The notes under the pieces: generated by a model
Databases searched by the model: none
What the model was told of the DNA's origin: nothing
The model's input: only the letters and a program-made list of their open reading frames with translations
Origin: Terriglobia bacterium
GTDB lineage: Bacteria > Acidobacteriota > Terriglobia > Bryobacterales > Bryobacteraceae
NCBI GenBank assembly: GCA_020073615.1
Contig: JAIQEX010000070.1
Coordinates: 1-35,263 of the forward strand
Direction of reading: 5' to 3'
Length of the DNA stretch: 35,263 nucleotides
Shown here: positions 1-35,263 of the stretch, piece by piece
Numbering within the stretch: position 1 is the stretch's first letter
How the letters are laid out: each line of letters starts with the position of its first letter
Translations under genes and position numbers: made by a program

Positions 1-2
1 CG

Positions 3-228
3 GACGAGCAGGTGAGGAGGCTCAGAAAGTTGTCGAACACAGAGAAGAATCAAGAGATTGCAGCGTCGAAAGCGGGGATGGACCCGACCACGGCGCGGCG
101 ATACCTGGGCTTGGAGCGGTTGCCCAGCGAACTGAAGAAGGAACGGCCGTGGCGGACCCGGGAGGATCCGTTCGGCGAGGTGTGGGACGCCGTTCAGCGG
201 CAGGTGCAAGAGAGTCCGCGGCTGGAAG
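3..228 (+). pseudogene. IS21-family transposase (IstA) N-terminal fragment
   Basis: The frame reads in from the left edge and gives an IstA-like N-terminus: a KLSNTEKNQEIAASKAGMD stretch, then TARRYLGL and a WRTREDPF motif, all typical of the helix-turn-helix start of IS21/IS408-type transposases. Similarity ends near LEA (about 228), after which the frame continues only as noise through reversed terminase DNA. The catalytic DDE domain and the istB partner are absent, so this is a dead fragment. The family call comes from recognised motifs; the exact breakpoint is inferred from where two unrelated coding signals meet. Confidence 0.75.
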
Positions 229-513
229 CGTCTACCTCGTCCAGGAACAGGTATCGTGCCGCCATCGACCGCAGGCCGACCGCGCTGTTCGCGCCGGTCA
301 TCACCAGGACGCCGCCCGGAAAATCCTTCGACAGAACCGTGTTGCCGGAATCGCGCGACCTCGGATCGCGGACGAGTTTCCGCAGGACTTCCGACTCTTC
401 GATCAGCGGATCGATGCGCTGCTTCGAGTTGCGCTTGGCCATCTCGACGGTCGGTTGCACCGACATCATTGGGCCGGGGGCCTGGTGGATGATGTAGCCC
501 ATCCAGTTGTTGC
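226..513 (-). pseudogene. Phage terminase large subunit (GpA type) internal fragment
   Basis: The minus strand encodes about 95 residues matching the middle of the lambda GpA-type terminase ATPase: NNWMGYIIH, then PGPMMSVQPT, a DSGNTVLSKDFPGG segment, TGANSAVGL, and a Walker B-like YLFLDEVDA at the end. The P-loop expected just before NNW is missing, and the sequence stops right after Walker B, where IS21 DNA begins. Both ends are therefore truncated and no function is expected. It is evidence of a past prophage or phage-derived island. An open frame starts at 502, but the homology extends slightly upstream without a start codon. Confidence 0.75.
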
Positions 514-723
514 CGCACCCGCCACGGAGCTGGCGGACATTGGCCTCGGCTCGCCAGGCCGTAGGAAGAGAATCGCTCGGTTAATGTGGCCTTTACGATG
601 GCGTACCACGCGCGCCACCAGTCCTGCCGACTGAAGCCTGGCGAACCGTTGTTCGGACGCCCAGGCGAACAGACTACCGTCGGCGTGATAGACGGGAATC
701 AAGGCATTCATGTTCTTGGACAC
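514..723 (-). pseudogene. Truncated small gene of unknown function
   Basis: From a GTG at 723 (or ATG at 711) the minus strand encodes a compact basic protein: NALIPVYHADGSLFAW, then SEQRFARLQSAGLVARVVRH and RKGHINRAILFL, ending in LRPGEPRP. I recall similar short proteins in acidobacterial genomes but know no assigned function. After about residue 65 the frame runs into terminase DNA in the wrong frame and stops at 466, so the natural C-terminus is lost. A perfect 7-bp hairpin (CGAGCGT, 4-nt loop, ACGCTCG; 761-778) lies about 40 bp upstream and could be a regulatory or terminator remnant. Confidence 0.5.
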
Positions 724-1046
724 ACGTGCAGCCGCAGGAAAAGCTGCGAGAAGGGATTAACGAGCGTCCCGACGCTCGGGGAACGCTTCGCGCGCGTTCA
801 TCCTTTTGTTAGCATTGTGCGATTTCAGTCGTCAACAGAAAAGGCGGTCTCTGTCCGGGCTATTGTTGAAAACTTCGGAAGGCGGGGGCGTGGCGAAGAC
901 TTACCGCCGCTTTTCGCGCTTATGGCGCACCTGCCGCTGCGTGCAGATGCTCCCGAATTGGGGGCGTGGGCAAGCGCACGCGTTTGCTCTCCGATGCCCT
1001 GCGGAAAGCCTGGAGGCGCGCTAAGAACGCGGACGTAGGCTACGAA
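724..1046. other. Intergenic stretch without a clear gene
   Basis: No ORF here has convincing coding character. It contains the 761-778 hairpin. One short plus-frame run near 965-1012 (GVGKRTRLLSDALRKAW) looks protein-like and might be a remnant of a mobile-element or phage-associated gene, but it has no start or continuation that I can support. The region lies between truncated mobile genes and the unknown paralogue pair, so decayed accessory DNA is the simplest reading. Confidence 0.4.
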
Positions 1047-1649
1047 TCAGGGCGCATCGCCGGCCAGCAAGGTGAGTTCGGGATAGCGGCCGTGCAGCAG
1101 GTCGCCGACTTTGAAGGCGCTCTCAAATGCCGAATGCGCAACGTCGAAGTTGTACCCAGGCCATCCCTTTTCGGCAGCTGCCTGTGCGTATGAGTAGAGA
1201 TCGAAGAAGCCGAAATCGTGCTTGAACTCATGCAAGCCAAGTAGCCGCGGGCCCGAACCGACCAACGCCACGTGAAGGCATTTCTGCCCACCCAGCCGTC
1301 GCAATACCTGAAGGTTCCCCTCGTGCATCGGGTTCAGGACGTGCTCCTTCAGAAAGTACGGCACGCCTTCCTCATCGACCGGCGGAAGCCACCACAGGAT
1401 AAATGCTATCGGGCCTGCCTGCGTAACCGCCAGGCCGCAACGGGCGCGGAGATCAATAGTCTCACAGCCGGACAGCGTTTCCAGGAAGGACGTTCTGTCA
1501 AACCACATCGCAATCACCTCCTGGCCGATGGATTCGTGGATGGCGGCTACATCCAGTGCGAAGCCATTCCGGCCCCGGTGATGCCAGATGGCTTGATCCA
1601 ACTCGCTGTGATGTTGCCCCACGATGAAGCTGATATTCTGGCCGATCAT
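1047..1649 (-). CDS. Hypothetical protein, downstream member of a tandem paralogue pair
   Basis: This 200-residue protein has no family I recognise. Its middle and C-terminal parts align with the product of the gene immediately upstream. Shared positions include GPIAFILWWLPP (versus GPVLFLIWWIPP), VLNPMHEGNLQVLRRL (versus VMNPLYPNTSEVLRRV), a short HEFKHDFGF (versus FEYENIFGF), and a C-terminal HGRY (versus AGRY). There is no signal peptide, and the hydrophobic WW segment is too short for a sure membrane span. The gene starts 6 bp after the upstream stop, so the two are probably co-transcribed. Function is unknown; a cytoplasmic accessory protein of the surrounding island is possible. Confidence 0.6.
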   Translation of the reverse strand: MIGQNISFIVGQHHSELDQAIWHHRGRNGFALDVAAIHESIGQEVIAMWFDRTSFLETLSGCETIDLRARCGLAVTQAGPIAFILWWLPPVDEEGVPYFLKEHVLNPMHEGNLQVLRRLGGQKCLHVALVGSGPRLLGLHEFKHDFGFFDLYSYAQAAAEKGWPGYNFDVAHSAFESAFKVGDLLHGRYPELTLLAGDAP

Positions 1650-1655
1650 GGCGTC

Positions 1656-2213
1656 TCAATCATACCGGCCGGCGAAAATATCGTTGATCTCGTACAGCCG
1701 CTCGTATGCGCCCTTCGCCTGGGCAAAATCAGCCGGACCGCGCCACGCGACGCGGGCACCGTCCACTGCTGCCCGGATTCCAACGAAACCGAAGATGTTC
1801 TCATACTCAAAGACCGTCACAACCTGGCCCGTCTCGTCCGTAACAATCACGTGGAGGTGGGTTTGTTCGGCCACTCGGCGAAGGACCTCGGACGTGTTTG
1901 GATACAAGGGGTTCATGACTTGTTCGTAGAAGGCGGTAGGGCGCCCGCTGACGATGGGCGGTATCCACCAGATTAGGAAAAGGACAGGACCGTAGGCAGT
2001 CGCAGCAATACCAGCTTTGAGATTGAGATCCAGCCTCCTCTTTGCGAGCAGTTCGTCCGGCTCCGGTTCGATCAGTAGCGCCACGGCTTCCGGTCCGATG
2101 CGTTCGTCGAGCGTTACCTCTTCGAATAGAACGCCAGACCCAGGTGGCAGGCCGCTGAACACCATGAAACTCCAGTCATGGCGTTCGGGCGCAAGTTGGT
2201 TATTGAGCGGCAT
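1656..2213 (-). CDS. Hypothetical protein, upstream member of a tandem paralogue pair
   Basis: This 185-residue protein is a diverged duplicate of its downstream neighbour, with similarity strongest from about residue 65 to the end. Conserved features are a GP-x-LFLIWWIPP core, a VMNPLYPN...EVLRR helix, an LHV strand (HLHVIV), and a C-terminal helix ending in FAGRY. The N-terminal third (LAPERHDWSFMVFSGLPPGSG, then an acidic PEPDELLAKRR segment) differs from the paralogue. A purine-rich ggcgggg lies about 10 nt before the ATG. I do not recognise a named domain. The pair may be partners, or immunity-like duplicates, but that is speculation. Confidence 0.6.
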   Translation of the reverse strand: MPLNNQLAPERHDWSFMVFSGLPPGSGVLFEEVTLDERIGPEAVALLIEPEPDELLAKRRLDLNLKAGIAATAYGPVLFLIWWIPPIVSGRPTAFYEQVMNPLYPNTSEVLRRVAEQTHLHVIVTDETGQVVTVFEYENIFGFVGIRAAVDGARVAWRGPADFAQAKGAYERLYEINDIFAGRYD

Positions 2214-2395
2214 TTTGACCGCCCCGCCGAGGTGCCGATCCTAAGTTGCCCGGTTGTAGGAGCGCGTGCGGCCAAGCCTCGCTCGTCGTCATGATCGATA
2301 TCATCGCAGAATTCCAACCTGCCGGGTACCGATGATCGACTCGGTCATCTGGTTCCACAGCGGGGAGTTGCCGCGTTGGTTTCGGCTGGCCCATT

Positions 2396-2419
2396 GCGCG
2401 TCACAGCGCGTCACAGCGC
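2396..2419. repeat. Short tandem repeat, 10-bp unit
   Basis: Two perfect copies of GCGCGTCACA plus a partial third (GCGC) lie 25 bp from the 3' end of tRNA-Glu. They sit in the otherwise featureless 2214-2443 gap, which holds no recognisable gene. Their position beside a tRNA end is worth noting, but there is no second copy in the window to identify an attachment site. Confidence 0.6.
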
Positions 2420-2443
2420 AAAGCCCGTAAGTGTATGAGGAAT

Positions 2444-2518
2444 TGGTAGCGCTAACGGGAATCGAACCCGTATTTAAGCCTTGAGAGGGCTCCGTCCTAA
2501 CCGTTAGACGATAGCGCC
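2444..2518 (-). tRNA. tRNA-Glu (anticodon CUC)
   Basis: The minus strand folds as a full 75-nt tRNA: acceptor GGCGCTA pairs with TAGCGCT (first pair G-U), the D arm contains GTCTAACGGTTAGGAC, and the anticodon arm is GAGCC-CTCTCAA-GGCTT with CTC at positions 34-36. The T arm is ACGGG-TTCGATT-CCCGT. The 3' CCA is encoded. CUC reads the GAG glutamate codon. The gene sits among truncated mobile genes, consistent with a tRNA-associated integration site, although no flanking repeat of its 3' end is visible here. Confidence 0.95.
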
Positions 2519-2637
2519 GCGGATGAACATCATTTTACCAGAATCGAGCGGGCGTCAACATCGAGTTAGACGTGGGCTACCGGGAATTCGGTGGTATTTT
2601 GGCCGGCAACGTGGAATCATGGTGCCTTGGGGGCGCC

Positions 2638-2733
2638 ATGGCTGCGGAACAAGAAATCGACTGGGCACAATGCCCTTTGGTCGAAGTCAACCCTCGCGTG
2701 CAAAGCGGGGCGACTGTGCCGCGCGGTACGTGA
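2638..2733 (+). pseudogene. DUF433-type antitoxin, N-terminal fragment
   Basis: From the ATG the frame reads EIDWAQCPLVEVNPRVQSGA, then TVPRGT and a stop. This matches the opening of DUF433 antitoxins, in which a conserved 'CPLVE-NP-V-SG-P--RGTR' strand-turn precedes the helix-turn-helix-like remainder. Everything after RGT is gone. The reading frame breaks exactly where the toxin fragment begins, so the antitoxin is non-functional. Confidence 0.65.
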
Positions 2734-2942
2734 TGGTTACATCCGATCAAAACATCCGGCATCAACAGAATCTGACGGGCCGGCAACTCGCGCTGACGGT
2801 GCTTGGGTCGAACATCTGGCCTATCGTCCGCAACCATGGAGAAGCGATAGCGGCCAAAGTCGATGGGGCAACGCCGGGAAGCTATGACTTCATCGAAATG
2901 CCGATTCCGCCGAAGTCTCACAGCGGGCCGGCGAAGCGGTAG
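2730..2942 (+). pseudogene. DUF5615-type PIN-like toxin, C-terminal fragment
   Basis: This frame encodes VMVTSDQNIRHQQNLTGRQL, then an ALTVLGSNIWPIVRNH helix-strand and a C-terminal TPGSYDFIEMPIPP. It resembles the second half of the PIN-like DUF5615 proteins that commonly follow DUF433 genes: the 'D-NI-YQQNL-GR' motif, a Trp-containing helix, then a PGSY strand. The N-terminal half with the first acidic residues is missing. Together with the DUF433 fragment, a single internal deletion of a few hundred bp would explain the arrangement. Confidence 0.6.
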
Positions 2943-2984
2943 GCCTTCCGTCAGCCATAATAGGATATCTTACAGGAGACACTC

Positions 2985-3143
2985 GTGAGGCACATTCGAA
3001 CAGCTATCCGCCGAACGAGCCGCAAGCCAGCAGCGCGTTTGCGTGCCGCGAGGCTGGCGGCGGTTTCCCAACGAGTACGGGACGAGAGCACGCGCGTGAA
3101 CGCGGAATTCGCCGTGTTCGAGCGCGATCCGGACGCGAGGTAA
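2985..3143 (+). CDS. Small basic ORF upstream of aroA
   Basis: A 52-residue Arg/Ala-rich ORF begins with GTG six nt after a good AGGAG (2974-2978) and ends 11 bp before aroA. The first half is strongly basic (HIRTAIRRTSRKPAARLRAA) and the second half mixed (VRDESTRVNAEFAVFERDP). The ribosome binding site and the close spacing support translation and possible coupling to aroA, but the composition is common in chance GC-rich frames. I know no family for it. Confidence 0.4.
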   Translation: MRHIRTAIRRTSRKPAARLRAARLAAVSQRVRDESTRVNAEFAVFERDPDAR

Positions 3144-3154
3144 GCTGACCCGAC

Positions 3155-4435
3155 ATGCTGCAACGGATCTCTCCCGCTTCCGCCATCTCGGGGCGCATCG
3201 CGTTGCCCGGTGACAAGTCGATTTCCCACCGCTATGCCATGATTGCGGCCATCGCGGAAGGCGAGACGCGCATTCGCAATTACTCGACCGGCGCCGATTG
3301 CCACTCCACGCTGGCGTGCCTGCGCGCGCTCGGCGTGCCCGTCGAAGTTCATGGCACCGAGGTGGTCATCGGCGGCCGGGGGCTCGACGGCCTGCGCCCG
3401 CCGGCGGGCCTGCTGGACGCCGGAAATTCCGGTTCGACCATCCGCATGCTCTCGGGCATTCTGGCGGCGCAGCCGTTCCGTACGCGCATCGCCGGGGACG
3501 AATCGCTCGCGCGCCGCCCCATGCGCCGCATCATGCAGTCGCTCGCCGAAATGGGCGCCCGCATCGCGGCGCGCGAGGAGCAGTTCCCGCCGCTCGAAAT
3601 CGAAGGCGCGCGGCTGCGGCCCATCGACTACGTTCTGCCGGTGGCAAGCGCGCAGGTGAAGACGTGCGTGCTCTTCGCCGGGCTGTTCGCCGAGGGCGCC
3701 ACATCGGTCACCGAGCCGGTGCGCTCGCGCGACCACACCGAAATCGCGCTCGCGGAGTTCGGCGCGGAGGTGCGCGTCGAGCGCCGCAAGATCACCGTAA
3801 CCGGCCGGCCGAAGCTCTCCGGGCGCGAGCTGGAGGTGCCGTCCGATCTTTCGTCGGCGGCGTTCTTCCTGGCGGCGGCGTTGCTCGTGCCCGGCTCGCG
3901 GCTGACGATCGCGGGCGTCGGTCTGAACCCGACCCGCGCCGCGCTCCTCGATTTCCTCAGCGGCATGGGCGCGCATATCCGCGTCACCGATCTCGACAGC
4001 CACAATGGCGAGCTGGTGGGCGACATCCTGGTGGAGCATTCCGCACTGCGCGGCGGTGAGATTTCGGGCGAGCTCACGGCAGCTTTGATCGACGAAATCC
4101 CCGTGCTGGCCGTGCTGGGCGCCGCCAGCGAGCAAGGGCTGACCGTGCGCGACGCCGCCGAGCTCCGCGTCAAGGAGACGGACCGCATACGGACCGTGGT
4201 GGACAACCTGCGCCGCATGGGCGTGGCGGCCGAAGAACTGCCCGACGGGATGGCGATTCCGGGGCGGCAGAAGTTCCGCGCCGCCGAGCTCGATTCCTTC
4301 GGCGACCATCGCATCGCCATGGCCTTCGCGGTGGCCGCCCTCGTCGCCGGCGGCGAATCGGTCGTCCACGGCGCGGAAGCGGCCTCGGTCTCGTTCCCCG
4401 GGTTTTGGGAAACGCTCGGCGGCCTCGCGTCGTAG
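3155..4435 (+). CDS. aroA: 3-phosphoshikimate 1-carboxyvinyltransferase (EPSP synthase)
   Basis: AroA transfers the enolpyruvyl group of PEP to shikimate-3-phosphate, the sixth step of the shikimate pathway, in the cytoplasm. The 426-residue length is normal. Visible motifs in order: GDKSISHRYAMIAAIAEG (substrate lysine and serine), DAGNSGSTIRM (PEP loop, with the glycine equivalent to E. coli Gly96 kept), the RPMRRI phosphate-binding arginines, ASAQVKT, SRDHTE, SDLSSAAFFLAAA, a DEIPVLAV loop with the catalytic Asp, LRVKETDRI, and SFGDHRIAMAFA. Start: ATG at 3155; upstream AGG lies 14 nt away, so initiation may depend on the small ORF ahead. The gene converges on holB with only 11 bp between stops. 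Confidence 0.95.
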   Translation: MLQRISPASAISGRIALPGDKSISHRYAMIAAIAEGETRIRNYSTGADCHSTLACLRALGVPVEVHGTEVVIGGRGLDGLRPPAGLLDAGNSGSTIRMLSGILAAQPFRTRIAGDESLARRPMRRIMQSLAEMGARIAAREEQFPPLEIEGARLRPIDYVLPVASAQVKTCVLFAGLFAEGATSVTEPVRSRDHTEIALAEFGAEVRVERRKITVTGRPKLSGRELEVPSDLSSAAFFLAAALLVPGSRLTIAGVGLNPTRAALLDFLSGMGAHIRVTDLDSHNGELVGDILVEHSALRGGEISGELTAALIDEIPVLAVLGAASEQGLTVRDAAELRVKETDRIRTVVDNLRRMGVAAEELPDGMAIPGRQKFRAAELDSFGDHRIAMAFAVAALVAGGESVVHGAEAASVSFPGFWETLGGLAS

Positions 4436-4446
4436 TGTAGGGCCGC

Positions 4447-5464
<1,018 letters not shown>

Positions 5465-5472
<8 letters not shown>

Positions 5473-6112
5473 AGCGGCTCACGATGCTCCAGACCTCGCC
5501 TTCGATGGCGTCGATTCCGGCGCGCCCGTCCACCACTTTGACGCGCTCCGGTTCACGCGCCGCCAGCGCGTGGTAGGCGCCGTAGACCTGGCGATGGAAT
5601 TCCAGCGACTGCTCGTCCATGCGCGTCTCGCAGTGCGGCTCGGCGACGTTGCGGGCGCGGGCGCGGGCCAGGCTGGTCTCGGCGTCGATATCCACCAACA
5701 GGGTGAGATCGGGCTTCAGGCCGCGGCAGGCAATGCGCTCGAGCGCGGCTACCGCCTCTGCGCCGAGGCCCCGCCCGCAGCCCTGGTACACCAGCGACGA
5801 GTCGGTGAAGCGGTCGGACAGCACGATCTCGCCGCGGCCGAGCGCGGGCGCGATCCACTCGTCCACGTTTTGCGCGCGCGAGGCGAAGTAGAGCAGCAGT
5901 TCGGCCGCAGGGCTCAGCTCCTGGTTGGCGGCATCGAGCAGGATGCGGCGGATCTTCATGGCGATGGGCGGGCCGCCCGGTTCCACGGTTTCGAGCACGG
6001 TGCGGCCCAGCCCGCGCAGGCGCGCCGCCAGGCGGTGCATTTGCGTGGTCTTGCCGGAGCCATCCATGCCTTCGAAAGTGATGAAGAGACCTTTGGTCAA
6101 GGGAGAACCCAT
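5465..6112 (-). CDS. tmk: Thymidylate kinase
   Basis: Tmk phosphorylates dTMP to dTDP for DNA synthesis. With the ATG at 6112 the product is 215 residues, normal for the family. Motifs: P-loop GMDGSGKTT (15-23), EPGGPPIAMKIR (dTMP-binding loop, usually REPGGTP; the leading Arg is Val here), DRFTDSSLVYQGCGRGL (DR-x motif), DLTLLVDIDAE, then an Arg-rich LID-side segment RARARN. The frame stays open upstream to 6325, but that part is Pro/Ser-rich and translates the G-rich repeat, so the later start is preferred. It shares an operon with holB. Confidence 0.92.
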
Positions 6113-6116
6113 TGTA

Positions 6117-6190
6117 ACGGGGGCCGGGGGCCGGGGGCCAGGGGCTGGGGTAGGTGCGGCGCTTCGCGCCGGTGTTTTTGCGCCTACCCC
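6117..6190. repeat. G-rich repeat and adjoining hairpin upstream of tmk
   Basis: Positions 6117-6150 carry repeated GGGGGCC units ending in CCAGGGGCTGGGG, nearly the same as the repeats flanking the four-helix-bundle ORF at 26383 and 26841. Directly after it, GGGGTAGG (6147-6154) pairs with CCTACCCC (6183-6190), with an inner GGCGC/GCGCC hairpin. The block lies in the intergenic space between divergent tmk and padR. It may be a stand-alone copy or relic of the same repeat family. No ORF is associated with it here. Confidence 0.65.
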
Positions 6191-6197
6191 ACGTTTA

Positions 6198-6248
6198 TCG
6201 ATGGGGCTTGACAAGAGCGGGGCGCGTGGGGCATACTCTTCCCATCGA
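6198..6248 (+). promoter_or_regulatory. padR promoter inside an inverted repeat
   Basis: A consensus -35 TTGACA (6208-6213) is followed after 18 bp by CATACT (6232-6237). The promoter is bracketed by a perfect 8-bp inverted repeat, TCGATGGG (6198-6205) and CCCATCGA (6241-6248). The padR ATG is at 6255 with GAGAGG as ribosome binding site. Autorepression by PadR at this symmetric site is plausible, though the arms lie farther apart than in the typical PadR box. Confidence 0.6.
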
Positions 6249-6254
6249 GAGGCG

Positions 6255-6584
6255 ATGGAAAAGAATTCCGAGCTCCTTCCGGGCACGCTGGATCTGCTGA
6301 TCCTCAAGGTGCTGGTGCGCGGCACGATGCACGGCTACGGTATTGCCCAGCGGCTGAAGGCCATCTCCGGGGAAGTGTTGCAGGTGGGCGAAAGCTCGCT
6401 CTATCCGGCGCTGCAGCGGCTGCTGCTCAACGGCTGGGTGGAAGCGGAGTGGGGCGCCTCGGAGAACAATCGCCGCGCGCGATTCTACAAGCTGACCCCG
6501 CTGGGACGCAAACAACTGGGCGTCGAGCGGCAGGAGTTTCAGCGCATGATTACCGCCATTCAGAAAGTGCTGGAGACCGCGTGA
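6255..6584 (+). CDS. PadR-family transcriptional regulator
   Basis: This 109-residue protein is a small winged-helix repressor of the PadR type. It shows the family opening LPGTLDLLILKVLVRG, followed by MHGYGIAQRL, a recognition region GESSLYPALQRLLLNGWVEA, the wing NNRRARFYKLTPLGRKQL, and a short C-terminal dimer helix. The ATG at 6255 has GAGAGG upstream. Its stop overlaps the permease start (TGATG), so the two are translated together. PadR genes paired with ADOP permeases are frequent in acidobacteria and are thought to control the permease. Effector unknown. Confidence 0.9.
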   Translation: MEKNSELLPGTLDLLILKVLVRGTMHGYGIAQRLKAISGEVLQVGESSLYPALQRLLLNGWVEAEWGASENNRRARFYKLTPLGRKQLGVERQEFQRMITAIQKVLETA

Positions 6585-9193
6585 TGAACAGACTGCTGCG
6601 CCGTTTGCGATACCTGCGCGACCGGCGCCAGATGGAGGCCGACCTGGCGGAAGAAATCAGAATCCACCAGGCCATGGCCGCGCGCGACCTGGAGCGGCGA
6701 GGCATGACGGCCGCGGAAGCGGCGCTCGAAGGCCGCCGCGCCATGGGCGCGATCGCGCAAATGCGGGAGGACGCGCGCGGCGTCTGGACCTGGCCGTGGC
6801 TGGAAAGCGTGTGGCAGGATCTGGGCTATGCGGCGCGCAGTTTTCGGAGACAACCGGGATTCGCGGCCGTCGCCATCCTGGCGCTGGCCTGCGGCATCGG
6901 CCTAAACACCAGCCTGTTCACGGTGTTCAATGCGGTGGCCTTGCGGCCGTGGTCCGTGCGCGAACCGGCGCGGGTGGTAAGAGTCTTCGGCTTCGTCCGC
7001 GATGTCGTGAAGCAGTTCGACACCCTCGGCGGCTTCTCCGCCGTCGAATACCGCTACCTGGCCGAGCACACCAAATCCATGTCCGGGCTCTTCTTGATGC
7101 GCGGCGAAGGCGGCCTGCATACGGACGTGGGAAAGGCCCGCGGACAATACGTCACCGCCAACTACTTTCGGGTGCTGGGCGTGGAAATGGAGCGAGGCCG
7201 CGGTTTTCTGGCGGAAGAAGATCGTAGCGAGTCGCCGGTAGCGGTAGCCGTACTGAGCTACACCGCCTGGCAGAATCGCTTTGCCGCGGATCCCGCGGTC
7301 CTGGGCCGGCATATCAGGATTGAAGAGGTGCCTTTCACCATCGTCGGTGTCGCCCCACCCGATTTCGGCGGAACCAACCCGGAGCCCACGGATCTCTGGC
7401 TGCCGTTTCGCAGCATGGCGATGCTCAATCCCAACGATTCATGGGCTCGTGCCTTCCTGCGCGACCGCAATTCCTGCTGCGCCGATGTCGCCGGGCGGCT
7501 GGCGCCGGGCATATCGCGCGCGCAGGCGCGCACTGAACTCGGGATGCTCAGGGCCGACTTCCACCACCAGTTCGGAGAGAAGAGCCTTGGTGTCGTGCTG
7601 CGGGGCACCGCGCCGCTACAGAGTATCGGCCGCAAGGCTGGGAATTTCTACGCCGTCTTCGGCCTGATGTTTGCCGGCGTCATGCTGGTGTTGCTGTTGG
7701 CCTGTGCCAACGTCGGCAACCTGTTGCTGGCCCGTGCGGCAGCGCGGCGCCGGGAAATCGGCGTGCGCCTGTCGTTGGGCGCCGGCCGCGGACGCGTGGT
7801 GCGGCAGTTGTTTACCGAAAGCCTGCTGCTGGCCGGGATCGCGTCGGCTGGCGGCGTCTTCCTGGCGTTTGTCCTGCCGCGGCCGCTATTCACCCGTATC
7901 GCGGGCGTCGTATCGTTTCCCCTGCGGCCCGATGCGGTGGTTCTGGCGTTCACCCTGGGCCTGGCGGCGCTGGCCTGTGTTGCGTTCGGGCTGGCCCCGG
8001 CCTTGCACGCCACGCGAGACAACTGCAGCGGCGCGCTCAAGCAGCGCCAGGCGCCGGCGCGCGGCTCTCTCTCCCTGCGCAGTTTCTTGCTCACCGTGCA
8101 GGTGGCGGTCAGCGCGATTCTGCTGGTGGGCGCCGGTTTGATGGTACGCGGGGTCCAGCACGCGCGCGCACTGGACCCGGGGTTTGCCGTCGAGGGCGTG
8201 GACAGCTTGGCTTTCGAATTCCCCACAAGCGCGTACCAGACCACGCGCGTCGCGGGCTTCTACGACAACCTGGCGCGCGGGCTCGATGGTCTGCCCGGCG
8301 CGCTCCCGTTTGGCTTTACTGCGCTCGATCCGCTGGGTAATACCAGGGGCTACACGAGCTTTCGTTTGCCGGGCCAGGATGACTCGCGCCGGAGCGGTAT
8401 CCTGACCAATACCGTCTCGGCCGGATACTTCGAGATCCTGCGGATTCCGATTGTGGCGGGCCGTAACTTCGAGCCCGCCGATTCCGGCCACAGCGTCCTG
8501 CTGATCAATCAGGCGATGGCGGACCGTTATTTTCCGCACGAGAGCGCCATCGGCAAGTCCGTGATCATCGATAAACCGCAGCAGATCGTGGGGATCGTGC
8601 GCAACGCCCATACCTGGACGCTGGACGATGTCGAGCCGGCGCTGTATTTCCCGATCTCCTACGGACTGCCGCCGCGGCTGCTGCTCTCCCATACCGCCGC
8701 CAATATGGCCGCGGTGACCGCCCTGACAAAGAGCCTGGACCCCCGCGTCGAAATGCGCGAGACCCGGCTCAGCGACAACCTGGACCAATGGCTCAGCGCC
8801 ACCCGCATCGGCGCCCTGATTGCCGGCTTGCTGGGGGTTTTGGCGCTTTCGCTCGCCTCCATCGGAGTATCGGGTGTTTTCGCCTATGCCGTGCAGCAAC
8901 GCACCCAGGAGATCGGCATCCGCATGGCCCTGGGAGCCCGTCCCAGCCAGGTGATCGCCCTGGTTTTTCGTTCCGCCGGCCGCCCGCTCCTCGCCGGACT
9001 GGCGCTGGGGCTGCTGGCGTCGGTCGCCGGTGCGGCCTTGCTCCGGCAGTACATCTTCGGGCTAAGCCATCTGGACCCCGTGACCTACGTGGCGGTGCTG
9101 GGGACCTTGGCGATGGCCGGGATGGCCGCCACATGGCTGCCCGCCAGGCGGGCGGTGCGCGTGGATCCGATCGAGGCGCTGCGGCAGGATTAG
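6584..9193 (+). CDS. ADOP-type (acidobacterial duplicated orphan) ABC permease
   Basis: The 869-residue membrane protein has two MacB/FtsX-like halves. A cytoplasmic prefix (about 1-80, with a LAEEIRIHQAMAARDLERRG helix) leads to TM1 near residues 95-115 (PGFAAVAILALACGIG). A periplasmic MacB-type domain follows, then three TM segments near 360-510. The second half repeats the pattern: TM near 505-530, periplasmic domain, and three C-terminal TMs with IGIRMALGARPSQV between them and LPARRAVRVDPIEALR at the end. No ATPase gene lies next to it, hence 'orphan'. Start ATG at 6584 overlaps the padR stop. Substrate unknown; roles in export or envelope stress are inferred for the family. Confidence 0.9.
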   Translation: MNRLLRRLRYLRDRRQMEADLAEEIRIHQAMAARDLERRGMTAAEAALEGRRAMGAIAQMREDARGVWTWPWLESVWQDLGYAARSFRRQPGFAAVAILALACGIGLNTSLFTVFNAVALRPWSVREPARVVRVFGFVRDVVKQFDTLGGFSAVEYRYLAEHTKSMSGLFLMRGEGGLHTDVGKARGQYVTANYFRVLGVEMERGRGFLAEEDRSESPVAVAVLSYTAWQNRFAADPAVLGRHIRIEEVPFTIVGVAPPDFGGTNPEPTDLWLPFRSMAMLNPNDSWARAFLRDRNSCCADVAGRLAPGISRAQARTELGMLRADFHHQFGEKSLGVVLRGTAPLQSIGRKAGNFYAVFGLMFAGVMLVLLLACANVGNLLLARAAARRREIGVRLSLGAGRGRVVRQLFTESLLLAGIASAGGVFLAFVLPRPLFTRIAGVVSFPLRPDAVVLAFTLGLAALACVAFGLAPALHATRDNCSGALKQRQAPARGSLSLRSFLLTVQVAVSAILLVGAGLMVRGVQHARALDPGFAVEGVDSLAFEFPTSAYQTTRVAGFYDNLARGLDGLPGALPFGFTALDPLGNTRGYTSFRLPGQDDSRRSGILTNTVSAGYFEILRIPIVAGRNFEPADSGHSVLLINQAMADRYFPHESAIGKSVIIDKPQQIVGIVRNAHTWTLDDVEPALYFPISYGLPPRLLLSHTAANMAAVTALTKSLDPRVEMRETRLSDNLDQWLSATRIGALIAGLLGVLALSLASIGVSGVFAYAVQQRTQEIGIRMALGARPSQVIALVFRSAGRPLLAGLALGLLASVAGAALLRQYIFGLSHLDPVTYVAVLGTLAMAGMAATWLPARRAVRVDPIEALRQD

Positions 9194-9315
9194 TGGGGCA
9201 TTTGCCCCAATTCTCAGGGGCGACGCCACCAGACCGTTGCCTTCCCTCCTCTATTTTCAGCCATCCGGATCTTGGTCCCCTAAATGCAAGTGAGTGTCAT
9301 CTGGAGGGGGGACCA

Positions 9316-10383
9316 ATGAACTTCGATCAAGCGCCCATGCTGGTGATCTGGGAAGCGACCCAGGCCTGCGATTTGGCCTGCGTGCACTGCCGCGCGTCGG
9401 CGCAATCCGAACGCCACCCGGCGGAGCTGACCACCGAACAGGGATACCGCCTGCTCGACGAAATCCGCTCCTTTGGCGAGCCCCTGATGGTATTCACCGG
9501 CGGCGATCCGCTGAAGCGCCCCGATCTGTACGACCTGATCCGCTACAGCGTCAAAATCGGCCTACGCACCAACGTGACGCCCAGCGCTACACCGCTGCTA
9601 ACGGCCGAGGCCATCGACAAATTCAAAGAGGCCGGCATCACCCGCATGGCCATCAGCTTGGACGGCCCGGACGCCGCCACCCACGACGATTTCCGCGGCA
9701 TCCCGGGAACCTTCGATCGCGCCATGTTCGCCCTCGAGCACGCGCGCGACATCGGCCTGGACACACAGTTGCAGACCACCGTCACGCAGCGCAACATGGC
9801 CCGCCTGCCGGAAGTGGCCGAGATCGCCAAAAAGGTCCGCACCAAAATGTGGAGCCTGTTCTTCCTGATCGTGACCGGCCGCGCGCTGGAAAACGACGAC
9901 CTGGATGCGGCGGGATACGAAAAGGTCTTCGAGTTCATGTACGAGCTCTCGAAGACCGTGCCCTTCGGCGTCAAGACCACCGAGGCCATGCATTACCGCC
10001 GCTACGTGGCGCAGCGCATCAAGGCCGAACACGGCGTTACGGAAAACGAAAACGCCAAGGGCGTGGCGTGGCGCACCGCCGGGGTCAGCGACGGCAAGGG
10101 ATTCGTCTTCGTCTCCCATCAGGGCGACATTTTCCCCAGCGGATTTCTGCCGGTGAGCGGGGGCAACGTGCTGCGCGATTCGCTCACCGACGTGTACCGC
10201 AATTCGGGCCTGTTCCGCACCTTGCGCGACACCACCCAGCGCGAAGGCAAGTGCGGCATCTGCGAGTATCAGAAAGTTTGCGGTGGGTCGCGCTCGCGGG
10301 CCTACGCCTTTACCGGCGACTACTTGGCCGAGGACCCGCGCTGCATCTACCAACCACACATGACCGAAGCCTTGGTGGGGTAA
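9316..10383 (+). CDS. Radical SAM/SPASM protein (TIGR04053-like)
   Basis: The 355-residue protein begins FDQAPMLVIWEATQACDLAC and has the radical SAM cluster CxxxCxxC (Cys18, Cys22, Cys25). It continues with VFTGGDPLKRPDLYDLI, a TPSATPLLT strand, ISLDGPDAATHDDFRG, and a C-terminal SPASM-type cysteine region (CGICEYQKVCGG, later DPRCIYQP) that would hold auxiliary Fe-S clusters. The pattern fits the TIGR04053 group, related to AhbD/NirJ-type haem-modifying and peptide-modifying enzymes. No small precursor peptide or haem gene lies next to it, so the substrate is open. A strong GGAGGGGGG precedes the ATG. It is in the same direction as the permease but 122 bp away. Confidence 0.85.
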   Translation: MNFDQAPMLVIWEATQACDLACVHCRASAQSERHPAELTTEQGYRLLDEIRSFGEPLMVFTGGDPLKRPDLYDLIRYSVKIGLRTNVTPSATPLLTAEAIDKFKEAGITRMAISLDGPDAATHDDFRGIPGTFDRAMFALEHARDIGLDTQLQTTVTQRNMARLPEVAEIAKKVRTKMWSLFFLIVTGRALENDDLDAAGYEKVFEFMYELSKTVPFGVKTTEAMHYRRYVAQRIKAEHGVTENENAKGVAWRTAGVSDGKGFVFVSHQGDIFPSGFLPVSGGNVLRDSLTDVYRNSGLFRTLRDTTQREGKCGICEYQKVCGGSRSRAYAFTGDYLAEDPRCIYQPHMTEALVG

Positions 10384-10992
10384 GAGGCTCCAGCGAGAGG
10401 CTGCTTTGCGGGCGATGCCTTCCTTCCGACGCCGCGAAGAGGGCACGGGAACATTCGCTGCCTGCGAGGAGCTGCTGCCCCCGCTCTACCGCTGGATCAT
10501 GGCGCCTGTGCTGCGCCGCCGCCATGCCCGGGCTGGCGCTCGGTGTGGCAGGCGTCGGCAGCGATTGCCTCGCAGTGGTCCTGTTTGCCCTGCTGAAGTG
10601 GGCCGGGTTGCGGGCAGTGCAAACAGGCCTCAGCAGCGCGCGGGCCACCAACAGGCCCGGCGAGCGCGGAGCGTGCCATCGCGCCCGCGCGGTTTATGCG
10701 GCCGTTCCGGTGGCCGCGGCCGGCGTGCAAGGCGGCCAGCGCCCGCTCGCGGGTGCATCGGCCCATCTTTGGTAGAAAAAGTGCAGTTCCGGACACTTCC
10801 CGTCGAATTTTGGGTGTTTTCCCCCACCCGCGGAGCCGGCCGAAATTGCCGGGCAACGAAAAAATGAGAGTTTTTGGTGTGAAACTATTGACGCCGGGGC
10901 TCCGCTCGTGGTTTAATCGGGCCAGCCTGGACCAGCGGCGGGTTTTTTGGCTGGCGAGCTTGCGGTTTCGCGTTGAAGGGAAAGAATTTCTC
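10384..10992. other. Long non-coding or decayed interval
   Basis: No ORF in this stretch has convincing protein character on either strand; the open frames are Arg/Ala/Pro-rich, as expected by chance at this GC content. Near 10888-10917 there is a possible promoter (TTGACG, 18 bp, TTTAAT). A CCGGC/GCCGG hairpin lies near 10832-10852. The segment from about 10860 is more AT-rich, like a regulatory upstream region. It could be the remains of a lost gene, but I cannot identify one. Confidence 0.45.
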
Positions 10993-11021
10993 TTGACACC
11001 GGCCCTGCAATCAGTTATGAA
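10993..11021 (+). promoter_or_regulatory. Sigma-70-type promoter of the secreted-protein gene
   Basis: TTGACA (10993-10998) and TATGAA (11016-11021) are separated by 17 bp, the best promoter-like pair in this part of the window. Transcription would start near 11028, giving a 5' leader of about 260 nt before the ATG at 11289. Confidence 0.65.
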
Positions 11022-11114
11022 TATCTTTACCGCGTTTGGTTTCAGCGAGCAATTTTGCGTTTTGTACCCTGCGAAGCACAGAAGAGACACCAACAAAAAA
11101 CATGTGCTGCAGGC

Positions 11115-11186
11115 CGGACTTCAGTAAAAGTCCGATGGCTGGCTTGGTAGCCGTCGGAAAGTACGACTCTCCGCCCGACACGGAGA
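11115..11186 (+). promoter_or_regulatory. Structured 5' leader, candidate cis-regulatory RNA
   Basis: Three consecutive hairpins sit in the predicted leader: CGGACTT/AAGTCCG (11115-11134), GATGGCT/AGCCGTC (11134-11155, one G-U pair), and TCTCCG/CGGAGA (11168-11186). The stems are nearly contiguous, with purine-rich joins (GGAAAGTACGAC between the second and third). I could not match it to a riboswitch class I know. The arrangement suggests a folded RNA element controlling the downstream secreted protein, but protein-binding or plain mRNA stabilisation are equally possible. Confidence 0.45.
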
Positions 11187-11288
11187 AGTTCCCTAGGTTG
11201 ACTGAACGGTTTTGAGAGTGATTCATCGAGGCTCAGGTTGAGAGAGAACTTCGACCGATTCAATTTCGCACTTTACAAGGAGAAGGAA

Positions 11289-13313
11289 ATGGTAGATTTT
11301 CGCAGATGGATTACTGCGCTAGCGGTGCTTGCCCTCTTCGCGGGGCTGGCCAGCGCGCAGATAGGAACTCCAACTGGTGTGGGAGGCTCGCTCCCGCAGT
11401 CGTGCAACGGCAACTTCGCGACCAACGCGCAGCTTCGCGGCGAAGGTTTCACGGAGTTGGTTGGCGACATCGTGATTACTTGTACGCAGGGCGCCGCGCT
11501 GCCAATCACCACGCCGAACCCCACCAGGATCCCGTTTTCGGATATCACGGTATTCATTACCGGTTCGGGTGCTAGCAGCGCCATCACCAGCCGTCTGTTG
11601 GGGACCACCTCGAACACCCTTCCGAAAGCGTCGGAAGTATTGTTGATCATCGACGATCCGGGCACGGGCCTGACCCCGGCGGTGGCCGGATTCGGGCCGA
11701 ATGGGCCGCAGGTTGGTTGCAACAACTCGGCTGCGGGTTGTGTAGAGTTTCCCTTCAACGGGCCAAATGGTGTACAGGTGGCGACGAGCGATCCGACTGC
11801 TGAAACCGTCGTCCAGGGACCCAATGTGTTTCAGGGTGTCGTCGGCCAGTCGGGTGCCAATTCGGTCACCTTCTTTGGCGTCCCCATCCTGCCGGCAGCA
11901 TCGGCTGGCGTGCAGCACACGTATCGCATCACCAACATTCGCGTGAGCGCCTCCGGCCTTGGGGACCAGCAACAGGTTAGCGCGTTCATTTCCAGCAGCA
12001 ACCCCACCGCGTTCCCGGTGACATCGACCTCGCTGCTGGTTGGCACCGTCGCCAACCCGTCGCTGAATTTCCAGGTTGGCCGAACCACCAGCTTCAACTC
12101 CGTAACCAACTTCCAACAGTGCGTGGGTACGGGTAGCACCAAGGCATTCGCCGCCACCATCAGGTTCTCCGAGACGCGGGACGGCGCTGCCTTTAAGATC
12201 AGGCAGAGTGGGAACCAGAATATTCCGGGCGCCATCAATAACAACTCGGAATCGGGTTTCGTCTTCCCGTTCTTCGGGTCCAGCGTTCAGGGTGTCACCA
12301 ATGAGGCGGGCAGGGCCGATTTCGGTACGCGATTGAAGGCCGTGTTCTTCAACATACCCTCCGGCGTTACGATTTTTGCGCCAGTGGTCCTCAGCGGGTC
12401 TGGGGCACAGGCAATCCTGCTGCAGCAGGGCGCCGAGGGGGTAAGCGACCTGACCGGGTTCGGCGTCCCCTTCGTGCAGACGAATAATGCCGACTTCCAA
12501 CTCCCGAACACCAACAACACGGCAACAGCTATTTGGGAGGTCGTCAGTTCCAGTGCCAACCAGATCGACACCCTGTCGGGCAACGTCACGGTCTTATTCG
12601 CCTCCGACCCGCTGAATAACAGACCGTCGGCAACCGCGAGCGGGATATCAACGGTGCAGGGGAGTTACGCGCCAGAACCTTCGCAGGGCGCGTTTGCTGC
12701 AACCGCCGGACCCATCGCCAGCACCTCGGCTTTGATTCCGCGCTTCGCAGCGCCCACGGCTGCGCCCAGGACGTTCATCATCATCAACATCTGCCAGACC
12801 GTCTTGCTGTGGCCGTTCGTGACCGCCTCGCCGGGCTTTGACACCGGCATCGCCATCGCGAACACCTCGACTGACCCGATCAACCTGGACGGGAATGCTC
12901 AGGCCGGTTCATGTACGTTGAACTGGTTCGGCACCACCACCGCCGGGACTACGCCGCCGCCCACTCTGGGTTGCGACCAGCCTAAAGCAGGCGCGGTCTG
13001 CTTCCCCGTCGTCAAGACCGGAACTGTGCAGGCGACGGACGTCATCACCGTGCTGGGCAACACCGGGTTCCAGGGCTACATGATCGCCGTTTGCAACTTC
13101 CAGTTTGCGCACGGCTATGCGGCCGTCACGGACCTTGGTGTCCAGCACCTGCTCTCGAATTACCTGGCGCTCGTGCTCACCGACGACCCCGGGTTCTGCG
13201 GTATCAGCGGTGCCACCTTTATCGACGGGGATGGCAACACTGTTAATATTACCGGGGCGAACTGCGGCGTCGTGCGCGGCGGTATGCCTCAAGCGGAGAA
13301 CGTGTCGCGCTAA
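11289..13313 (+). CDS. Large secreted protein of unknown function (acidobacterial type)
   Basis: The 674-residue product begins with a signal peptide (WITALAVLALFAGLASA, cleavage likely after ASAQ), so it is exported. The mature part is rich in Asn, Thr, Ser, Gly and Val with beta-strand character. It includes an early cysteine (QSCNGNFATNAQLRGEGFTE), ELVGDIVITCTQG, a VFITGSG...SRLLGTTS segment, SEVLLIIDDPG, and several further cysteines toward the C-terminus (INICQTVLLWPF, GSCTLNWFG). I recall proteins with this layout in Solibacter-like genomes but no established function. The ATG at 11289 follows AAGGAGAAGG. It has its own promoter, long leader and terminator, so it is monocistronic. Confidence 0.75.
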   Translation: MVDFRRWITALAVLALFAGLASAQIGTPTGVGGSLPQSCNGNFATNAQLRGEGFTELVGDIVITCTQGAALPITTPNPTRIPFSDITVFITGSGASSAITSRLLGTTSNTLPKASEVLLIIDDPGTGLTPAVAGFGPNGPQVGCNNSAAGCVEFPFNGPNGVQVATSDPTAETVVQGPNVFQGVVGQSGANSVTFFGVPILPAASAGVQHTYRITNIRVSASGLGDQQQVSAFISSSNPTAFPVTSTSLLVGTVANPSLNFQVGRTTSFNSVTNFQQCVGTGSTKAFAATIRFSETRDGAAFKIRQSGNQNIPGAINNNSESGFVFPFFGSSVQGVTNEAGRADFGTRLKAVFFNIPSGVTIFAPVVLSGSGAQAILLQQGAEGVSDLTGFGVPFVQTNNADFQLPNTNNTATAIWEVVSSSANQIDTLSGNVTVLFASDPLNNRPSATASGISTVQGSYAPEPSQGAFAATAGPIASTSALIPRFAAPTAAPRTFIIINICQTVLLWPFVTASPGFDTGIAIANTSTDPINLDGNAQAGSCTLNWFGTTTAGTTPPPTLGCDQPKAGAVCFPVVKTGTVQATDVITVLGNTGFQGYMIAVCNFQFAHGYAAVTDLGVQHLLSNYLALVLTDDPGFCGISGATFIDGDGNTVNITGANCGVVRGGMPQAENVSR

Positions 13314-13337
13314 AACTGATCCGTTGATGTTTTGCTA

Positions 13338-13370
13338 GGGGGGGGGGCTTCGGCCCCCCTCTTTTTTTTT
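13338..13370 (+). terminator. Rho-independent terminator
   Basis: A G-run pairs with a C-run across a CTTCGG tetraloop-type turn, directly followed by nine or more T residues (13362-13370). It lies 25 bp after the stop of the secreted-protein gene and would separate it from the next gene. Confidence 0.9.
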
Positions 13371-13474
13371 GCCTGGCCCCCCCTCCCGTATCGCCGCAAG
13401 AGGTGCTACACTACTTGTCTCACCGCGTCCATCCCAATCTAACCGCGTTCATTTCCATGAACCAGGAGGTCGTT

Positions 13475-15745
13475 TTGCCAAGAATCAGGACTTATGTATC
13501 CGGCGCGTTGCTCGTGGCTCTGTGCGGAGCGATTAGTGCGTCGGCGCAGGTAGCCAATCTCTCGGTCGTATCGGGTAACGGCCAGTTGTGCTGCACTGTG
13601 CTGAACAATGCTAACTTCCAGCCGCTGGTGGTTAAGGCCACCGATGCGGCCGGAAACCCAGTGGCCAATACCATCATCACCTGGACCATTACGACATCTG
13701 GAGCCCTCGCCGGCTCCGGCAACCTGATCGACCCGTCGGGAGCGCAGGATCCAGGGGCTTCCGTCGCGATCCGTACCGACACGAATGGACTCGCCACCGT
13801 CCAGTTTCAGCAGAATCTTTTGCCGCTGCAGGGTGAGCTGAATTCTCCGTACGTTCAGAATTCAATTCAGGCGGCAGCGAACAGCGGGAGCCCGGCAGTG
13901 ACTTTCGTCTCCAAGACGGCGCTACGAGATCCGTCGTCCGGGGTGAACCTGGTCACCGCGAATGCCCCCCTGGTGGGCGGGTTCGACCCCAGTGTGGTGC
14001 CGCCCCTCGCCGGACAATCCGGAACGCAGTTCACCACTCCAATCCAACTGAGGGTCGCCGGCCAGGGTCTGGCGAGCGCCGGCGTTCCCGGGGTATCGAT
14101 CCGCCTGGTGATCCCCGCCGATCAAGCCGCGACCATAGCGTGCGTTACGGGCGCGGGCGCCGATCCGGGCTCGGTCCTTTCTGACGCCAACGGTCTGGCG
14201 TCCTGCACCCCCGTGTTTGGCGGTTCCGGCTCGGGGACCTATTTTGTGCTGGCCGGCGGCATCACCAACACCGACCCGACGGTGGCACCAATCGGTTACG
14301 CCATATTCGGTCCCTATAGCCTGGGACCGATCACCCCGGCCGCGCCCGGATTGGTTACCATCGTCAGCGGCAATGCTCAAAGCGTCAATCCGGGGCAGGC
14401 TATCGCGGTTCCGTTGACCGCCAAGGTGACCGACGCCGCGGGCGCCAACCCGATTCCCAACGCGCAGGTGACGTGGACGGTCAGCCCGGCCGGCGCGGGC
14501 ACGCTCACCAATACCATCGCCACCAGCGACGTTAACGGCCAGGTTTCCACGAGCCTGACGCTGGCCGCCACCGCGTCCGGCGCGGTGCAGGTCAAGGTTG
14601 CGCTGGCGAGCAACGCCAACGTCTCCGCCACCTTTACCGTCAACGTGAACACGGTGATCAGCGGGCTGCAGAAACTCTCCGGCGATTCGCAAAACGCCAC
14701 CCGCAACACGGCGTTCACGCAGCCTCTGGTCGTGCAGGTGAACGACACCAGGGGCAACCCGGTTCCCAATACTCCGGTGCAGTTTGCGATCGCCGCCAGC
14801 TCCGTGGGAACGGCGACCCTCTCGGCGGCGGCCGTCAGCACCAACAACTCAGGCCAGGCGTCGATCACCGTGACGGCCGGATCCGCTGCCGGTGCGGTCG
14901 CAGTAACGGCCAGCTCCGGCGGCTTCACCCAGACCTTCAACCTCACGGTCGCGCTGCCGGGTCCCACTCTCACGCAAAGCGGCTTCCTGAACGGGGCCAG
15001 CTTCCAGGCGGGCTCCATTTCGCCCTGCAGCATCGCCACCATCGTCGGCACGGGCATCGCTCCCACCGTGCAGGGCGTGGTGGTGGCCAACCTCTCCAGC
15101 TTCGGATTCGGGCTCCTGCCCTTCGCGCTGGCTGGCGATACCGTCTCCTTCGGCGGCAGCCAGGCGCCCATTTACAACGTCGCCAATGTGGGCGGCCAAC
15201 AGCAGGTCAGCGTTCAGGTGCCGTGCGACGTGACCCCCGGCAACGTGCAGGTGACGGTCAACGTCAACGGCGCCACGGCCAACATCACCGTGCCCGTGGG
15301 CACCGTCAGCCCCGGTATTTTCCAGACCACCATGTCCGATGGCGTCGTACGCGCGGTGATGGTGCGGGCCGACGGCTCGTTCATGAGTCCTTCGAATCCG
15401 GCCCGGCTCGGCGAGCGGGTCCGCGCCTACCTGACCGGGATGGGACAGACGTCGCCCGCCATCGCCACCAACGAAATCGATAACCCCGGCGCCGACCTGG
15501 TGGGCAAAGACGCCACCGTGACGGGCTCCGTCGTCGTTGGCATTACCAACAACGCCGGCCAGGGTGCGGGCGTTACCGCGGACAGCGTCCGCTATGCGCC
15601 AGACCTGATCGGAGTCTACGAGGTCGCCTTCCAGATTCCTTTTGACGCTGCCACCGGAAACAGCGTCACATTCTCGATTTCCATCACTCCGGCGGGCGGC
15701 GGCACCCAGGTCAGCAGCCTGGGCAGCAAGATTATCGTCCAGTAA
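13475..15745 (+). CDS. Secreted Ig-like repeat protein with Solibacter C-terminal domain
   Basis: I choose the TTG at 13475 because a perfect AGGAGG (13464-13469) lies just before it; an in-frame ATG at 13457 precedes that site. The product is 756 residues. A signal peptide (YVSGALLVALCGAISASAQ) is followed by bacterial Ig-like (Big_1/invasin-type) domains: 'LSVVSGNGQ...VKATDAAGNPV', 'VTIVSGNAQSV...AKVTDAAG', and 'LQKLSGDSQ...VQVNDTRGNPVPN'. The last 250 residues match the TIGR03437-type 'Solibacter' domain: FLNGASFQAGSISPCSIATI, VSVQVPCDV, SPGIFQT, then a TGMGQTSPA turn. The protein probably acts at the cell surface or outside the cell; ligand or adhesion role is inferred from the Ig-like repeats. 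Confidence 0.85.
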   Translation: MPRIRTYVSGALLVALCGAISASAQVANLSVVSGNGQLCCTVLNNANFQPLVVKATDAAGNPVANTIITWTITTSGALAGSGNLIDPSGAQDPGASVAIRTDTNGLATVQFQQNLLPLQGELNSPYVQNSIQAAANSGSPAVTFVSKTALRDPSSGVNLVTANAPLVGGFDPSVVPPLAGQSGTQFTTPIQLRVAGQGLASAGVPGVSIRLVIPADQAATIACVTGAGADPGSVLSDANGLASCTPVFGGSGSGTYFVLAGGITNTDPTVAPIGYAIFGPYSLGPITPAAPGLVTIVSGNAQSVNPGQAIAVPLTAKVTDAAGANPIPNAQVTWTVSPAGAGTLTNTIATSDVNGQVSTSLTLAATASGAVQVKVALASNANVSATFTVNVNTVISGLQKLSGDSQNATRNTAFTQPLVVQVNDTRGNPVPNTPVQFAIAASSVGTATLSAAAVSTNNSGQASITVTAGSAAGAVAVTASSGGFTQTFNLTVALPGPTLTQSGFLNGASFQAGSISPCSIATIVGTGIAPTVQGVVVANLSSFGFGLLPFALAGDTVSFGGSQAPIYNVANVGGQQQVSVQVPCDVTPGNVQVTVNVNGATANITVPVGTVSPGIFQTTMSDGVVRAVMVRADGSFMSPSNPARLGERVRAYLTGMGQTSPAIATNEIDNPGADLVGKDATVTGSVVVGITNNAGQGAGVTADSVRYAPDLIGVYEVAFQIPFDAATGNSVTFSISITPAGGGTQVSSLGSKIIVQ

Positions 15746-15754
15746 ATCGGATCG

Positions 15755-15840
15755 AGGAGTCAGAAGACAGGAGTCAGAAGCCAGAATGGCATCCGCCACC
15801 CGGTCATTCTGACTCCTGACTTCCTCGACTCCTGACTCCT
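15755..15840. repeat. Long inverted repeat built of GGAGTCAGAAG units
   Basis: The left arm (15755-15789) has two GGAGTCAGAAG-type units ending in CCAGAATG. The right arm (15803-15840) contains the complementary units (CATTCTGACTCCTGACTTCC, then GACTCCTGACTCCT). The loop is about a dozen bases. The RNA could form a long imperfect hairpin and act as a terminator for the secreted protein, although no T-run follows. The repeated-unit structure is more like a small non-coding repeat element. The rest of 15841-15980 shows no gene. Confidence 0.75.
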
Positions 15841-15981
15841 ATCCTTCGCCTCTTATTCGCCCAATATCTACATGTTGTGTGTTGCGTAACTATTGTAGAC
15901 CCCGTAGTGTCCCCATAACTCCGTAGCTATCAGCAAGATCCTGAAAAAAACACTTGCTAATCCGAAGTGGGCGTGGCACTA

Positions 15982-16009
15982 TTGGTTGTGGCCATTAAAT
16001 GGCCATAAT
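15982..16009 (+). promoter_or_regulatory. dcw cluster promoter with palindromic operator
   Basis: TTGGTT (15982-15987) and CATAAT (16004-16009) with 16 bp between them form a plausible promoter about 20 bp before mraZ. A perfect palindrome TGGCCAT-TAA-ATGGCCA (15989-16005) fills the spacer, where a bound protein would block polymerase. The usual MraZ target is a series of TGGG direct repeats; GTGGG occurs at 15967-15971 and GTGGGAG spans the mraZ start, but they are not evenly spaced. The palindrome may belong to another regulator. Confidence 0.5.
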
Positions 16010-16031
16010 CTAGACATTATCTGGCAGGAAA

Positions 16032-16514
16032 GTGGGAGAAGACCTACAACTATTGACGGTCGAGCCTCCTCGGGGGATGTATCCGGGCCGGTTGGACGAC
16101 AAGGGTCGTGTCAAGCTTCCCACAGCCTTCCAGCAGTTCTTCGCCGCCCTTCGGGAGAAGAGGCTATTTGTTACCAGTCTCGACCGGCGCATCGCTCAAA
16201 TATATCCCATGGCGGTTTGGCGGCAAAACGAAAAATTCTTCGAAACGTACCGCGACGATCCCAAGATCGCGCGCAACGTGGCCTTCAATGCGGCGGACCT
16301 GGGCGCGGAGACGGAAATGGACAGCCAGGGACGTATCCTTTTTTCGCCGGAGCTGCGGCGCGAGCTGGGAATCGAAAATCAGCCCGTGCGGCTTTTCGCG
16401 TACCGCAACCGGATTGAAGTTCTGAGCGAAAAGACGTACGAAGAGCGGAAACAGCAAGCCTCGCAGACGGCGGAAGACGACCTGGCGAAGCTGGAGACGG
16501 CGGGGCTCAACTGA
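16032..16514 (+). CDS. mraZ: Transcriptional regulator MraZ
   Basis: MraZ is a ring-forming DNA-binding protein that represses the dcw operon in the bacteria where it was studied. The 160 residues contain the two AbrB-like halves: RLDDKGRVKLPTAFQQFF (about 20-37) and EMDSQGRILFSPELRRELGI (about 95-114). The C-terminal tail is a charged helix. Start: GTG at 16032, with AGGAAA shortly before; an ATG at 16077 (MYPGRLDD) would match the usual family start and gives a 145-residue protein, so the true start is uncertain. It is the first gene of the cluster, 6 bp ahead of rsmH. Confidence 0.9.
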   Translation: MGEDLQLLTVEPPRGMYPGRLDDKGRVKLPTAFQQFFAALREKRLFVTSLDRRIAQIYPMAVWRQNEKFFETYRDDPKIARNVAFNAADLGAETEMDSQGRILFSPELRRELGIENQPVRLFAYRNRIEVLSEKTYEERKQQASQTAEDDLAKLETAGLN

Positions 16515-16520
16515 TGACCT

Positions 16521-17381
16521 ATGCACCTTTCCGTCATGCCGGAGGAATCGCTGTCGCTGCTGGCGGTCCGCCCGGACGGAGTCTACCTCGATGCCACCGC
16601 CGGCCTCGGGGGGCACACCGCTCTGATTGCGCAGCGGCTCACGACGGGCCTGGTGATCGCCAACGATCGCGACGCCGAGTCGTTGGCCATCGCCCGGCGC
16701 AACACGGCGGAGTGGGCTTCGCGTATTCATTTTCACCACGGCCGGTTCGGCGAATTGCCGGCGGCGCTGCGGGAATTGCGTCTGGAGAAGGTGGACGGGC
16801 TCCTGGCGGACCTGGGCATCAGCCGCTACCAGATCATGGAGCCGGAGCGTGGATTTTCGTTTCTGCACGAAGGGCCGTTGGACATGCGCATGGATCAAAC
16901 CACGGGCATGACCGCGGCCGATATTGTCAATCACACCGCCGAAAAGGCACTCGCCGACCTGATCTATCAGTTGGGCGAAGAAAGGGGGGCGCGGAGACTA
17001 GCCAGAGCAATCGTCCGAGCACGGCCCTTACGGAGCACACTGCATCTGGCCGATGTGGTGGAGCGGGCCGTGCCCAGGACGGGCCGTTTGCATCCGGCCA
17101 CGAAAACGTTCATGGCCCTGCGAATGGCGGTCAACGACGAGCAGGGGGAGTTGGACCGGCTGCTCGCCATCGGTCCCGAGCTGCTCGAGCCCGGAGGCCG
17201 CATGGTAGTGATCAGTTTCATGTCCCTGGACGACCGAAAAGTGAAAGAGAGATTCAAGGCGCTGGGCAGGGAAGGGCGTGCGGCGATTCTCACCAAGCAC
17301 CCGTTCCGGCCGAGCGACGAAGAAATTGCCCGGAACCCAGCTTCGCGCAGTGCCAAGCTACGCGCGCTGGCGTGGAACTAG
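16521..17381 (+). CDS. rsmH: 16S rRNA (cytosine-1402 N4)-methyltransferase
   Basis: RsmH (MraW) methylates C1402 of 16S rRNA in the ribosomal P site using S-adenosylmethionine. The 286 residues are slightly shorter than usual (about 300-310). Motifs: HLSVMPEESLSLL, the SAM-binding YLDATAGLGGHT, DRDAESLAIARR, GLLADLGISRYQIMEPERGF, GPLDMRMD, TADIVN-like AADIVN, LHPATKTFMALRMAVNDE, and GGRMVVISFMSLDDRKVK. The start is the ATG at 16521, 6 bp after mraZ; I see no good ribosome binding site, so coupling to mraZ translation is likely. Confidence 0.95.
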   Translation: MHLSVMPEESLSLLAVRPDGVYLDATAGLGGHTALIAQRLTTGLVIANDRDAESLAIARRNTAEWASRIHFHHGRFGELPAALRELRLEKVDGLLADLGISRYQIMEPERGFSFLHEGPLDMRMDQTTGMTAADIVNHTAEKALADLIYQLGEERGARRLARAIVRARPLRSTLHLADVVERAVPRTGRLHPATKTFMALRMAVNDEQGELDRLLAIGPELLEPGGRMVVISFMSLDDRKVKERFKALGREGRAAILTKHPFRPSDEEIARNPASRSAKLRALAWN

Positions 17382-17400
17382 AGAGGTAAACGAAAAGATC

Positions 17401-17898
17401 ATGGCGACGTTGCCGGCATTCCTGCGAAGAACCAATGGAGCAGTCCTCGCGGCCTGCCCCGACAGGCCTGAGCGGCTGTCCTTCTCCAAGCCCGATGGTG
17501 GCCCGTTCCAATTGCGCGCCCTTCCCCAGGAAGACGTCTTCTTCTTCTGCAAAAAGATCGACAACTCGCGCCTGGTGCGCGAGCCCGACCCGCAAGCCCG
17601 CGGCGCCTGCTGGTCCGCGATCGGAGCGGCCTCGGTGGTCCTGGCGCTGCTGTCCGGCGTACTGGCGCCCAGCGTCGCCAATACGCTGGCCGGATACAAA
17701 ATTGAGGCCCTGCGCGGCGAAGAGCGCCGCCTGCTGGACGAGCGCCGCGTGCTGGAGGTCCAGGAAGCGGAGCTGCGGGACCCGGCGCGGCTGGAGCGGC
17801 TGGCGCTGAGCCGGAACCTGGCGACGCCGCGCTCCGAGCAGGTGGTGCACCTCGATGGCCGGCCCGATGGCGCCGTGGCCATGGTGAAGCGCCAATAG
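17401..17898 (+). CDS. ftsL: FtsL-like division protein
   Basis: The position between rsmH and ftsI and the architecture point to FtsL, a bitopic protein that with FtsB/FtsQ activates FtsWI at the septum. A cytoplasmic N-terminus of about 70 residues is unusually long and contains DVFFFCKKIDNSRLVREPDP. One TM segment follows (about 72-95, IGAASVVLALLSGVLA). Then comes a periplasmic coiled coil (IEALRGEERRLLDERRVLEV, continuing with QEAELRDPARLERLA) and LATP. Sequence conservation of FtsL is low, so this rests on layout and context. Start ATG at 17401. Confidence 0.75.
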   Translation: MATLPAFLRRTNGAVLAACPDRPERLSFSKPDGGPFQLRALPQEDVFFFCKKIDNSRLVREPDPQARGACWSAIGAASVVLALLSGVLAPSVANTLAGYKIEALRGEERRLLDERRVLEVQEAELRDPARLERLALSRNLATPRSEQVVHLDGRPDGAVAMVKRQ

Positions 17899-17926
17899 CA
17901 ACCGCAACCGGTCACCGAGCGGTCAT

Positions 17927-19903
17927 ATGGTGGAGCGTCGTCTGACATGGCTCGCCGGGATCGTCCTCCTCTGGGGCGCAGCCATTTTCCTGCAGCTCGT
18001 TTCCTTGCAGGTTTTCCATCACCAGCATTACTTGAACCTGGCGAAGGCGCGCCAGGAAGTGGTGATCGGGATTCCCGCACCTCGCGGCAGTATCCTGGAC
18101 CGCAGTGGCGCGCCGCTCGCGATGAGCGTGCCCACCGAGTCGGTCTACGTCAACCCGCTCAAGGTCCCGGACCTCGACGTCGCTTCCGACATGCTCGCGC
18201 GCGTGCTGCACATGGACCGCGTGGAGCTGTACGGCAAGATGAAGCTGGCCCGCGACAACCATCGCGGATTCTTCCCGGTGAAGCGCAAAATCGCGTTGGA
18301 GGAGGGACAACTCCTCCGCGACCTCCGCCTCGACTGGGTGGATATTGAAACCGAGACCCAGCGCCGCTACCCCAAGGGCACGCTGGCGGCCCATGTGCTC
18401 GGCGGCGTCGATTTCGAAGAGAAGGGCAATGCCGGCATCGAGAAGTTCATGGACGCCGATTTGCGCGGACAGGCGGGCCAGGCGCGGCTCCTGACCGATG
18501 TGAAGCGCCGCGGCATCGACCAGCAGTCGGCTACCGAGGCGCGCGCCGGCACGTGCATCACGCTCACCATCGATGAGCGGCTGCAGTTCGTGGCCGAGCG
18601 CGAGCTGGCCGCGGCCGTGGCCGCGCATCACGCGGTGAGCGGCAGCGTGGTGGTCATGAATCCGTCCAACGGCGAGATCCTGGCGCTGGCCAGCTATCCT
18701 ACCTACGATCCCAACCAGCCGCCGGAGCCGGCGGCGAACCTGGCGGCGCGCCAGAATCACGCCATCGGCGTGCCGTTTGAGCCGGGATCGGTCTTCAAGG
18801 TGATCACCCTTTCGGCCGCTCTGGAAACCACCGCGCTCCGGCCGGAGAGCCTCATCAACTGTCACGGCGGCGTGCTGAAACTGCCCGGGCGCGTCATCCA
18901 CGACTCCCACCTCGGGACCGGCATCCTTCCCATGGCCATGGTGCTCGCCAAGTCGAGCAACATCGGCGCCATCCAGGTGGGCATGCAGGTGGGGAAGGAC
19001 AACATGGACCGGTACGTGCGGAAGTTCGGTTTCGCCCAGAAGACCGGGGTGCAGTTGCCGGGCGAATCGCGCGGCCGGCTGCGCGCGACCAACTACTGGG
19101 GCACCACATCGCTGGCTTCCATATCGATGGGGCAGGAGGTCAGCGTCACCACGGTGCAACTGGCGCAGGCGGCCAGCGTGATCGCCAACGGCGGCATGCT
19201 GGTGAGGCCGCGGCTGGTGCTGAAGAAAGGCGACGATGCGCTGCCGCAGGAGCCGCCGGTTCGCGTCATCGGCGCGGAGACGGCCATCACCATGCGCCAG
19301 ATGATGGAGGGCGTGGTGCTCCACGGCACCGGGACGGCGGCGCGCCTGGTGGGCTATACGGTTGGCGGCAAGACCGGCTCGGCGCAGATTTTCGATTACG
19401 CCAGCAGGCACTACACGCATACCTACAACGGCTCGTTCGTGGGGTTCTCGCCGCTGGTCAATCCCGCTATCGTGGTGGTAGTGACCCTGAACGGCACCCA
19501 TGGAACGGCCGGCTTCGGCGGGGCGGCGGCGGCGCCGGTGTTCCGCGTCATTGCCGCCGAGGCGCTGCGCATTCTGGACGTTCCCCGGGACCTGCCCGAC
19601 GAGCCCATGCCCAAAACGCTCTCGGCGAAAAACCTGAACGATCTCGCCATCGCCGATATCGGCTCCGATCAGCCCAACATTCTGGAGGATTCCGAGGACG
19701 AAGGGCAGCCTGCGGCCCCGGCAGTCTCCGGCCCCACCATCCCGAATTTCCGCGGCATGACCATCCGCGCCGTGCTGGCCGAGGCCGCCGCCAAGGGTTT
19801 GACCGTGCTGCCCGATGGCAGCGGCGTGGCCAGCAGGCAGGACCCGCCGGCCGGTTCCGCCATGCACCAGGGAGAGCGCATCCGCGTAAAATTTTCCCGA
19901 TGA
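17927..19903 (+). CDS. ftsI: Penicillin-binding protein 3 (septal transpeptidase) with PASTA domain
   Basis: FtsI crosslinks septal peptidoglycan as partner of FtsW. The 658 residues comprise a short cytoplasmic start, TM about 8-28 (WLAGIVLLWGAAIFLQLVSL), a PBP-dimer domain (APRGSILDRSGAPLA through RRYPKGTLAAHVLG), and a transpeptidase domain. Its active-site motifs are SxxK (Ser288-Val-Phe-Lys291 within EPGSVFK), SSN (343-345) and KTG (482-484). A single PASTA domain ends the protein (about 598-658, PTIPNFRGMTIRAVLAEAA), a feature more familiar from Gram-positive PBPs. Its last 4 bp overlap the murE start. Confidence 0.95.
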   Translation: MVERRLTWLAGIVLLWGAAIFLQLVSLQVFHHQHYLNLAKARQEVVIGIPAPRGSILDRSGAPLAMSVPTESVYVNPLKVPDLDVASDMLARVLHMDRVELYGKMKLARDNHRGFFPVKRKIALEEGQLLRDLRLDWVDIETETQRRYPKGTLAAHVLGGVDFEEKGNAGIEKFMDADLRGQAGQARLLTDVKRRGIDQQSATEARAGTCITLTIDERLQFVAERELAAAVAAHHAVSGSVVVMNPSNGEILALASYPTYDPNQPPEPAANLAARQNHAIGVPFEPGSVFKVITLSAALETTALRPESLINCHGGVLKLPGRVIHDSHLGTGILPMAMVLAKSSNIGAIQVGMQVGKDNMDRYVRKFGFAQKTGVQLPGESRGRLRATNYWGTTSLASISMGQEVSVTTVQLAQAASVIANGGMLVRPRLVLKKGDDALPQEPPVRVIGAETAITMRQMMEGVVLHGTGTAARLVGYTVGGKTGSAQIFDYASRHYTHTYNGSFVGFSPLVNPAIVVVVTLNGTHGTAGFGGAAAAPVFRVIAAEALRILDVPRDLPDEPMPKTLSAKNLNDLAIADIGSDQPNILEDSEDEGQPAAPAVSGPTIPNFRGMTIRAVLAEAAAKGLTVLPDGSGVASRQDPPAGSAMHQGERIRVKFSR

Positions 19904-21384
19904 ACCTAGGCGAGATACTCTCGGGCGTCCGGCTGAAGCAGCCACTCTCGCCGGCCCTGGCCAGCGCCCAGGTGGAGGGTTTGGACTACGATTCACGGCG
20001 CGTCTCGCCGGGATTCCTGTTCTTCGCCTTTCCCGGCAGCCGCAGCGACGGCCGCCATTTCGCGCAGGACGCGCTCGAGCGCGGCGCCGTGGCCGTGGCC
20101 AGCGAATCGCACGCGCCGCCGGAAATGGCCTCGTCCTGGGTCCAGGTGGAGCATGGCCGCCAGGCCCTGGCGCTGGCCGCGCGCAACTTCTACGGCAATC
20201 CCGATCAGCGTGTTTCGCTCACCGGCATCACCGGCACCAACGGCAAAACGACTACGTCCTACCTGATCGATTCCATCCTGCGCGCCGCCGGCCATACCAC
20301 CGCGTTGATCGGCACCATCGAATACCATCTTGCCGGGCGCGTGCTGCCGGCGGTGAATACCACGCCCGAATCGCTCGACCTGATGCGCCTGTTTGCGGCG
20401 TTGGAGCGCGCCGGCGGAACCCATGCCACGCTGGAGGTGTCCTCCCACGCGCTGGCGCTCGGCCGCACCTACGGGCTCCATTTCCATACCGCCGTTTTCA
20501 CCAACCTGACGCGCGATCACCTGGATTTTCACGGCACCATGGACCACTACTTTGCCGCCAAACAGATGCTCTTCGAGGGCGCGGGCGCTCCTCCGCCGCG
20601 CTTCGCGGTGCTGAATCGCGACGACGAATTCACGCGCCGCATCAAGATCCACCCCAAGACGGAAGTGCTCTGGTACGGTTTGGGCCAGGAACCCAGCCTG
20701 CGCGCGCGGCACATTTCATCCGGGTTCCAGGGCCTGCGGTTCGACGTGCAGTTCCGCAAGCTGCGGTTTGCCGTGGAGTCGGCGCTCATTGGCAAAATCA
20801 ACGTGTACAACATCCTCGCCGCGTGCGGTGCGGGCCTTTCCTACGGCATTTCGCCGGAGACGGTGGCGCGCGGCATCGCCGATTTGCGCGCCGTCCCGGG
20901 CCGCTTCGAGCGCGTCGACCAAGGCCAGCCGTTCGTGGTGGTGGTGGACTACGCGCACACCGACGATGCGCTGCGCAACGTTATCGCCGTGGCGCGCGGA
21001 CTGAATCCCAAGCGCGTGATCACCCTGTTCGGCTGCGGCGGCGATCGCGATCGCACCAAGCGCCCCCTCATGGGAAAGGCGGCCGCCGAGGCCAGCGATT
21101 TCGTGGTGCTGACCAGCGACAACCCGCGCTCGGAAGACCCGCTGGCGATTATGAACGATGCGCTGGTAGGCATCCGGCGCGTCGATGTGCCGCACATCGT
21201 CGAGCCCGACCGCGCCGCGGCCATTGCGCGCGCGTTGAACGAAGCGCGCGAGGGCGATATCGTGATCCTTGCCGGAAAGGGCCACGAGACGTACCAGGTA
21301 TTGAAGGACCAGACCATCGCCTTCGACGATCGGGCGGTGGCGCGAGAAGTGCTGAAGGGTTACGGGTACCACCAGGCGCGGTGA
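19900..21384 (+). CDS. murE: UDP-MurNAc-L-Ala-D-Glu:meso-diaminopimelate ligase
   Basis: MurE adds the third residue of the peptidoglycan stem peptide. The 494 residues show a SRRVSPGFLFFAFPGSRSDG N-terminal uridine-binding region, the ATP loop GITGTNGKTTTSY (109-121), NTTPESLDLM, EVSSHALALGR, TNLTRDHLDFHGTMD, the carbamylated-lysine region, DYAHTDDALRNVI, FGCGGDRDRTKRPLMG, and DNPR (407-410) followed by SEDP. The DNPR motif is the signature for meso-DAP rather than L-lysine. The ATG overlaps the ftsI stop (ATGA); murF starts 3 bp after its stop. Confidence 0.96.
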   Translation: MNLGEILSGVRLKQPLSPALASAQVEGLDYDSRRVSPGFLFFAFPGSRSDGRHFAQDALERGAVAVASESHAPPEMASSWVQVEHGRQALALAARNFYGNPDQRVSLTGITGTNGKTTTSYLIDSILRAAGHTTALIGTIEYHLAGRVLPAVNTTPESLDLMRLFAALERAGGTHATLEVSSHALALGRTYGLHFHTAVFTNLTRDHLDFHGTMDHYFAAKQMLFEGAGAPPPRFAVLNRDDEFTRRIKIHPKTEVLWYGLGQEPSLRARHISSGFQGLRFDVQFRKLRFAVESALIGKINVYNILAACGAGLSYGISPETVARGIADLRAVPGRFERVDQGQPFVVVVDYAHTDDALRNVIAVARGLNPKRVITLFGCGGDRDRTKRPLMGKAAAEASDFVVLTSDNPRSEDPLAIMNDALVGIRRVDVPHIVEPDRAAAIARALNEAREGDIVILAGKGHETYQVLKDQTIAFDDRAVAREVLKGYGYHQAR

Positions 21385-21387
21385 ACC

Positions 21388-22731
21388 ATGACCCTGGAAT
21401 TACAAGAGGTTGCGCGCGCCATGCGCGCCGCCGGCGACCCTCGGCCGGCGAAAGTGACGGGGTGGAGCGTGGACACGCGGACACAGAATCCGGGCGACGT
21501 CTATTTCGCTTTGCGCGGCGCCAGCCACGACGGCCACGAATATGTCGCGGCGGCCGTGGAGAAGGGCGCTGCCGCCGTGGTCGTGGAGCGGCCGTGCGGG
21601 CGCGGCTTCGCCAACGAGCTGGTGGTCTCCGATACCCTGCGCGCTTTGCAGGAACTGGCGGCGTGGGCGCGCGCCCAGTGGGGCGGCACGGCGATCGGCG
21701 TCACCGGCAGCGCGGGCAAGACCACTACCAAGGATGCCATCGCGCAGCTGCTCGAAGGGGAAATGCCGGTGGGCAAGACGGCCGGCAATTTTAATAACCA
21801 CGTGGGCGTGCCGCTCTCCATCCTGCGCCTGCCCGATGGCTGCCGCGCCGCCGTGCTGGAAATCGGTATGAACCACGCGGGCGAGATCCGCGAGCTGGCC
21901 GCCATCGCCCGGCCCGATATCGGCGTGGTGACCAACGTCGGCTATGCGCACGTGGAGTTCTTCGATTCCATCGAGGGCGTGGCCGCCGCCAAGCGCGAGC
22001 TGATCGACCAGTTGCCCCGCGAGGGCGTGGCCGTGCTCAATGCCGACGATCCGCGCGTGCTGTGCTTCCGCGACGCGCACCCCGGCCGCTCCGTGACCTT
22101 CGGCTTTTCGGAATCGGCCGAGGTGCGCGCCGAGGCCGTGGAGTACCACGCCGCGGGCGCGCGCTTCCGGGCCTTGGACGTGGATTTCGAAACCGGGCTG
22201 GCCGGCAGCCACGCGGTGATGAACCTGCTGGCGGCCATCGCCGTGGCGCGCGTGTTCGGTATACCGTCCGAACGCTTGCGCGAGCCGGTGCGCACCTTCG
22301 CCGTGGGCCATATGCGCGGCGAACGGATCGCGCATAACGGCATGCTGGTGTGGAACGATTGCTACAATTCCAACCCCGAGGCGGCGCAGGCCATGATCGA
22401 CGTGCTCTTGCGTACGCCCGCCCAACGGCGCATTGCCGTGCTGGGCGAGATGCTGGAATTGGGGCGCGCCGCCGAAGAGTTGCACCGCCAGGTGGGACGC
22501 TACGCGGCGGCGCATGGCGTGGATTTATTGATCGGCGTGCGCGGCCACGCGCGCGCCATGATCGACGCGGCGGTCGGTGCCGGTCTTCCGGAGAGCGCCG
22601 CGCTTTTTTTTGAGGACGCCGCCGAGGCCGGCGAGTTCGCGCGGGGGAATGCGCGCCCCGGCGATGCCATTCTGTTCAAGGGCTCGCGCGGCGTCCACGT
22701 GGAGCGGGCGCTGGAAAGGTTCCTGGCCTAA
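21388..22731 (+). CDS. murF: UDP-MurNAc-tripeptide:D-Ala-D-Ala ligase
   Basis: MurF attaches D-Ala-D-Ala to complete the UDP-MurNAc-pentapeptide. The 447-residue product has GWSVDTRTQNPGDVYFALRG, the ATP loop GVTGSAGKTTTKD (about 104-116), KTAGNFNNHVGVPLSIL, EIGMNHAGEIRELAAIARPD, VTNVGYAHVEFFDSIEG, then HAVMNLLAAIAVARVFGI, WNDCYNSNPEAAQAMID, LGEMLELG, and a C-terminal FKGSRGVHVERALERF. Length and motif order are normal. The stop codon is directly followed by the mraY ATG (TAAATG). Confidence 0.96.
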   Translation: MTLELQEVARAMRAAGDPRPAKVTGWSVDTRTQNPGDVYFALRGASHDGHEYVAAAVEKGAAAVVVERPCGRGFANELVVSDTLRALQELAAWARAQWGGTAIGVTGSAGKTTTKDAIAQLLEGEMPVGKTAGNFNNHVGVPLSILRLPDGCRAAVLEIGMNHAGEIRELAAIARPDIGVVTNVGYAHVEFFDSIEGVAAAKRELIDQLPREGVAVLNADDPRVLCFRDAHPGRSVTFGFSESAEVRAEAVEYHAAGARFRALDVDFETGLAGSHAVMNLLAAIAVARVFGIPSERLREPVRTFAVGHMRGERIAHNGMLVWNDCYNSNPEAAQAMIDVLLRTPAQRRIAVLGEMLELGRAAEELHRQVGRYAAAHGVDLLIGVRGHARAMIDAAVGAGLPESAALFFEDAAEAGEFARGNARPGDAILFKGSRGVHVERALERFLA

Positions 22732-23868
22732 ATGCTCTATTTCCTGCTGTACGAACAGCTCTTCCGCTACGTGAAGGCGTTCAACGTCTTCCGCTACATC
22801 ACCTTCCGCACGGCCATGGCCAGCCTCACGGCGCTGTTCCTGTGCATCGCCCTCGGACCGTGGCTGATCCAAAAACTGCGCCAGTTTCAGATCGGGCAAT
22901 ACATCCGCGAGGAAGGTCCCAAGTCGCACCAGAAGAAAGCCGGCACGCCCACCATGGGCGGGGTGCTCATCATCATCTCCATCGTCATCCCCACTTTGCT
23001 GTGGGCCGACCTGCGCCATCCTTATGTGTGGATCGCGGTGGCCGCGCTCCTTGCCTTCGGCTGGATCGGCTTCCTCGACGATTACGCCAAAATATCGCGG
23101 CAGCGCAACCTCGGCCTCTCGGGCAAACGCAAACTGGTTTACCAGTTCTCGCTGGGATTCGCCTTCGCCGCGATACTGCTGGTCATGCGCGCCTACGGCG
23201 ATTTTTCGACGGCCATGAACATCCCCTTCTTCAAGCAGTTTCAACCGTCGCTGCTGCTCGAATCCCTCCTGCGCAATCCCTGGACGTATCTCATCGGGGT
23301 CGCGCCCTTCTGCATCTTCGTGGCCCTGGTGGTGGTGTTCGCTTCCAACGCCGTGAATCTTACCGACGGCTTGGACGGCCTCGCCATTGGCCTGATGGTG
23401 ATCGCCGCCGGCGCCCTCACCGTCCTGACCTACGCCGGCGGCCACCTGACGCTGGCCGAGTACCTGCAACTGGCGCGCAATGCGCACACCTCCGAGCTGA
23501 CCATCTTCTGCGGCTCGATGACCGGCGCCAGCCTGGGCTTCCTGTGGTACAACGCGCATCCCGCGGAGATTTTCATGGGCGACGTCGGGTCGCTCGGGCT
23601 GGGTGGCGCCATGGCGGTGGTCGCGGTGCTCATCAAGCAGGAAGTGCTGCTGGTGTTCATTGGCGGCGTTTTCGTATGGGAGGCGGTTTCGGTGATCCTC
23701 CAGGTGGGCAGCTACAAGCTGCGGCACGGCAAGCGAATTTTCAAGATGGCGCCCCTGCACCATCACTTCGAGGCTCTCGGCTGGACGGAATCGAAGATCA
23801 TCGTGCGCTTCTGGATCGCCGGCCTGGTGCTGGCGCTGTTCGCGCTCACCACGCTGAAGCTGAGATAA
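22732..23868 (+). CDS. mraY: Phospho-MurNAc-pentapeptide translocase
   Basis: MraY transfers phospho-MurNAc-pentapeptide to undecaprenyl phosphate, forming lipid I in the inner membrane. The 378-residue protein has about ten TM segments and the family motifs: KSHQKKAGTPTMGGVLIIIS, FLDDYAKISRQRNLGLSGKRK (the Asp-Asp pair), SNAVNLTDGLDGLAIGLM (metal-binding Asp region), YNAHPAEIFMGDVGSLGLGG, and the cytoplasmic MAPLHHHFE loop with the three histidines. Start ATG abuts the murF stop. Confidence 0.96.
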   Translation: MLYFLLYEQLFRYVKAFNVFRYITFRTAMASLTALFLCIALGPWLIQKLRQFQIGQYIREEGPKSHQKKAGTPTMGGVLIIISIVIPTLLWADLRHPYVWIAVAALLAFGWIGFLDDYAKISRQRNLGLSGKRKLVYQFSLGFAFAAILLVMRAYGDFSTAMNIPFFKQFQPSLLLESLLRNPWTYLIGVAPFCIFVALVVVFASNAVNLTDGLDGLAIGLMVIAAGALTVLTYAGGHLTLAEYLQLARNAHTSELTIFCGSMTGASLGFLWYNAHPAEIFMGDVGSLGLGGAMAVVAVLIKQEVLLVFIGGVFVWEAVSVILQVGSYKLRHGKRIFKMAPLHHHFEALGWTESKIIVRFWIAGLVLALFALTTLKLR

Positions 23869-23870
23869 GC

Positions 23871-25211
23871 ATGACTATCGAGGGAATCAATGCGTTGGTG
23901 GTGGGGATGAAAAAATCCGGCATGGCGTCGGCCGGGCTGCTGGCACGCCACGGCGCCCATGTGCGCGCCACCGATTTGAAGCCGCTCGACGAACTTCCCG
24001 AGGCGCGCCCCCTGCTGGAGCGCCTGCGCATTCCCTTCGCGCGGCAGACCCCGGAAGTGTTCCAGGCGTGCGATCTGATTGTTCTCTCCCCCGATGTGCC
24101 GGCGGACCTGCCGCCGCTCGAGGAAGCCCGGCGGCGGGGCGCGCGCGTGATGGGCGAGGTGGAGCTGGCCGCGCCGTTTCTCAAGGGGCGGACCATCGGC
24201 GTCACGGGCTCGAACGGCAAGACCACCACCACCAGCCTGGTCGGCCATATCCTGCGCGACGCCGCCGTGCCCGTGCAGGTCGGCGGAAACATCGGCACGC
24301 CGGTCACGGCCATGGTGGATGCCTCCCGCGACGATGGCTGGAACGTGCTGGAGCTTTCCAGCTTCCAGCTGGAAACCATCGAGGAGTTCCGGGCGCACAT
24401 CGGCCTGGCGCTCAACGTCACCCAGAACCACCTGGATCGCCACCACACGTTCGCCAATTATGCCGCCGCCAAGGGCCGGCTCTTCGAAACCATGCACGCC
24501 GCCGATTGCGCCGTGCTGAACGCCGAGGACCCCGTGTGCGCCGCCTATGCGGAGCGCACCGTGGCCGCCATCGAGTGGTTCAGCAGCCGGCGCAAAGTAT
24601 CGCCCGGCGCCAGCCTGTGCGGCGAAAAACTGGTGCTCGACGGCAAGCTGCTCATGGATGCCGCGGAGATTCCCATACGCGGCCGGCACAACGTGGAGAA
24701 CGTGCTGGCCGCCGCGGTGGCCGCGGCGCGCGCCGGCGTTGACCGGGAGCACATCCGCGCCGCCGTGCGCACCTTCAAAGCCGTCGAGCACCGGTTGGAA
24801 TTCGTGCGCCAGGTGAGCGGCATCGATTTCTACAACGATTCCAAAGCCACCAGCGTGGATGCCACCCTGAAAGCCCTGGAGGCGTTTCCCGGTGGCCTGT
24901 GGGTGATTCTGGGCGGTAAGGACAAGGGGCTGGACTACAGCGTCCTGCGCGCGCCGCTGGCCGTGCGGGCGCACGCCGCGCTATTGATCGGCGCCGCGGC
25001 CGCGAAGATCGCGGACCAGTTGCAGGGCGCCCTGCCGCTGGTCGATTCCCGCACGCTCGATGCCGCCATCGCCCACGCCTATGCCCACGGGAAGCCCGGC
25101 GATACTGTGCTGCTGGCCCCGGCCTGCGCCAGCTTCGACCAGTTCAAAGACTATGAGCAGCGCGGCGAAGTCTTCAAACAGATCGTCCACCAACTGCAAC
25201 CCAAGGATTGA
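23871..25211 (+). CDS. murD: UDP-MurNAc-L-alanine:D-glutamate ligase
   Basis: MurD adds D-glutamate to UDP-MurNAc-L-Ala. From the ATG at 23871 (2 bp after the mraY stop) the product is 446 residues, normal length. Visible: the N-terminal Rossmann turn VVGMKKSGMASAGLLARHGA, LSPDVPADLPPLEEAR, ATP loop GVTGSNGKTTTTS, GGNIGTPV, LELSSFQLETIEEF, NVTQNHLDRHHTFANYAAAK, GRHNVENVLAAAVAA, KAVEHRLEFV, YNDSKATSVDATLKAL, GGKDKGLD and LLAPACASFDQFKDYEQRG. The frame is open upstream through mraY, but that is a shadow. Confidence 0.96.
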   Translation: MTIEGINALVVGMKKSGMASAGLLARHGAHVRATDLKPLDELPEARPLLERLRIPFARQTPEVFQACDLIVLSPDVPADLPPLEEARRRGARVMGEVELAAPFLKGRTIGVTGSNGKTTTTSLVGHILRDAAVPVQVGGNIGTPVTAMVDASRDDGWNVLELSSFQLETIEEFRAHIGLALNVTQNHLDRHHTFANYAAAKGRLFETMHAADCAVLNAEDPVCAAYAERTVAAIEWFSSRRKVSPGASLCGEKLVLDGKLLMDAAEIPIRGRHNVENVLAAAVAAARAGVDREHIRAAVRTFKAVEHRLEFVRQVSGIDFYNDSKATSVDATLKALEAFPGGLWVILGGKDKGLDYSVLRAPLAVRAHAALLIGAAAAKIADQLQGALPLVDSRTLDAAIAHAYAHGKPGDTVLLAPACASFDQFKDYEQRGEVFKQIVHQLQPKD

Positions 25212-25213
25212 AT

Positions 25214-26368
25214 ATGGCACAACGGCTCAAAACCGACTGGATACTCTTCGGCACCGTCCTGGCGATGCTGTCGTTCGGCGTGCTGATCCTCTATAGCGCG
25301 TCATCGATCATGGCGCAGCTCGACCCGCGTTACGGCTCGAGCTGGCACTTCGTCATTCACCAGTTGGAGTGGGCGGCGGTGGCGGTCGCCGCCATGATGA
25401 CCCTCAAGCGGACGCATTACCGCCGGTTCCAGAACCCCACGGTGGCGCTGAGCGCGGTTGGCATTGTCCTGCTGCTGCTGGTGGCCGTCTACTTCATCGA
25501 TGCCCGGCACCACCGCTGGCTGCGCCTCGGCGGGCCCTTTGGAGTGCAGCCTTCCGAACTGGCCAAGCTCGCGCTGGTGATCTTCCTGGCGTACTTCGTC
25601 GCCTGGCGGTCGCGCGCCATCAACAACCCGCGCTACACCCTGGTCAACGCGGCCCTCGCGGTCGGACTGTTGATTTTCTGCGTGGTGGTGGCCGATCTCG
25701 GCACCGCGGTGGTGCTGGGCGGCACCGCCGCCATCGTGTTCTTCGTCGCCGGGCTGGAATGGCGCTACTGCGCCATCGTGGCCGCCGTGGCCTTCCTGGG
25801 AGTGCTGGTGTTCATCCTCGCGGCGCCTTACCGGATGGCGCGCGTGGTGAAGTTCTTCGACCCCGATTTCAAAATCATTGCCAGGTTCGATCCGCAAGGG
25901 CGGATCAAGGCCCGGCTCCAAAAGTCCCTGGTCACCAGCGACACCAACTACCAGTTGGAGCAATCCAAGATCGCCGTCGGCGCCGGCGGCCCCCTGGGGC
26001 TCGGCCTGATGAACGGCCGCCAGAAGCTGCTGTATCTGCCCGAAGCGCACACCGACTTTATTTACGCGGTGGCCGGCGAGGAAATGGGGCTGATCGGCTC
26101 GGTCGGACTGCTGGCCGGCTTCTGCGTGATTTTCTGGCGCGGCCTGCGCGCCACCGTCCGCATGCGCAGCGACGATTTCGGCCGCTACCTGGCGCTGGGC
26201 GTGACCGTCGTGGTGGTGGTGCAGGGCTTGATCAACATGAGCGTGGTACTGGGCATGATGCCCACCAAAGGCATTCCCCTGCCCATGATCAGCTACGGCG
26301 GAAGCTCGCTGCTGAGCACGCTTGCGTTGCTGGGGATTTTGATGAACGTGTCGGAACACGCGGGGTAG
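25214..26368 (+). CDS. ftsW: Septal peptidoglycan polymerase FtsW (SEDS family)
   Basis: FtsW polymerises lipid II into glycan strands together with FtsI. The 384 residues form about ten TM helices. SEDS hallmarks: LILYSASSIMA in TM1, RWLRLGGPFGVQPSELAKLA, ADLGTAVVLGGTAAIVFFVAG, the long periplasmic loop with YQLEQSKIAVGAGGPLGLGL, AHTDFIYAVAGEEMGLIGS carrying the essential Asp, and KGIPLPMISYGGSSLL near the C-terminus. I use the ATG at 25214; a TTG at 25208 overlapping the murD stop would add two residues. The gene ends directly at the repeat-flanked unit that separates it from murG. Confidence 0.93.
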   Translation: MAQRLKTDWILFGTVLAMLSFGVLILYSASSIMAQLDPRYGSSWHFVIHQLEWAAVAVAAMMTLKRTHYRRFQNPTVALSAVGIVLLLLVAVYFIDARHHRWLRLGGPFGVQPSELAKLALVIFLAYFVAWRSRAINNPRYTLVNAALAVGLLIFCVVVADLGTAVVLGGTAAIVFFVAGLEWRYCAIVAAVAFLGVLVFILAAPYRMARVVKFFDPDFKIIARFDPQGRIKARLQKSLVTSDTNYQLEQSKIAVGAGGPLGLGLMNGRQKLLYLPEAHTDFIYAVAGEEMGLIGSVGLLAGFCVIFWRGLRATVRMRSDDFGRYLALGVTVVVVVQGLINMSVVLGMMPTKGIPLPMISYGGSSLLSTLALLGILMNVSEHAG

Positions 26369-26382
26369 CTCGCTCCGCTCGC

Positions 26383-26879
26383 GGGGCCGGGGGCCAGGGG
26401 CCGGGGAGAGGTTGGCCCTCCGGGCCTGGCTTCCTGAGTGGCGTGGGTGTAGGGGTTATGGCGAAGGTTTCGCATTTTCGGGAGCTACACGTATGGCAGC
26501 GTGGCATGGATGTGGTGGTAGCGGTGTATCGCGTCTCCGGAACATTTCCGAAGTCCGAGGTGTACGGGTTGACGTCGCAGATCCGGCGGGCCGCGGTGTC
26601 GGTCCCGTCAAACATTGCCGAGGGTCACTCGCGAGCTTCGACAAAAGAGTACCTGAACCATGTTTCCATCGCGCAATCTTCCCTGGCAGAACTGGAAACG
26701 CAACTCGAGATTGCATCCCGGCTAGGCTATGTGTCCGCCCCGGATCTTATGCCGCTGTTGGACCAGACCGGCATCCTCGGCAAACAGCTCTATGCGCTTC
26801 GCGACGCGCTCATGAGGAAACAATGACCGAGCGAAGCGAGCAACCTTCCCCTGGCCCCCGACCCCCGGCCCCCGGCCCC
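26383..26879. mobile_element. Candidate repeat-flanked element carrying a four-helix-bundle ORF
   Basis: A unit of about 497 bp lies between ftsW and murG. Its left end (26383-26414) reads GGGGCCGGGGGCCAGGGG, then a GAGGTTG. Its right end (26841-26879) is the inverted counterpart: on the minus strand GGGGCC units, then CCAGGGG and AAGGTTG. A second inverted pair, GCTCGCTCCGCTCGC (26368-26382) and CCGAGCGAAGCGAGC (26827-26841), matches at 13 of 15 positions but lies outside the left G-rich tract and inside the right one. The only gene inside is the four-helix-bundle ORF. No transposase is present. I interpret it as a small passively mobilised or repeat-derived element; target duplications are not evident. 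Confidence 0.55.
26458..26826 (+). CDS. Four-helix-bundle protein (23S rRNA intervening-sequence type)
   Basis: The 122-residue protein matches the 23S rRNA IVS/S23 family, a stand-alone four-helix bundle related to the Avd accessory protein of diversity-generating retroelements. Motifs: HFRELHVWQRGMDVVVAVYR (helix 1), FPKSEVYGLTSQIRRAAVSV (the family's 'F-P--E-YGL--Q-RRAA-S-P-NIAEG' core), SNIAEGHSRASTKEYLNHVS, and a final LGKQLYALRDALMRKQ helix. Length is typical. The biochemical role of the family is not settled; nucleic-acid binding is suggested by its basic surface and rRNA location. Its stop overlaps the murG ATG (ATGA), so it is translated within the dcw operon. It has no connection to cell-wall synthesis that I know of. 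Confidence 0.88.
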   Translation: MAKVSHFRELHVWQRGMDVVVAVYRVSGTFPKSEVYGLTSQIRRAAVSVPSNIAEGHSRASTKEYLNHVSIAQSSLAELETQLEIASRLGYVSAPDLMPLLDQTGILGKQLYALRDALMRKQ

Positions 26880-27938
26880 TTTCTTCTCTCCGGCGGCGGA
26901 ACCGGCGGCCACGTGATTCCCGCCCTGGCCGTCGCGCGGGAATTGCGCACGCGGGGGCATGAAGTGTTCTTCGTTGGGACGGAACGCGGGTTGGAGGCGA
27001 AACTCGTGCCGGCGGAGGGATTCGAGTTGAAGACGATCGATATCGGCGGCTTGAATCGCGTGGGGTTGCGGCAGAAGCTGGCGACCCTTGCCCGGCTGCC
27101 GTTCACCACGGCGCATTGCGCCCGTTTCGTGCGCCGCGCTTCGGCCGTCTTCAGTATGGGCGGTTATGTCGCCGGGCCTCCGGTACTGGCGGCGCTGCTG
27201 TGGCGCGTTCCGGTGGTGGTGATGGAGCCCAATGCCGTTCCCGGGTTCACCAACCGCGCCATCGGCCGGCTGGTGGCGCGCGCGCTGATTTCGTTTCCGG
27301 AGACCGCGGCCTGGTTTCCCAAGGGCCGGACCGAAGCTACCGGACTGCCCGTCCGCGAGGAGTTCTTTCGCATCCGACCGCGCGCTCGCGGAGAGACGCT
27401 CAACATCCTGATCACCGGCGGCAGCCAGGGGTCGCGCCGGCTGAACCAGGCGGCGCGCCGGAGTTGGGCCCTGTTTCGCGGCGCCGGGCTTCCCGTGCGC
27501 CTCGTCCACCAGACCGGGCCCGCCGGATTCGAGCAGTTGCGCGACGATTTTGCCGCCTCCGGCCTGGAGGGCGAAACCGTGCCCTTCATCACGGACATGC
27601 CAGCGGCGTTCGCCGCCGCCGACCTGGTGGTGTGCCGCGCGGGCGCGGGCGCGGTGTCGGAACTGGCGGCGGCGGGGAAACCGTCGATCCTGGTGCCGTT
27701 TCCCTTCGCCGCTGACGATCATCAGACCCGCAACGCCGAGGCCTTGGAGCGCGCCGGCGCCGCCCGCCTGGTCCGCGATGCGGAAATGGACGGCGAGAAG
27801 CTCTTTGCCGCGGTCGCGGAGCTCGCCCGGACGTCCGGGGCCCTGGAACGGATGGGAGAAGCGGCGCGGCAGTTTGCCCGTCCCGGCGCCGCGCGGCGGG
27901 CCGCGGAAATACTGGAGGAGGTTGCGCGGCGCGCGTAA
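26823..27938 (+). CDS. murG: UDP-GlcNAc:lipid I N-acetylglucosaminyltransferase
   Basis: MurG makes lipid II at the inner face of the cytoplasmic membrane. The 371 residues contain the first glycine loop LLSGGGTGGHVIPALAVAREL (from about 20), FVGTERGLEAKLVPAEG, the second loop FSMGGYVAGPPVLAAL, EPNAVPGFTNRAIG, LITGGSQGSRRLNQAA, DMPAAFAAADLVVCRAGAGAVSELAAAGKPSILVPFPFAADDHQTRN (acceptor and UDP-GlcNAc sites) and a C-terminal helix. The first 19 residues (TERSEQPSPGPRPPAPGP) are not MurG-like: they are encoded by the flanking G-rich repeat. The start is the ATG at 26823 overlapping the previous stop. Confidence 0.93.
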   Translation: MTERSEQPSPGPRPPAPGPFLLSGGGTGGHVIPALAVARELRTRGHEVFFVGTERGLEAKLVPAEGFELKTIDIGGLNRVGLRQKLATLARLPFTTAHCARFVRRASAVFSMGGYVAGPPVLAALLWRVPVVVMEPNAVPGFTNRAIGRLVARALISFPETAAWFPKGRTEATGLPVREEFFRIRPRARGETLNILITGGSQGSRRLNQAARRSWALFRGAGLPVRLVHQTGPAGFEQLRDDFAASGLEGETVPFITDMPAAFAAADLVVCRAGAGAVSELAAAGKPSILVPFPFAADDHQTRNAEALERAGAARLVRDAEMDGEKLFAAVAELARTSGALERMGEAARQFARPGAARRAAEILEEVARRA

Positions 27939-27948
27939 CAGTTTTCCA

Positions 27949-27991
27949 TTGACAGATCGGGCGCAAGCCGGAACAATACATTAAGGAAATG
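27949..27991 (+). promoter_or_regulatory. Possible internal promoter and RBS before murC
   Basis: The 50-bp murG-murC gap is the longest inside the murD-ftsZ part apart from the inserted unit. It holds TTGACA (27949-27954), then AACAAT (27972-27977) after 17 bp. AAGGAA lies just before the murC ATG. This could start transcripts for murC-ftsQ-ftsA-ftsZ. The -10 is only a fair match. Confidence 0.4.
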
Positions 27992-29362
27992 TTTTTTCGT
28001 CCCCAGCACCTTCATTTTACGGGCATCGGCGGCATCGGCATGAGCGGCATCGCCGAGGTGCTGCTCAACCTCGGATACCAGATCAGCGGCTCCGACCTGA
28101 AGCTCTCGCCCGTTACCGAGCGGCTCGAGCGCATGGGCGCCCGCATCTACCCCGGCCACGACGCCGCCCACATCGCCGGCGCGCGCGCCCTGGTGGTGAG
28201 CTCCGCGGTGGACGCCCAGAATCCCGAGGTGCAGGAGGCGCGGCGGCTGCAGATTCCGGTGATCCCGCGCGGCGAGCTGCTGGCCGAGCTGATGCGGCTG
28301 AAGTACGGAATCGCCGTGTCCGGCAGCCACGGCAAGACCACCACCACCTCGCTGACCGCCACCATTCTGAACTTCGCGGGGCTCGATCCCACGGTGGTGG
28401 TCGGCGGGCGCGTGGGCACCATGGGCGGCTCCAACGCGCGTGTGGGCCGCAGCGACTTCCTGGTGGTGGAGTCGGACGAAAGCGACGGCTCGTTCCTCAA
28501 GCTCGCGCCCATCATGGCGGTGGTGACCAATATCGACCGCGAGCACCTGGACTACTATCCGTCGCTCGACGCCATCCGCGCGGCGTTCATCGAGTTCGTC
28601 AACAAGGTGCCGTTCTACGGAGCGGCCATCGTCTGCCTGGACGACGCCAATGTGCAGAGCATCATGCCCGCGATCAGGCGCCGCACCATCGCCTACGGCA
28701 CCACCGCCCAGGCCGACATGGAGGCCGGCGAAATCGCCTGCGGTCCGTTTGCCAGCGACTTTTCGCTGCGCTACCGCGGCGCCGATCTCGGGCGCTTCCA
28801 CCTCGCCATCCCCGGGCGGCACAACGTGCTCAACGCCACGGCGGCCGTGGTGGTGGCCATGGAACTGGAGGTGAAGCCGGACCTGATCCGCCAGGCGCTG
28901 GCCACCTTCGGCGGCGTGGACCGGCGGTTTCAGGTGCGCGGCAAGGAGCGCGGCATCACCGTGATCGACGATTACGGCCATCATCCCACGGAAATCCGCG
29001 CCACCCTCGACGCCGCCCGGCTGTGCGGTTTTTCGCGCATCCATGTGCTCTTTCAGCCGCACCGCTTCACGCGCACGTTTCACCTCATGGACGAGTTCGC
29101 GCGCGCCTTCAACCAGGCCGACAGCCTGTTCGTCATGGATATCTACGCGGCTTCGGAGGCGCCCATCGAAGGCGTCACCGCGGAGGCCCTGGTGGAGCGC
29201 ATCCGCCAGTTCGGACACCGCGGCGCCGAGTATGTGGGCTCGATCGACTGCGGCGTGGACGCGCTCGCCGCCGCCGCACGGGAAGGCGACGCCGCGCTGA
29301 CGCTGGGGGCCGGCAACGTCTGGCAGGCAGGCGAAATGCTGCTGGAGAGGCTGCGTTCATGA
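27989..29362 (+). CDS. murC: UDP-N-acetylmuramate:L-alanine ligase
   Basis: MurC attaches the first stem-peptide residue, L-alanine, to UDP-MurNAc. The 457-residue product shows [20 protein letters not shown] (UDP binding), [35 protein letters not shown], the ATP loop [91 protein letters not shown] and [20 protein letters not shown]. Its stop overlaps the ftsQ ATG by 4 bp. In many related clusters murB follows here; it does not in this window. Confidence 0.96.
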
Positions 29363-30123
29363 CGCGCGACAACCGGAAATCCCGCGGCGTCCGCTGGCGG
29401 CTGTGGCTCTCGCTCACCGCTCTCGGCGTGGTTTGCGTGTCCACCGCCATGGCGGCCCGGCGCCTGCAGCAGTACGTCCTCGCCGGCCCGCAATTCACCT
29501 TTTCCCGCGAGCGCAAAGACGCGCTGGTCATACAGGGTTTGCAGTATGCTTCGCGCTCCAAAGTGCGCCGCATCTTCGCCGCGGATTTCGAGCACAGCGT
29601 CTTCGCCATCCCCCTGGCCGAGCGCCGCCGCCGGCTCCTGGCCATCGACTGGGTGGAAGACGCCCTGGTCTCGCGCGTCTGGCCCGACCGCCTGGCCGTG
29701 ATCGTGCGCGAGCGCAAGCCGGTGGCGTTCGTCTTTTTCCGTTCCGGCGTCCTGCTGATCGATGCCCACGGAGTGCTGCTCGATCCGCCGCCGCAGGCGC
29801 AGTTCGCCTTCCCGGTGCTGAGCGGCGTGCGCGAAAGCGAGACCGAATCCGAGCGCCAGGAGCGCGTGCGCGCGCTGCTGCGCGTCGAGGAGGATATGGG
29901 ATACCTGGCCAAGGATGTTTCCGAAGTCAACGCCGCCGATCCCGATGATATCCGCATCGTCGCCCAGATGGACCATCGCGCCGTGGAATTGCGGATGGGC
30001 GACGGCAACTTCGCGCGGCGCTATCAGAATTTTGTCAATCACTATCCGGAAATTCGCAAGCGCTCGCCGGAAGTGAAGGTTTTCGACCTGCGGCTGGACG
30101 ACCGCATCACCGCAAAGGATTAG
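29359..30123 (+). CDS. ftsQ: Cell division protein FtsQ
   Basis: FtsQ is a bitopic divisome protein that links early and late division proteins. The 254 residues have a basic cytoplasmic tail, one TM (about 14-32, [19 protein letters not shown]) and a periplasmic POTRA domain ([20 protein letters not shown] to [20 protein letters not shown]). The beta domain follows: [20 protein letters not shown], then [19 protein letters not shown]. The frame is open further upstream but overlaps murC; the ATG at 29359 gives the proper membrane topology. It is 5 bp before ftsA. Confidence 0.88.
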
Positions 30124-30128
30124 CAAGT

Positions 30129-31328
30129 ATGGCAACGAAACCGATCTATGCAGTAGGGCTCGACGCGGGCAGCACGAAAACGCGCCTGGTGGTGGCGGTC
30201 CTGGAAGAGGGGTGTCTGCGTTTCCTGGGCTCGGCCGCCGTGCCCTCCAACGGGTGGTCGAAGGGCCGGATCGCCGACCAGAGAGCGGTGGCCGACACCA
30301 TCGTGGCCGCGCTGCGCGAGGCCGAGGCGAAAGCCGGCGTTTCGGTGGAACAGGCGGTAGTGGGAATCGGCGGCCCCACCGTGCGCGGCGCCAATGGCCG
30401 CGGCGTACTGGAGCTGGGATTCGTGCGCGAGGTCGAGCAGCGCGACGTGAATCGCGTGGTGGACCGCGCCTCCCGCGTGCAGTTGCATGAAGACCGCATG
30501 CTCCTCCAGATGTTCCCGCAGGATTTCGTGGTGGACGGACACCCCGGTCACCGCGACCCCCGCAAAATGCTGGCCTCGCAACTGGAGATCAACGTCCACC
30601 TGCTGACCGCGTCGGTAGTGGAGCACAATTCGCTGATCGGCGCCGTCAACCAGGCCCACATTGCGGTGGAAGAGACGGCGTTTGAAGCCCTGGCCGCGTG
30701 CTACGCCGCGGTCCTGCCCGAGGAGCGGCGCGAGGGCATCGCGCTGGTGGACATCGGTTCGGAATCGACCGAGCTGGTGGTGTACCGCGGCGATGCCATG
30801 TACCTCGCCTCCACGGTGCAGGTCTGCGGCGACCATTTCACGCGCGACCTGGCCAAGGGCCTGTGCCTGAGTTTCGAGGATGCCGAGGTGGTGAAGTTGG
30901 AATACGGTTGCGCCGTCTCCGAATCCTGCCCCGAGAATGTGCTGGTGGAGCTGCCCACGCCCGAGAATCGCGAGCGCCGTCACGCGCACCTGAAGTTCGT
31001 CAACGGCATCCTGGAAGCGCGCGCCGAAGAGCTGTTCCGCTTTGTCCGCGGCGAGCTGGCGCGCGTAAGCATGGACAATGCGCTGGTCGGGGGGGTGTTT
31101 CTCACGGGCGCGGCGGCGCGGCTGCCCGACCTCTGCGACGTTGCCGAGCGCGTGCTGCAATGCCAGGCGCGCTATGGCCTGCCCTTTGGAATTCAGAACT
31201 GGCCGGAGGCGATGAACGATCCCGCGTGGAGCACCGCCGCCGGCCTGGCCATGTATTCGGCCAAGTTGAAAGTGAAAGCGGAGCAGCAGCGGATGACCAC
31301 CGGGTGGTTGGGGAAGATTTTGCGTTAG
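30129..31328 (+). CDS. ftsA: Cell division protein FtsA
   Basis: FtsA is an actin-like ATPase that anchors FtsZ to the membrane. The 399 residues begin with the phosphate-1 motif AVGLDAGSTKTRLVVAV, followed by the 1C domain (VGIGGPTVRGANGRGVLELG), VEETAFEALAACYAAVL, phosphate-2 LVDIGSESTELVVYRGDAMY, and an adenosine motif VFLTGAAARLPDLCDVAER. A C-terminal amphipathic targeting helix (TTGWLGKILR) ends the protein, as expected. Start ATG, gap of 5 bp from ftsQ, 20 bp to ftsZ. Confidence 0.95.
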   Translation: MATKPIYAVGLDAGSTKTRLVVAVLEEGCLRFLGSAAVPSNGWSKGRIADQRAVADTIVAALREAEAKAGVSVEQAVVGIGGPTVRGANGRGVLELGFVREVEQRDVNRVVDRASRVQLHEDRMLLQMFPQDFVVDGHPGHRDPRKMLASQLEINVHLLTASVVEHNSLIGAVNQAHIAVEETAFEALAACYAAVLPEERREGIALVDIGSESTELVVYRGDAMYLASTVQVCGDHFTRDLAKGLCLSFEDAEVVKLEYGCAVSESCPENVLVELPTPENRERRHAHLKFVNGILEARAEELFRFVRGELARVSMDNALVGGVFLTGAAARLPDLCDVAERVLQCQARYGLPFGIQNWPEAMNDPAWSTAAGLAMYSAKLKVKAEQQRMTTGWLGKILR

Positions 31329-31348
31329 AGATGGAAGGAAGGTGACTC

Positions 31349-32578
31349 ATGGGACTGATCGATACCGACATGGACGACCTGAAATACGAGATCGAAGAAG
31401 AACCGCACCTCGCCACGCGCATCAAAGTGATCGGTGTCGGCGGCGGAGGATGCAATGCCGTGGCCCGCATGGTGGCGGAGGGCCTGGAGGGCGTGGAATT
31501 CTATGTCATGAACACCGACCTCCAGGTGCTCACCAACTGCGGGGTGCCCAACAAGCTGCAGATCGGCGCCAAGATGACCCGCGGCCTGGGCGCCGGTTCG
31601 AATCCGGAAATCGGCCGCCAGGCGGCGCTCGAAAACACCGACCGCATCGTCGAAGTGCTGCAGGGCGCCGACATGGTCTTCGTCACCGCCGGCCTGGGCG
31701 GCGGCACGGGGACCGGCGCGGCGCCGGTCATCGCCTCGCTGGCCAAAGAACTGGATGCGCTCACCGTGGCGGTGGTCACCAAGCCGTTCGGCTTCGAAGG
31801 GCCGCGCCGCATGCGCCTGGCCGAAGAGGGGCTCGCCAAGCTGGCCGGCTCGGCGGACACGGTCATCGCCATCCCCAACGACCGCCTGCTGGCGCTGGTG
31901 CCGCGCGGGACCAGTTTCTTCGACGCCTTCAAGGTGGCCGACGACCTTCTGCGCCAGGCAGTGCAGGGCATCAGCGATATCATCATCACTCCCGGCCTGA
32001 TCAACCGCGACTTCTCCGACATCAAATCCACCATGGTCGGCATGGGCTACGCCATGATGGGCACGGCCATCGGACGCGGCGAAAAAGCGGCCGTCGATGC
32101 GGCGCGCCAGGCCATCAGTTGTCCGCTGCTGGAGGATTCGCGCATCGCCGGCTCGCGCGGCATCCTGATCAACATCACCGGATCGAGCCGCCTGGGCCTG
32201 CATGAGGTCAACGAAGCTTGCTCGATTATCCGCGAGGCCGCCGAATGCGACGACGTACAGATCAATTTCGGCGTGATCATGAACGAGTCCATGGCCGACG
32301 CCGTGAAGATCACCGTGATCGCCACCGGCTTCCAGCCCGAGCATGCGCCGGTTGCCGAGCGGCGGACCAACGTGACGCCGGTGATCCGCGTGCAGCCGCC
32401 CCCGCCCGAGCCCGCGCGCGCTCCCGTGCCCCCGCCCGCGCCGGTCGCGCCGCCGCCCGTTTTCCTGGAGCCCGAGCCGGAACCGGAACCGGTGCTGGCC
32501 GCCGAGCCCGAGCCCGTGCTCGACATGGACGACCTCGATACCCCGGCGTACCTCCGCCAGGGCCGCCTGCTGAATTGA
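31349..32578 (+). CDS. ftsZ: Cell division protein FtsZ
   Basis: FtsZ is the tubulin-like GTPase that forms the division ring. The 409 residues have an N-terminal extension, the nucleotide loop GVGGGGCNAVARMV, the tubulin signature GLGGGTGTGAAPVIA (from about 115), VTKPFGFEGPRRMRLAEEGL, NDRLLALVPRGTSFFDAF, the synergy loop ISDIIITPGLINRDFSDIKS, and MGTAIGRGEKAAVDAARQA. A long Pro/Glu linker leads to the C-terminal peptide LDTPAYLRQGR, the usual binding site for FtsA and other partners. AAGGAAGGTG before the ATG is a good ribosome binding site. It is the last gene of the cluster; no clear terminator follows. Confidence 0.97.
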   Translation: MGLIDTDMDDLKYEIEEEPHLATRIKVIGVGGGGCNAVARMVAEGLEGVEFYVMNTDLQVLTNCGVPNKLQIGAKMTRGLGAGSNPEIGRQAALENTDRIVEVLQGADMVFVTAGLGGGTGTGAAPVIASLAKELDALTVAVVTKPFGFEGPRRMRLAEEGLAKLAGSADTVIAIPNDRLLALVPRGTSFFDAFKVADDLLRQAVQGISDIIITPGLINRDFSDIKSTMVGMGYAMMGTAIGRGEKAAVDAARQAISCPLLEDSRIAGSRGILINITGSSRLGLHEVNEACSIIREAAECDDVQINFGVIMNESMADAVKITVIATGFQPEHAPVAERRTNVTPVIRVQPPPPEPARAPVPPPAPVAPPPVFLEPEPEPEPVLAAEPEPVLDMDDLDTPAYLRQGRLLN

Positions 32579-32627
32579 ACCGGAGCGCTACTGCTTGCCC
32601 TGCTATCAATCAAAAATCGGGCCGAAA

Positions 32628-32658
32628 ATGAGCGATAGAATAGGGGCGTATCGCTCAT
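32628..32658 (+). promoter_or_regulatory. Inverted repeat overlapping the fic start codon
   Basis: ATGAGCGATA (32628-32637) and TATCGCTCAT (32649-32658) are perfect 10-bp complements with an 11-nt spacer. The right arm contains the first bases of the fic ATG (32657). TAGAAT (32636-32641) at the edge of the left arm resembles a -10 box. A protein bound here, or a hairpin in the mRNA, would block fic expression. Confidence 0.6.
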
Positions 32659-33820
32659 GGCATGGAACTGGCAACAAGCCGATTGGCCCAATTTCACGTG
32701 GGATCGGCGTCGCCTCGCAAGAGCGGAGGAGCATTTCCTGCGGGGCAGCGGCGTGCTCGCCGGGACGGCAAGACACCTTGGACTGGAAGACCAGGAACAA
32801 CTCACAGTCGAGGCCATCACCCTCGAGGCCGTCACGACCTCCGAAATCGAGGGCGAGGTGCTCGACCGGGCGAGCGTGCAATCGTCGATCCGTAAGCAAC
32901 TGGGTTTAGCGACCGGAAAGCGGCGAGTTGGGCCGGCCGAGCAAGGAATAGCGGAGATGATGGTCGATCTCTACCGCGTGTTCGCAGCACCGCTTTCCGG
33001 CGCGAGGCTGTTTGCCTGGCACCGGATGCTCAGGCATGGACGTCGAGGCTTCAAGGATATTGGCCGGTATCGCACGGGGAAAGAGGCGATGCAAGTGGTC
33101 TCGGGCGCCATCCACGCTCCCGAGGTGCATTTTGAGGCGCCTCCTTCTGCGGATGTGCCCGTGGAAATGGCGCGCTTTGTCAGGTGGTTCAACCGCACAG
33201 CGCCGGACGGAGGCGAGCCGCTGCCCGCTCTCACGCGGGCCGGAATCGCGCACCTCTATTTCGTCTCCATTCATCCGTTTGAGGATGGCAACGGCCGCAT
33301 CGGCAGGGCAATTGCCGAGAAGGCCCTGGCGCAAGGCGTTGGCCAGCCGACGCTCACGGCACTGGCGGCGACGATTCTCGCCAGGCGAAAGGCATATTAC
33401 ACTGCGCTCGAAGCGGCGAACAAGGGCAACGAAATCACGGCCTGGCTTTCCTGGTTCGCCGCCATAACCATCGAAGCGCAGCGACGCACCATCGCGTGGG
33501 TGGATTTCCTCATCGACAAGACCCGGTTGTTGGACCGGCTGCGCGGCCGGCTCAATGAGCGGCAGGAGAAAGCGCTGCTGCGCATGCTGCGCGAAGGTCC
33601 AAAGGGTTTCGAGGGCGGTTGGAGCGCCGCCAATTATGTCCGCATCACTGGGGCATCGCCAGCGACAGCCACACGCGACCTCACGGATCTGGTCGCCAAG
33701 GGCGCTTTGGTGCGCCATGGCGAACGACGCCATGCCCGCTATCGCGCCGCCATTCCGTTGCGGCCTCTAGTGCCTGTCACGATCGAGGAAAGCGGCGAAC
33801 TGCGGGAGGGGATGCTATGA
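32657..33820 (+). CDS. Fic-family AMP transferase with self-inhibitory motif
   Basis: Fic enzymes transfer AMP (or other phosphoryl groups) from nucleotides to target proteins. The 387 residues start with a DUF4172-like N-terminal domain and contain the inhibitory motif TSEIEG (61-66), whose Glu blocks ATP binding (class II arrangement, N-terminal). The Fic active-site loop is HPFEDGNGRIGR (206-217), fully conserved including the catalytic His. A C-terminal winged-helix region (NERQEKALLRMLREG, then ITGASPATATRDLTDLVAKG) suggests DNA binding and autoregulation at the inverted repeat over its start. The target is unknown; such proteins are often chromosomal accessory genes. It lies after ftsZ but is unlikely to belong to the dcw pathway. 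Confidence 0.92.
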   Translation: MAWNWQQADWPNFTWDRRRLARAEEHFLRGSGVLAGTARHLGLEDQEQLTVEAITLEAVTTSEIEGEVLDRASVQSSIRKQLGLATGKRRVGPAEQGIAEMMVDLYRVFAAPLSGARLFAWHRMLRHGRRGFKDIGRYRTGKEAMQVVSGAIHAPEVHFEAPPSADVPVEMARFVRWFNRTAPDGGEPLPALTRAGIAHLYFVSIHPFEDGNGRIGRAIAEKALAQGVGQPTLTALAATILARRKAYYTALEAANKGNEITAWLSWFAAITIEAQRRTIAWVDFLIDKTRLLDRLRGRLNERQEKALLRMLREGPKGFEGGWSAANYVRITGASPATATRDLTDLVAKGALVRHGERRHARYRAAIPLRPLVPVTIEESGELREGML

Positions 33821-33853
33821 TGATCGGAACTCACCCAAGAGAGATCGTATCCC

Positions 33854-35050
33854 GTGGCCACTCCCGCGCCGCAACTCGGATTCCGCGAAGTCTTGCGGAT
33901 TCGCGCCGTCCGGCGGCTTTGGGTGGCGCAACTGGTCAGCATCTTCGGCGATTTCCTGGCGGTGTTCGCCGTGTTGAGCGTGGTGACGTTTCAACTGCAC
34001 GGCACTCCCACCCAGGTGAGCATGCTGCTGGTGGCGTTCCTGACGCCGCTGGCGGTCGTAAGCCCGCTGGCCGGCGTCTTCGTCGACCAGTGGACCATGA
34101 TCGCCAGCGACCTGGCGCGGGGCGTCCTGGTTCTGACCCTGTTATTCGTGCGCGACCTGAACGCCATCTACGCCACCTTCTTCGCGCTCAGTACGATCTC
34201 CAGTTTCTTCGTGCCGGCGCAATCGGTGGCGGTGCGCACGCTGGCGCCGGCCGCCGGGTTAATGGCCGTGAACGCGTTGATGTCGCAGGCGGTGCAGGGC
34301 ATGCAGATCATCAGCCCGGCCCTCGCAGGGCTGCTGGTGCAGGGGTTGGGCGCGAACTCCTGCTTCCTATTTGATAGCTTCAGTTTCTTCTTTTCGGCGG
34401 GCATGGTGATGACGCTCGCCATTCACCGCGAACGGACGCCAGGGGCGCACGGGGCGGCCGCGGCGGGATCGATTCTCTCCGCGCTGCAACAGGGATTCCG
34501 GTTCATCTTCGGCCATGCGGCCATTTCGTTCGTCATGCTCTCGATGAGCTCGGGCATGTTCGCGGTGCGCTGCTTCGGCGCGCTGCTCTCGGTCTACGTG
34601 CGCGACGTGCTGGCGGCCAACGTCACGCTCTTCGGCACGCTGAACTCGCTGATCGGCATCGGCATGATCGCCGGCACGCAGTCGCTGCACCGCTTCGCGC
34701 GGAGCGCCTCCCATCAGCACCTGGTCATCTACGGACTGGGCGGCATGGGCGCGGCGGTATTCGTGACGGCGGTATTCGGCAGAGTCGCCTCGACCGCCGT
34801 GGGCATGCTGGGATTGGGCTTTTCCGCCGCCTTCATCATGATTCCCTCGCAGACGCTGTTGCAGCGCGAGACTCCGCACGAGCTGCTCGGGCGGGTGAGC
34901 AGCAGCGCCATGTCGCTCATGGCGTTCTCCCAGGTGTTGGCGATGTTTGTGGCCGGCCCGGTGGCGCAAAAGGCAGGCATTCGCAACCTGTATTTTGGAA
35001 GCGCGGCCATGCTGGCCGAACCTTCGCAGTTGAGCCGAGTTTCACACTAA
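33854..35050 (+). CDS. MFS transporter, C-terminus truncated by an insertion
   Basis: The product is a major facilitator superfamily exporter of the MFS_3/EntS-like type. From a GTG at 33854 it has about ten to eleven TM helices: VAQLVSIFGDFLAVFAVLSV, TPTQVSMLLVAFLTPLAVVS, a motif-A-like GVFVDQWTMIASDLARG, and FVPAQSVAVRTLAP. The second half includes MIPSQTLLQRETPHELLGRV, a typical loop of the family. After GIRNLYFGSAAML (about 35014) a final TM would be expected; instead the frame ends in AEPSQLSRVSH, which reads the adjoining IS DNA. The protein is thus about 15-25 residues short and may be inactive. Substrate unknown. Confidence 0.85.
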   Translation: MATPAPQLGFREVLRIRAVRRLWVAQLVSIFGDFLAVFAVLSVVTFQLHGTPTQVSMLLVAFLTPLAVVSPLAGVFVDQWTMIASDLARGVLVLTLLFVRDLNAIYATFFALSTISSFFVPAQSVAVRTLAPAAGLMAVNALMSQAVQGMQIISPALAGLLVQGLGANSCFLFDSFSFFFSAGMVMTLAIHRERTPGAHGAAAAGSILSALQQGFRFIFGHAAISFVMLSMSSGMFAVRCFGALLSVYVRDVLAANVTLFGTLNSLIGIGMIAGTQSLHRFARSASHQHLVIYGLGGMGAAVFVTAVFGRVASTAVGMLGLGFSAAFIMIPSQTLLQRETPHELLGRVSSSAMSLMAFSQVLAMFVAGPVAQKAGIRNLYFGSAAMLAEPSQLSRVSH

Positions 35051-35263
35051 ATTCGGGCGGATCGGCGAGGTAAGCCCTTCGCGGTGAGTAAAACATTTTC
35101 GCAAGTGCTTGTAGTGGAGACCTACCCTCTATGCAGCCGGGCAGGATTCTGGCATTCTGCAATGGAGCATGTTTCTGCGCAGCAATACGCGGATCAAAGA
35201 CGGCAAGCCGCACCGGTACTACACGGTAGTGGAAAGTCGGCGACTGCAATCGGGGAAAGTAGC
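35015..35263 (+). mobile_element. Left part of an IS1634-type insertion sequence
   Basis: The MFS reading frame loses family similarity at about 35014, and a transposase gene opens shortly after, so the IS left end probably lies close to this point. No inverted repeat can be confirmed because the right end is outside the window. The 35051-35168 stretch shows no other gene and would be the IS leader. Confidence 0.65.
35169..35263 (+). CDS. IS1634-family transposase, N-terminal part
   Basis: The frame from the ATG at 35169 reads MFLRSNTRIKDGKPHRYYTV, then VESRRLQSGKV and continues past the window edge. This is the characteristic opening of IS1634/IS4-like transposases (FLR...KDGK-HRYY-VVES-R---GKV). 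Only about 31 residues are visible, so the catalytic domain and integrity cannot be judged. Confidence 0.8.
   Translation, partial: MFLRSNTRIKDGKPHRYYTVVESRRLQSGKV

Follow-up and report, generated by a model that had tools for sequence, protein, structure and literature searches.

Inverted heptamer arrays accompany S23 four-helix-bundle ORFs at bacterial gene junctions, including ftsW–murG of a Bryobacteraceae genome

Between ftsW and murG of a Terriglobia bacterium, an ORF of the S23 family is enclosed by inverted arrays of a 7-nt unit, and similar arms are found at S23 loci of other lineages. The S23–heptamer unit is real, general and, so far as we searched, undescribed as a unit; no publication joining S23 to operon heptamer arrays was found in the openly licensed literature, which is not proof that none exists. 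With moderate confidence, we consider the copy between ftsW and murG to be one copy of a small selfish element with ORF-less derivatives elsewhere; the mobility of this unit, and S23 as its agent, we infer from the observations described below.

The window, i.e., the whole stretch of DNA that was analyzed (35,263 nt), is contig C12 of the source genome (G000, 6.96 Mb). The features of the element and its neighbors are as follows.

25208–26368, + strand: ftsW (host gene); PF01098; TIGR02614 at 320.5 bits, slightly below its cut-off of 337.5
26369–26381, no strand: palindromic repeat CTCGCTCCGCTCG, immediately 3' of the ftsW stop codon; from the sequence
26383–26414, + strand: 5' arm, a GGGGCCR heptamer array (26383–26406), then AGAGGTTG; inverted repeat I1, shuffles, period-7 score 16/21
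26414–26426, no strand: palindrome GGCCCTCCGGGCC in the interval from the 5' array to the ORF; from the sequence
26458–26826, + strand: S23/IVP four-helix-bundle ORF, 122 aa; PF05635, TIGR02436, AlphaFold2, Foldseek
26823–27938, + strand: murG, with core homology from about 26880; TIGR01133 above cut-off, match from residue 20
26828–26841, no strand: palindromic repeat CGAGCGAAGCGAGC in the interval from the ORF to the 3' array; from the sequence
26841–26879, − strand: 3' arm, CAACCTT, then a C-rich heptamer array (26848–26879); inverted repeats I1 and I2, period-7 score 18/21, translation

The stop codon of ftsW is TAG at 26366–26368, and the ATG of murG at 26823 overlaps the TGA of the S23 ORF in the ATGA described by the earlier note. 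The 3' arm is the reverse complement of the 5' arm: positions 26383–26414 and 26841–26872 are 84% complementary over 32 nt, with a local-alignment score of 20.0 (6.5 for the same-strand control). This score is reached by none of 2000 dinucleotide-preserving shuffles (maximum 17.5), which rules out a chance inverted repeat in a GC-rich stretch. The inverted G-rich repeats claimed earlier are present as complementary arms, but not as one fixed repeat; each arm is a heptamer array, (GGGGCCR)n or its reverse complement, accompanied by short palindromes. A palindrome lies outside the 5' array (26369–26381) and inside the 3' array (26828–26841); therefore, these are not simple terminal repeats. Palindromes related to CTCGCTCCGCTCG are also found in ORF-less elements of the source genome. 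As stated previously, no protein other than S23 is encoded between the arms. The 3' arm lies within the murG reading frame and codes for the Pro-rich MTERSEQPSPGPRPPAPGP ahead of the MurG core (from about residue 20). Elsewhere in the window, a second GGGGCCR array (6119–6150) is followed by a GCGGCGCTTCGCGCCG palindrome, with neither a C-rich partner nor an S23 ORF.

The assignment of the 122-residue product to the IVS/S23-type four-helix-bundle proteins is borne out: it scores 122.9 bits against PF05635 (cut-off 33.8) and 119.2 bits against TIGR02436 (cut-off 24), and its AlphaFold2 model comprises four helices with pLDDT 96. Foldseek ranks first 2gsc (2gsc_B, Xcc0516 of Xanthomonas campestris; TM 0.91, rmsd 0.6), then 2rld, followed by Avd 4dwl (TM 0.78, E 0.007) and the DGR particle 8ube (TM 0.77, E 0.025). 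As modeled, the S23 protein folds like Avd of diversity-generating retroelements; a resemblance of PF05635 to Avd is also noted in PMC10053308, whose reference list gives Xcc0516 as five four-helix bundles assembled together. The score against the Avd equivalog model NF033474 is 23.4 bits, below the cut-off of 80. Residues invariant among 40 sequences are L10, Y24, P31, L38, Q41, R44, S48, P50, S51, N52, A54, E55, G56, S75, and T81.

A MurG search of 61 genomes yielded loci for 30 of them (the source genome and 29 relatives), one without ftsW; the junction comparison covers the 29 family genomes with ftsW and murG on one contig. Here, the ORF is seen at ftsW–murG only in the congeners G000 and G001, and no tblastn match to it exists at the junction in 27 of the 29 genomes, in agreement with the proposed insertion into the dcw cluster. 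At 25 of the 27 ORF-less junctions, 2–64 nt separate the ftsW stop codon from the MurG core. Other insertions, without an S23 match, are seen at the junctions of G008 (L058, 147 nt) and G020 (L038, 411 nt). Three further GTDB loci carry ORFs that are 71–74% identical; L097 and L098 occupy the ftsW–murG junction, and L096 comes after ftsW where its contig ends. Judged by eye, L096 and L097 have arms built from other heptamers. Because L097 and L098 share the junction, while the heptamers of L096 and L097 differ, the S23 ORF is old at ftsW–murG within one clade, with the arms turning over.

The association of arms with S23 ORFs was assessed in a GTDB scan, of which the best 80 of 525 relatives were kept. 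Strict G-heptads, defined as GGGN4GGGN4GGG within 400 nt of the ORF (11 loci have a shorter flank), are seen upstream in sense at 38 of these 80 loci and in antisense at none; downstream, they are in antisense at 39 and in sense at two. In a composition-free test on the same best 80 of 525, self-match was scored at periods 4–14 with an arm cut-off of 16/21. The score peaks at period 7 and its double, 14; period-7 arrays are present upstream at 51 of 79 loci, compared with 2 of 71 displaced windows, and downstream at 40 of 77, compared with 1 of 70. Complementarity of the two arms exceeds the 99th percentile of shuffles at 56 of 76 loci (four of the 80 were skipped for short flanks). Relative to mismatched locus pairs the signal is weaker, with 39/76 above the 95th and 11/76 above the 99th percentile, which fits a resemblance among the arms of different loci.

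The wider set comprises 117 loci, including one duplicate (L067 = L109, no arm) and related loci; 110 distinct loci have at least 100 nt of flank on each side. Of the latter, 64 score an upstream arm, 51 a downstream arm, 36 both, and 79 either, many arms being detected only at the chosen thresholds; no period-7 arm at the cut-off is seen at 31/110, including L218, L234, and the locus on contig C195 of the source genome. If one locus is taken per gene context, an arm is present at 33 of 43 and on both sides at 16 (45 contexts in total). By record titles, from which the taxonomic groups were taken (L150, a metagenome bin titled as Bordetella, served only for counts and for viewing its flanks), arms are scored in at least 11 named groups. 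Loci from Binatota (0/2), Nitrospirota (0/1), and Verrucomicrobiota (0/1) have no scored arm. The repeat-plus-ORF unit postulated in the earlier note thus extends far beyond ftsW–murG. Period 8 or 9 is reached at four further loci. Arms of period 8 rather than 7 are observed at L258, L261, L074, and L090, e.g., GGGCAGGA in Gemmatirosa.

The arms lie at gene ends. By the longest-ORF rule, which admits some shadow ORFs and makes co-direction counts rough, the upstream gene is co-directional with S23 at 67 and the downstream gene at 60 of the 80 loci (best 80 of 525 relatives). The array starts at a median of 0 nt from the upstream stop codon (IQR −4 to 4, n = 54) and ends at a median of +1 from the downstream start (IQR −39 to 9, n = 41; negative values mark downstream starts located before the array). 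An array lies within 120 nt of 41 out of 67 stop codons upstream of S23, versus 11 out of 169 stops of other long ORFs at these loci (Fisher 2e-18, relatedness ignored); that repeats might occur independently of the ORF family, the outcome that the earlier note had set against its reading, is not what is observed. These other stop codons and the displaced windows also rule out the arrays as plain genomic background.

A Pfam check, covering 19 flanking genes at 10 loci, gives junctions of IMP dehydrogenase with GMP synthase (L145; also L143, for the downstream gene only); thymidylate synthase with DHFR (L134); ATP-synthase alpha-beta family with delta-epsilon chain (L112) and with gamma (L170); transketolase-type E1 with E2–E3 (L123), and E1 with transketolase-type E1 (L117); ABC permease with ATPase (L118); Bmp with ATPase (L104); and DAHP synthase with prephenate dehydrogenase (L107). 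The gene names infA, rpmD, rplO, argF, and argG were assigned by eye.

Plasmids contributed 23 matching records, of which eight loci were examined: six have a period-7 score of at least 16/21 on one or both sides, the remaining two score 17 at period 8, and the arrays look inverted, by eye, at all eight. Two plasmid S23 loci are within cas operons, in the orders cas6–S23–cas4 and cas10–S23–cmr3; these armed copies are L255 (Anabaena sp. 90 plasmid, cas6/cas4) and L258 (Picosynechococcus sp. PCC 7003 plasmid, cas10/cmr3-type gene). Among the seven annotated plasmid loci, L254 and L257 have neighbors that run opposite to S23; the sense orientation is therefore a trend with exceptions.

Inserts in 23S rRNA are a known setting of S23 ORFs; the present element, with ftsW and murG on either side, is not inside an rRNA gene. 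Its predicted minimum-energy RNA fold pairs both arms around the ORF, although the total energy is no better than that of shuffles (z −0.68). Such pairing is what would be expected of an IVS-like RNA element. In this reading, RNase III would cut the operon mRNA where the two arms base-pair; S23, adopted by the host as a binding or processing factor, would tune operon expression; and the arrays would be immobile. The position inside co-directional operons agrees with this, as does the Coxiella IVS, which carries an S23 ORF, has a terminal stem of 28 bp, and is excised by RNase III (PMC4990558). However, the fold energy, the antisense copies on two plasmids, and scattered ORF-less arrays (see below), which a host role does not predict, make this explanation unlikely.

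In family- to class-level relatives, with ORFs 28–63% identical, the units are often not G-rich and include AGGTGYT, CAGCTWT, AGAATAC, AACCGTG, and CGAAATT, among others. G-richness alone is ruled out as the common property, since the non-G-rich units (CAGCTWT, AGAATAC, CGAAATT, AACCGTG) behave alike. The unit varies among lineages, but matches between both arms of one locus: at the 36 two-armed loci, the mean distance between the upstream unit and the reverse-complemented downstream unit is 0.94, compared with 2.93 for permuted loci (lowest of 2000: 2.36) and 3.75 for the same-strand comparison.

Three units (GGGGCCR, AGGTGYT, and CAGCTWT) were tested in 41 genomes. Matches to GGGGCCRGGGGCCRGGGGCC number 94 in G000 (63 forward, 31 reverse) and 80 in G001, with none in the 39 other genomes; the reversed control gives 19 in G000 (9 and 10) and 23 in G001. 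Arrays of AGGTGYT number 19 in G003 and three in G035, both of which have S23 ORFs armed by AGGTGYT, and zero in the 39 others (reversed control, seven in G037). GGGGCCR and AGGTGYT are each found in 2/41 genomes, always those with S23 arms of the matching unit. CAGCTWT, with 52 arrays in G001, six in G003, five in G012 (all at its S23), one in G000, and none in 37 others, fits less well, as neither of the two S23 ORFs of G001 has arms of this unit (the second has no arms at all).

The source genome has only two detectable S23 ORFs, and most of its arrays are without an ORF. Among 20 of its stretches (234 kb), selected for containing arrays, six hold an inverted array pair; in four of these six (L175, L179, L180, and L193), the interval between the arrays contains two palindromes and a short spacer, which is the layout of the ftsW–murG copy minus the ORF. 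Dispersed short inverted copies without a gene, the mark of REPIN-type repeats, are hence present in this genome. REPINs consist of two REPs in inverted orientation and are mobilized by RAYTs, and the paired palindromes inside the ORF-less elements recall them; if the repeats were REP/REPIN-like and moved in trans by a RAYT (Y1) transposase, the S23 ORF would be cargo. Yet in the ORF-less elements the palindromes vary and the heptamers stay, and none of three Y1_Tnp matches in the source genome has a heptad array in its 3.2-kb locus. This speaks against a RAYT of this genome, and such an origin is very improbable as a whole.

Arrays are also seen in other settings of the source genome. In L176 (C16), by eye, heptamer arrays are located between rpmD and rplO of a ribosomal-protein-like region (2069–2253) and on either side of an infA-like ORF (5559–5845). 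In L192 (C107), G-rich heptamer arrays are inside long repetitive, coding-looking sequence (1600–2340), with a C-rich array about 430 nt beyond them. A second, armless S23 class is represented by L250 (C195, 4258–6331), where it is divergent to a 539–543-aa ORF starting with MNAFYEHH; L252 has the same pair. The 543-aa ORF of the L250 copy has no Pfam match at E 1e-5.

We also compared six array sites of the source genome with the congener G001, five of them having both flanks; some repeat is present in G001 at 5/5. At the first, the array set is common to both genomes (rpmD–rplO, by eye); at the second, the array is common and the palindromes are absent; the third is reduced to a palindrome and a C-array in G001; the fourth and fifth have a different palindromic repeat 3' of the corresponding stop codon, one also with a short C-rich run. 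This other repeat, at C37:10943–11069 and C559:3094–3243 of G001 (L240, L246), is centered around GGCCTCCCGGCC. Several families of repeats seem to have hot spots at stop codons. No clean empty sites for ORF-less arrays were obtained in G001 and no movement was observed at the five sites, which suggests that present mobility may be low, with little recent movement.

These data bear on the main rival to a selfish element, namely, that the arrays came first and S23 landed in them: the arrays would be slippage-grown simple repeats behind stop codons, serving as landing or recombination sites, and the transferred S23 a passenger cassette. Most arrays being without an ORF, arrays flanking the infA-like ORF (by eye), and the differing units in the arms of orthologous S23 loci speak for it. 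Moreover, array sites are mostly kept in the congener, as they are in Xanthomonas, and polymerase slippage is a proposal discussed for heptamer repeats (both in PMC4692102). Arrays grown in this way leave unexplained the ~9x excess at S23 upstream stops and the recurrence across phyla with different units, and we regard this sequence of events as doubtful.

The selfish element is preferred because of the period-7 enrichment, the G-heptad orientation, the matching arm units, and the enrichment at S23 stops, and likewise because of the genome-specific units, the ORF-less elements of the same layout, the 27/29 empty junctions, and the Xcc0516/Avd fold. Several observations are against it: no movement is seen, and 5/5 congener sites are occupied; CAGCTWT is abundant in G001; 31/110 loci are armless; the neighbors of L254 and L257 run opposite; arrays flank the infA-like ORF (by eye); and the RNA fold is unremarkable (z −0.68). 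Nor are arms and ORF kept together unchanged, since L096 and L097, by eye, have arms made from different units. Of the element proposed in the earlier note, the insertion and the repeat-plus-ORF unit stand; the unit is, however, lineage-variable, most arrays of the source genome lack the ORF, and mobility looks low.

The selfish element may work as follows; the observed basis is the arms, their period, orientation, and matching units, the gene-end position, the unrelated hosts, and the ORF-less arrays. An S23 ORF between inverted 7-nt arrays fits from the upstream stop codon to the next start, mostly in sense. The Avd-like S23 oligomer would bind a structure of the arm, either a hairpin or, where the unit is G-rich, a G-quadruplex, and would help to copy the arms, with or without the ORF, into further gene junctions by means of a polymerase or reverse transcriptase that is supplied by the host or acts in trans. 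Copies would survive where no gene is broken, and a sense, translated ORF could keep ribosomes moving to the next gene, limiting polarity; at ftsW–murG, the 3' arm would have become the Pro-rich MurG extension. More tentatively, we see some possibility of a new class of mobile elements, with an Avd-like S23 oligomer as the sole protein, a lineage-specific heptamer, and retro-type copying in trans, which would be the source of widespread bacterial heptamers and of which the 23S rRNA IVS would be a specialized branch.

The association connects two isolated observations, the S23/IVP proteins, whose function is unknown, and the heptamer repeats that occupy gaps in many bacterial genomes without a known cause; it may help to explain a puzzling class of bacterial repeats. 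If S23 makes or keeps the arrays, a single small protein and a short piece of DNA would suffice to test where the repeats come from. The association also suggests why "four helix bundle protein" genes are present in essential and CRISPR operons; methods based on guilt by association may mistake them there for pathway or CRISPR components.

Among known systems, G-rich heptamer repeats near stop codons and before starts are described in Xanthomonas and Nostoc (PMC4692102, Rehm 2015); convergent pairs number 70 and 75 in two genomes of Xanthomonas and are few in Nostoc. The repeats were generally not found together with mobile elements, and their function is left open. For the TAACTGA heptamers, horizontal transfer is suggested, without a mechanism (PMC4679880). 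The arrays studied here agree with the description in Rehm 2015: they are intergenic, consist of 7-nt units in tandem with runs of G, and lie near stop codons. Like both sets of repeats, they are intergenic 7-nt tandem units, with sense copies close to stop codons and antisense copies ahead of starts, and like those of Xanthomonas they form convergent inverted pairs (PMC4692102, PMC4679880). Unlike both, for which the accessible passages name no associated protein, they have an S23 ORF inside the pair, and, unlike the G-rich heptamers of PMC4692102, non-G-rich units behave alike.

One full-length gene-bearing copy with many short gene-less inverted-repeat copies resembles REPIN/RAYT, whereas the arrays are without a Y1 transposase and consist of tandem heptamers, not single REPs. 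The fold is similar to that of Avd of diversity-generating retroelements (TM 0.78, 0.77), while the sequence is far below the Avd model cut-off (23.4 vs 80 bits). The 23S rRNA IVS, as in Coxiella (PMC4990558), shares an S23-family sole protein, inverted ends that may form a stem, a length of about 430–510 nt, a scattered distribution, and, in Coxiella, heptameric repeats ahead of the ORF; in contrast to it, the S23–heptamer unit lies between protein genes of operons, not in rRNA, and its arms are heptamer arrays of varying unit.
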